Origin: Propionibacteriaceae bacterium
GTDB lineage: Bacteria > Actinomycetota > Actinomycetes > Propionibacteriales > Propionibacteriaceae
Assembly: GCA_027492675.1 (NCBI GenBank)
Contig: JAPUEI010000085.1
Location: 1 to 39,400 of the forward strand
DNA length: 39,400 nt
Reading direction: 5' to 3'
The notes below the pieces were generated by a model. It searched no databases. It was not told where the DNA came from and was given only the letters and a program-made list of their open reading frames with translations. This document shows positions 1 through 39,400 of the stretch, piece by piece. Position 1 is the first letter of the stretch, and every line of letters starts with the position of its first letter. The position numbers and the translations under genes are program-made.

Positions 1-182
1 CAGCAGGACCCTCAGGCCCCACAGATCGAATGTCACCTACTCATGCAGCAGACCCAGATGCGACCGCGCCTCGATCCAGGCGCGGGAAGCCCATCGCCAG
101 ATACTCGACGCCCCCAGCGCGAGGATCCACCCGATGCGCGAAGTCCTACCCGACGCCACCCAACTCCCGCGACCACCCCCGC

Positions 183-213
183 TTGACAGAACCACATCTT
201 CCGCGTTGACTAT
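183..213 (+). promoter_or_regulatory. Candidate promoter of the padR-MFS pair, probably leaderless
   Basis: TTGACA at 183-188 is a perfect -35 hexamer. A weak -10 (GACTAT, 208-213) follows after a 19-bp spacer, and the GTG start lies at 219, about where transcription would begin. No Shine-Dalgarno sequence precedes the GTG, so a leaderless mRNA is the simplest reading. The spacer is long and the -10 poor. A second TTGACT at 206-211 could belong to another promoter. Nothing else was recognised in positions 1-182. Confidence 0.4.
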
Positions 214-226
214 TCCACGTGGAACA
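211..226. promoter_or_regulatory. Palindrome over the padR start, candidate autoregulatory operator
   Basis: TTCCACGTGGAA at 213-224 is a perfect 12-bp palindrome; adding flanks gives 16 bp (211-226) with one mismatched pair. It covers the GTG start codon at 219. PadR-family repressors commonly bind inverted repeats near their own promoter, so autoregulation is a reasonable inference. Its resemblance to parS is discussed under rejected items. Confidence 0.45.
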
Positions 227-809
227 TTCACCATCGAACAAGTCGAGCGGACTGCCCCCCGTCGCGGTGTCGATCCTCGCTCTGCTGGCCGAGCGGCCGA
301 TGCATCCGTATGAGATGTACCAGACCCTTCGCGAGCGCCACGAGGACATCGTCATGCCGGTCAGCGTCGGCTCTCTCTACAACGGGGTCGCGCGGCTCGC
401 CGAGCACGGACACGTCCGACCCACCACCACCGAACAGGTGGGCAACCGCCCCGAGCGGACCACGTACGAGATCACCGACAGCGGCCACAGCGTCATGCGC
501 GCCCGCATCGCCGAGCTCCTCTCCCAGCCGTCGTCCGCCTCCACCGCCGACCACGGCGGGCTCGGCGAGCTGCACAACCTCGCGACCGACGTCGTGCTGC
601 ACTCCCTCGACGCCCGACTGGGGACGTTGGACAGCCAGCTCGCCGAGTACGAATCCCTGCTGAGCCAAGCCCGCGACCGCGCGGTGGACGAGGTGTACCT
701 GCTGTACGCCGCGTACCTGGTCACCCAGCGCCAATCCGAACGCGCGTGGATCGCAGAACTGCGCCAGCGCATCCAGACAGGAGACCTCTCATGGCCGACA
801 TCGAAGTGA
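219..809 (+). CDS. PadR-family transcriptional regulator
   Basis: The product is 196 aa. The N-terminal winged helix is recognisable (LLAERPMHPYEMYQTLRERH, then VGSLYNGVARLAEHGHV and a beta wing ending in YEITDSG), as in PadR proteins, followed by a helical C-terminal dimerisation part. PadR repressors typically control a neighbouring efflux pump and release DNA on binding a small molecule. The downstream MFS exporter overlaps this gene by 19 bp, so the two are almost certainly cotranscribed and this protein probably regulates the pump. The GTG at 219 is preferred because the wing-helix fold begins near residue 12 and no later start would keep it whole. The ligand is unknown. Confidence 0.88.
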   Translation: MEHSPSNKSSGLPPVAVSILALLAERPMHPYEMYQTLRERHEDIVMPVSVGSLYNGVARLAEHGHVRPTTTEQVGNRPERTTYEITDSGHSVMRARIAELLSQPSSASTADHGGLGELHNLATDVVLHSLDARLGTLDSQLAEYESLLSQARDRAVDEVYLLYAAYLVTQRQSERAWIAELRQRIQTGDLSWPTSK

Positions 810-2302
810 CGACGGGCGGCGGACGCCAGTCCGTCGATGACGTCGTCGTCCCCAAGGAGGCATGGAAGGCCCTGTGGGCCCTCGTCCTCGGCTTCTTCAT
901 GATCCTCGTCGACTCGACCATCGTGTCGGTCGCGACCCCATCGCTGATGCGCGCCTTCAACGCGGGCATCGACACCGTCGTGTGGGTCACCAGCGCGTAC
1001 CTGCTCGCCTTCGCCGTCCCCATGCTGATCACCGGCCGCCTCGGCGACCGGATCGGCCCCAAGCGCATCTACCTCATCGGCCTGGTCGTGTTCACGCTGT
1101 CCTCGGCGTGGTGTGGCCTCACCGGCACGCTGGGCCTCGGCATCGGCTGGCTCGTCGCCGCCCGCGTGCTCCAGGGCCTCGGCGGCTCGATGATGTCGCC
1201 CCAGACGATGACCGTGATCGCGCGCATCTTCCCGCCTCAGAAGCGCGGCGGAGCGATGGCGATCTGGGGAGCCGTCGCCGGCGTCGCCTCGCTCGTCGGC
1301 CCGGTCCTCGGCGGCCTGCTCATCGACAGCGTCGGCTGGGAGTGGATCTTCTTCATCAACCTGCCCGTCGGCATCCTCACGTTCGTCCTCGTGATGCGCC
1401 TGGTCCCGAAGCTCCAGACCCACAGCCACTCCTTCGACTGGATCGGCGTGGCCCTGAGCGCCGTCGGCCTGTTCTGCGGCGTGTTCGCCATCCAGGAGGG
1501 CGAGACGTACGACTGGGGCACCATCACCGGGATCATCAGCGTGCCGTTGCTGCTGATCGTGGCCGCCGTGCTGCTGGCCGTCTTCGTGTGGTGGCAGGCG
1601 CGCCAGAAGAGCGAGCCGCTGGTGCCGTTGAGCCTCTTCGCCGACCGCAACTTCTCGGTCTCCAACATCGCCATCGCGACCGTGGGCTTCGCGATCACGG
1701 CCATGGTGTTCCCGTTCATGATCTACGCCCAGGTGATCCGTGGCCTGGACCCGACCCACGCGGCGCTTCTCATGGCCCCGCAGGCGATTGCCGGCATGGT
1801 GCTGGCGCCCGTGGCCGGCAAGCTCGTGGACAGGCTGCACCCGCGGTACCTGGCCGCCGCCGGACTTCTGGGCATGAGCGTCGGCATCTTCTGGCTCTCG
1901 CGGGTCATGACAACGACCTCGGAGACCTGGCAGATCCTGCTGCCCGCCCTGCTCATGGGCATGGCGAGCTCCTTCGTCTGGGGCACGCTGTCCACGGGAG
2001 CGAACCGCAACCTTCCTCCGCAGTCCGCAGGGTCAGGATCGGGCGTCTACAACACCGTCCGCCAGATCGGCGCGGTCATCGGGTCAGCGGCCATCGCCGT
2101 GCTCATGGAGTCGCGGATCGCCGCCCACCTGCCCGGCTCCCAGGGGTTCTCCCTGTCGCAGGGTACGGGCGCGCCCCTGCCGCCGTTCGTCCGCACAGGC
2201 CTGGCCGCGGCCCTCAGCGATGCCATGGTTCTGCCCGCCGCGGTCCTGCTCATCGGGTTCGTGGCGGCCCTCTTCTACGAGAACCTGCGTCACCTTCGTT
2301 GA
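791..2302 (+). CDS. MFS drug exporter, DHA2 (EmrB/QacA-like, 14 TM)
   Basis: This is a 503-aa polytopic membrane protein with the length and 14-helix hydrophobicity pattern of DHA2 proton-antiport multidrug exporters. The loop motif GRLGDRIGPKR between helices 2 and 3 is MFS motif A, and GPVLGGLLID matches the antiporter motif C in helix 5. The ATG at 791 is chosen over an in-frame upstream ATG (746) because AGGAG lies 7 nt before it and the upstream residues look like PadR coding sequence in another frame. It overlaps padR and is presumably its regulatory target. The substrate cannot be read from the sequence. Confidence 0.9.
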   Translation: MADIEVTTGGGRQSVDDVVVPKEAWKALWALVLGFFMILVDSTIVSVATPSLMRAFNAGIDTVVWVTSAYLLAFAVPMLITGRLGDRIGPKRIYLIGLVVFTLSSAWCGLTGTLGLGIGWLVAARVLQGLGGSMMSPQTMTVIARIFPPQKRGGAMAIWGAVAGVASLVGPVLGGLLIDSVGWEWIFFINLPVGILTFVLVMRLVPKLQTHSHSFDWIGVALSAVGLFCGVFAIQEGETYDWGTITGIISVPLLLIVAAVLLAVFVWWQARQKSEPLVPLSLFADRNFSVSNIAIATVGFAITAMVFPFMIYAQVIRGLDPTHAALLMAPQAIAGMVLAPVAGKLVDRLHPRYLAAAGLLGMSVGIFWLSRVMTTTSETWQILLPALLMGMASSFVWGTLSTGANRNLPPQSAGSGSGVYNTVRQIGAVIGSAAIAVLMESRIAAHLPGSQGFSLSQGTGAPLPPFVRTGLAAALSDAMVLPAAVLLIGFVAALFYENLRHLR

Positions 2303-2321
2303 GCGTCCCTTAACCATCGGA

Positions 2322-2347
2322 CCCCGGGCTGACTTCGTCTCCCGGGG
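2322..2347 (+). terminator. Possible terminator hairpin after the MFS gene
   Basis: CCCCGGG (2322-2328) and CCCGGGG (2341-2347) can pair as a 7-bp all-GC stem with a 12-nt loop, 19 bp past the MFS stop. There is no clear T-run, so this is only a plausible intrinsic terminator. Confidence 0.35.
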
Positions 2348-2393
2348 CCCCTTGGCGCGCGCCCCTCGCGAGATTCCCGCTCATGAGAAGACT

Positions 2394-2421
2394 TTCACAA
2401 TCGCTTGATCTCGAGTAGGTT
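2394..2421 (+). promoter_or_regulatory. Candidate promoter of the glycan gene cluster
   Basis: TTCACA (2394-2399) and TAGGTT (2416-2421) are separated by 16 bp. The same -10 sequence is seen in the candidate amylase promoter. It lies about 60 bp before the first glycosyltransferase start. Assigned by eye only. Confidence 0.3.
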
Positions 2422-2479
2422 TCATCCCACACCGCCTGTTGGGGGACGGTGACTTGGGGAAGTCTTAACAGGAGTGGCC

Positions 2480-3325
2480 ATGTCGAATGGCAGGAATCTC
2501 ACGCGTCCACGCGTGTCCATCATCCTTCCGACGCTGAACGAAGCGCGCAATCTCGAGGTGCTGGTGCCCGATCTTCCGGAGCGCTTCGAGGTCGTCCTCG
2601 TCGACGGCGGCTCCACGGATGACACGGTTGAGGTCGCCCGGGACCTGCTCCCTGACGTCAAGGTCGTGCAGCAAACGCGCCGCGGCAAGGGCAACGCTCT
2701 CGTGTGCGGCATGCTCGCGGCGTCCGGCGACATCGTCGTGACCCTGGATGCGGACGGCTCGGCCGACCCGTGTGAGATCCCGGCCTTCGTCGAGGCTCTC
2801 GTCGACGGCGCCGACTTCGCCAAGGGCTCCCGCTACCTGCCCGGCGGTGGCAGCGACGATCTGACGAAGCTCCGTCGCGCCGGCAACCTGGGCCTCAACA
2901 TGGTCAGCAACTGGCGTCTGGGCACGAAGTTCACCGACCTCTGCTACGGCTACAACGCTTTCTGGCGCGACATCGTGCCGAGCCTCAACCTCCCCGACCC
3001 CCGGCTTCCGTCCCCCCTCGACGGCTCCCGGATCTGGGGCGACGGCTTCGAGATCGAGACGCTCGTGACCATCCGCGTCGTCCAGGAGGGCCACCGCGTC
3101 ACCGAGGTGCCGAGCTTCGAGCTCGACCGCATCTACGGCTCCAGCAACCTCCAGACCTTCGCCGACGGCCGGCGCGTGCTGCGCACGATCGCGGTCGAGA
3201 CGCTCGCGGGCGGCAAGGCTCAGAGAGGGCCGCTCACCACGGCCACGCCGCGTCACGACTCGCTCGCCGGGTGCATCCTGCGGGCGCGTATGGCCACGCC
3301 CGCCGTCACGGGGTTCGCTGCCTGA
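2480..3325 (+). CDS. Family 2 glycosyltransferase
   Basis: The product is a 281-aa GT-A enzyme. The opening VSIILPTLNEARN strand, VDGGSTDD at 41-48 (nucleotide binding) and LDADGS at 89-94 (DxD metal/sugar-nucleotide site) are typical of GT2 proteins, and the arrangement resembles polyprenyl-phosphate mannosyl/glucosyltransferases such as DPM1 and its relatives. No transmembrane segment is obvious, so it probably acts at the inner membrane face. The start at 2480 is supported by AGGAG at 2470-2474; a GTG at 2474 is in frame but overlaps the ribosome site. It is the first gene of the cluster, 44 bp ahead of a second GT2. Donor and acceptor are not determinable. Confidence 0.85.
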   Translation: MSNGRNLTRPRVSIILPTLNEARNLEVLVPDLPERFEVVLVDGGSTDDTVEVARDLLPDVKVVQQTRRGKGNALVCGMLAASGDIVVTLDADGSADPCEIPAFVEALVDGADFAKGSRYLPGGGSDDLTKLRRAGNLGLNMVSNWRLGTKFTDLCYGYNAFWRDIVPSLNLPDPRLPSPLDGSRIWGDGFEIETLVTIRVVQEGHRVTEVPSFELDRIYGSSNLQTFADGRRVLRTIAVETLAGGKAQRGPLTTATPRHDSLAGCILRARMATPAVTGFAA

Positions 3326-3369
3326 GGACGTGCGGCGGACCTGTCCGTCGCCACCAGGGGGCCTGAGTC

Positions 3370-4338
3370 ATGCGAACCGCGATCGTCGTCTGTGCCTACA
3401 CGCTGCTGCGCTGGGACGACATCGTCTCGGGGCTGACGGAGGCTGAGCACCAGCTCGTACAGACCTCGCGTGACGGCGAGGTCGTGCTGGTGGTGGACCA
3501 CAACGCCGAGCTGTACGCCCGGGCGCTGGCCGAGCTCGCGCATCCGGGCCTGCGCATCCTCGAGAACAGCCGCACGCAAGGCCTTTCGGGCGCGCGCAAC
3601 ACCGGCGTCACCGAGGTCGAGGCGGATGTGTACGTGTTCCTCGACGACGACGCCGTACCGCAGCCGGGATGGCTGGACGGTCTACTCGACCCGTTCTCCG
3701 ACGACGCCGTCATCATCACCGGTGGCGCCGCGACGCCGCGCTGGCCCGAGTCCGGCAGACCCGCGCTGCTGCCCGCCGGCGACGACCGCGGCGAGTTCGA
3801 CTGGGTGATCGGCTGCACGTACACCGGCCAGCCGCGCACGCGCTCCGAGGTCCGCAACGTCATGGGCTGCTCGATGGCCATGCGCGCGCGGGTGTTCGAG
3901 TCCGCAGGCCTGTTCGGCGAGGATCTCGGCCGCGTCGGCACCGTCCCCTACGGCTGCGAGGAGACCGAGCTGTGCATCCGTGCGGCCGAGACCCCGGGCG
4001 TACGGATCGTGTTCGAGCCGACCTCGCAGGTGCTCCACCGGGTGACGCCGCAGCGCACCACCTGGTCGTACCTGTGGCGCCGCTGCTACGCCGAGGGCAT
4101 CTCGAAGGCGGCCGTCGCCGAGCGCACCGCGCCGCGGAAGGCCTTGGCGACCGAGACCACGTACACCACGCACGTCCTGCCCAAGGGGCTGGTTCGTGAA
4201 CTGCGGTCCGTGCCGCAGCGCGGTCGGGCCGGGCTGGCCGGCGCCAGCGCGATCGTGACCGGCCTGGCAGTCACAATGGTGGGGTACGCCGTGGGGCGGA
4301 TCGCGATCCGAGGGGGTCGCAGGGGGGACAACACATGA
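3370..4338 (+). CDS. Family 2 glycosyltransferase with C-terminal membrane segment
   Basis: The product is 322 aa. The GT-A core shows VVDHN at 41-45, the acceptor-side GLSGARNTGV and the DxD-like LDDDAVP at about 91-97, all normal for GT2 enzymes of polysaccharide assembly. Near the end, AIVTGLAVTMVGYAVG forms one hydrophobic helix followed by Arg-rich residues, so the C terminus probably sits in the cytoplasmic membrane. Its stop overlaps the next start (ATGA at 4335-4338), which ties it to the methyltransferase-nucleotidyltransferase cassette. The specific sugar transferred is unknown. Confidence 0.85.
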   Translation: MRTAIVVCAYTLLRWDDIVSGLTEAEHQLVQTSRDGEVVLVVDHNAELYARALAELAHPGLRILENSRTQGLSGARNTGVTEVEADVYVFLDDDAVPQPGWLDGLLDPFSDDAVIITGGAATPRWPESGRPALLPAGDDRGEFDWVIGCTYTGQPRTRSEVRNVMGCSMAMRARVFESAGLFGEDLGRVGTVPYGCEETELCIRAAETPGVRIVFEPTSQVLHRVTPQRTTWSYLWRRCYAEGISKAAVAERTAPRKALATETTYTTHVLPKGLVRELRSVPQRGRAGLAGASAIVTGLAVTMVGYAVGRIAIRGGRRGDNT

Positions 4339-5579
4339 CCACGTCTTGTCGACTGTGTGGCGGCACCGAGCTGGTGTCGGTGCTGGACCTGGGCGCGAGC
4401 CCGCCGTGCGAGGCGTTCCTGCCGGCCGAGGCGCTCGATACCGCCGAAGCCACGTACCCGCTGCACCTGCGTCTGTGCCCGGACTGCCTGATGCTGCAGA
4501 TCCCGGCGCTGATCCAGCCCGACGAGACGTTCACCGACTACGCCTACTACTCGTCCTACTCGACGAGCTGGGTCGACCACGCGCGGCGCTTCGTCGACGC
4601 GGCGGTCGCGGACCTCGGCCTCACGAAAGACTCGTTCGTCGTCGAGGTCGCCAGCAACGACGGCTACCTGCTCCAGCACGTCGTCGAGCGCGGCATCCGC
4701 TGCCTCGGCATCGAGCCCAGCGTCAACGTCGGTGCGGCTGCGGTCGCCAACGGCGTGCCCACGCTGACCGCGTTCCTCGATGAGGAGCTCGGCGCGAAGG
4801 TCGCGGCCGAGCACGGCAAGGCCGACCTCGTCGTCGCCAACAACGTCTGGGCACACATCCCTGACATCCTGGGGTTCACCCGCGGCCTGCGGGCGATGGT
4901 CGCCGACACCGGCCGGGTCTCCATCGAGGTCCACCACGCCCTCTCGCTGGTCACCGAGGCGCAGTTCGACACGATCTACCACGAGCACTTCCAGTACTGG
5001 ACCGTGCTGGCCGCCGTCGAGGCGCTCGGGCTCGGTGGGCTGCGGCTCGTCGACGTCGAGCTGCTGCCCACGCACGGCGGGTCGATCCGGCTGTGGGCCG
5101 TGCCCGAGGACTCCACCGTGGAGGTCTCCCCGAGGGTCGCCAGCGTCGTACAGACTGAGCGCGAAGCCGGGCTGGACACGGTCGCGGGCTACATGAGCCT
5201 CGCCCGCGCCACCTCGCGGATCCGCGACGACCTCGTCGCCTATCTCATCGAGGCCCGCCGCGAGGGTCGACGGGTCGTCGGCTACGGCGCCCCCGGCAAG
5301 GGCAACACGCTGCTCAACTACTGCGGCATCCGGCCCGACCTCGTCGCCTACCTGGCCGACCGCAACCCGTACAAGCACGGTCGGTTCACCCCGGGCGTAC
5401 GGATCCCGGTCGTGCCACCCGAGCACCTGACGGCCGATGCTCCCGACGAGGTGCTCGTGCTGCCGTGGAACCTGCGTACGGAGATCACGGCCCAGCTGTC
5501 GGAGACGCTGAAGCCCGGCACGAAGCTGATCTTCCCGCTCCCGGCGCTCGACGTGGTCACGGTGGGAGACGAGTCGTGA
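4335..5579 (+). CDS. Sugar C-methyltransferase (TylC3/NovU/TcaB9-like)
   Basis: This 414-aa protein has the full three-part layout of SAM-dependent C-methyltransferases acting on nucleotide-linked keto sugars. An N-terminal zinc site uses C5, C8, C48 and C51. The SAM domain has EVASNDGYL at 104-112 as motif I. The signature YHEH at 215-218 matches the catalytic Tyr-Glu-His region of TcaB9-type enzymes. A C-terminal Rossmann-like domain begins near GYGAPGKGNTLLNY. Length is normal for the family. It overlaps both neighbours by 4 bp, implying coupled translation with the nucleotidyltransferase. The exact methylated carbon, usually C3, is inference. Confidence 0.86.
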   Translation: MTTSCRLCGGTELVSVLDLGASPPCEAFLPAEALDTAEATYPLHLRLCPDCLMLQIPALIQPDETFTDYAYYSSYSTSWVDHARRFVDAAVADLGLTKDSFVVEVASNDGYLLQHVVERGIRCLGIEPSVNVGAAAVANGVPTLTAFLDEELGAKVAAEHGKADLVVANNVWAHIPDILGFTRGLRAMVADTGRVSIEVHHALSLVTEAQFDTIYHEHFQYWTVLAAVEALGLGGLRLVDVELLPTHGGSIRLWAVPEDSTVEVSPRVASVVQTEREAGLDTVAGYMSLARATSRIRDDLVAYLIEARREGRRVVGYGAPGKGNTLLNYCGIRPDLVAYLADRNPYKHGRFTPGVRIPVVPPEHLTADAPDEVLVLPWNLRTEITAQLSETLKPGTKLIFPLPALDVVTVGDES

Positions 5580-6307
5580 AGGTCGTCCTGTTCTGCGGTG
5601 GCTACGGCATGCGCATGCGCGGCTGGGACGGCGAGGGCCTGCCCAAGCCGCTGCAGCTCGTCGGCGAGATCCCGTTGCTCGTGCACATCATGAACTACTA
5701 CGCCTCGTACGGGCACACCGACTTCGTGCTCTGCCTGGGCTATGCGGCCGACCAGATCCGCGACGCCGTGGCCGAGGCGCAGGCGACGCACGACTTCGCC
5801 CGGGACTGGACCATCGACTGCGTCGACACCGGCTTGGACACCCCGATCGGTGAGCGCCTCCACCTCGTGGCCGACCGGGTCGCGGGCGAGGAGCTGTTCT
5901 TCGCCAACTACGCCGACGTACTCTCCGACGTCGACCTCGACGAGATGCTCGCCTCGATGCGCGCCCAGCCGGACATCGACGCCATGCTGCTCGGGGTACG
6001 GCCTCAGGGCTCGTTCCACGTCGTACAGGCCGGCCCTGACGGCAGGGTCACCGATCTGTACTCGATCGGCGACCTCTCGCTGCGCACCAACGGCGGCTAC
6101 CTCCTGCTGCGCCCCACGGTGCTCGATCGACTTGGCGACCGCAAGGACCTGGTCCCGACCGTGTTCGCGGAGCTCGCCGCGCTCGGCCGCCTCGCCAGCC
6201 ACGAGCACGACGGTTTCTGGATGCCGGCCGACACCTTCAAGGAGCGCGCCGCGATGCACGAGCTGTGGGAGTCGGGCCAGGCGCCGTGGAAGAGGTGTAC
6301 GGAATGA
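5576..6307 (+). CDS. Sugar-1-phosphate nucleotidyltransferase (cytidylyltransferase-like)
   Basis: The product is 243 aa. VLFCGGYGMRMR at 4-15 followed by LPKPL at 22-26 is the nucleotide and phosphate-binding signature of nucleotidyltransferases, and HIMNYYASYGHTDFVLCLGY closely resembles the same region of glucose-1-phosphate cytidylyltransferase (RfbF). It probably makes the NDP-sugar used by the adjacent epimerase and methyltransferase. The usual GGxGTRL is changed to GGYGMRM, so specificity may differ. The GTG at 5576 overlaps the previous stop (GTGA) and has GGGAGA upstream; 4 bp are shared with the next gene. Confidence 0.75.
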   Translation: MKVVLFCGGYGMRMRGWDGEGLPKPLQLVGEIPLLVHIMNYYASYGHTDFVLCLGYAADQIRDAVAEAQATHDFARDWTIDCVDTGLDTPIGERLHLVADRVAGEELFFANYADVLSDVDLDEMLASMRAQPDIDAMLLGVRPQGSFHVVQAGPDGRVTDLYSIGDLSLRTNGGYLLLRPTVLDRLGDRKDLVPTVFAELAALGRLASHEHDGFWMPADTFKERAAMHELWESGQAPWKRCTE

Positions 6308-6954
6308 GCGTGACCCTGTCGGGCATCTCCCACGTGGTCGTCGCCGGCGCCCATTGCGACGACATCGCGATCGGCTGCGGGGCCACCCTGCTGGCCCTGC
6401 GCGCGGCCAACCCCGAACTGGTCGTGTCGGCCTTCATCCTGACCGGGGGCGGGACACCGCGCGAGGCCGAGGAGCGCGCGGCGGTGGAGGCGTTCGCGCC
6501 CGGCGCCGCGGTGACGGTCGGTGACCTGCCCGACGCCCGTACCCCTGCCTACTGGCTCGCCGCCAAGGAGTCGCTGGCGACGTTCAAGAAGTCCCTGGCC
6601 ATGCCCGCCGACCTGGTCCTCGGGCCGCACGCCGACGACGCCCACCAGGACCACAGACTGCTCGCCGAGCTGCTCGTCACGGAGTTCCGGGCCCAGCCGC
6701 TGTGGGGGTACGAGATCCTCAAGTACGAGTCCGACCTGCCCCGCGTGGACACGTACGTGCCTGTCAGCGCGGAGATCGCCCACACCAAGAGCGCTCTCAT
6801 CGAAGCCCACTACCCGAGCCAGAACGGCCATCCTTGGTTCGACGAGGAGGCCTTCCTCGCGTTGCTGCGGGTGCGGGGAGCCCAATGCAACACCCGCTAC
6901 GCCGAAGGATTCGTCGTGGCCAAGACCGTGATCGTGATCGGAGACATGTCGTGA
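6304..6954 (+). CDS. PIG-L family deacetylase
   Basis: The 216-aa protein carries both metal-site signatures of the LmbE/PIG-L zinc deacetylases: AHCDD at 16-20 (AHPDD in most members) and HADDAHQDH at 109-117. These enzymes remove acetyl groups from N-acetylated sugars. Its place inside a nucleotide-sugar cassette, overlapping the nucleotidyltransferase by 4 bp and the SDR epimerase by 4 bp, suggests it acts on a sugar intermediate or on the finished glycan. The Pro-to-Cys change next to the metal ligands is unusual but not necessarily inactivating. The true substrate is unknown. Confidence 0.82.
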   Translation: MSVTLSGISHVVVAGAHCDDIAIGCGATLLALRAANPELVVSAFILTGGGTPREAEERAAVEAFAPGAAVTVGDLPDARTPAYWLAAKESLATFKKSLAMPADLVLGPHADDAHQDHRLLAELLVTEFRAQPLWGYEILKYESDLPRVDTYVPVSAEIAHTKSALIEAHYPSQNGHPWFDEEAFLALLRVRGAQCNTRYAEGFVVAKTVIVIGDMS

Positions 6955-7967
6955 AGGTGCTGCTGACCGGACACCAGGGCTACCTGGGCACGGTGATGGC
7001 GCCCGTGCTGGCCGCCGCTGGACACGAGGTCGTCGGCCTCGACACCGGGTGGTTCGCCGGCAACGTGCTCGGACCGATGCCCGCCGACCCGCCGACCATC
7101 ACCCGCGACCTGCGCGACGTGACCGTCGGCGACCTCGAGGGCTTCGACGCGGTCATCCACCTGGCGGCGCTGAGCAACGACCCGCTGGGCGCGCTCGCCC
7201 CGGAGATCACATACGACATCAACCATCACGCGTCCTCCCGCCTCGCGCGACTGGCCAAGCAGGCCGGCGTCGGGCGCTTCCTGTACTCGTCGACGTGCTC
7301 GGTGTACGGGGCTTCGGGCTCCGGGCTGGTCGCCGAGGACGCCGAGCTGGCGCCGTTCACGCCGTACGCCGTGAGCAAGGTCCGGGTCGAGGCCGACCTG
7401 CTCGAGCTCGCCGACGACACGTTCACCACCGTCGCGCTGCGCAACGCGACGGCGTTCGGCTACTCCCCCCGGCTGCGCGCCGACATCGTGCTCAACAACC
7501 TCGTCGGCTACGCCCTGCTGACCGGCGAGGTGCTCGTCATGAGCGATGGCACTCCGTGGCGGCCGCTGGTGCACGCGGGCGACATCGCCGACGTGTTCGC
7601 GGCGGCGCTGGTGGCGCCGGCCGAGACCGTACAGCGCAAGGCCCTGAACGTCGGCGACGAGAGCAACAACGTGACCGTGGCGGAGATCGCCGAGGCGGTG
7701 GCCGCTGAGACGGGCGCGTCCGTACGGATCACCGGCGAGGCCGGGAACGACCCCCGCTCGTACCGCGTGGACTTCTCCCTGCTCCGCGAGACGCTGCCGT
7801 CTGTACGGGTGCACCGCTCGATCGCCGACGGCGCCCGCGAGCTGGTCGCGGCCTACCGCGAGCACGATCTGACCCAGGAAGCGTTCGCGTCCCGGTTCGT
7901 CAGGCTCGCGCGGATCCGCGAGCTTCAGGACTCCGGAGCGCTCGACGCGGACCTGCGAGCCACGTGA
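6951..7967 (+). CDS. NAD-dependent epimerase/dehydratase (extended SDR)
   Basis: The product is 338 aa. GHQGYLG at 7-13 is the NAD-binding glycine motif, TxxSVYGASG near 115-123 supplies the catalytic Ser/Thr, and Y139-AVS-K143 is the catalytic YxxxK pair. This is the extended SDR family that epimerises, reduces or dehydrates nucleotide sugars. It starts at a GTG overlapping the PIG-L stop (GTGA). Its last 43 bp overlap the 3' end of the convergent RmlC-like gene. As the only SDR in the cassette it may do 4-keto reduction or 4,6-dehydration; which one cannot be told. Confidence 0.83.
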   Translation: MKVLLTGHQGYLGTVMAPVLAAAGHEVVGLDTGWFAGNVLGPMPADPPTITRDLRDVTVGDLEGFDAVIHLAALSNDPLGALAPEITYDINHHASSRLARLAKQAGVGRFLYSSTCSVYGASGSGLVAEDAELAPFTPYAVSKVRVEADLLELADDTFTTVALRNATAFGYSPRLRADIVLNNLVGYALLTGEVLVMSDGTPWRPLVHAGDIADVFAAALVAPAETVQRKALNVGDESNNVTVAEIAEAVAAETGASVRITGEAGNDPRSYRVDFSLLRETLPSVRVHRSIADGARELVAAYREHDLTQEAFASRFVRLARIRELQDSGALDADLRAT

Positions 7968-8509
7968 TCTCGTGCCACGAAGTCAGCCCAGCTCCCTGCC
8001 GCAGCGTCGCGGGGGCTGAGCAGCGTCGTGCCTTGTCGCCACGCGATGGCGAGATCGGGGTCGTCGTAACGCACGCCGACGTCCTCGCTGGGGTCGTGCG
8101 GGCGGTCGATGCGGTACGCGACGTCTGCGGCCCGGTCGCCGAGCACCTGGAAGCCATGGAGGCAGCCCGCCGGGATGTACAGGGCGGTGAAGTCGGTGTC
8201 GTCGAGCACGACCGCGACGTGCTGCCCGTACGTCGCAGAGCCGGTTCGCGCGTCGACCACCACGTCGAGCACAGCACCCGCCGCGACCCGTACCAGCTTG
8301 GACTCGCCCTCGCCCGTACGACCATGGAGGCCTCGCAGCACGCCCGGCTCGGAGCGCGACTGGGAGTCCTGGGTCAGCGGTCCGAAGACGACGCCGTGCT
8401 CGGCGGCGATCGCAGCGTCGAAGGTACGGGTGAACAGGCCGCGCTCGTCGCGGTGCGGCGTCGGGTGGAACGTGAGCACACCAGCCAGGGCCGTACGTCG
8501 AACTTCCAT
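7925..8509 (-). CDS. dTDP-4-dehydrorhamnose 3,5-epimerase-like (RmlC) protein
   Basis: The 194-aa protein is a cupin of RmlC type. LRGLHGR puts the catalytic His at 62, K71 follows in ESKLVRV, Y132 sits in VAYRID, and YIPAGCLHGF is the conserved metal-free cupin strand. Residue numbering matches RmlC well, so 3- and/or 5-epimerisation of a 4-keto sugar nucleotide is likely. The family RGLHYQ is RGLHGR here, and the N terminus lacks part of the usual substrate loop. It overlaps the SDR gene tail to tail by 43 bp and is divergent from the next gene with a 26-bp gap. CACAAT (8515-8520) placed like a -10 suggests a leaderless transcript. Confidence 0.8.
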   Translation of the reverse strand: MEVRRTALAGVLTFHPTPHRDERGLFTRTFDAAIAAEHGVVFGPLTQDSQSRSEPGVLRGLHGRTGEGESKLVRVAAGAVLDVVVDARTGSATYGQHVAVVLDDTDFTALYIPAGCLHGFQVLGDRAADVAYRIDRPHDPSEDVGVRYDDPDLAIAWRQGTTLLSPRDAAAGSWADFVARDHVARRSASSAPES

Positions 8510-8535
8510 GCCCCCATTGTGCCGAGGTGCGGCCG

Positions 8536-9624
8536 ATGACGTTCACGTGTGCGCTCTGCCGGACCGTCGGAGGACCCGCCGACGTGGCCTTGGACCTCGG
8601 CGACCAGCCATCGATCCGGCACTACCCCGCGCCGTCTGACCCGCGTCCCGACCCGACGTATCCCCTGGCCATGTGGGTCTGCCCGTCGTGCGGGCTCGCC
8701 CAGCTCGTGGCCGACGACACCGACGGGCCCGAGGTCGCCGTGCCCGAGTCGGCGGCCGTCGCCGAACAGGCGCGGCAGTCGGTCGACGACCTCGCCGACC
8801 TGCTCGTGGGCCGCACCACCGTCCGGGCGTTCCCGTCGCCGCACGGCGGCTCCGGCATCGACGCGTACGTCGCTCGTGGCCTGACGGTCGTCGACGGCCC
8901 CGCGGATGTCGTGGTCGACAGCTTCGGCATCATGCACGACTCCGACCAGGCGGCCGCGTTCGCCGAGCGCGCGGCAGCCGTCGCGCCGGGCGGGGTGCTG
9001 GTGCTCACCGTCCAGCCGGTGGGCGACATCGTCACGGGCCGCCAGTGGACCGCGCTGCGGCACGGGCACGTCGCGTACTACTCGCTCACCGCCCTCCGGC
9101 ACGCGCTGGCCAGCGTGGGGTTCACGCCGATGCGGCTGACGAGGTACGCGCTGTACGGAGGCACGGTCGTCGTCGTCGCCACCCGAGATGGCGTGGCCGA
9201 CAGTGCGCTGACAAGGGCGTACGAGGTCGAGGCCGAGGCTCGCATCACCTCCCCCGCCGGCTTCGAGGCCCTCCGCGCCGGCGTGGCCGAGGGGATCGCC
9301 ACGCTACGCGGCTACCTCGAGAGCCACGCCGCGAAGGGCACCCGTCTGTACGCGTATGGCGCGCCGTCACGCGCGATCTCGCTGCTCGCCGCGGTGGGCG
9401 ACAGCGCCTCCGCGATCGTCGCCGTGGCCGACGCGGCGCCGGCGAAACAGGGCCGCTGCCTGCCGGTCAGCCGGCTCCGCGTGATCTCGCCGGAGGAACT
9501 CGTGGCGGCCGAGCCCGATGAGGTGCTCCTGCTGCTCGACGATCTGTACGACGAGGTGCTGGCCGCCCATCCGGCGCTCACCGGTCGCCTCGTACGCCTC
9601 CACTCAGGAGGCGCCGATGGCTGA
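8536..9624 (+). CDS. Degenerate C-methyltransferase-like protein
   Basis: This 362-aa protein is a paralogue in layout of the methyltransferase at 4335. The zinc cysteines are kept (C5, C8, C49, C52) and so is the C-terminal Rossmann-like part (YAYGAPSRAISLL). The middle is eroded: the region of SAM motif I reads FPSPHGGSG with no acidic-Gly motif, and the family Y-H-E-H is R175-H176-G177-H178. Catalysis by the usual mechanism is therefore doubtful. It could be a pseudoenzyme, a regulator, or an enzyme of changed chemistry. An in-frame GTG at 8527 is an alternative start. Its stop is 1 bp from the convergent glycosyltransferase stop. Confidence 0.7.
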   Translation: MTFTCALCRTVGGPADVALDLGDQPSIRHYPAPSDPRPDPTYPLAMWVCPSCGLAQLVADDTDGPEVAVPESAAVAEQARQSVDDLADLLVGRTTVRAFPSPHGGSGIDAYVARGLTVVDGPADVVVDSFGIMHDSDQAAAFAERAAAVAPGGVLVLTVQPVGDIVTGRQWTALRHGHVAYYSLTALRHALASVGFTPMRLTRYALYGGTVVVVATRDGVADSALTRAYEVEAEARITSPAGFEALRAGVAEGIATLRGYLESHAAKGTRLYAYGAPSRAISLLAAVGDSASAIVAVADAAPAKQGRCLPVSRLRVISPEELVAAEPDEVLLLLDDLYDEVLAAHPALTGRLVRLHSGGADG

Positions 9625-9625
9625 G

Positions 9626-10912
9626 TCAGGGACGCAGGGCAGCGAGCGCCGCACGGACGTAGCGGACCGGCCCACCGAGCGCGGACCGCAGCTCCAGCAT
9701 GCCGAGTCGCCGCGTGTAGCCCTCGGGGAGGTCGAACTCCCGGTCGGTCGCGCCCGGGTCATCGGAGCCGCCCTGGGCGATCGTCCGGAGCCTGGCGAGC
9801 GCCCGTGGCACCAGGGGCACGGCCATCCTCGCCAGCCGCGGGCTGAGCATGGTCTTGGTCAGCCACGCGCCGAGGCCGACGCCGTAACCGGTGGCCTGCT
9901 TCTCGAGCGCGGGCAGATCGTCGCGGTGTCGGTGCCAGACGACCGCGGCGGGCTCGACCGCGACGGCGTGCCCGGCGGCGAGCACCCGGACGAACAGGTC
10001 GATGTCCTCACCACCCATCGTCGCGGTGCCGGGACCCATGGCGACGTCCAGCGCACCCACCCGCTCGTACACCGCGCGTCTGACCGCGAAGCTGGCGCCG
10101 GTGCCGTACGAGCCGACCTGGAACGGGAACAGCGGCAGGTCGGCGGGCGGGTCGGCCAGCCTGTACTGGCGGGGGGTCCTCGCGTCCGACCAGGTGACAC
10201 GGTGGTCGAACCAGGCCTGGGGACGGGTACGGATCTCGCCCGTGGCCACCAGCGCACACACCAGCGCGACGTCGGCGTCTCGGGCGAAACCCTGCGCCAT
10301 GCCGGTCAGCCAGTGCCGGTCCACGATCACGTCGTCGTCAATGAACGCCACGATGTCGTACGCCGCCGCGCGCAGTCCGCGGTTCCTGCCTCGGGAGACG
10401 CCGGCCCGCGGTTCGGCCACGAACCGTACGCGCGGGTCGGGATGGTTCATCACGAGTTCGCGGGTCTCGTCGGTCGCTCCGGCGTTGTCGACCACCACCA
10501 CCTCGAACATGGGGTAGTCGCACGCCAGCACGGACTCGATGGCCTGCGCGAGCAGGGCGGCCCGGTCGCGGGTGCAGATCACGACGCTGGTCGACGGCTG
10601 CGGCGGGTCGGGTTCGTGAACGGGCTCCGGCAGGGCGTCAACCGCCGCGCGCACAGCCTCGCGGGAGACACTTCCCTGTGTGACCGGCACCATCACGAAC
10701 CCGAGCAGCGCGCGTCCCTCGCGGACGAGCAGGCGCGCTCGGTGGTAGCCGTCCGCGTCGGCAAGCTCGAACGGGTCGTCCCCCGCGAGATCTGCGCGAT
10801 CGACCTCGCCGATCCAGACCGCACCCGACCAGTCGGGCGTGGCGCTGGAGAACATCGGTCGGCGCAGCACGCCGCCACGATAGCCGAGCGCGTCCGCCCG
10901 CTCGTACGGCAC
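9626..10912 (-). CDS. Family 2 glycosyltransferase with long N-terminal extension
   Basis: The product is 428 aa. A GT-A domain begins near residue 108 (STSVVICTRDRAALL), with VVVVDNAG, GVSRGRNRGL and FIDDDVIVD as the donor and DxD sites, and GGEDIDLFVRV as the acceptor-side ED motif. The first 100 residues have no recognised domain; they include a hydrophobic-poor stretch rich in Asp and Arg and may be an adaptor. It ends 1 bp from the convergent gene and starts 17 bp from the divergent membrane protein, so promoter space is minimal. A later start is possible without damaging the catalytic domain. Confidence 0.83.
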   Translation of the reverse strand: MPYERADALGYRGGVLRRPMFSSATPDWSGAVWIGEVDRADLAGDDPFELADADGYHRARLLVREGRALLGFVMVPVTQGSVSREAVRAAVDALPEPVHEPDPPQPSTSVVICTRDRAALLAQAIESVLACDYPMFEVVVVDNAGATDETRELVMNHPDPRVRFVAEPRAGVSRGRNRGLRAAAYDIVAFIDDDVIVDRHWLTGMAQGFARDADVALVCALVATGEIRTRPQAWFDHRVTWSDARTPRQYRLADPPADLPLFPFQVGSYGTGASFAVRRAVYERVGALDVAMGPGTATMGGEDIDLFVRVLAAGHAVAVEPAAVVWHRHRDDLPALEKQATGYGVGLGAWLTKTMLSPRLARMAVPLVPRALARLRTIAQGGSDDPGATDREFDLPEGYTRRLGMLELRSALGGPVRYVRAALAALRP

Positions 10913-10929
10913 TGCGCTGGTGGCACACG

Positions 10930-13023
10930 ATGAGCTGGCTACGACCCGTACCCACCACGGGCCCCGTGGACGAGCCGCTCGTCCGTACGGTGGCGGGGTT
11001 GATCCTGCTCGTCATCGGCGGCGTGGGCGCCATCCTCGCGTGGACGTCGCCGACCGGCGGACTCGCCGGCCTCTGGGTGACGCTCGCGCTCCACGTCGTG
11101 CCGGGCGCGGTGCTCGGTCTGTACTACCGACTGCGCGGCACCTCGTTGGCGCTCGCCACCGTGTTCGGCAGCGCGGCCATCCTCGTCCTGGTCTCACTGC
11201 CGATGGCTTGGTTCGGGTGGTGGCACGTGCGACCGGTCGCCACCCTCCTGCTCATCGCGACCGCGAGCTTCGGCGCGGTGTTCGCCACCAGCGACCTCCG
11301 CGGCATCAACCGTCAGGCACCGACCGAGGTCGCGAGCCGCATCCGCCACTGGACGTTCGGCCCCGGAGGGCTCGCCACGATCGGGTTCAGCCTCGTGCTG
11401 GCGGCCGCGCGCCGGGGCATGCCCCTGCAGTGGGGCGCCTTCGTGTCAGCCGGCCCTATCGCCTGGCTCGGGCTGATCCTCATCGTTGTCGCCGTGGTGT
11501 GGGCGTTCGCCGGCGGTGGCGGCCTGGGCTGGGCGGCGCTCGCGCTCGGCACCGTGGTCCAGGCTGTGCAGGCCGCGAGCTACAGCCTCCCCACCGTGCA
11601 GGTCGCGGCGCGCCACGTGGGCGTCGCCGAGCTGATCGCCGACACCGGCCACGTGACCCCTGCCACCGATATCTACCAGGCGTGGTCCGGATTGTTCGCG
11701 TCCGCGGCCTTCGTCAGGGATGCCGCGGGCTTCGACGACCTCCTGCTGTACGCCACGGTCTGGGGCGCGGTGTCGGCGGGCATGATGATCCTCGCGGTAC
11801 GGGCGCTGGCGGGGCACTTCCACACCGACGAGCGCGCGTGGGCGGCGGCGCTGGTCTTCGGGCTCGCCTCGTCTCTCAACACGACGTTCTTCGCGCCGCA
11901 GATGTTCGGCTTCGTGGGGGCTCTGGTCGCCATCGTGCTGATGCTCCGAATCGGGCGGGAGGGCAGCAACGACCGCCTGCTGAGAGACGGGATCGTCGTC
12001 GTCTCGATCGCGGTCGCGGTCACGCACCAGCTGAGCCCGTACCTCGCCTTCCTCGCCGTCTGCGTGCTCACGGTGACGCGGGTCATCAAGAGCTGGACCG
12101 CAGGGCTGTTGCTCATCGTGCCCGCGCTGCTGTTCGCGTTCCTCAATCGCGGGGTGCTCGGGCCGTTCATCTCGCACCGCGACCTCGGGCAGTTCCTCGA
12201 GAACCTGCGGCCACCGACCCATGCCGCGTCCACGGCGCTCGACCCCTCGCTCGCGAACCGCATCACGTTCTACGTCCCGGCCGTGGCGCTCGTGGTGATC
12301 GGCCTGGCCGCGCTCATCGTGCTGATCCGGAACCGCAACCGGCAGATCGTCGCACTGGTGCTGGCAGCCGGGAGCCCGGTGGCGCTGTTCCTCGGCTCGA
12401 GCTATGGCAATGAGGGCATCTTCCGCGTCGCGCTGTTCGCGCTGCCCTGGCTCTCGATCCTCGCCGCGTACCTGCTGCCCGAGCAGGGAAGGCGCTTCTG
12501 GACGCTGCGCCTGTACCCCCTTCGTACGGCGGCGGTGCTCGCGCTCAGCCTGGTCCAGGTCATCGGCTGCACCGGCATGGACTATTCGCGCGTCGTCCGG
12601 CCGACGAACGTCGCGGCCATCCGGTGGATCGAGACGAACGTGCCGCAGGGGTCGATGGTGTTCATGCTGGGCACCGATCTGTCCGAGCCCGTCTTCGTGA
12701 CCGGGCGGCTGCTGCCGTACATCTCCCGCGAGACGCTGTTCAAGAACACCGACATCCCGGCGTACCCCACCACGACGGGAGCCGCGTACGACCCCGGGGC
12801 CGACCTGGCCGTGCTCACCAACGCCTGGGCGTCGCAGCCGGCAACACATCGGTACGTGCTGGCGACCGACTCGATGCGGATCTTCGACGAGCGATACGGT
12901 CAGCAACTGGCATCCGATCAGCAGCGGTTGGAGGCCCAGCTCGCCTCCACCACCGCGAGTTGGAAGATCGTCTACGACGGACCGGGGGCGAGGGTGTACG
13001 AGTTCCTGGGGGTCGTCCCATGA
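10930..13023 (+). CDS. Polytopic membrane protein, probable GT-C-type glycosyltransferase
   Basis: The 697-aa protein has about a dozen hydrophobic helices over its first 520 residues, then a soluble C-terminal part of roughly 160 residues (from VVRPTNVAAIRWIETNVPQG), which begins like the extracellular region of large polyprenol-dependent GT-C glycosyltransferases. DIYQAW at about 246-251 lies in a large extracytoplasmic loop. No family is certain. It overlaps the GT14 gene by 4 bp (ATGA), so the two products probably work on the same glycan, with this one adding a sugar on the outer face. It could also be a polymerase-like protein. Confidence 0.6.
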   Translation: MSWLRPVPTTGPVDEPLVRTVAGLILLVIGGVGAILAWTSPTGGLAGLWVTLALHVVPGAVLGLYYRLRGTSLALATVFGSAAILVLVSLPMAWFGWWHVRPVATLLLIATASFGAVFATSDLRGINRQAPTEVASRIRHWTFGPGGLATIGFSLVLAAARRGMPLQWGAFVSAGPIAWLGLILIVVAVVWAFAGGGGLGWAALALGTVVQAVQAASYSLPTVQVAARHVGVAELIADTGHVTPATDIYQAWSGLFASAAFVRDAAGFDDLLLYATVWGAVSAGMMILAVRALAGHFHTDERAWAAALVFGLASSLNTTFFAPQMFGFVGALVAIVLMLRIGREGSNDRLLRDGIVVVSIAVAVTHQLSPYLAFLAVCVLTVTRVIKSWTAGLLLIVPALLFAFLNRGVLGPFISHRDLGQFLENLRPPTHAASTALDPSLANRITFYVPAVALVVIGLAALIVLIRNRNRQIVALVLAAGSPVALFLGSSYGNEGIFRVALFALPWLSILAAYLLPEQGRRFWTLRLYPLRTAAVLALSLVQVIGCTGMDYSRVVRPTNVAAIRWIETNVPQGSMVFMLGTDLSEPVFVTGRLLPYISRETLFKNTDIPAYPTTTGAAYDPGADLAVLTNAWASQPATHRYVLATDSMRIFDERYGQQLASDQQRLEAQLASTTASWKIVYDGPGARVYEFLGVVP

Positions 13024-13874
13024 GCCTGCCCGCCGTCGTCGTGCTGGCCCACGACAAGCCGCGCCACCTTCACCGGCTGATCTCCGCGCTGCACCCGCTG
13101 CCGATCTTCCTGCACGTCGACGCCGGCACGCCCGATGCCACCGCGGCGGCCATGGTCGAGGACCTGCCCGACACCGTACGGCTGCTGCCGCGCCGCGCTA
13201 CGGGCTGGGCGACGTACGGGCTGGTGGACGCGGAACTCGCGGGCTATCGGGCCGCGCTGCAGACGGACGCGCGCCACGTCGTGCTGTGCACGGGCTCGGA
13301 CTACCCGCTGGCGAGCGTGGAGGTCATCGTCGAGACGCTCGCGGCGTACGGGGGAAAGAGCTGGGCCGAGGTCCTGCCGCTGCCCCTCAAGGACTGGGGA
13401 CCGCTGGGAGGGTACGACCGGTTCGTGTTCCGCAACCGCGTGGTGGACCGTCGTCGGGAGTGGTCGCCGGTGCCGCGGCGCTGGCCGGCGGGTCTGCGAC
13501 CGGCCGGTGGGTCGCAGCTGAAGATCCTCGCCCGTGACCACGTCGAACGCGTGCTGGGGCTGCTCGCCGACCGGCCCGAGCTCGTCTCGTACTTCCAGCA
13601 GGTGTGGATCCCCGACGAGACGTTGGTGCCGACGCTGTTGAGCTCGCCCGTCACGGGTCTCGACCTCGCCACCGATCTCGTGCCCGGGCCGCCCGCGTGG
13701 CACATCGACTGGGGCAAGGCACCCACCGCCAGCCCGCGATGGTTGGGCGCGGACGATCTGTACGCGCTGGTCGCCGCGACCACGCGCACCCCGCGCGCGC
13801 TGTTCGCGCGGAAGTTCGACGAGTCCGCTGACGCTCTGCTCGACGTCATCGACGAACAGCTGAGACTCCCGTGA
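13020..13874 (+). CDS. GT14 (core-2/I-branching) beta-glycosyltransferase
   Basis: The product is 284 aa. VVLAHDKPRHLHRLI at the start, GSDYPL at 92-97 and IPDETLVPTLL at about 197-207 are the hallmarks of the branching-enzyme family GT14. In bacteria such proteins add branch sugars (often N-acetylglucosamine or xylose) to surface glycans. It has no signal peptide or membrane helix. The start ATG overlaps the preceding stop and its own stop overlaps the flippase start (GTGA at 13871-13874), so the three genes form one translational unit. Confidence 0.82.
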   Translation: MSLPAVVVLAHDKPRHLHRLISALHPLPIFLHVDAGTPDATAAAMVEDLPDTVRLLPRRATGWATYGLVDAELAGYRAALQTDARHVVLCTGSDYPLASVEVIVETLAAYGGKSWAEVLPLPLKDWGPLGGYDRFVFRNRVVDRRREWSPVPRRWPAGLRPAGGSQLKILARDHVERVLGLLADRPELVSYFQQVWIPDETLVPTLLSSPVTGLDLATDLVPGPPAWHIDWGKAPTASPRWLGADDLYALVAATTRTPRALFARKFDESADALLDVIDEQLRLP

Positions 13875-15274
13875 GCAGCGAGCGCGGCACGCGAGACCTC
13901 TTCGGACGAGGGATGGTGTACGTCGTCGTCTGGTCGATGCAGATGGTCGTCGCGACGGTGGTATCCCCCGTGCTCGCCCACGTGCTGCCGGTCGCGTCGT
14001 TCGGGTCGCTCGCCGCGGCGATCGCGCTGTACCAGCTCAGCCTGATCCTCATCGTCTTCGGGCTCGACCAGGCGCTCGCCGTGCAGCGCGTCGAGGACGG
14101 CGACGACGACGCTCGTGCGCGGGGCCTGGTCGCCTCAGGAATCGTCGCGTCCCTGGTGGTCACGGTGATCGCGGCGGTGACGAGTTCCTGGTGGGGGCCG
14201 GTGCTCGGGTTCACGAGCCACCAGTTGCTGCTGCTCACGCTCGGCTGGACCGCTCCCGGCGCCGCGGTCCTGCTGATCCTGTCGCTGCTCCAGGCCGAGG
14301 ACAAGCTGCGCCGGTTCACGGCCGTCAGCCTGATCTCGACGGTCGGCAGCCAGCTCATCGGCATCACGCTGCTGTTCGTGGTCGGGCGCACGGCCGAGAC
14401 GTACGCGATCGGTGGCGTCGTCGGCCAGTGCACGGCGCTCGTACTCGGTTGGTGGTGGGTGCGACCCCGGCTGCGCGGCGCCTTCGACTTCGCCTCGCTG
14501 GGGCGTGCGCTCCAACTCGGTGTTCCGCTCGTGCTGACGAGCCTGTCGGAGTACGTGCTGACGGCTGGCGACCGCTTCCTCATCCAGCGCGTGCTCGGGC
14601 CGGTCGAGGTCGCCCGCTACCAGGTGGCGTTCACGGTCGGCAACGTCGTCACGCTGCTCCTGACGTTCACCAACAGGGCGTGGCTGCCAAGGCTCAAACG
14701 CATCGTCGACGCGGACGAGCGGTGGCGGGTCATCGGCGCATCCCGCGACGGGGTGTACGTGCTGGCTGGCTGGGCCGCCTTCGGCATCACCATCGGCGCG
14801 CCGGCGCTGCTCCGGGTGTTCGCCCCGGAGTCGTACGGTCTCAACTCGTTGCTGTTCGTCGTCGCGGTGGTCGGTCTGGGCGCGCTCCCGGTCGCGGCCG
14901 CCGTGGCCAGCGGTCAGCAGCTCATCACGATCCGCTGGTCGGCCCCGTTGGCCTGGGGCGCCGCGACCGCGGTCGTCGTGAAGGTCGTCACCACCCTCGC
15001 CCTCCTCGGCCCGTTCGGCATCAACGGCGCCGCGCTCGGCACGTTCCTGGCGCTGTTGGCCCAGGCCGTCGTCCTGCGTCTCGCCATCTCCCGCCGCCAC
15101 GGCGTCGCCCGGTCCGAGCCGAAGGTCCTGCTCTTCCTGGGCTTCGTCGTCGCCGGCAGCGTGCTCTCGACCCTGCTCCCCCAGAGCTGGTCTTGGAACA
15201 TCGTCCGCTTCGCCTGCGGCGTCGCCTGCCTCATGCCCTTCGGCCTAGCTCTCCGCCGCCTGCAGAGAGGATAG
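13871..15274 (+). CDS. Wzx-type oligosaccharide flippase (MOP superfamily)
   Basis: This 467-aa integral membrane protein has the 12-14 helix pattern and length of the polysaccharide transporters of the MOP (MATE/Wzx) superfamily. Typical parts include RGMVYVVVWSMQMVVATVVSP-like first helix, FGSLAAAIALYQL and the repeated pattern in the second half. It would flip an undecaprenyl-linked oligosaccharide across the cytoplasmic membrane. It is the last gene of this run and a hairpin follows 8 bp after the stop. No Wzy polymerase is certain nearby, though the protein at 10930 could act in that step. Confidence 0.83.
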   Translation: MSSERGTRDLFGRGMVYVVVWSMQMVVATVVSPVLAHVLPVASFGSLAAAIALYQLSLILIVFGLDQALAVQRVEDGDDDARARGLVASGIVASLVVTVIAAVTSSWWGPVLGFTSHQLLLLTLGWTAPGAAVLLILSLLQAEDKLRRFTAVSLISTVGSQLIGITLLFVVGRTAETYAIGGVVGQCTALVLGWWWVRPRLRGAFDFASLGRALQLGVPLVLTSLSEYVLTAGDRFLIQRVLGPVEVARYQVAFTVGNVVTLLLTFTNRAWLPRLKRIVDADERWRVIGASRDGVYVLAGWAAFGITIGAPALLRVFAPESYGLNSLLFVVAVVGLGALPVAAAVASGQQLITIRWSAPLAWGAATAVVVKVVTTLALLGPFGINGAALGTFLALLAQAVVLRLAISRRHGVARSEPKVLLFLGFVVAGSVLSTLLPQSWSWNIVRFACGVACLMPFGLALRRLQRG

Positions 15275-15282
15275 GCGCGCCG

Positions 15283-15310
15283 CTGAGGGTGCCGGCGGCG
15301 CACGCCTCAG
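15283..15310 (+). terminator. Terminator hairpin after the flippase gene
   Basis: CTGAGG-GTGC (15283-15292) pairs with GCAC-G-CCTCAG (15300-15310): 10 bp with one bulged G and a 7-nt loop. No T-run follows, as is common in actinobacteria. It marks the end of the glycan cluster; lower-GC sequence begins beyond it. Positions 15311-15451 hold nothing else recognised. Confidence 0.6.
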
Positions 15311-15451
15311 TGAGCCGCCGTATGGTTTCGTTCCCGATTGAGCCACCCATCCCGCAGCTCTGAGGACCGTCTCCCGACCGCGTCGTCCATTGCGGATCTG
15401 CGGACACGGCGACGACAGCGCCGCACAACCTCAACCACTGCATGCATGACC

Positions 15452-16456
15452 TCAGTCGAGGGAATCAACCAGGACAGTCGCTTCCGAAAGGGTGGTGAGC
15501 AACATCTGCCCGAAGGACGTGAGTAGGGGGACGGGATATCCGGGATACTGATCCGCATGTGCGGCTGCGGTGCTCATCTGGCAGGCGAAGGCAGTCGCTA
15601 GCACCACATCCGACCCGAAGACTTTGGATGCTGGCAGGCGACTGGACGGGCGGAACAGAAGGCCCATGAAGTGTACGGCCCAACCCGCGACCATATCGTC
15701 GGTGACCCCGAGCGAACTAGCGAGCGCCGCACCGGCCTTCCCAAATTGTTCTGTTCCGCGGCTCTGAATGAGGCGCCAGAGTTGCGCAACTAGTGAGTCT
15801 CCAGCTCCCAGGCTGGGCCTGAACGCCCGGGAATTGGCTACTGCCCGATGCGCCTGCAAGAAGGCTTCCACGCATTCCTTCATGTTTGATGCGGGCGGCC
15901 TGTCCAGTAGGGCCCACAAGGAGTCTCCACTGCTCGGGTGGGTCACCACGCGCACACGGAGTCGACGCAGAAGCGCGGCCTCGAGATCGTAAACCGCTGA
16001 ATTCAGGTCGGAGATTCCAGTACGGGCGTCATTAACGGCAGCGTCAAGGCGCCAGGTTTCGTCCTTCACCACTGCATGAACGGTCCGGTCCGAGAGAATC
16101 GGGAACCAGCTGGGAAGCATGACCGGCGAGGATGCCTGCGCAATCCCCAACTGCTTCTTTGCCAGGAGGACTATGTGGAGCGAGTCGGACGCCTGGAATG
16201 ACGCCAGCCGAGACTCACAATGACTCCTGGAGTCATTCAAAATGGAAACCAGATCCGCGAGCAGCGCGTTCGGCTCATCGAAGCCGCGAGAGCGGACCAC
16301 CAAGACAAGCACGGGCAGGTCTGACAGTAGGTCTTCTAGTTCGCGCTTGAATGGTTCCCGCTCCCCCTCGATCGCCAGCCAGAGAACGCCGATCCCTTGA
16401 TCGATATGCTGCTCTCGAACACGCCTGGCGACGTCCGAGGCCACAAAGAGGCTCAT
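15452..16456 (-). CDS. Unrecognised protein coupled to the STAND-like ATPase
   Basis: The product is 334 aa and I do not recognise a family. The first ~125 residues alternate hydrophobic strands and helices (VLWLAIEG, LPVLVLVVRSRGF, LHIVLLAKKQ) like a Rossmann-type or receiver-like fold, ending in MLPSWFPIL. The remainder is mostly helical, with a long helix from SDLNSAVYDLEAALLRRL. No nuclease, protease or toxin signature is visible. The ATG at 16456 is chosen because GGAGG lies 5 nt upstream and it overlaps the ATPase stop by 1 bp (TGATG); GTG at 16459 is the alternative. Coupling suggests a fixed partnership with the ATPase, as effector, sensor or adaptor. Confidence 0.7.
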   Translation of the reverse strand: MSLFVASDVARRVREQHIDQGIGVLWLAIEGEREPFKRELEDLLSDLPVLVLVVRSRGFDEPNALLADLVSILNDSRSHCESRLASFQASDSLHIVLLAKKQLGIAQASSPVMLPSWFPILSDRTVHAVVKDETWRLDAAVNDARTGISDLNSAVYDLEAALLRRLRVRVVTHPSSGDSLWALLDRPPASNMKECVEAFLQAHRAVANSRAFRPSLGAGDSLVAQLWRLIQSRGTEQFGKAGAALASSLGVTDDMVAGWAVHFMGLLFRPSSRLPASKVFGSDVVLATAFACQMSTAAAHADQYPGYPVPLLTSFGQMLLTTLSEATVLVDSLD

Positions 16457-18846
16457 CACACCCTCCCGAGTCGGATCGGCGCGACGGTCGCGAGCCGACC
16501 CAGCAGTCGAATCTTAGGTGAGACCTGCTGACCGTCATAGTGCAGAAAGTTCGCCGAGGTCGCCGTGGTGAGAACGTAGTCGGGTGTGACCCCGAGGCTG
16601 TCGTAGTCTGCACGCCGGAATAAGTCGGAAAAGTCCGACCGGCTGACAGAGAAGGTCGACGGGCTCTCGAGGCAGATCGTTCGAAGCATGCCGTAAACGG
16701 CGTGCAACCACGGAGTGGATTGCCGACCGGTCGTCCCAAGAGCCTCCCCGATCACACCGTCACGGAAGAACTGGTAAGCGAGAGATTCACGAATGGAGGA
16801 CTTCGTTAACCGAGAGGCGGCAAAACTCACGAAATCTTCTCGCCCCAAGTTCAGGCTTCCCACGGTCCGCCTGCTTTCAATTAGCCAGTCCACCAACTCG
16901 ACGAGAAGATTCACCGTGATGAATGGATGGCCTGCCGTTTCGGCGAAGACCATCTTCGTGAAGTCTTGATCAACACTTACTCTAGAGGTAAGGATCTTCG
17001 AGACAAGGTCAGTGAACTCGTCATGGCTCAAGGATGCGCGGAATAGGGGGAAGTGATCCTGAATCACGTATGGGCTCAATTGATTCTGATCCATCAGAAT
17101 ATGATGCGCGGTGGGCTGTTGACCAAGGAATATCACGAGATTGTCTCGAGAAAATGTCACGAACTGATTGAGGAGGGGCTGAACCACTGAGTACCGCAGT
17201 CGCTGGTTAGCCTGCGCCTCGAAGGCCAACGTCCCGAAGAGCGTCTCGTACTCATCCAGTACCAGCACACGCTTCCGTTCTCGACCCTTCGAGTCCGGAG
17301 AGCCGCATTCCATGAGCGTTTCAGTAAGGAACGATGATCGAAGGTGCCCGCCGCCCTCTAGGGCGCCAACCACCCTCTTGTAGAGGACCTGTTCTTCCGG
17401 AATCTGGCCAGTGTCATCGCAGGTCTGAGCAATCACGTCGACGTCAGTAGAGTCTGAGCCCAAGTCGAGCCCAGCCGTCGTCTTGCCACTTCGTCGAACG
17501 CTACACCAGAGGCGCACCCCATTTCGCCGCTCAACGGTCCTTAGTAGGTCGCGCACGCTTGGACGGTCGACGCGATAGTAGCGAGTAAGGAAAGGATTAC
17601 CGATCGGGAAGTCGTGTGCGAAATTGTAACGAAGCAGTTGCGTCGCCCGCGTCCCGCCGTCGGACTTGAATGCCGCCCGTTGCAGGATGTTTTCGAACAC
17701 TTGTTCCGGTTGCGGCCTGGAAGAGTCGACCACTATCCCATCGAACCTTGGGTCGCTCGCGAGAAGCGCGCGCGCGACTTCCGAAGTCGTACCGATGACT
17801 GCCTTGGCCCCCTTGCCCAAAGCTTCCTCAAGGAGCTGCTGCGTCAGAGAGCCTCCTCCCAATGAAACAACCACGAAGACCGGCTCTAGCGAAGATGCAC
17901 CGCCCGCGCCGAACGTCACCTCAAGTAGCCCATTGTGCGAGCGGTACTCCGCGAGCGACGGAAGGGGGGCCAGGCTGCGGGACGCCCTGACGAATCGGTC
18001 CACGCCAAGTGCAAACACCGCGCAGTCGGATAAACCAACTACACTCCTCGAAGTGCCAATGGCTTCCCCAACTGCAATAATGTCGGGCTCAGTTAGAAAG
18101 GCGAGAGCATGCACCCATTGCTCGGGCCTTTCTCCAAGTACGTCGCCACCCGACTGACGACCGAAATCGCAGCGCCCAAAGCCAACTAGAATGCCGGCCA
18201 AAATGCCTGAAACTAACTTCCTGAGAGTAAGGGCTTCAGACGCGATGGGCCCTCGCGAGAGCGCGGCGGAATAGTACTCGATAGGTATGTCCAGAAACCT
18301 CTGCAGACCTCCGCAGGCCTTTACTAAGGCTAAGGCCTGATCTCCGCGCTGAATCGTGTGGTCGTACCCCTTGGTGAAGATGTCCAAGCAGTGCTCATCG
18401 AGCAAACCGCGAACGAGTTCGCTCGGAACCGGGTTTGAAGACAGGCCGTGATGCGTCGCCTCGAGAAAGTTGTCCGCGAAGTCAGCGAAGGCGTCGCGGT
18501 ACCATGTACTCCATTGGAAGATATGATAGTCGCGTAGTTCCGCAAGCCCTGCCTTGAATGCATCAAGCACTCCGCGCATCTTGGCCGTGATTGCACTCGC
18601 AGGACTACTGGGCGCTGGACCGGTGGTAGGTGAAGAGGATAGTGCGGCTTCCAACATGTCAGTGAGCCGTCGCTTGCGCTTCGGAAGAAAGCCGTCGATC
18701 GCTCTGCGCAAATCGGCGTCCCAGACACGAAGTTCATCGGGTCCAAGCTGTCCCATCAGGGCTGCGAGGACCCCCTCTGCATCCTCTGGCTTGACCGCTG
18801 CCAGTAGCCGATCGACCTCATCCAGTATGTCATCGGCGGAGCTCAT
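16456..18846 (-). CDS. Large STAND/archaeal-ATPase-like P-loop protein
   Basis: The 796-aa protein starts with a charged helical region (1-110), a helical middle (110-330), and a short Rossmann-like stretch at about 325-395 (VFVVVSLGGGS, KAVIGTTSEVARALL, DGIVVDSS). The ATPase part opens with NPFLTRYYRV, then Walker A SVRRSGKTT near 452 and Walker B RVLVLDEYETLFG near 528. LVIFLGQQP fits a sensor strand, and ETAGHPFITVNLLVELV near 636 matches the conserved GxP segment of PF01637-type and STAND ATPases. The first Walker A glycine appears replaced by Ser. A helical tail follows. GAGGAG lies 12 nt before the ATG. Such proteins commonly switch conformation on sensing a trigger; the trigger here is unknown. 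Confidence 0.75.
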   Translation of the reverse strand: MSSADDILDEVDRLLAAVKPEDAEGVLAALMGQLGPDELRVWDADLRRAIDGFLPKRKRRLTDMLEAALSSSPTTGPAPSSPASAITAKMRGVLDAFKAGLAELRDYHIFQWSTWYRDAFADFADNFLEATHHGLSSNPVPSELVRGLLDEHCLDIFTKGYDHTIQRGDQALALVKACGGLQRFLDIPIEYYSAALSRGPIASEALTLRKLVSGILAGILVGFGRCDFGRQSGGDVLGERPEQWVHALAFLTEPDIIAVGEAIGTSRSVVGLSDCAVFALGVDRFVRASRSLAPLPSLAEYRSHNGLLEVTFGAGGASSLEPVFVVVSLGGGSLTQQLLEEALGKGAKAVIGTTSEVARALLASDPRFDGIVVDSSRPQPEQVFENILQRAAFKSDGGTRATQLLRYNFAHDFPIGNPFLTRYYRVDRPSVRDLLRTVERRNGVRLWCSVRRSGKTTAGLDLGSDSTDVDVIAQTCDDTGQIPEEQVLYKRVVGALEGGGHLRSSFLTETLMECGSPDSKGRERKRVLVLDEYETLFGTLAFEAQANQRLRYSVVQPLLNQFVTFSRDNLVIFLGQQPTAHHILMDQNQLSPYVIQDHFPLFRASLSHDEFTDLVSKILTSRVSVDQDFTKMVFAETAGHPFITVNLLVELVDWLIESRRTVGSLNLGREDFVSFAASRLTKSSIRESLAYQFFRDGVIGEALGTTGRQSTPWLHAVYGMLRTICLESPSTFSVSRSDFSDLFRRADYDSLGVTPDYVLTTATSANFLHYDGQQVSPKIRLLGRLATVAPIRLGRV

Positions 18847-18994
18847 GGGCGGATGCTACTCCTCAGGGGGGCATAGGGGCGCGGATTCCTGGCGGTGATG
18901 TCGATGGGTTTTGGGGAAGGTCGGCGCAGATGTTTCGCACTGCGCCTGGAACGTTCGGATCTGCGACCACGTCCACGCCGAGGCGCAGCCTTCC

Positions 18995-19335
18995 ATGCCG
19001 TGACGTAAGGCCATTCTTCTCGACGAGATGATCGAGGCCGCCGAAGAGGTTCAGACTCTCCCTACATGCCACGAGGTCGAGGTCATCTAGGCCGACCATC
19101 GACATTGTGTCGCCCTCACGTGGAACTTTACGAGGCTCGATAGGCCGCGTCGCAGTTGTCCGCGCAGTACACTGCCGACCAGCCTGAGGGAGACTGGGCC
19201 CGCCGCAGCCAACTTCGCAACCGGATCGTCCACGGCTACTCATCCACCGATCTGCAAGTCCTCCACCCGACCGCCATGGATGTCCGTCCCGCGTTCACCG
19301 CGCAGCTAAAGTCCGGACTTCAAGAACTCAAGTGC
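18995..19335 (+). pseudogene. HepT-like (DUF86) toxin pseudogene
   Basis: Read through its lesions, this strand matches a HepT-like protein end to end: after the ATG at 18995 come RKAILLDEMIEAAEE, then ADHRHCVALTWNFTRL (family ADRxRRDALLWNFTVL), then AASQLSAQYTADQPEG and LRNRIVHGYSSTDLQVLH. The last carries the Rx4H active-site motif (RNRIVH). Lesions: TGA at 19001-19003 as codon 3, TAG at 19088-19090, one missing base at about 19139, and TAG at 19141-19143 where Glu is expected. The native stop is also lost. HepT is the HEPN RNase of MntA-HepT toxin pairs; no MntA-type nucleotidyltransferase was found. The gene is dead. Confidence 0.75.
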
Positions 19336-19409
19336 TTGCCGGTACCACCCCGCCATTCCACACAGCGTTTGCCTCTCCCAGGCACAGCCCAGACAAAGGG
19401 AGTCGCGCC

Positions 19410-20261
19410 TCACACCGCCAGCGGGCGGGACCAGAGGCGGGGCATCTTGGCCCAGGCGCGGCGGCGGAGCTCCCAGGCCTTCCAGGAGGCGGCCGCAGCA
19501 GCCTCGAGGAGACGGTCGTCGGCCACGATGCCGTACTCGGTGCGGACCTCTCGCAGGAACCGTACGTTCTCCTGGAACTGGGCGTCGCTGTGGCTGCCGG
19601 AGACTGACTGCGGCCACACGCGGAACGCGGCCAGCGAGTCACGGAGGCCCACGAGGTCGCCGCGCGAGAGCAGGCGGAGGAACAGGTCGATGTCCATGTT
19701 GAAGACGCGGGTGCCGTCCCAGCCGCCGACCGCCTCGTAGTCCTCGCGCCGGAACATCGCGCTGCCAGGCTCGCCGATGGGGTTGATGCCGTACCGGACG
19801 CTCTGCCTCGCGACGTCGCGCACGGTGTGCCGGCCGACGAGGCCGTGGAGCCCGCTGGCCTTGGCCAGGACGTAGCCGTTGCCGTCGATGACGTGGCGTC
19901 TGCTCGCCACCAGGCTGACGCCGGGTTCCGCGCGCAGGACGGCGGCCTGAGCGCTGAGCGACTGCGGATGGATGAGGTCGTCGGCGCAGACGAGCTTGAT
20001 GTACGAGCCGTGGCAGTGGTCCATCGCGCGGCGCCAGTTGTCAGCCAGGCCGAGGTGCTCGGTGCTGGCGACGAACCGTACGCGCGGGTCATGCGTGAAG
20101 CTCTGCACGGCTCGGGCGGTGCCATCGGGCGACGCGTTGTCGATGACGACGACCTCGAAGTCGGGGTGGTCGGAGGCGAGGACCGAACGCAGCGTGGCCG
20201 GGATGAACTCGACTGCTCGATAGGCTGGGATGCAGACCGACACCTCCGGCGCCATGCTCAT
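19410..20261 (-). CDS. Family 2 glycosyltransferase
   Basis: The product is 283 aa. EVSVCIPAYRAVEFIPATL, VVVIDNASPDGT and KLVCADDLIHP (the metal-binding acidic motif, ADD) are standard GT2 features, and GGWDGTRVFNMDIDLFLRL supplies the acceptor-side acidic residues. It is soluble or membrane-associated in the cytoplasm. It lies on the far side of the low-GC insertion and probably belongs to the same surface-glycan locus as 2480-15274. An in-frame ATG at 20255 has better spacing from AGGAAGG and may be the true start. The specific linkage is unknown. Confidence 0.85.
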   Translation of the reverse strand: MSMAPEVSVCIPAYRAVEFIPATLRSVLASDHPDFEVVVIDNASPDGTARAVQSFTHDPRVRFVASTEHLGLADNWRRAMDHCHGSYIKLVCADDLIHPQSLSAQAAVLRAEPGVSLVASRRHVIDGNGYVLAKASGLHGLVGRHTVRDVARQSVRYGINPIGEPGSAMFRREDYEAVGGWDGTRVFNMDIDLFLRLLSRGDLVGLRDSLAAFRVWPQSVSGSHSDAQFQENVRFLREVRTEYGIVADDRLLEAAAAASWKAWELRRRAWAKMPRLWSRPLAV

Positions 20262-20351
20262 CCCTTCCTGGTCCCCCGGCAGAGTGGGGTGGCCGGTGCT
20301 CAGACTGTAGCGTCCATGAGGTCACGAAACCTAAGAGGGGATTAAGAAGGC

Positions 20352-21362
20352 ATGACTGTCCCACAGCATTCGCGCCTCATCGCCGCCGCTGTGGCCGTCA
20401 CCTGCGCCGCCCTTCTGCTGAGCCTGGCCGGTGACATCCGAAACACCCGGGACGGGGCGCCGAGCATTGCGACGCCCGCCGCGTCGACGGCCACCTCAAC
20501 CGTGAGCCCAACCTCCTCGCTCTCGGCGACGCCCGATGCGACCAGCGCATCACCCTCGGCGTCGACCCCCTCGGCCAGCCTGTCGTCGACCGCACCAGCC
20601 ACGCGGGCGACCGCGGCCAAGCCGACGACCGTGGCCGCCGCCAGCGCGAACCTCGGCTCGTACACCTCCCCACCACCCATCGCGGGCTGGCGCGCGGACT
20701 GGAGCGACACCTTCGACGTGCCGATCGAGAGCACTCGGTGGGGCCGCTACGGCTACGGTCTCCAGGTTCCGGGGCAGGGCGCCATGGGCCGCTACCTGCA
20801 GCCGAACACGTTCACCTCCGGCGGCAAACTCATCCTGCGCACCCAGTACGCGAACGGCGAGTGGTCCAGCGCCGGCGTCAGCAGCGGCGACTTCTACGCC
20901 GTGTCGGGCGGCCGTTGGGAAGTACGGGCGAAGTTCCCGGTCTCCAAGGGCATCGGGTACGTCTTCCTGCTGTGGCCCGCCGACGAATCCTGGCCGCCGG
21001 AGATCGACTTCGCCGAAGGACGCGTCAACGGACCACAGGTGATGGGCACCTATCACTACGACAGCGACAACAAGCAGAGTCAGGTGTTGCTCTCGAACTC
21101 GTCGATGAGCAGCTGGCACACGTACGGCGTCATCATCGGCGCGACCACGATCACGTACACCCTCGACGGCAAACCGTGGGCCGTGACGACCAACCCGCGC
21201 GTCACCACCAAGCCTCTCTGGGTCGGCTTCCAGTGCGGAGCGATGGACCCGAACGGCTCGGCCAAGCAGTACGAGACCGTCGACAACGGCGTCCCGGGCC
21301 CTCTCACGCCGGCCATCAGCGACATCCAAATCGACTGGGTCGCCCACTACGTACCTGCCTGA
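20352..21362 (+). CDS. Secreted GH16 glycosidase (first copy)
   Basis: The 336-aa protein has an N-terminal hydrophobic segment (LIAAAVAVTCAALLLSL) without a lipobox Cys, a Ser/Thr/Ala/Pro-rich linker to about residue 105, then a GH16 beta-jelly-roll domain. The catalytic ExDxxE motif is intact as PEIDFAEG. GH16 enzymes cut beta-1,3 or beta-1,4 glucans and galactans, so this may remodel the surface glycan or digest polysaccharide outside the cell. The whole domain is close to the next gene, with about 82% identity by hand alignment. The ATG is preceded by AGAGGGG at 10-11 nt. Confidence 0.88.
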   Translation: MTVPQHSRLIAAAVAVTCAALLLSLAGDIRNTRDGAPSIATPAASTATSTVSPTSSLSATPDATSASPSASTPSASLSSTAPATRATAAKPTTVAAASANLGSYTSPPPIAGWRADWSDTFDVPIESTRWGRYGYGLQVPGQGAMGRYLQPNTFTSGGKLILRTQYANGEWSSAGVSSGDFYAVSGGRWEVRAKFPVSKGIGYVFLLWPADESWPPEIDFAEGRVNGPQVMGTYHYDSDNKQSQVLLSNSSMSSWHTYGVIIGATTITYTLDGKPWAVTTNPRVTTKPLWVGFQCGAMDPNGSAKQYETVDNGVPGPLTPAISDIQIDWVAHYVPA

Positions 21363-21433
21363 TCTGAGGGTCCCCTCATGTGGACTACACGTCGCTGACG
21401 ACGCCTGTACGTTCCGCCCCAGAGGGGGTCCTC

Positions 21434-22516
21434 ATGACGGTGTCGCGTGTGAGAGGTCGTGTACGTACTGCTTCCATCACCGCGGTGGGAGCGGTGTTCT
21501 TGCTCGTCTCCGTGTCGGCGTCCGCGCTGACCACCACCACCGCCGACTCGGTCCCCGTGTCCCCGGCCACCGCGAGCGTGAACACCCCCACGACGAGTAC
21601 GGCCTCGAGCCCGCTCGCTCCGGCCACCACAGCGCAACCGGCGCCGACCTCCGCCAGCAGCGCGACACCATCGGCCGTGGCGGTGTCCAAGGCGGCCGTG
21701 GCCACCTCCTCCAAGGCCGGCGTGCCATCCCCACCCGCCACGGCCCGCGTCGTCCACCAGGCCATCTCGCTGACCCAGGCCTCCGGTTCGCCGACCGCCC
21801 CACCGGGCAACTCGCCCACCACCGCCCCGTCGTACGCCGGCTGGCGCGCCGACTGGGTCGACAACTTCAACGTGCCGATCGACCAGACGAAGTGGGGTCG
21901 GTACGGCTGGGGCTACCAGGTGCCCGGGCAGGGCGCGATGGGCCGCTACCTGCAGTCCAACACGTTCACCAGCAATGGGATCATGACCCTGCGCACCCAG
22001 TACGCCAACGGCGAGTGGTCCAGCGCCGGCGTCAGCAGCGGTGACTTCTACGCCGTCTCCGGCGGACGCTGGGAGTTCCGCGCGAAGTTCCCCGTGTCCA
22101 AGGGCATCGGGTACGCCTTCCTGCTGTACCCCGACGACGACACCTGGCCCCCCGAGATCGACATCGCCGAAGGCCGCGTCAACGGGCCGCAGATCATGGG
22201 TGTCTACCACTACGACAGCGACAACAAGCAGAGCCAGGTCTTCACCAACAACGCGACGATGAGCGACTGGCACACGTACGGCGTCATCGTCGGCGCCACC
22301 ACGATCACGTACACCATCGACGGCAAGACGTGGGCCACCGTCACGAACCCCTCGGTGAGCACGAAGAAGTTCTGGATCGGCTTCCAGTGCGGCGCGATGG
22401 ACCCCAACGGCTCGGCGAAGCAGTACGAGACCGTCGACAACGGTGTCCCCGGCCCGCTCACCCCGGCGATCAGCGACATCCAGATCGACTGGGTCGCCCA
22501 CTACGTGACGGCCTGA
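21434..22516 (+). CDS. Secreted GH16 glycosidase (second copy)
   Basis: The product is 360 aa. A signal peptide-like N terminus (ASITAVGAVFLLVSVSASA) is followed by a long low-complexity linker of about 105 residues rich in Ala, Thr, Ser and Pro, then GH16 with catalytic PEIDIAEG. The start at 21434 is chosen over an in-frame GTG at 21380 because GAGGGGG lies just before it and the signal peptide begins there. It is a tandem paralogue of the previous gene: the last 40 residues are nearly identical, while linkers differ fully. The gap between them is 71 bp. The stop codon overlaps the first unit of a repeat array. Confidence 0.88.
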   Translation: MTVSRVRGRVRTASITAVGAVFLLVSVSASALTTTTADSVPVSPATASVNTPTTSTASSPLAPATTAQPAPTSASSATPSAVAVSKAAVATSSKAGVPSPPATARVVHQAISLTQASGSPTAPPGNSPTTAPSYAGWRADWVDNFNVPIDQTKWGRYGWGYQVPGQGAMGRYLQSNTFTSNGIMTLRTQYANGEWSSAGVSSGDFYAVSGGRWEFRAKFPVSKGIGYAFLLYPDDDTWPPEIDIAEGRVNGPQIMGVYHYDSDNKQSQVFTNNATMSDWHTYGVIVGATTITYTIDGKTWATVTNPSVSTKKFWIGFQCGAMDPNGSAKQYETVDNGVPGPLTPAISDIQIDWVAHYVTA

Positions 22517-22764
22517 AGTCTCTCGCCAACAGCCCCGAGTTCTCTCGGTAGCGACCTGAAGTTCTCTCCTCAACGCTGCTGAGTTCTCCGACAACTGTGC
22601 AGAAGTCTCTCGGTAACGGGGTGAAACTCTCTCGGCAAAAAGTCGGGCGGGCCTTCACCCGTTACCGAGAGACTTTCCCACCGCTGCGGAGAGACTTTCC
22701 CACCGCTGGCGAGAGACTTCCCCACCGCTGGCGAGAGAGTTTCGCACCGCTGGCGAGAGAGTTC
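22515..22764. repeat. Opposed arrays of ~22-bp units between convergent genes
   Basis: Six degenerate units of the type GAAGTCTCTCGG begin at 22515, 22537, 22558, 22581, 22602 and 22623 (steps of 21-23 bp). Five units of the reverse type GAGAGACTTTCC begin at 22667, 22689, 22711, 22733 and 22755, exactly 22 bp apart, most followed by CCACCGCTGG. The innermost arms can form a stem of about 21 bp with one bulge (22603-22624 against 22654-22674). The left arm overlaps the GH16 stop (22514-22516); the right arm ends 4 bp before the convergent kinase stop. Thus each transcript leaving its gene reads the same unit first. Confidence 0.9.
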
Positions 22765-22767
22765 TGC

Positions 22768-23982
22768 CTACACCACCTGTCGTACGAGCGCTTCCGCGGC
22801 GTCGACGATCTGGTGGGTTTCGCGCTCCCAGTTGGGTTCCTGGCTGCGGTACGGGCCGGTGGCGAGCGAGATGATCACGGCCGCGGCGCGCAGGCGGAGC
22901 TCGGTCGGGTCGACGCGCTCGTCGAAGACGGGCACCCAGGTACGAAGAAGGGCGTGTACGCGCTCGGACTGGCGCGCATTCATCCGCTGCACCGTGGAGA
23001 GGTGCGCGATCAGGCACGCCAGGTCGTCGGCGCGGCGGCCCGGGCCGACGGTGTCGATGTCGAGGATCCCGGAGATGTGCCCGTTGCGTACGAAGATCTG
23101 GCCCTCGTGGAAGTCACCGTGCGTCGGCTCGTCGCCCTCGGGGCAGTCGGCCAGGCCCTGCATGATCTGATCGGCCATCCAGTCCAGCCGAGGCTGCAGC
23201 GGCGGCATCGCCTGCGAGACCATCCGGGCGTAGTGCTTCACCGCGTCCGACCAGGGGGGACGCCGTTCCAGCGCGGAGACCGTCGTGGGCATGGCGTCGA
23301 GCACGCGGATGAGGCGCTCGGCGGTCGTGGGCGCCTCGTCGTCGAAGATGGCGCGGGCCAGCGGTCGGCCCGCGAGCTCGTCGAGCACGAGCAGGTGGTC
23401 GGACGTGGCAGCGAGGATCACCGGCGCCGGCACCCCGGCCTCGATGAGCAGCTCGTGGCGGGTCTTCACGGAGTCGAACAGCCGCTCGCGCAGCACCTTC
23501 ACGTACAGCACCTTGGGCGGCGCGCTCACGGTGCATCGCAGCACCGCACGGCGCCGCGGCCGATAGCCGATCATGTCGAGGCGGATCTGGTCGACGCCCA
23601 CGGGTGTCGGGAAGACGCGGTACTCGTTGAGCACGGCCGCCATCTCCGTGGGGTACGCGGCGCGCTCGAGACCCGGCAGGTCGGGGTCCTTGGGGTAGAT
23701 CCAGACGGCGACCTCGCGGTCCCCGTCGGCGAAGATCGCGGCCCGCTCGTCCGTACGGGCCAGGCCTCCGGCGCGCGCCGACACGCCCAGCAGCTCCTTG
23801 CGTACACCGTGGGGCCACTCGACCGACGCCACGTACGTCGCCGTGGTCGACCGCTGCGGGTTCGCGTCGATGTGGTCGAGCGCCCACGACTGGAGCACTC
23901 CACCGGCGTGCTGTACGGCAGCGCGCAGCAAGCCGCCGACCTCGTCGCTCGTCAGGAGCTTCGACCCGTCCGGATCCCGCAC
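22768..23982 (-). CDS. Phosphotransferase-fold kinase (APH family)
   Basis: The 404-aa protein has the aminoglycoside phosphotransferase/choline kinase fold: YVKVLRERLFDSVKTRHELL (ATP-binding Lys region and Glu), HGDFHEGQ near 294 as the catalytic loop (Asp base; the usual metal-binding Asn is Gln) and GILDIDTVGPG as the DxD metal motif. About 130 residues precede the kinase core, unlike short APH enzymes, and resemble no domain I know. The family phosphorylates small molecules, including sugars and antibiotics. It ends next to the repeat array and lies 49 bp downstream of the CorC-like gene, possibly in one transcript. The substrate is not predictable. Confidence 0.72.
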   Translation of the reverse strand: MRDPDGSKLLTSDEVGGLLRAAVQHAGGVLQSWALDHIDANPQRSTTATYVASVEWPHGVRKELLGVSARAGGLARTDERAAIFADGDREVAVWIYPKDPDLPGLERAAYPTEMAAVLNEYRVFPTPVGVDQIRLDMIGYRPRRRAVLRCTVSAPPKVLYVKVLRERLFDSVKTRHELLIEAGVPAPVILAATSDHLLVLDELAGRPLARAIFDDEAPTTAERLIRVLDAMPTTVSALERRPPWSDAVKHYARMVSQAMPPLQPRLDWMADQIMQGLADCPEGDEPTHGDFHEGQIFVRNGHISGILDIDTVGPGRRADDLACLIAHLSTVQRMNARQSERVHALLRTWVPVFDERVDPTELRLRAAAVIISLATGPYRSQEPNWERETHQIVDAAEALVRQVV

Positions 23983-24031
23983 GTCACCTCCTCAACGCAC
24001 ACGACTTCGCCGGTTCCGATCGGCGATGAGC

Positions 24032-25393
24032 CTATCGGGCGGCCGTTTCGTCGGCGGTACCTTGGGTCGTCGCGTTGGCCGTGTCCTCCGACTCCGCAGG
24101 CCGTACGGTGATGCGGGCAGCGCGCCGCCCGTCGAGCTCGGTGACCGTCATGTCGAACGTGCCGCTCACCCCACCGGCCACCTGCTCGACCGTGACCTGC
24201 ACGCTGTCGCCGACGTCCGGCAGCTCGCCGCGCTGGGCGACCCAGTAGCCGGCGACCGTGTCGTACGGCCCTTCGGGCAGCTCGTACCCCGTCCTGTCGG
24301 CGAACTCCTCAAGCGTGAGCAGCCCGTCGACGTCGACAGCCCCTGACAGGCGGACGATCGAGACGTGGTCCACGTCGTACTCGTCCTGGATCTCTCCCAC
24401 CAGCTCCTCGACGAGGTCCTCGATGGTGACGATGCCGGCCGTGCCGCCGTACTCGTCGCGCACGATCGCCAGGTGCGAGTTCGTACGACGCATCTCGGTG
24501 AGCGCGTGCAGGATCTTCACGGTCTCGGGGAGGGCGATCACCGGCCTCACCAGGCGAGATACCGGCGTGCCGCGGGTCGCCGGGTCGAGGTCCATGAGGT
24601 CGCGGATGTGAAGGAAGCCGAGCACGTCGTCGACGGTCTGACCGGTCACCGGATAGCGGCTGTGCGGCGCGCCTTGGACGGCCTTCGTCGCGGCGGCGGC
24701 CGGCATCGAACCGGGCAGGAAGTCGACCTCGGTCCGGGGCACCATGACCTCGCGCAGCGACCGCTCGCCGGCGTCGAACAGCTCGTCGACGATCTTCCGC
24801 TCCTCGGCGCCCAGGGACTGCGAGCCCGTGACGAGCGCGCGGATCTCCTCCTCGCTGACCTCCTCGCGTCCGGCCTTGGGATCGCCGCCGAACAGCCGTA
24901 CGACCGCGTCGGTCGACACACCCAAGAACCAGATCAGCGGCCGGGCGCCCTTGGCGATGATGTCGACGAGTGGCGCCAGCGCCATCGCGAACGCCTCGGC
25001 ACGCTGCATCGCGAGGCGTTTCGCGGCGAGCTCGCCGAGAACGATCGAGAAGTACGAGATCACGATGGTGATGACGATCAGCGCCAGCGTGCCGGCGACG
25101 CCCTCAGGAACGCCCCAGCCCACGAACACGGGCGCCAGCCGTTCCGAGAGCGTGGCGCCGCCGAATGCCGCGGATAAGAAGCCCGACAACGTCACGCCGA
25201 TCTGTACGGCGGACAGGAACCGGTTCGGGGACTCGGCCAGCTGGGCGAGCTTCGCGCCGCGCTTGCCGCGCTGGGCCAGCTGCTTCAGCTGGGCTTCACG
25301 CAGGCTCACGAGCGACATCTCGGCAGCCGCGAAGACTCCACCGATGAGGATGAACACGCCGATCAGCGCGATGTCCTGCAGTGTCGCCGTCAT
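24032..25393 (-). CDS. CNNM/CorC-type membrane protein (DUF21, CBS, CorC_HlyC)
   Basis: The product is 453 aa. Residues 1-190 form a DUF21 transmembrane domain (three to four helices, with FAAAEMSLVSLREAQLKQL and VGVT-like LSGFLSAAFGG). Residues 205-330 are a CBS pair (MVPRTEVDFLPG, RYPVTGQTVDDVLGFLHIRDLM, AIVRDEYGGTAGIVTIEDLVEELVGEI). Residues about 350-425 are a CorC_HlyC domain. The family is implicated in magnesium or cobalt handling; the hemolysin name is historical. All three domains are complete. The amylase on the same strand is 190 bp upstream. Confidence 0.88.
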   Translation of the reverse strand: MTATLQDIALIGVFILIGGVFAAAEMSLVSLREAQLKQLAQRGKRGAKLAQLAESPNRFLSAVQIGVTLSGFLSAAFGGATLSERLAPVFVGWGVPEGVAGTLALIVITIVISYFSIVLGELAAKRLAMQRAEAFAMALAPLVDIIAKGARPLIWFLGVSTDAVVRLFGGDPKAGREEVSEEEIRALVTGSQSLGAEERKIVDELFDAGERSLREVMVPRTEVDFLPGSMPAAAATKAVQGAPHSRYPVTGQTVDDVLGFLHIRDLMDLDPATRGTPVSRLVRPVIALPETVKILHALTEMRRTNSHLAIVRDEYGGTAGIVTIEDLVEELVGEIQDEYDVDHVSIVRLSGAVDVDGLLTLEEFADRTGYELPEGPYDTVAGYWVAQRGELPDVGDSVQVTVEQVAGGVSGTFDMTVTELDGRRAARITVRPAESEDTANATTQGTADETAAR

Positions 25394-25486
25394 GCGGCTC
25401 CCCGGCCCGTACTGTCTGGGTCTGTCACGGGCCCGAGTCTATCGGCGCCTGCACGAGCGGGCCCGCCGCCGCTCGTACAGACCCGG

Positions 25487-25581
25487 GTTCGCGAGACAAC
25501 CTGCACGACTCGCGAGACAACCTGTGACCCGCATCCCGGGCACAAGTTCTCTCGCGAACCGCACAAGTTCTCTCGCGAAAC
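25487..25581. repeat. Small opposed repeat array after the amylase gene
   Basis: Two units GCGAGACAACCTG begin at 25491 and 25512, and two reverse units AAGTTCTCTCGCGAA begin at 25545 and 25566. Both steps are 21 bp. The two arms are inverted around 25527-25540. The core (GCGAGAGAACTT in the reverse sense) resembles the unit of the array at 22515-22764. The array starts 3 bp after the amylase stop, as read on the minus strand. The remaining gap to the CorC-like gene (25394-25486) holds nothing else recognised. Confidence 0.8.
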
Positions 25582-25583
25582 CC

Positions 25584-28500
25584 CTACGCCGGGGTCACCA
25601 CCGTCTGGATGATGTGGGTGCTCTTCACGTACGAGAAGGTCACCCGCGAGTTGGCGGGCACGACCACCGACAGGTTGGCCCCGTTGGGCGCACCGCCCGC
25701 GCCGTAGTTCTCGGTGAACGACAGCCCGTACGCCACCTTGTACTGGTACGTACCGGCCGGGATCTGCGTGGTCACCCAGGTGTACGTGCCGTCGCCGTCC
25801 GGGTCCTGTAGCCACGGTCGCATGCAGTCCGCCGCCCAGTCGGCCGCGCATCCGAGCTCGGACTGGAAGTCGCCCGGGATCGTGATGATCGGCCCTTGCG
25901 CGTCGGACGTCACGTAGTGCGTGCCGTGGTCGTAGTAGAACGTCACCGGTGTCGCGGGCGCGGTCATCGAGATGTTCGGCCCGTTGGGCACTGCCCCGTC
26001 GCCGTAGTTCTCCGTCCATGCCTTGTCGATGGCGACCTTGTAGCCGTAGTCGCCCGCGGGCAGCGTGTACGTGCCCTTCCACAGCTGCGAGACCGGGTCG
26101 AGCGTCAGTTGCGCCTGGGCGCAGTCCGGAGCCCAGTCCGCCGCGCAGCCCATCTCGGAGTTGAACGTGCCGGCGACCGCGACCGCGGTCGGCTGGGTCA
26201 CGGGTCCCCCACCGGTTCCCGGCGGCGGCGGCGGATCGCCGACGACCGCGGTCGTGGAGGTGGCCGTGATCCGACCGGACCCGTCCTTGACGACCACCCG
26301 GTACTCGAGCAGCGTGCCCTTGGCCATGCCCGACACGTCGTGGAAGACGCGGTACGGGGCGTTGTCGTCCGTGCCGAGGATCGTCCACCCCTTCGTGCCG
26401 ACCGGCCGGAACGCGATGGTCACCTCGTTGAGCCCGTTCGGCGTGCCGCCGGTCAGCGACGCGGTGATCGCCGCGCGTCCGCCGACGACCCCGCTGGATC
26501 CGGGCGTGAGCGCGACCGTCGTGGCCGTACGGCTGCGGTCCATCGGCTCGTTGGCCTTGTAGACCACGGCGGACATCGCCGGCACGGTGATCGTGACCTT
26601 GCCGTCACGGGTCGTACGGATCGGGCGGTACGCCCCGAGCAGCGGCTGCAGCGTCGCATTCGAGGTGCCCACGGCGAACGTCACCGTCTGCGTCGTGGTC
26701 GCGTTGTTCACGGCCACCACGTACTCGCGGTCCTTCTCACGCCCCGAGTCGATGCGCGAGAAGGCGAAGATCCCCGCGCCATCGGCCGCGTACCTCGTGA
26801 GCTGCGCCCCGTCGGCCAGCGCCGGGTTCTGCGCCCGAAGCCGCGCAAGCGCCGAGATCTGCTGGTACAGCACGCTGTTCGTGTCGTACCGGTCCTTCGA
26901 CCCCGCCGCGCCGACCAGCACAGGCTCGTTGGCGTACTGGGCGGTCTGCGTCGCGAACATGTCCTCGCGGGCGTCCTTGTCGCCACCGGCGCCGATGAAG
27001 CCCTGCTCGTCGCCGTAGTAGACGATCGGCTGGCCACGCGTGAGGTACATCAGCGAGTTCGTCAGCTTCACCCGCGCGAGCAGGTCGGCGTTCGACGTGC
27101 TGGATCCCTTGAGCAGCATGGCGATCCGGCCCATGTCGTGGTTTCCGGTGAATGTCGGGAGCTCGTACGCGTTCGAGTTGGCGTCGGTGTAGTAGTCGTC
27201 GGCGGCGTAGAAGTCCGCGAGGTTCTTGGCGCTCTTGCCCTGCGCGTACGACTGGGCGTTGCTCTGGAAGCCGAAGTCGACGGTCGCCTGCAGGGCACCC
27301 ATGGTGGTGTACGTGCTCATGAAGGCGGGATTGGAGTCGTACACCTCGCCGAACATGAAGAAGTCCTTGTTGCCGATGGCCTTCGCGTGCGCGATGACGG
27401 CCGGGGAGAACTTCTGCCAGAACTGGATGTCCACGTGCTTCACGGTGTCGATCCGGAAGCCGTCGACGCCGTAGTCGACCCACTTGTTATAGACGTCGAT
27501 GAACCCGTTGAGGACCTTCGGGTTCTCGGTGAACAGGTCGTCGAGGCCGGAGAAGTCGCCGTACTCGGCGGACTCACCGGCGTACGTCGAGTCACCGCGG
27601 TTGTGGTAGAGCGTCACGTCGTTCAGCCACGCCGGCACCTTCACCGTCGCGTCGGCGGGGGTGCGGAAGACAGGGGTGTACGGGAAGGACGTGGTGGCGC
27701 TCAGCGTCGGGAAGTTCGGCGAGTTGACGACCGTCTTCGGGTCGAAGACCGTGCCGTTGGCGTCGGTGTACGGCGTGGTGGCCGTGGAGACGTAGCCGTA
27801 CTGCTTCTGCGCGTAGTCGATGACGTCGGCCGTGTGGTTGGTGATGATGTCGAAGAACACCTTCATGCCCTTGGCGTGAGCGGCCGCGATCAGCGCCTTC
27901 ATGTCATCGTTCGTGCCCAAGTGCGGGTCGATCTGCGTGAAGTCGGTGATCCAGTAGCCGTGATAGCCGGCGCTCGCGTCCGTACCCGTGCCTTGTACGG
28001 GACGGTTCTTGAACGACGGGGTCATCCAGATCGCCGTCGTGCCGAGGCCCTTGATGTAGTCGAGCTTGCTCGTGATCCCCTTGAGGTCACCGCCGTGGTA
28101 GAAGCCCTTGTCCGTGGGGTCGAAGCCGGTCTCCATGCGCGAGCCGGTGAGGCCGCCGGTGTCGTTGGCCGTCGAGCCGTTGGCGAACCGATCGGCCATG
28201 ACGAAGTAGAACCGCTCCTTGGTCAGCGCGTTGCGCAGCGACTCACCGGCCAGGCGCTCGTCGTCGCGGGTCGTCGTGGTGCTGACGGGAGCCGCCACCG
28301 TGACGATGTGGCTGGTGCCGTCGAACGAGAACGTCAGCTTCGAGGTTCCCGAGAGCACGAGCGGCATGTTGGAACCGTCCTTGGCACCGCCCGCCCCGTA
28401 GTTCTCGGCCCAGGAGTCGTTGACCGCGACCTTGAACTGGTACGAGCCGGCCGGGACGGTGAACGTCTTCGTCCAGCCGCCCCCGGACGCCGTCAGGTGG

Positions 28501-28697
28501 GTCGCCACGCAGGCCGGGTCCCAGTCGGCCGCGCAGCCGAGCTCGGACTGCAGGTCGCCGACGAGCGTCACGGTCTGGTCGGCGGCGTACGCCGGGGACG
28601 CCGAGAGTCCTGCCATCACCACCGCGACGGCGAGACCGGCGGTGAGCCACCGGTTCCTGAACTGCGGTCTGCGGGTGGAGTCGGAGCGAGGAATCAC
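25584..28697 (-). CDS. Secreted GH13 alpha-amylase/pullulanase with three X25 modules
   Basis: The 1037-aa protein has a signal peptide (basic RRPQFRNR, then a hydrophobic core, ending about AYA-AD). An X25-type module follows (about 39-137, ELGCAADWDP), then GH13 at about 145-690. Catalytic motifs are intact: DGFRID near 412, FGEVYD near 450 and FTGNHDM near 516. An Ig-like part (about 710-815), a Pro/Gly linker near 824 and two more X25 modules (EMGCAADWAPDC near 849, ELGCAADWAADC near 949) complete it. X25 modules occur in pullulanases and amylases and are thought to aid starch binding. Start: GTG with GGAGG 7 nt upstream. It would hydrolyse alpha-glucan outside the cell. Confidence 0.88.
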   Translation of the reverse strand: MIPRSDSTRRPQFRNRWLTAGLAVAVVMAGLSASPAYAADQTVTLVGDLQSELGCAADWDPACVATHLTASGGGWTKTFTVPAGSYQFKVAVNDSWAENYGAGGAKDGSNMPLVLSGTSKLTFSFDGTSHIVTVAAPVSTTTTRDDERLAGESLRNALTKERFYFVMADRFANGSTANDTGGLTGSRMETGFDPTDKGFYHGGDLKGITSKLDYIKGLGTTAIWMTPSFKNRPVQGTGTDASAGYHGYWITDFTQIDPHLGTNDDMKALIAAAHAKGMKVFFDIITNHTADVIDYAQKQYGYVSTATTPYTDANGTVFDPKTVVNSPNFPTLSATTSFPYTPVFRTPADATVKVPAWLNDVTLYHNRGDSTYAGESAEYGDFSGLDDLFTENPKVLNGFIDVYNKWVDYGVDGFRIDTVKHVDIQFWQKFSPAVIAHAKAIGNKDFFMFGEVYDSNPAFMSTYTTMGALQATVDFGFQSNAQSYAQGKSAKNLADFYAADDYYTDANSNAYELPTFTGNHDMGRIAMLLKGSSTSNADLLARVKLTNSLMYLTRGQPIVYYGDEQGFIGAGGDKDAREDMFATQTAQYANEPVLVGAAGSKDRYDTNSVLYQQISALARLRAQNPALADGAQLTRYAADGAGIFAFSRIDSGREKDREYVVAVNNATTTQTVTFAVGTSNATLQPLLGAYRPIRTTRDGKVTITVPAMSAVVYKANEPMDRSRTATTVALTPGSSGVVGGRAAITASLTGGTPNGLNEVTIAFRPVGTKGWTILGTDDNAPYRVFHDVSGMAKGTLLEYRVVVKDGSGRITATSTTAVVGDPPPPPGTGGGPVTQPTAVAVAGTFNSEMGCAADWAPDCAQAQLTLDPVSQLWKGTYTLPAGDYGYKVAIDKAWTENYGDGAVPNGPNISMTAPATPVTFYYDHGTHYVTSDAQGPIITIPGDFQSELGCAADWAADCMRPWLQDPDGDGTYTWVTTQIPAGTYQYKVAYGLSFTENYGAGGAPNGANLSVVVPANSRVTFSYVKSTHIIQTVVTPA

Positions 28698-28800
28698 AGT
28701 GGTACCTCCGTGGGGGCGTCATTGCCGGGGTGGGCCACACAGCGTGGTCATGTGAGGCCGGGTGGGGGCATGTGAGGGGGGTGAGACTCCGGCCGGATCG

Positions 28801-28830
28801 AACCTAACGCGCCCGCGCGCGGGCTGTAAA
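28801..28830 (-). promoter_or_regulatory. Candidate amylase promoter with palindromic spacer
   Basis: On the minus strand TTTACA (28830-28825) and TAGGTT (28806-28801) are 18 bp apart. The spacer contains the perfect 14-bp palindrome GCCCGCGCGCGGGC (28811-28824), an attractive operator, although short GC palindromes arise easily in such DNA. Two copies of CATGTGAGG (28749 and 28769) lie between it and the start. Confidence 0.45.
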
Positions 28831-28889
28831 CCCTTTGAGCCCACCCAATTTGATCGAGCAAACCTCTGCCCTGACCGGCACCGTACAGA

Positions 28890-28924
28890 GCGAATGCCCG
28901 GCGGAAGGGTGGCCGGGCATTCGC
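28890..28924 (-). terminator. Terminator hairpin after the first lipoprotein gene
   Basis: GCGAATGCCCGGC (28890-28902) and GCCGGGCATTCGC (28912-28924) are perfectly complementary over 13 bp with a 9-nt loop. It lies 15 bp past the lipoprotein stop on the minus strand. No T-run follows, as usual for actinobacterial terminators. Confidence 0.75.
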
Positions 28925-28939
28925 GGGTACGGGGCGGGT

Positions 28940-29689
28940 TCAGCCCTTGATCACCTGCGATGCGGGCGGGGCGACGAAGGGTGCCACCGCGTCCCACTCG
29001 GAGAAGGTCAGATCCGCGCCGGAGCCGCCGCCCTCGAAGCTGATCCGCAGGATGGTCGTCGCCTTCACGGTGACCCAGACGCTGACAGGGGTCGCGCTGG
29101 TACGGGCTCCGTGAACGAGCTTGTACGCCGCCTGGCCCCCCATCGTCGTCTCCTCGACCGTGACATCCTTCCCGCTGGCCGCGATGTCGGACTTGAGGGC
29201 GCCAAGGATCCCCTTGGTGGTCAGCGCGGCGAGCTTCGGGTCGGCGGTGCTCATGTATCTGGAGCCGATCGCCTCGATGGTGGCCTGCGGCTGGCCGGAG
29301 GCCTTCCAGAACGCGGCGTTGGCCTTGGCGTAGAACGTGCCGGCGACCACGATGATCTCCAAGACCTGGAGTCCGGTGGTCAGCTGGAGCTTGCCGTTGC
29401 TGCCGTCGCACGTGCCCGCGACGTTGATCTGGGAGACCTCGTTGTTCGCGGTGACGGTGCCGACCATGTGCGTGCTCTTGCAGGAGTCATAGGCCGTCAG
29501 GTGCTTGTCCCACAGCGCCTGGGCATCAGGTCCGGTGCTGGTGGCCTTGGGCGTGCCGGGCGCCTGCCCGCCGTACGCCGAGAAGTCGTGCACCTGGTGC
29601 AGCATCGCCGTCGTGGCTTGCCCGCAGCCGCCGAGCGCCAGCATCAGGACGATCGCCAGTGCGGACAGTGCGGAGAGTCGTACGCGCAT
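28940..29689 (-). CDS. Secreted lipoprotein, LppX/LprG-like
   Basis: The product is 249 aa. A signal peptide ends in a lipobox (LALGGC, Cys at about 22), so the mature protein is anchored by a lipid on the outer face of the membrane. The mature part alternates short strands (KLQLTTGLQVLEIIVVAGTFYAK, then a central helix-rich part and SVWVTVKATTILRISFEG), like the LppX/LprG family that binds lipids in a beta cavity. It is a divergent paralogue of the next protein downstream on this strand (29793-30527): both share an ending like FSEWDAVAPFVAPP and FSDWNSVKPFSAPP. Function is unknown. Confidence 0.7.
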   Translation of the reverse strand: MRVRLSALSALAIVLMLALGGCGQATTAMLHQVHDFSAYGGQAPGTPKATSTGPDAQALWDKHLTAYDSCKSTHMVGTVTANNEVSQINVAGTCDGSNGKLQLTTGLQVLEIIVVAGTFYAKANAAFWKASGQPQATIEAIGSRYMSTADPKLAALTTKGILGALKSDIAASGKDVTVEETTMGGQAAYKLVHGARTSATPVSVWVTVKATTILRISFEGGGSGADLTFSEWDAVAPFVAPPASQVIKG

Positions 29690-29757
29690 CGGTGGGGCTC
29701 CTCAGACGAGACCGGGCAACGTCACCGTAGCCAACGCCCCCAGATCCGTAGCCCGGA

Positions 29758-29773
29758 CTGAGAAAACTCTCAG
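29758..29773 (-). terminator. Weak hairpin after the second lipoprotein gene
   Basis: CTGAGA (29758-29763) pairs with TCTCAG (29768-29773) around a 4-nt loop, about 20 bp past the lipoprotein stop on the minus strand. The stem is short and the region before it contains GGAGAGACCTC, a possible stray relative of the repeat units elsewhere. Confidence 0.35.
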
Positions 29774-29792
29774 AGCTCGGAGGTCTCTCCGG

Positions 29793-30527
29793 TCACTTAC
29801 CGAAGATCTGGTCTGCCGGGGGCGCGGAGAAGGGCTTCACCGAGTTCCAGTCAGAGAAGTCGAGATCCGTCGGGTTGGCGCCGCCGACGACCGTGAGCTT
29901 CAACAGGTTGGCCTTGCCGTCCGCGCTCACCCACGCCTTGAGATCGCCCTGGTTCGTCGACAGACGCTGCGACAGCACGTACGCCGGAACGCCCGCCAGA
30001 TCGCCTTGATCGACCTTGATGTTCACCTTGTCGACGAGGTTGAAGTTGATCGTCGCGAGCCCGTCCAGCATCGCGCCGACGGTCATCTTCGAGACGTCCA
30101 TCGACGTCGTCTTCACGTACTTGGTGCCGATGGCCTGCGCCCGCTCCTGCGGAACGCCGGCCATTGTCCAGTACGCCTCGTTCCCCTTCACGTACGCGAC
30201 GCCGGACACCATGATGATCTCCGCCGTCCAACCGTTCTGACTCACGGTCACCTTGGCGTTCGAACCGTCGCGGGCACCGGCCATATCGACCGGGATGGTC
30301 GTTCCGTTGTTCGTGGCTGTGCCCTTGATCTCGACCGAGGTCGCGGCCTTCATCGATGCCTGAGCCGCCGTCCAGAGCTCCTCTGCGCCGGGGATCGCCT
30401 GTGTCGACGACGCGCCTGCAGCCGGCCCAGAGCCGGACAGGCCACCTGGGATCAGGCTGCAACCCGACAGTCCGATCACGGTCACGGCGACCAGCGCGGA
30501 TGCGACAACGCGTACAGCGATCTTCAT
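29793..30527 (-). CDS. Secreted lipoprotein, LppX/LprG-like (paralogue)
   Basis: The product is 244 aa. The signal peptide ends in GLSGC (lipobox), followed by a short Gly/Ser-rich linker and a conserved fold with VEIKGTATNNGTTIPVDMAGARDGS, IIMVSGVAYVKGNEAYW and VPAYVLSQRL, as in LppX/LprG-like lipoproteins that sit on the cell surface. The start at 30527 is set by AGGAGA just upstream. It is separated from the related gene at 28940 by 103 bp and is probably a duplicated copy. In mycobacteria related proteins carry lipoglycans or lipids; a role with the surface glycan of this window is conjecture. Confidence 0.7.
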   Translation of the reverse strand: MKIAVRVVASALVAVTVIGLSGCSLIPGGLSGSGPAAGASSTQAIPGAEELWTAAQASMKAATSVEIKGTATNNGTTIPVDMAGARDGSNAKVTVSQNGWTAEIIMVSGVAYVKGNEAYWTMAGVPQERAQAIGTKYVKTTSMDVSKMTVGAMLDGLATINFNLVDKVNIKVDQGDLAGVPAYVLSQRLSTNQGDLKAWVSADGKANLLKLTVVGGANPTDLDFSDWNSVKPFSAPPADQIFGK

Positions 30528-30588
30528 GACATCTCCTGTGAGGGTGGAAGAACCTGACGCGGACGCTATCGCACGGCATGGGTGTGGA

Positions 30589-30624
30589 ACGGGCGGCCCC
30601 CTGTTTCCAGGTGAGGCCGCCCGT
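30589..30624 (-). terminator. Terminator hairpin after icd
   Basis: ACGGGCGGCC (30589-30598) and GGCCGCCCGT (30615-30624) pair perfectly over 10 bp. The loop contains a small inner stem CCTG/CAGG. It begins 17 bp past the icd stop on the minus strand. It lies 61 bp upstream of the lipoprotein start. Confidence 0.7.
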
Positions 30625-30640
30625 GCAGCGAAGATCAGGC

Positions 30641-31858
30641 TCAGGCGAGCGCGGCCTTGAGGTTCTCGTCGATGGCGGCGAGGAACTCTTCGGTGGTCAG
30701 CCACGCCTGGTCCGGGCCGACGAGCAGCGCGAGGTCCTTGGTCATCTTGCCCGACTCGACGGTCTCGACACAGACCCGCTCGAGGGTCTCGGCGAAGGCC
30801 GTGACCTCGGGGGTTCCGTCGAGGGCGCCGCGGTGCTTGAGACCGCCGGTCCATGCGTAGATCGACGCGATCGGGTTCGTCGACGTCGGCTTGCCCTGCT
30901 GGTGCTGCCGGTAGTGCCGCGTCACCGTGCCGTGCGCAGCCTCCGCCTCGACCGTCTTGCCGTCCGGGGTCATCAGCACGCTGGTCATCAGGCCTAGCGA
31001 GCCGAAGCCCTGCGCGACCGTGTCGGACTGCACGTCGCCGTCGTAGTTCTTGCACGCCCAGACGTAGCCGCCCTCCCACTTCATGGCCGACGCGACCATG
31101 TCGTCGATCAGGCGGTGCTCGTACGTCAGGCCGCGGCTCTCGTACTCCGCCTTGAACTCGGCCTCGTAGATGCTCTGGAAGATGTCCTTGAACGCGCCGT
31201 CGTACGCCTTGAGGATCGTGTTCTTCGTCGACAGGTAGACGGGGTAGTTGCGCAGCAGGCCGTAGTTCAGCGAGGCGCGGGCGAAGTCCTCGATGGACTT
31301 GTTGAAGTTGAACATGCCCATCGCGACGCCACCGTCGGGGCCGTACTTCGCGACCTCGAACTCCATGGGCGCGGAGCCGTCCTCAGGGGTGTACGTGATG
31401 GTGACCGTGCCGGCACCGGGGACCTTGAAGTTGGTCGCCTTGTACTGATCGCCGTGGGCGTGGCGGCCGATGACGATGGGCTTCGTCCAGCCGGGAACCA
31501 GGCGCGGGATGTTGGAGATGATGATCGGCTCGCGGAAGATCACGCCGCCGAGGATGTTGCGGACAGTGCCGTTCGGCGACTTCCACATCTCCTTGAGGCC
31601 GAACTCCTCGACACGGGCCTCGTCGGGGGTGATGGTCGCGCACTTCACGCCGACGCCGTGCTTGGCGATGGCGTTCGCGGAGTCGATCGTCACCTGGTCG
31701 TTCGTGGCGTCGCGATTCTCGATGCCCAGGTCGTAGTAGTCGATGTTGACGTCCAGGTACGGGTGGATCAGGCGGTCCTTGATGAACTGCCAGATGATCC
31801 GCGTCATCTCGTCGCCGTCGAGCTCTACGACGGTTCCCTGCACCTTGATCTTGCCCAT
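30641..31858 (-). CDS. icd: NADP-dependent isocitrate dehydrogenase
   Basis: The 405-aa protein is the homodimeric, eukaryote-like type of IDH. Motifs include [29 protein letters not shown] (phosphate-binding Ser and Asn), [33 protein letters not shown] (metal-binding aspartates) and [14 protein letters not shown] (NADP site). It converts isocitrate to 2-oxoglutarate and CO2 in the TCA cycle with NADP. The start at 31858 is preferred over an earlier ATG at 31864 because GAGGAG lies 6 nt upstream and the length matches the family. It stands alone with a strong hairpin at its end. Confidence 0.95.
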
Positions 31859-31956
31859 TGACATCTCCTCGCGCCGTTGCACAAAAGGTCTTGACGTCAA
31901 ACTACCTTACGGTGCCCGGTCCTCGCACGTCCTTCGCCTACCTTCTCGGGTGCAGA

Positions 31957-32475
31957 ATGCCTCCTGTGACGTTCAGGGTGGAGCAGTACACCGTCGCGCT
32001 CGGGCCTGTACTGGCCGCGGGCGAGTCCGCACTGTGGATCCCCGACGCCTCCTACCTCGTCGGTGCGCTCGAGCACATCCCAGCCCCGGCGACGGTTCCA
32101 GGCCTCGACGAGCTCCGTGACCTGCTCGACCAGCTCGCCTCAGGAACCGCTCTCGTGGGGTACGAGGGGTCGCTGGCCATGTCGCTGCGGCTCGCGATCG
32201 ACGAGGAGCACCACGGCGGTGCCGACGGGGAGCTCGTGGTCACCGACCAGCGGCTCCTCGTGCTGGACCACCTCATGAAGGGCGCCCGGGTGATCTGGGA
32301 ATGCCCCCGCGACGCGGTGGTCGGCGCCCGGGTGACGAGCGGCCTGGGACATGCGGGACGTACGGTCATGGTCTTCGACGACGGCTCCGGCCTCGCCCTG
32401 CTGTTGGGAGTCGTCTTCAAGACCGGCGCCGAGCACTTCGTCACCGAGCTGCGCAGGGGCCTGCGGCTGTTCTGA
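31957..32475 (+). CDS. PH-like domain protein of unknown role
   Basis: The product is 172 aa. The second half (GELVVTDQRLLVLDHLMKG, WECPRDAVVGARV, GRTVMVFDDGSGLALLLG) resembles bacterial PH-domain proteins such as YokE-like regulators, in which strands begin VVTDQRLL. The first 60 residues are acidic and helical. ATG 31957 is chosen because the conserved part begins about residue 20 and no ribosome site supports earlier starts; an AGAATG context fits leaderless translation. It is divergent from icd with a 98-bp gap. I have no further clue to function. Confidence 0.65.
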   Translation: MPPVTFRVEQYTVALGPVLAAGESALWIPDASYLVGALEHIPAPATVPGLDELRDLLDQLASGTALVGYEGSLAMSLRLAIDEEHHGGADGELVVTDQRLLVLDHLMKGARVIWECPRDAVVGARVTSGLGHAGRTVMVFDDGSGLALLLGVVFKTGAEHFVTELRRGLRLF

Positions 32476-32480
32476 CCTCT

Positions 32481-32527
32481 GAAGTTGTCGCCATTCGGGG
32501 ATACCCGGGCGGAAAGGCGACCACTTC
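32481..32527. terminator. Bidirectional terminator-like cruciform
   Basis: GAAGTTGTCGCC (32481-32492) pairs with GGCGACCACTTC (32516-32527), 11 of 12 bases. Inside the loop, CGGG (32496-32499) and CCCG (32504-32507) form a small stem capped by a GATA tetraloop. It follows the PH-like gene by 5 bp and lies 75 bp before the end of the convergent kinase gene, so it could end transcripts from either side. Confidence 0.65.
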
Positions 32528-32602
32528 GGAGCACGTGGCTGGGCGCCGTCAGGGTACGGAGATGACCGCGTACCCGGTGGCCAGGTCGAGGATCGACATG
32601 GC

Positions 32603-33145
32603 TCAGTCGGCGCCGTTCACGACTACATCGGCGCGCGCCTCGGGGTTCTGCGTCGCCACGTAGGCGGCCTCCTGCGGCATCCAGTTGGTCGACCAGCACT
32701 CCCAGCGGGCGCCGCCCTCGCGCTCCTTGGCCCGCTCGATCCGTACGTCCTCGTCGACGGTCACCCAGACGCGGACATCCCAGGGCACGTCCACGGCGTT
32801 GTCGGTGACGTGCACGCCCTCGACGACCACTGGCGTGCGCGTCACGGTGAGCACCTCGCCGGGCTCCTGACTCGTCCAGTGCCAGCGCCGGTACGAGGCG
32901 TCGCCGGTCGCCAGCACCCGCTCGTACACCTCCGTCACGAACCTCTCGTGTTCCCACAGCGGCTGCCCCGGACGCGACATGTCGTCGCCATGCACCACAT
33001 CGCCACCCAACGCCGCCGCCAGCGTGTTGGCGAACGTCGTCTTGCCCGCGCAGCTCAGTCCGTCAACGCCGACGAACGCCGGCCGACCGGACGGCACACG
33101 CTCAGCGATGAGCAGGCGGATCTCTTCGATCGGGTCCACTGACAT
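32603..33145 (-). CDS. Uridine kinase-like P-loop protein
   Basis: The 180-aa protein shows GVDGLSCAGKTT as Walker A near 30-41, then HGDDMSRPGQP as the substrate-side Asp motif, and VVVEGVHVTDN as the Walker B-like strand, all as in uridine-kinase-like and related nucleoside kinases. The end, with RWECWSTNWMPQEAAYV, fits a small family common in actinobacteria. It probably phosphorylates a nucleoside or another small molecule. The ATG 33145 is chosen for MSVDPIEEIRLLI and because the longer reading has an odd composition. It is downstream of folC and may be cotranscribed, but a hairpin sits between. Confidence 0.7.
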   Translation of the reverse strand: MSVDPIEEIRLLIAERVPSGRPAFVGVDGLSCAGKTTFANTLAAALGGDVVHGDDMSRPGQPLWEHERFVTEVYERVLATGDASYRRWHWTSQEPGEVLTVTRTPVVVEGVHVTDNAVDVPWDVRVWVTVDEDVRIERAKEREGGARWECWSTNWMPQEAAYVATQNPEARADVVVNGAD

Positions 33146-33205
33146 GCCGCCATTATCGACGCCGGAGCCGCGGAACCAACCCGGTCTCGGTGAGTGGGGC
33201 GTCGA

Positions 33206-33259
33206 ATAGTGCGCTTCGTGCCGCGACACGCCGCCACGACCGCGCGTGTCGTGCACTAT
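33206..33259. repeat. Long imperfect inverted repeat between folC and the kinase gene
   Basis: ATAGTGC (33206-33212) pairs with GCACTAT (33253-33259) and CGACACGC (33224-33231) with GCGTGTCG (33244-33251); unpaired 11 nt on the left and 1 nt on the right join the two stems. It begins 28 bp past the folC stop (minus strand) and 61 bp before the next start. A terminator or a processing site is possible. Confidence 0.65.
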
Positions 33260-33286
33260 CCAGGGGGAGGGGTAGCCGGCGAGGGG

Positions 33287-34510
33287 TCAGCGGGCGAGGA
33301 GCAGGGGGCGTACGAGGGAGGCCAGGTACAGCGAGCCGGTCACGACGAGGACTCTCTCGGGGCGCTGCAGAAGCACCTCGAGGGCCTCGGCCACGGACCG
33401 TACGGGCTCGGCGTCGATCCCCAGCGCACGCGCTTGCTCGACGACCAGCTCGGCCGGGTACGACTGTTTAACCTTGTCACCGTCGCCGAGCAGGTACTCG
33501 GGCACGACCAGATGGCTGACCATCGGCGCGAGCACGGACAGCGTCGCGGGTAGCTTCGTGTCCGGCGCCTGCAACAGCGTGCCCAGCACGGCGACCGGGC
33601 CCAGCCCGTCGGCGCGCAGCGACTCGACCAGCCCGCCCATCTTCTGGGGGTTGTGCGCGCCGTCGAGGATCACCCGGCGACCGTCGATCACGAACTGCTC
33701 GTACCGCCCGGGCGGGGTGTACGCCTCGGCGTCGATCACCGGCACCTCGAACCCGGACCGTCGACCCAGCTCCGTCACCGCGCACCGAGCCAGCGCGAGG
33801 TTGCGCTCCTGATACCGAGCCCCCTCGGGCGGCGTCGCGACCACGACCCGACCGCCGACCTCGCGGGCCCGGTCGCGTACGACGTCCAGCACGACCTCGT
33901 CCTGGTCCACGACCACCACGGTGTTGCCCTCGCCGACGATGCCCGCCTTGTGGGTGGCGATGGCGTCGACGGAGTCGCCGAGCAGGTCAGTGTGGTCAAG
34001 CCCGACCGCCGACACCACGCACAGCTTGTCGGGGTGCTGGAGGGCGTTCGTCGCGTCGCGCGTGCCGCCGATGCCGACCTCGACGACCCCGTACTGGACC
34101 TTCTCCCGCGCGAACACCCACAGGGCCAGCCCGACGCCCAGCTCGAAGTACGTCAGCTCGCGGCCCAGCGACTCGGCGAGCGGGAGGAACTCGCGGACGT
34201 ACGCGACGAACTTCTCCTCAGCGAGTGGCAGCCCGCCGATCTGCACGCGCTCGTTCACCGCCACGACGTGCGGCGACACCGTGAGCCCGGTGCGGAACCC
34301 GGCCGACTCCAGCAGCGCGCGGATCAGGTACGCGGTCGACGTCTTCCCCGACGTGCCCGCGACGTGAACGAGTGAGTACGTACGTTCCGGGTTGCCGAGG
34401 TGATCGAGCAGCGCCCGCATCGTCTCGATGGCGACGTGACCGCGGCTGCGGCGTCCGGAGAAGTGGAGCAGCGCGTCCAGCGCGGAGTCGAGGTCGGTGA
34501 CGACGCGCAT
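33287..34510 (-). CDS. folC: FolC-like Mur-ligase-family protein (folylpolyglutamate/dihydrofolate synthase)
   Basis: The product is 407 aa. HVAGTSGKTSTA (residues 49-60) is the P-loop of Mur ligases, LTVSPHVVAVNERVQIGG and GGTRDATNALQHPD match FolC, and VILDGAHNPQ starts the C-terminal domain. FolC enzymes ligate glutamate to folates or dihydropteroate. Most FolC proteins have GTNGKG in the P-loop; GTSGKT here is closer to MurC-F, so it may be a divergent FolC or a related ligase. Length and domain order are normal. It is divergent from purU, another folate gene, with a 64-bp gap. Confidence 0.72.
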   Translation of the reverse strand: MRVVTDLDSALDALLHFSGRRSRGHVAIETMRALLDHLGNPERTYSLVHVAGTSGKTSTAYLIRALLESAGFRTGLTVSPHVVAVNERVQIGGLPLAEEKFVAYVREFLPLAESLGRELTYFELGVGLALWVFAREKVQYGVVEVGIGGTRDATNALQHPDKLCVVSAVGLDHTDLLGDSVDAIATHKAGIVGEGNTVVVVDQDEVVLDVVRDRAREVGGRVVVATPPEGARYQERNLALARCAVTELGRRSGFEVPVIDAEAYTPPGRYEQFVIDGRRVILDGAHNPQKMGGLVESLRADGLGPVAVLGTLLQAPDTKLPATLSVLAPMVSHLVVPEYLLGDGDKVKQSYPAELVVEQARALGIDAEPVRSVAEALEVLLQRPERVLVVTGSLYLASLVRPLLLAR

Positions 34511-34562
34511 CGATCCCCTCTCACTACGGCCTGGATGGCCGATACCCCCGGCGGCGCGGCGC

Positions 34563-34568
34563 TACCCT
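34563..34568 (+). promoter_or_regulatory. Candidate -10 element for leaderless purU mRNA
   Basis: TACCCT at 34563-34568 is followed 6 nt later by the GTG start (34575), with no Shine-Dalgarno. This spacing fits leaderless transcription, frequent in actinobacteria. No convincing -35 is seen. Confidence 0.35.
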
Positions 34569-34574
34569 ACCCCG

Positions 34575-35426
34575 GTGACTGCGACCGACCCGCACTGGGT
34601 GATCACGCTCCGCTGCGCCGACCGACCGGGCATCGTGCACGCCGTGAGCGGTGCCATTGTGGCCGCCGGCGGCAACATCACGGAGTCGATGCAGTTCTAC
34701 TCCGAGGAAACCGAGACGTTCTTCATGCGGATCCAGGTGGCCCTGGCCGACCGCGCGGACCTCGACGCCGAGCTCGACACCGTACGTACCCTTCTCGACG
34801 CACAGATCGAGATCGACGAGGTGGGCCGCCCGCTGCGCACCCTGGTGCTCGTCTCCAAGGCCGGTCACGTCCTCAACGACCTGCTGTTCCGCCACCGCAG
34901 CGGGGCGCTGCCGGTGGACATCCCCCTGATCCTGGGCAACCACGACGCCCTGCGCCCCTTGGCCGACTTCTACGGCATCGACTTCGAGCATCACGAGGTC
35001 ACCCGCGAGACGAAGGCGGCCTTCGAGGAGCGCGTACGGCAGGCGTGCGAGGAGTACGACATCGAGCTGGTCGTCCTGGCGCGGTACATGCAGATTCTGT
35101 CGCCCGGCCTGTGCGAGTACCTGACGGGTCGAGCGATCAACATCCACCACTCGTTCCTGCCCGGGTTCAAGGGCGCGAACCCGTACCGGCAGGCGCACGC
35201 GCGCGGCGTGAAGCTCATCGGCGCCACGGCCCACTTCGTCACCACCGAGCTCGACGAGGGCCCGATCATCGAGCAGAACGTGACGCGGGTGAGCCACTCG
35301 CGGTCGGTGAGCGAGCTCGTCGAGATCGGCCAGGACATCGAGTCCCGCACGCTCGTCAGCGCGGTCAAGCTGTTCGCCCAGCACCGAGTGCTGCTCGACG
35401 GCTCCCGTACGATCATCTTCGACTGA
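34575..35426 (+). CDS. purU: Formyltetrahydrofolate deformylase
   Basis: The 283-aa protein has an N-terminal ACT domain (WVITLRCADRPGIVHAVSG) and a C-terminal formyl-transferase fold. INIHHSFLPGFKGANPYRQA carries the catalytic Asn and His, and GATAHFVTTELDEGPIIEQ the catalytic Asp. The enzyme hydrolyses 10-formyl-THF to THF and formate and balances one-carbon units; the ACT domain senses amino acids such as glycine and methionine in some species. The GTG at 34575 is chosen since the ACT domain begins at once and an upstream in-frame ATG gives an unlike N terminus. It shares a divergent region with folC. Confidence 0.93.
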   Translation: MTATDPHWVITLRCADRPGIVHAVSGAIVAAGGNITESMQFYSEETETFFMRIQVALADRADLDAELDTVRTLLDAQIEIDEVGRPLRTLVLVSKAGHVLNDLLFRHRSGALPVDIPLILGNHDALRPLADFYGIDFEHHEVTRETKAAFEERVRQACEEYDIELVVLARYMQILSPGLCEYLTGRAINIHHSFLPGFKGANPYRQAHARGVKLIGATAHFVTTELDEGPIIEQNVTRVSHSRSVSELVEIGQDIESRTLVSAVKLFAQHRVLLDGSRTIIFD

Positions 35427-35464
35427 GCGGCCCCCAGCCTGCCGGGCTGCGGAACGGACGACGC

Positions 35465-36472
35465 ATGCCCTCCTCCCGCCGAGACCTGATCGCGCTGCTC
35501 GACCAGCAGGTGTCCGCGTGGCGTGCGCCCCTGACAGCCCCGCCTGTACGGGCGAGCGACGGGCTCGCCGCCGACTCCCCCATGGGTTGGCAAGGCGTGC
35601 CCTGGTACCGGCACGTCGGGGTCCGCATCCCCGCGTTCTCCGTGCTCGCCACGCTGTTGGTGGTGCTGGCCCAGGTGGTACGGATGGGGCTCGGTGCCCA
35701 CGGCTACCCGTGGTGGACGCCGATCCTCGTCGAGCTCGTGCCGATCGCCGTGGCGTACGGGCTCGTGGTCACGCTCCTCGAGGCTCGACGGCCTGGCATC
35801 GAGTACGCGCCCGCCCGCTGGCTCGGCCTGCCGTTCGGCCTCCTCGGCGGGGCCGTCGTGTGCCTCGTCGCCGCAGGCATCGTCTGGGCGATGGGCGGGA
35901 TCGTGTTCACGGGCACCAACCCCAACCCGCCGTGGCTGAGCCAGTTTGTGAGCCTCGGCGTCGTGGCCGGCATCGCCGAGGAGATCGCCTTGCGCGGCGT
36001 CCTGTTTCGCTACGTCGAGTCGCTGCTGGGCACCTGGGCGTCGGTCGCGATCAGCGCCGTGATCTTCGGCGCGCTGCATCTGTCCAACCCGCACGCCACG
36101 GTCGTCGGCGCCGTCGCCATCGCGTTGGAGGCCGGTCTGATGTTCGCCGTGCTGTACGCGCTGACACGGTCCCTGTGGGTGGTCGTCGGCGTCCACGCCG
36201 GCTGGAACCTCATGCAGGGTCTCGGGCTCGGCATCGTCGTGAGCGGCTCGTCCGACGTCGGGATGGGCTTCCTGGTCTCGCACCCCGCGGGCCCCGAGAT
36301 CATCAGCGGAGGCGAGTTCGGCATCGAGGCGAGCGCGGTCGCGGTGGGTGTCTGGCTCATCGTCGCCGCGTACCTGGGGTGGCGGCTGGTGCGCAGCGGC
36401 GGTGTCGTACGGCCGGTCTGGGTGCGCCATCGCACGCTGCCGGGCTCACCCGAGGTGACTCCCGGACAGTGA
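35465..36472 (+). CDS. CPBP-family intramembrane metalloprotease
   Basis: The product is 335 aa. The family core is clear: EEIALRGVLF (EExxxR) in a membrane helix, FGALHLSNP, then VVGVHAGWNLMQG (HxxxN), the residues forming the metal site of CAAX prenyl-protease-like proteins (PF02517). Around eight hydrophobic helices cover the protein after a charged N terminus. In bacteria these enzymes process prenylated or bacteriocin-related peptides or give immunity; the substrate here is unknown. It follows purU by 38 bp and may be transcribed with it. Convergent with the truncated ROK gene, 21 bp apart. Confidence 0.85.
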   Translation: MPSSRRDLIALLDQQVSAWRAPLTAPPVRASDGLAADSPMGWQGVPWYRHVGVRIPAFSVLATLLVVLAQVVRMGLGAHGYPWWTPILVELVPIAVAYGLVVTLLEARRPGIEYAPARWLGLPFGLLGGAVVCLVAAGIVWAMGGIVFTGTNPNPPWLSQFVSLGVVAGIAEEIALRGVLFRYVESLLGTWASVAISAVIFGALHLSNPHATVVGAVAIALEAGLMFAVLYALTRSLWVVVGVHAGWNLMQGLGLGIVVSGSSDVGMGFLVSHPAGPEIISGGEFGIEASAVAVGVWLIVAAYLGWRLVRSGGVVRPVWVRHRTLPGSPEVTPGQ

Positions 36473-36493
36473 GCGACTGAGGCGGCCGGAGCC

Positions 36494-37193
36494 CTAGAGC
36501 CCCTCGCGCAGCATCTGCCGCACACGGCGTCCCGATGACGAGACTCCGACTCGGTCGAAGGGCGAGGCGAACACCAGCGAGGCCGCGCCGCGCGCCCACG
36601 TGTCCTCGCCCCAGTTGCGCACGGTCACGGGGACCGTCCGGTCGCTGGGCAGGTGCGCCCTCAGGCTGCGGGTGACGCCCGGCTCCCAGAACTCCCACAC
36701 GTCCACGCCCTCCCCGGAGACGACCACGTCCTCGGGATCGAAGACATGGATGAGGGAGGCGAGCGCGTTCCCGAGTTGTTGCCCTGCCCAGTCGAACAGT
36801 TCCAGGGCGACGACATGGCCGGCCCTCGCGACGGCGTTCAGGTCGTCCTTGGTGCCGCCCTCGGGGAGGACCCCCAGCGCCACCGCACGGCGAGCGAGAG
36901 CGTTGTCGCCGATCAGCGTCTCCAGGCAGCCACGCAGTCCGCAGGCGCACGCCTCGCCGCCTGGCTCGACGAGGATGTGCCCGAGCTCGCCCGCGCCGCC
37001 GTGCGCGCCTCGATAGACGTGCCCGTCGAGGGTGAGGGCGCAGCCGATGCCGTAGCCGATGGTCACGAGGAGCCGGTCGTCGGCGGTCAGCCCGTCGTCG
37101 TACAGGCGGGCTGCGATGGCCAGGGCGTTCACGTCGTTCTCGACGAAGACCGGCAGGCCCGTGGCGTGCATGATCATCGACGAGAGCGGGATC
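36494..37193 (-). pseudogene. ROK-family regulator/kinase, 5'-truncated
   Basis: The open frame encodes the C-terminal part of a ROK protein. PVFVENDVNALAIAARL, GYGIGCALTLDG (nucleotide site) and the zinc motif GELGHILVEPGGEACACGLRGCLE are intact. A complete ROK repressor has an N-terminal HTH and the first half of the ASKHA fold (about 170 residues or more); here homology starts at about residue 1 of RIPLSSMIMHATGLPVF (37193) and then runs into GH31 sequence on the other strand. No start codon of the original gene remains; ATG 37177 is merely internal. The HTH is therefore gone and normal DNA binding is not expected. Confidence 0.75.
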
Positions 37194-38514
37194 CGGTGCG
37201 GTCGAGGCGATCGTGGCCCGGCATCGGGCCGACGACATCCCCATCGGAGCGGTCGTCATCGAGGCCTGGTCGGACGAACAGGGCTTCTCGACCTTCAACG
37301 ACGCCCAGTTCGTGCCTCACCTGGATGGCGCCCCGCACCAGGCGTCCGACTTCACCTATCCGCCGGATGCCCACTGGCCAGACCCGGCCGGAATGGTTCG
37401 CCGCCTGCACGAGGCCGGTATCCATGTGGTGCTGTGGACGATCCCGCTGCAGGCCGACGAGCCGGAGTTCGGCCCCGAACCGCACGCGGACGCGCGCCTC
37501 ATGGCGGAGCGCGGCTTCGCCGTGCGCGAGGACGACGGAAGCCCCTACCGGAACCGTGGCTGGTGGTTCCCCCAGGCCTTGATGCCTGACTTCACCGACC
37601 CGGACGCTCGCCAATGGTGGTTGGACAAGCGCCGATGGCTGGTCCGCGACCTCGGCATCGACGGCTTCAAGACCGACGGCGGTGAGCACGCCTGGGGCGC
37701 GAATCTGCGCTACGCGGACGGGTCCCGTGGTGACGAGGGCAACAACCGCTACCCGGTCCACTACGCCGAGGCCTTCGGCGACCTGCTCCGCTCCGAGGGG
37801 CGAGCGCCGGTGACGTTCTCCCGCGCCGGCTACACCGGGTCGCAGGCCCACGGGCTCATCTGGCCGGGCGACGAGAACTCGACCTGGGAGGCGTTCCGCC
37901 ATTCCCTGAACGCCGGCATCACGGCATCCGCCTGTGGCGTCGTGTACTGAGGCTGGGACATTGCCGGCTTCTCGGGGCCCGTCCCAGACGCGGAGCTGTA
38001 CCTCAGGGCGACCGCGGCATCGGCGTTCCTGCCCGTCATGCAGTACCACTCCGAGTTCAACCACCACCGCTTCCCGTCTCGCGACCGGACGCCCTGGAAT
38101 GTCGCCGAGCAGACGGGCTCCCCCGAGGTGGTCCCGCTGTTCCGCCGGTTCACCCTTCTTCGCCAGAGCCTCGCGCCGTACCTCGCCCAGAGCGCGAGGA
38201 CAGCGGTGACGACCGACCGACCGCTCCTCCGCGGCCTCTTCTTCGACTGGCCGGGCGACCAGAACGCGTGGGCCTTCCCCCATGAGTTCCTGTGCGGAGA
38301 CGATCTGCTCGTCCATCCCGTGACCGAGCCCGGCGCCGGGGACTGGACGACCTGGCTACCTGACGGCGACTGGGTCGACGCGTGGAGCGGCGAGACACTG
38401 CCCGGCGGGACGGCACACACGCGCGTCGTTGGACTGGACGTCATCCCGGTCTACTGCCGCGCTGCTGCCTGGCCAGGGCTCGCAGACCACTTCCGTCAGG
38501 CGGTCGCAGGCTAG
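37192..38514 (+). pseudogene. GH31 alpha-glycosidase, 5'-truncated with internal stop
   Basis: The sequence starts within the GH31 barrel: VEAIVARHRADDIPIGAVVIEAWSDE. The nucleophile region DGFKTDGGE and acid/base region WPGDENSTWEAF are present, and after the stop GWDIAGFSG follows, then the C-terminal domain to the TAG at 38512-38514. The N-terminal domain (usually about 200-250 residues) is missing. TGA at 37948-37950 stands where GH31 proteins have Trp (VVYWGWDIAGF), splitting the frame. GH31 enzymes cut alpha-xylosides or alpha-glucosides. An adjacent ROK remnant suggests a former regulator-enzyme pair. Almost surely inactive. Confidence 0.85.
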
Positions 38515-38620
38515 GGGTCAACGGGCGACAGAACCTCGACGACACGGAAAGCGCATCCCCCTGGGGGTATCGGCCCGCGCCCAGCAATCGCCGGTGTCTG
38601 ACGTCGTGCTTTTTTCGCAG

Positions 38621-38644
38621 AAGTACCCCGAGTATCGGGTACTT
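38621..38644. promoter_or_regulatory. Inverted repeat upstream of the DUF485-actP operon
   Basis: AAGTACCC (38621-38628) and GGGTACTT (38637-38644) are 8-bp perfect arms with an 8-nt centre, 60 bp before the DUF485 start. GAGTAT in the centre could serve as a -10, and T6 lies just upstream (38609-38615). A regulator of acetate uptake is a likely binder; none can be named. The stretch 38515-38620 has nothing else recognised. Confidence 0.5.
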
Positions 38645-38704
38645 GCGGTTACAGTCTGCGCCACCTGGTCGCTCGACGGAGAGCACCACGTGGAAGGAGT
38701 CCCC

Positions 38705-39118
38705 ATGGCGACCCAAGATCCGGTCTCGACCGGAGATCCTGAACGGCACCTCCCGGCCGATCACAACCCCCTGCCCGCCCTGGACGCAGACCAGCCCGCA
38801 GCCCTGAGCGCCTCGGCGTTCGAGGAGGTCCAGAGCTCGGCGGAGTTCATCGAGCTGCGTAGCCGGTTCCGCCGGTTCGCGTTCCCCATGACCGCGGCGT
38901 TCCTGATCTGGTACTTCGCCTACGTCCTGCTCTCCACCTACGCGGAGAGCTTCATGAACATTCGTGTCTTCGGGAACGTGAGCCTCGGCATCCTGCTCGG
39001 CTTGCTCCAGTTCGTCACGACCTTCCTCATCACGTGGCTCTACATCCGCCACGCCAACAAGAACCTCGACCCGATCGCGACCTCGCTGCGGAACAAGTTC
39101 GAAGGGAGCGCGAAGTGA
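38705..39118 (+). CDS. DUF485 membrane protein (YjcH-like)
   Basis: The 137-aa protein has a polar N-terminal tail of about 50 residues, then two transmembrane helices (FAFPMTAAFLIWYFAYVLLSTY, then NVSLGILLGLLQFVTTFLITWLY) ending in YIRHANKNLDPIA, the typical DUF485 pattern. In many bacteria this small protein is encoded just ahead of actP and cotranscribed. Here it overlaps actP by 4 bp (GTGA). AAGGAG precedes the ATG by about 6 nt. It probably assembles with or modulates the acetate transporter, but its role is not established. Confidence 0.9.
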   Translation: MATQDPVSTGDPERHLPADHNPLPALDADQPAALSASAFEEVQSSAEFIELRSRFRRFAFPMTAAFLIWYFAYVLLSTYAESFMNIRVFGNVSLGILLGLLQFVTTFLITWLYIRHANKNLDPIATSLRNKFEGSAK

Positions 39119-39400
39119 CTCTTCTCGAGACTCTGGGCACACCGTGGCTCAACATCGCGATCTTCGCGGTCTTCGTCATCATCACCCTGACGGTCGTCAT
39201 CCGGGTCTCCTCGGGCGGCCGCAAGGGTAAGGACTTCTACACCGGCGGCGGATCGTTCAGCGGGCGCCAGAACGGCATCGCCATCGCCGGCGACTATCTC
39301 TCGGCTGCCTCGTTCCTGGGTATCGCCGGAGCCGTCGCGTTCTACGGCTACGACGGCCTGCTGTACTCGATCGGCTTCCTCGTCGCCTGGCTCGTGGCTC
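39115..39400 (+). CDS. actP: Cation/acetate symporter ActP (partial, 3' end outside)
   Basis: The N-terminal 95 residues match ActP of the solute:sodium symporter family: DFYTGGGSFSGRQNGIAIAG, DYLSAASFLGIAGAVAFYGY and DGLLYSIGFLVAWLVA. It imports acetate and related short acids with a cation. The GTG start overlaps the DUF485 stop. The rest of the gene continues beyond the window. Confidence 0.9.
   Translation, partial: MTLLETLGTPWLNIAIFAVFVIITLTVVIRVSSGGRKGKDFYTGGGSFSGRQNGIAIAGDYLSAASFLGIAGAVAFYGYDGLLYSIGFLVAWLVA

Follow-up and report, generated by a model that had tools for sequence, protein, structure and literature searches.

Dispersed BIME-like arrays of 22-bp putative protein sites at gene ends in a Propionibacteriaceae bacterium

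In proteobacteria, interspersed repeats at gene ends have been well characterised as palindromes with links to RAYT transposases. Iterons and the TnsB sites of Tn7-type elements are direct repeats of a protein site, spaced about 22 bp, and transposon ends may carry two opposite-sense arms of protein sites. In Neisseria and Haemophilus a short uptake motif occurs in inverted pairs at gene 3' ends, where the paired sequences act as terminators; single uptake motifs are abundant inside genes as well. The REP/BIME repeats of the GTAG and CGTC super-families are present as many short non-coding copies, which lie mainly downstream of genes, in convergent or unidirectional gaps; oppositely oriented units are able to form larger folded structures, and the CGTC type is without a known transposase (PMC3733652). 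BrickBuilt of Porphyromonas gingivalis is a minisatellite within a MITE, found as dispersed arrays of 23-nt units that break assemblies; its consensus, AGAYCATARTATCCTCTCRTRTG, contains CTCTC, and its arrays are accompanied by a leader and a tail with IS5-type terminal repeats (PMC4596501). No description of 22-bp or REP-like arrays from actinobacteria was found in the open-access literature.

The window, meaning the whole stretch of 39,400 nucleotides that was analysed, belongs to contig C85 of a Propionibacteriaceae genome assembled as 98 contigs (3.27 Mb). Within it a GH16 gene (PF00722; 21380-22516, + strand) and a phosphotransferase gene of the APH fold (PF01636; 22768-23982, - strand) converge on a gap of about 250 bases, which is filled by two sets of units, six of one sense and five of the opposite sense. 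This arrangement, proposed earlier in a sequence-only reading, was borne out when the sequence was read directly. The left arm (22515-22640) has TCTCTCG cores on the + strand at 22519, 22541, 22563, 22584, 22606 and 22628, at steps of 21-22 bp; its fourth unit is degenerate (TTCTCCG), and its spacers have diverged, with the core and the pitch alone retained. In the right arm (22655-22764) the cores lie on the - strand at 22666, 22688, 22710, 22732 and 22754, at steps of exactly 22 bp, and the five spacers are nearly identical, which points to recent tandem duplication. The top-scoring array of the window in Tandem Repeats Finder was located here (22666-22760, period 22, 4.3 copies, score 155). 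The first unit, GAAGTCTCTCG, overlaps the GH16 stop codon TGA (22514-22516) by GA, as the sequence-only reading had it; the final unit runs to 22764, which leaves three bases, not the four given there, in front of the kinase stop (22768-22770, CTA on the + strand). The innermost near-perfect inverted repeat is GAAGTCTCTCGGTAACGGGGTGAA ... TTCACCCGTTACCGAGAGACTTTC (22602-22625 and 22654-22676).

The array is not the product of slippage at one place. Compared with its own genome using BLAST, it gave 64 matches at dozens of places, and the paired pattern TCTCN{14,19}TCTCTCG matched 186 times, against 2 matches for the reversed pattern. In the sampled stretches of this genome 36 clusters of at least two units were counted, a lower bound because several contigs (C16, C57, C65 and C66) begin or end in or near arrays. 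The clusters are nearly all intergenic, and units are rare inside genes, contrary to the equal frequency there that had been considered beforehand. The family is represented once more in the window, by an array of two 21-bp units on the + strand (25540-25579), at 5-7 bp from the 3' end of an alpha-amylase/pullulanase-like gene on the - strand. Adjoining it at 25479-25523, a CGCGAGACAACCTG-type motif occurs twice and may be related to the unit, with a different core. The gap holding the second array folds very strongly (z -10).

Neighbouring units follow one another at a step of 22 bp in 116 of about 150 pairs, and their spacers differ at about 40% of positions. To keep the search core from biasing the measurement of the motif, pairs of exact cores 44 bp apart were collected and the sequence between them was scored, yielding 63 triples. 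Mismatch was 0-2% in the core columns, with 11% at the last G; it was 3% at position -3 (A), 0% at position +9 (A) and, for the majority of spacer columns, about 30-50%. What is held is the two-turn pitch together with a bipartite motif, A-nn-TCTCTCG-nn-A, while the remainder of the unit drifts. Protein sites are therefore indicated, since recent slippage alone would preserve motif and spacers alike; this is also how a binding array of the kind envisaged in the sequence-only reading would behave. The column consensus in this genome (GAAGTCTCTCGGCAACGG...) has no dyad, and neither a GTAG nor a CGTC tag appears in it as a conserved block. Each 22-bp unit would be a recognition site, in the form of the bipartite motif, for a sequence-specific protein that would contact every unit on one face of the helix, the units being stacked either in a single arm or in a pair of oppositely oriented arms. 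Judged from motif and pitch, binding of a protein to the units is quite probable.

Placement relative to genes was compared in four genomes, including the search against stop codons that had been suggested for this array. The pooled gaps with arrays were 38 convergent, 32 tandem and 9 divergent, versus 29, 193 and 101 among other gaps, as counted with a simple codon-usage gene caller, at loci picked for arrays, and with copies related by descent counted apart. Convergent gaps are enriched in arrays (odds ratio 9.4, p 4e-14), and divergent gaps are depleted. The proposal that both mRNAs open their 3' tails with GAAGTCTCTCG as a rule did not hold, because in the four genomes CGAGAGA is read in the sense direction in 84 of 106 units that come first after a stop, usually within 1-20 bp of it. 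One-armed arrays, judged at the nearest facing stop, likewise have CGAGAGA in sense in 31/39. Among two-armed arrays near stops, 31 of 32 have the order '-...+', and the order '+...-' is found only in the window; a second arm-reversed array (L025) lies between divergent genes. The distance between the innermost exact cores is nearly fixed in each genome (24-26 bp in the window's own genome, 28 in Aeromicrobium sp. Leaf350, 14-16 in Mumia), with few copies in each and for those copies with exact inner cores; in the two arm-reversed copies it is 31 and 39. The window copy is an atypical, arm-reversed member of the family.

To find other carriers, a pattern of three units was run against roughly 85,000 genomes. 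Matches were obtained in Aeromicrobium and Mumia (Nocardioidaceae), Miniimonas and Propionicimonas, and in unrelated phyla too. At the whole-genome level, paired matches numbered 23 in Aeromicrobium terrae, 39 in Mumia quercus and 30 in Aeromicrobium sp. Leaf350; the reversed pattern gave no match in these genomes. Two-armed copies are present in Aeromicrobium and Mumia as well, with the same core and pitch and with other spacers. In the genus of Leaf350, 7 of 49 genomes matched, five of these with at least four pairs, and among 395 further genomes from a sample of the phylum none had three units. The places found in a congener of the window genome (G002) were identical to those in a groundwater MAG of the Actinomycetota (NC_groundwater_1581_Pr3_B-0.1um_70_8). 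In Aeromicrobium sp. Leaf350 a TPP riboswitch (L144:6584-6676, - strand) lies close to an array locus and is unrelated to the array.

Closer to the window, the consensus of its genome's units was not found in six congeners. The GH16-phosphotransferase pair was recovered in three congeners (kinase about 92% identical), in each with an array-free gap, of about 33 bp, about 80 and about 275 bp. Absence in relatives, named in the sequence-only reading as evidence for plain tandem slippage, was thus only half the outcome: the site is empty in these three, yet at least three congeners carry arrays elsewhere with the same core and pitch and a spacer of their own. In congener G003 an array (L236) adjoins a gene whose orthologue in the window genome has a compact, array-free gap, and at one site (C66) arrays are present both in the window genome and in G002. 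Copies of the family come and go, as this presence and absence at orthologous sites demonstrates. An empty-site comparison for target-site duplication met flanks between the stops that were too diverged to reveal one.

The matches in other phyla came from the Bacteroidales genome KA00251, a Planctomycetaceae MAG, Odoribacteraceae and Spirochaetaceae. Deep homology across phyla was rejected, the KA00251 arrays being mostly in divergent gaps and the Planctomycetaceae unit being palindromic; a single cross-phylum family is not claimed, because core and pitch were themselves the search key. KA00251 (L051-L139) carries many dispersed 22-bp arrays of TCTCTCGGAAC-type units (81 pair matches versus 0 for the reversed control), and these, lying mostly in divergent gaps, are a separate class. 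In gut-sample MAGs of Planctomycetaceae, Odoribacteraceae and Prevotellaceae (L050, L076, L127 and related loci), arrays of a palindromic unit, TCTCTCGAGAGA, occur at 21 bp; the Planctomycetaceae arrays alternate in strand because the unit is a palindrome.

Genes adjoining the arrays were inspected for a mover or a binder. No common neighbour gene and no candidate cognate protein emerged among them, and no replication or transposition gene lies beside the arrays. RAYT transposase (PF01797) was detected in 0/11 genomes searched, compared with 5/14 control genomes. No common leader or tail was seen in the flanks of 14 arrays. The three-unit pattern had no match in viral contigs, and a phage origin of the arrays was rejected on that ground. 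Rfam gave no match on the window or on the array parts of ten loci, which sets the family apart from known structured RNAs.

Set beside the systems described above, the family is BIME-like by place and symmetry. It lies mainly downstream of genes, in convergent or unidirectional gaps, as REP/BIME does. The build is different: a 22-bp unit built on a TCTCTCG core is repeated directly and is not a palindrome, whereas REP is a palindrome of 20-40 bp that ends in a GTAG or CGTC tag, neither of which the unit has, and the GTAG type has a RAYT, of which the eleven genomes searched have none. Membership in the GTAG and CGTC families is ruled out by the unit structure together with the RAYT absence. 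The geometry, for which the sequence-only reading knew no described element, is indeed unusual; it is not without parallel, because location and mirrored arms resemble REP/BIME (PMC3733652). With BrickBuilt the family shares dispersed arrays of short units and the letters CTCTC, which may be common by chance since the phylum is another, but a common leader or tail was not seen around the arrays here. Iterons and Tn7-type ends differ in that the family has tens of copies at gene ends with no adjoining replication or transposition gene, and, for Tn7-type ends, in that two family copies have reversed arms. Unlike uptake sequences, the arrays have a fixed 22-bp pitch and almost none are inside genes.

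The mirrored arms could alternatively reflect a giant RNA hairpin after the stop codon, serving as a bidirectional terminator or as mRNA 3' protection, with selection acting on the RNA stem. Folded from stop to stop, the gap in the window reaches -126.7 kcal/mol (z -7.4), and z is below -3 in 31/31 two-armed gaps; in Leaf350 the element spans the whole of convergent gaps between the two stops. Array-free convergent gaps are likewise hairpin-rich (median z -3.9), and given both observations an effect on termination is plausible. When arms were swapped, however, native arms paired no better than swapped ones in four genomes, and even worse in Leaf350, so that hairpin pairing is not what is kept and co-evolution of the arms as a hairpin was rejected. 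The likeness to a bidirectional terminator extends to a stable predicted stem, though one whose arms do not co-vary. Most one-armed arrays that lie in tandem or divergent gaps fail to fold, and the spacers drift while columns -3 and +9, irrelevant to the single strand, are held. An intrinsic-terminator search over 700 bp gave one weak match, against 0.3 expected by chance, namely a hairpin with a T tract on the kinase strand between the arms (22635-22661, - strand); for the + strand the search found no T tract in the window array. Selection on an RNA stem is unlikely on this evidence. In our reading, the arms are symmetrical because sites occur in both orientations, and the hairpin is incidental, though it may be of use.

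We lean slightly towards regarding the window array as one copy of a dispersed, non-coding, REP/BIME-like family of 22-bp predicted protein sites that has no RAYT. Copies are gained and lost without coding capacity, units would be gained and homogenised within an arm by tandem duplication, as in the right arm, and copies would survive mainly in convergent gaps, where neither a promoter nor a reading frame is broken. Spread as a non-autonomous element is probable, as far as the sequence patterns tell. The family could instead be purely selfish, a minisatellite or MITE-like element that leaves the host unaffected, is tolerated where it lies and carries its own putative transposase's site as the motif; this would also fit the patchy occurrence in the genus of Leaf350 and the phylum sample, the presence and absence at orthologous sites and the near-absence from divergent gaps. 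No transposase, terminal repeat or target duplication was recognised, however, and one-armed arrays are still sense-biased at stops, which mere tolerance at gene ends does not predict; the purely selfish account is given a low probability. Direct repeats at two helical turns, in both orientations and in tens of copies, could also suit a chromosome-organising or replication site, bound by a nucleoid protein or acting as a fork barrier. The strong association with stops and with the ends of convergent genes, and the absence from close relatives, are unexpected for a basic chromosomal function, and this explanation is very improbable.

Under the reading of the arrays as predicted protein sites, an occupied array between convergent genes would be a two-way barrier separating both transcripts. 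That arrays act as a transcription barrier is possible but somewhat doubtful; at compact convergent gaps a barrier is not needed, because examples exist that have neither an array nor space for a terminator. It is less likely still that a dedicated DNA-binding protein fills the arrays to form a nucleoprotein barrier at which transcription arriving from either side stops, with spread by array turnover, and the analogy by which such a barrier would be a bacterial counterpart to protein-bound terminator boxes is similarly tenuous. The actinobacterial family differs from the proteobacterial repeats in its build, with non-palindromic 22-bp sites, mirrored arms and no RAYT. Aeromicrobium terrae, Aeromicrobium sp. 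Leaf350 and Mumia quercus are named carriers with genome sequences, so that a binding protein and an effect on convergent transcription are directly testable.

Two further features of the window were recorded. The GH16 gene beside the array belongs to a tandem pair of GH16 genes (20352-22516), and in congeners the phosphotransferase has one or more GH16 genes next to it at the orthologous place. At 15452-18846 (- strand) are two long open reading frames (335 and 796 aa) for which Pfam, NCBIfam and PADLOC gave no match; they score poorly in the genome's codon usage, below the reach of the gene caller, and are possibly foreign.

Follow-up and report, generated by a model that had tools for sequence, protein, structure and literature searches.

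The window is a single stretch of 39,400 bp and represents the whole of contig C85 of genome G000, a 3.27-Mb draft in 98 contigs that is 97.7% complete. Two truncated genes meet in it head to head. The first, on the minus strand at 36494-37198, is the C-terminal remnant of a gene for a ROK-family repressor and consists of 234 codons and a stop codon. The second, on the plus strand at 37198-38514, is the C-terminal remnant of a gene for a GH31 glycosidase and consists of 438 codons, one internal TGA included, and a stop codon. An earlier note on this DNA had described a head-to-head junction of two gene bodies without starts, and this description holds.

The reference for comparison is G002, a genome of the window's genus, in which the corresponding cluster is intact. 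It lies on a contig of 7,257 bp, JACRAA010000313.1 (L023, identical to locus L069). The ROK gene is found on the minus strand at about 253-1431. It is followed on the plus strand by two permease genes (1575-2450 and 2443-3378), the gene for a solute-binding protein (SBP, about 3417-4673), and the GH31 gene (4754-7018).

In a blastn search against G002, window positions 36496-37199 align with L023 255-961 at 82% identity, and positions 37198-38482 align with L023 5708-6992 at 78% identity, both plus/plus and with an E value of 0.0. The two alignments overlap by 2 bp, placing the junction at 37198-37199. The earlier note had rightly recognized a junction but set it at about 37192/37193, some 6 bp off. 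On the G002 contig the two aligned ends are collinear and in identical orientation, with 4,746 bp between them. This size and the breakpoints are read off a single relative at about 80% identity, and the sequence of the window before the deletion may have differed.

The intervening DNA contains ROK residues 1-157, both permeases, the solute-binding protein, and GH31 residues 1-318, all of which are absent from the window. The 143-bp intergenic region between the ROK gene and the first permease gene is likewise absent, taking the ATG at L023 1431 as the ROK start. None of this DNA was found relocated within the G000 assembly (97.7% complete); beyond the junction halves there are five matches only, at 66-76% identity. 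The comparison can be explained by a single deletion: each end of the L023 cluster matches the window as far as the junction, and the 4,746 bp in the middle are missing.

What is left of the ROK gene encodes residues 158-392 of the 392-residue G002 protein, with 87% amino acid identity, and matches only positions 93-291 of the 294 in the Pfam ROK profile PF00480. Read from an ATG at 37177, this remnant remains an open frame. A ROK repressor of the NagC/Mlc type has an N-terminal DNA-binding part and a ROK domain, a combination that the window copy does not have. The G002 protein itself matches positions 13-383 of 399 in the NagC profile with 157.6 bits, below the curated cut-off of 650.

The GH31 remnant corresponds to residues 319-750 of the 754-residue G002 protein, with 81% amino acid identity. 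It matches PF01055 from position 29 of 328, and PF21365. The intact G002 protein has PF21568, PF13802, PF01055, and PF21365. Thus the Pfam matches agree with the alignments, and the earlier claim that both genes lack their N-terminal parts is borne out. An in-frame TGA at 37948-37950 on the plus strand, of which the earlier note made no mention, stands at a position that encodes tryptophan in all three intact relatives aligned. An in-frame GTG is found at 37213, and the frame is stopped after 250 codons. The N-terminal domains, complete barrel, and open frame of an AIMA/CADE-like GH31 enzyme are not found together in the window copy.

The usual form of the cluster can be seen in 89 related loci, made up of 80 named loci (the best 80 of 257 encoding a relative) and nine regions from other genomes. 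Genes were counted by matches at E <= 1e-12 within 9 kb upstream of GH31, with complete genes not required. The ROK gene, both permeases, and the SBP are matched upstream of GH31 in 80 of the 89, although the ROK match is partial in L040 and L095. Because L069 is the G002 contig, and the contigs of L032 and L098 are equal in length, at least one cluster has probably been counted twice. In L101, L112, and L131 the ROK match comes in two pieces, which may reflect either an insertion or separate damage to the regulator gene. The loci outside the 80 are L075, L082, L097, L110, L115, L127, L135, L142, and L146. In six of these (L075, L082, L097, L110, L135, and L146) the contig extends no more than 82-3,097 bp upstream of the GH31 match. 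L142 has 3,075 bp there and no match to a cluster gene. No SBP match was found in L115, where the ROK gene and permeases are matched, or in L127, where the permeases are.

The orientation of the ROK gene divides the loci. It is co-directional in 77 of the 89 and divergent in three (L069, L070, and L071), which are the named loci closest by GH31 sequence (among the best 80 of 257) and come from MAGs titled Actinomycetota or Propionibacteriaceae. In the co-directional loci the gap between the aligned parts of SBP and GH31 is 1,059-1,359 bp in 69 of 77, 1,559-2,520 bp in five, and 20-62 bp in L077, L088, and L096; in the three divergent loci it is 84-145 bp. The gap of L098, the only one checked, holds a GH15-type relative of 5z3a, which a passage of PMC12446779 identifies as the isomaltose glucohydrolase of Kribbella flavida. 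The ROK/ABC importer/GH31 cluster of Actinomycetota, as in L098 (Kribbella sp. ALI-6-A), has the same genes in the same order as the G002 cluster. It differs in its co-directional ROK gene and in the extra gene between SBP and GH31, whereas G002, L070, and L071 have a divergent ROK gene and a short gap. Compared with the L098 type, the window retains only the two outer gene ends.

This survey corrects the picture of a deletion between two neighbouring genes. In G002, L070, and L071 two permeases and a solute-binding protein separate ROK from GH31. The notion of two adjacent divergent genes is wrong, since the ROK gene is divergent to a permease gene and the GH31 gene is the last of the opposite gene row. 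An intact relative of the kind that the earlier note had proposed to look for does exist and allowed the missing segment to be mapped, with ROK and GH31 not adjacent in it. Similarly, the divergent promoter region said to be gone is indeed absent, as the 143-bp intergenic region with its putative promoter, but it was not common to ROK and GH31. A natural head-to-head arrangement of ROK and GH31 was considered and rejected: none of the 89 loci has ROK beside GH31 with no importer between them, though in six the contig ends too near for the arrangement to show.

The remnants are flanked by genes for membrane proteins. On the left, at 35465-36472 on the plus strand, is a gene called CPBP-type on weak NCBIfam matches, all below curated cut-offs; it is a conserved neighbour in G003. 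On the right, at 38705-39118 on the plus strand, a gene for a small membrane protein with no NCBIfam match, which we take to be DUF485-like, lies upstream of a symporter-like gene, presumably of the acetate-symporter-like kind. The symporter-like gene is cut at the window end and continues in contig C96.

In G003, 138 bp separate the aligned part of the CPBP-type gene from the region preceding the DUF485-like gene. In G001, where the CPBP gene is absent too, PurU is followed by 64 bp and then by that same region. The ROK-GH31 remnant (36473-38628) therefore occupies a site that is empty in these two relatives. The flanks of the G002 cluster, about 250 bp on each side, have no match to either side of the window. 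The cluster may either have been gained at the window site or lost in G003 and G001.

With G002 as proxy, no direct repeat is found at the two breakpoints of the deletion beyond the 2-bp overlap, and within 30 bp of them the two sites have no word of more than 6 bp in common. This is what chance would give: the longest shared word averages 5.8 over 300 shuffles, of which 57% reach 6, and 6.0 over 300 random window pairs, of which 67% do. The short direct repeats that the earlier note had raised thus do not appear beyond chance, and the deletion looks repeat-less (illegitimate) in the sequence. Recent deletion pseudogenes in bacterial genomes combine a repeat-less deletion with truncation of the genes beside it and an initial point disablement, and the window agrees with this pattern. 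It is distinctive among them only by its head-to-head geometry.

A deletion, rather than an insertion or relocation, is indicated because both remnants are incomplete genes, the cluster is usually found complete, and the missing DNA is found nowhere else in G000. The ancestor of the window would have had a ROK gene on the minus strand and, on the plus strand, two permease genes, the gene for a solute-binding protein, and the GH31 gene. A deletion of about 4.7 kb would then have joined the ROK and GH31 genes head to head, with each breakpoint in mid-gene. The losses would comprise the N-terminal DNA-binding half of the ROK protein, the intergenic region between the ROK and permease genes, all of the ABC importer, the N-terminal domains of the GH31 enzyme, and the first few residues of its catalytic barrel. 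Both gene bodies would be left with neither a native start nor a promoter of their own. The stop codon in the GH31 body presumably arose after the deletion.

Judged from the alignments, an entire sugar importer and the starts of the genes on each side appear to have been lost in one deletion of about 4.7 kb, and we infer that the junction represents one event. The earlier note had proposed a single deletion of over a kilobase; one deletion remains the simplest reading, but by comparison with G002 it is far larger, at about 4.7 kb, and includes three complete genes. Very probably, then, this lineage's cluster of ROK gene, two permeases, SBP, and GH31 was hit by one recent, repeat-less deletion of this size.

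It is improbable that the junction is an assembly artefact, with the contig joining places that lie 4.7 kb apart in the real genome. G000 is a draft and the junction is known from the assembled contig alone; the TGA could likewise be a consensus error. The contig ends, 1-55 and 39346-39400, are identical over exactly 55 bp to the two ends of contig C96, which suggests a de Bruijn assembler with k=55. Such an assembler would make a false join only where about 55 bp are shared, and near the breakpoints in G002 no shared word exceeds 6 bp. A false join is therefore unlikely, since an assembler of this kind should not join places with 6 bp in common without spanning reads. The window also contains no N, and the DNA that would have been skipped is absent from the nearly complete assembly. 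Several successive deletions in place of one are still a little less probable. Nested events would leave a single final junction and be indistinguishable by sequence, but the remnants show no accelerated evolution and one disablement, leaving little time for a series.

Another possibility is that short functional products are still made from both bodies, namely a ROK C-terminal domain that senses sugar and a GH31 catalytic fragment. The open frames, with an in-frame ATG for ROK and GTG for GH31, would allow this, and dN/dS between G000 and G002 is low, at 0.105 for ROK and 0.116 for GH31 (0.155 for PurU, the control). However, recency accounts equally well for the low dN/dS. Both native starts are gone along with the ROK/permease intergenic region, the GH31 frame is interrupted by its stop, and the layout is seen in none of the related loci, allowing for the six cut by contig ends. 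Such products are highly improbable.

Evidence for the age of the event can be provided by assigning amino acid changes to branches. Changes were polarised with L070 and L071 as outgroups for ROK and GH31, and with other outgroups, G003/G001, for PurU. In ROK (211 sites), six changes fall on the G000 branch and 11 on the G002 branch, and both differ at six sites. In GH31 (390 sites), the numbers are 22 (stop included), 19, and 24, and in PurU (266 sites) they are 11, seven, and nine. When ROK and GH31 are pooled, 28 changes on the G000 branch compare with 30 on the G002 branch (binomial p 0.90), giving no G000 excess. The remnants contain one stop and no frameshift in 672 codons. In a neutral simulation, finding at most one disablement becomes improbable (P below 0.05) once about 0.02-0.1 substitutions per site have accumulated, the value varying with the indel rate, so that constraint would have been lost more recently than this.

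Because change in the remnants is not accelerated, their reading frames persist, and they contain only one in-frame TGA, the deletion would be recent relative to the G000/G002 split (dS 0.5-1.1). Between these genomes dS is 1.09 for GH31 and 0.72 for ROK, compared with 0.54 for PurU, a single control gene. A horizontal origin of the window's cluster was considered on this contrast, which is suggestive; with one control gene only, it is not concluded.

The GH31 type occurs in two of the seven genomes of the genus, broken in G000 and intact in G002. The other genomes give matches of 27-36% identity only, and G006 none; G001, G002, G003, and G006 are drafts of 69-86% completeness. This distribution, together with the flanks joined without the cluster in G003 and G001 (the latter also without the CPBP gene), gives rise to a tentative and rather unlikely further reading, that the deletion still segregates in the living population and that loss of the importer is favoured rather than neutral.

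The function that was lost can be approached through solved structures. The closest to the G002 GH31 protein is 5x3i (E 6e-284), presumably of Kribbella origin, followed by 5f7s (4e-265) and 5i0g (5e-264). For the G002 SBP the closest is 5f7v (Lmo0181; E 1e-90), and the next match is at 1e-26. We take Lmo0181 to be a cycloalternan-binding protein of Listeria. No gene for an ATPase was seen in the L023 cluster; in such actinobacterial systems an ATPase common to several importers is usual. A passage of PMC9061262 identifies 5I0G as TpCADE, the cycloalternan-degrading enzyme of Trueperella pyogenes. TpCADE is thus among the nearest solved sequences of the intact G002 enzyme, whereas the window copy is without the first 318 residues and contains a stop. 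The best guess from these similarities is that the lost cluster imported and cleaved cycloalternan or a related oligosaccharide of the isomaltosyl/nigerosyl or isomalto type.

The ROK/importer/GH31 locus is a case of ordinary gene loss at an early stage. Judged by titles, none of the literature matches listed is about such a deletion. The locus represents a clean, young example of the loss of a sugar-uptake cluster. Its two stumps should not be read as a divergent gene pair, and the lost function, probably the import of alpha-glucan oligosaccharides, should not be assigned to the species from the annotation that remains.
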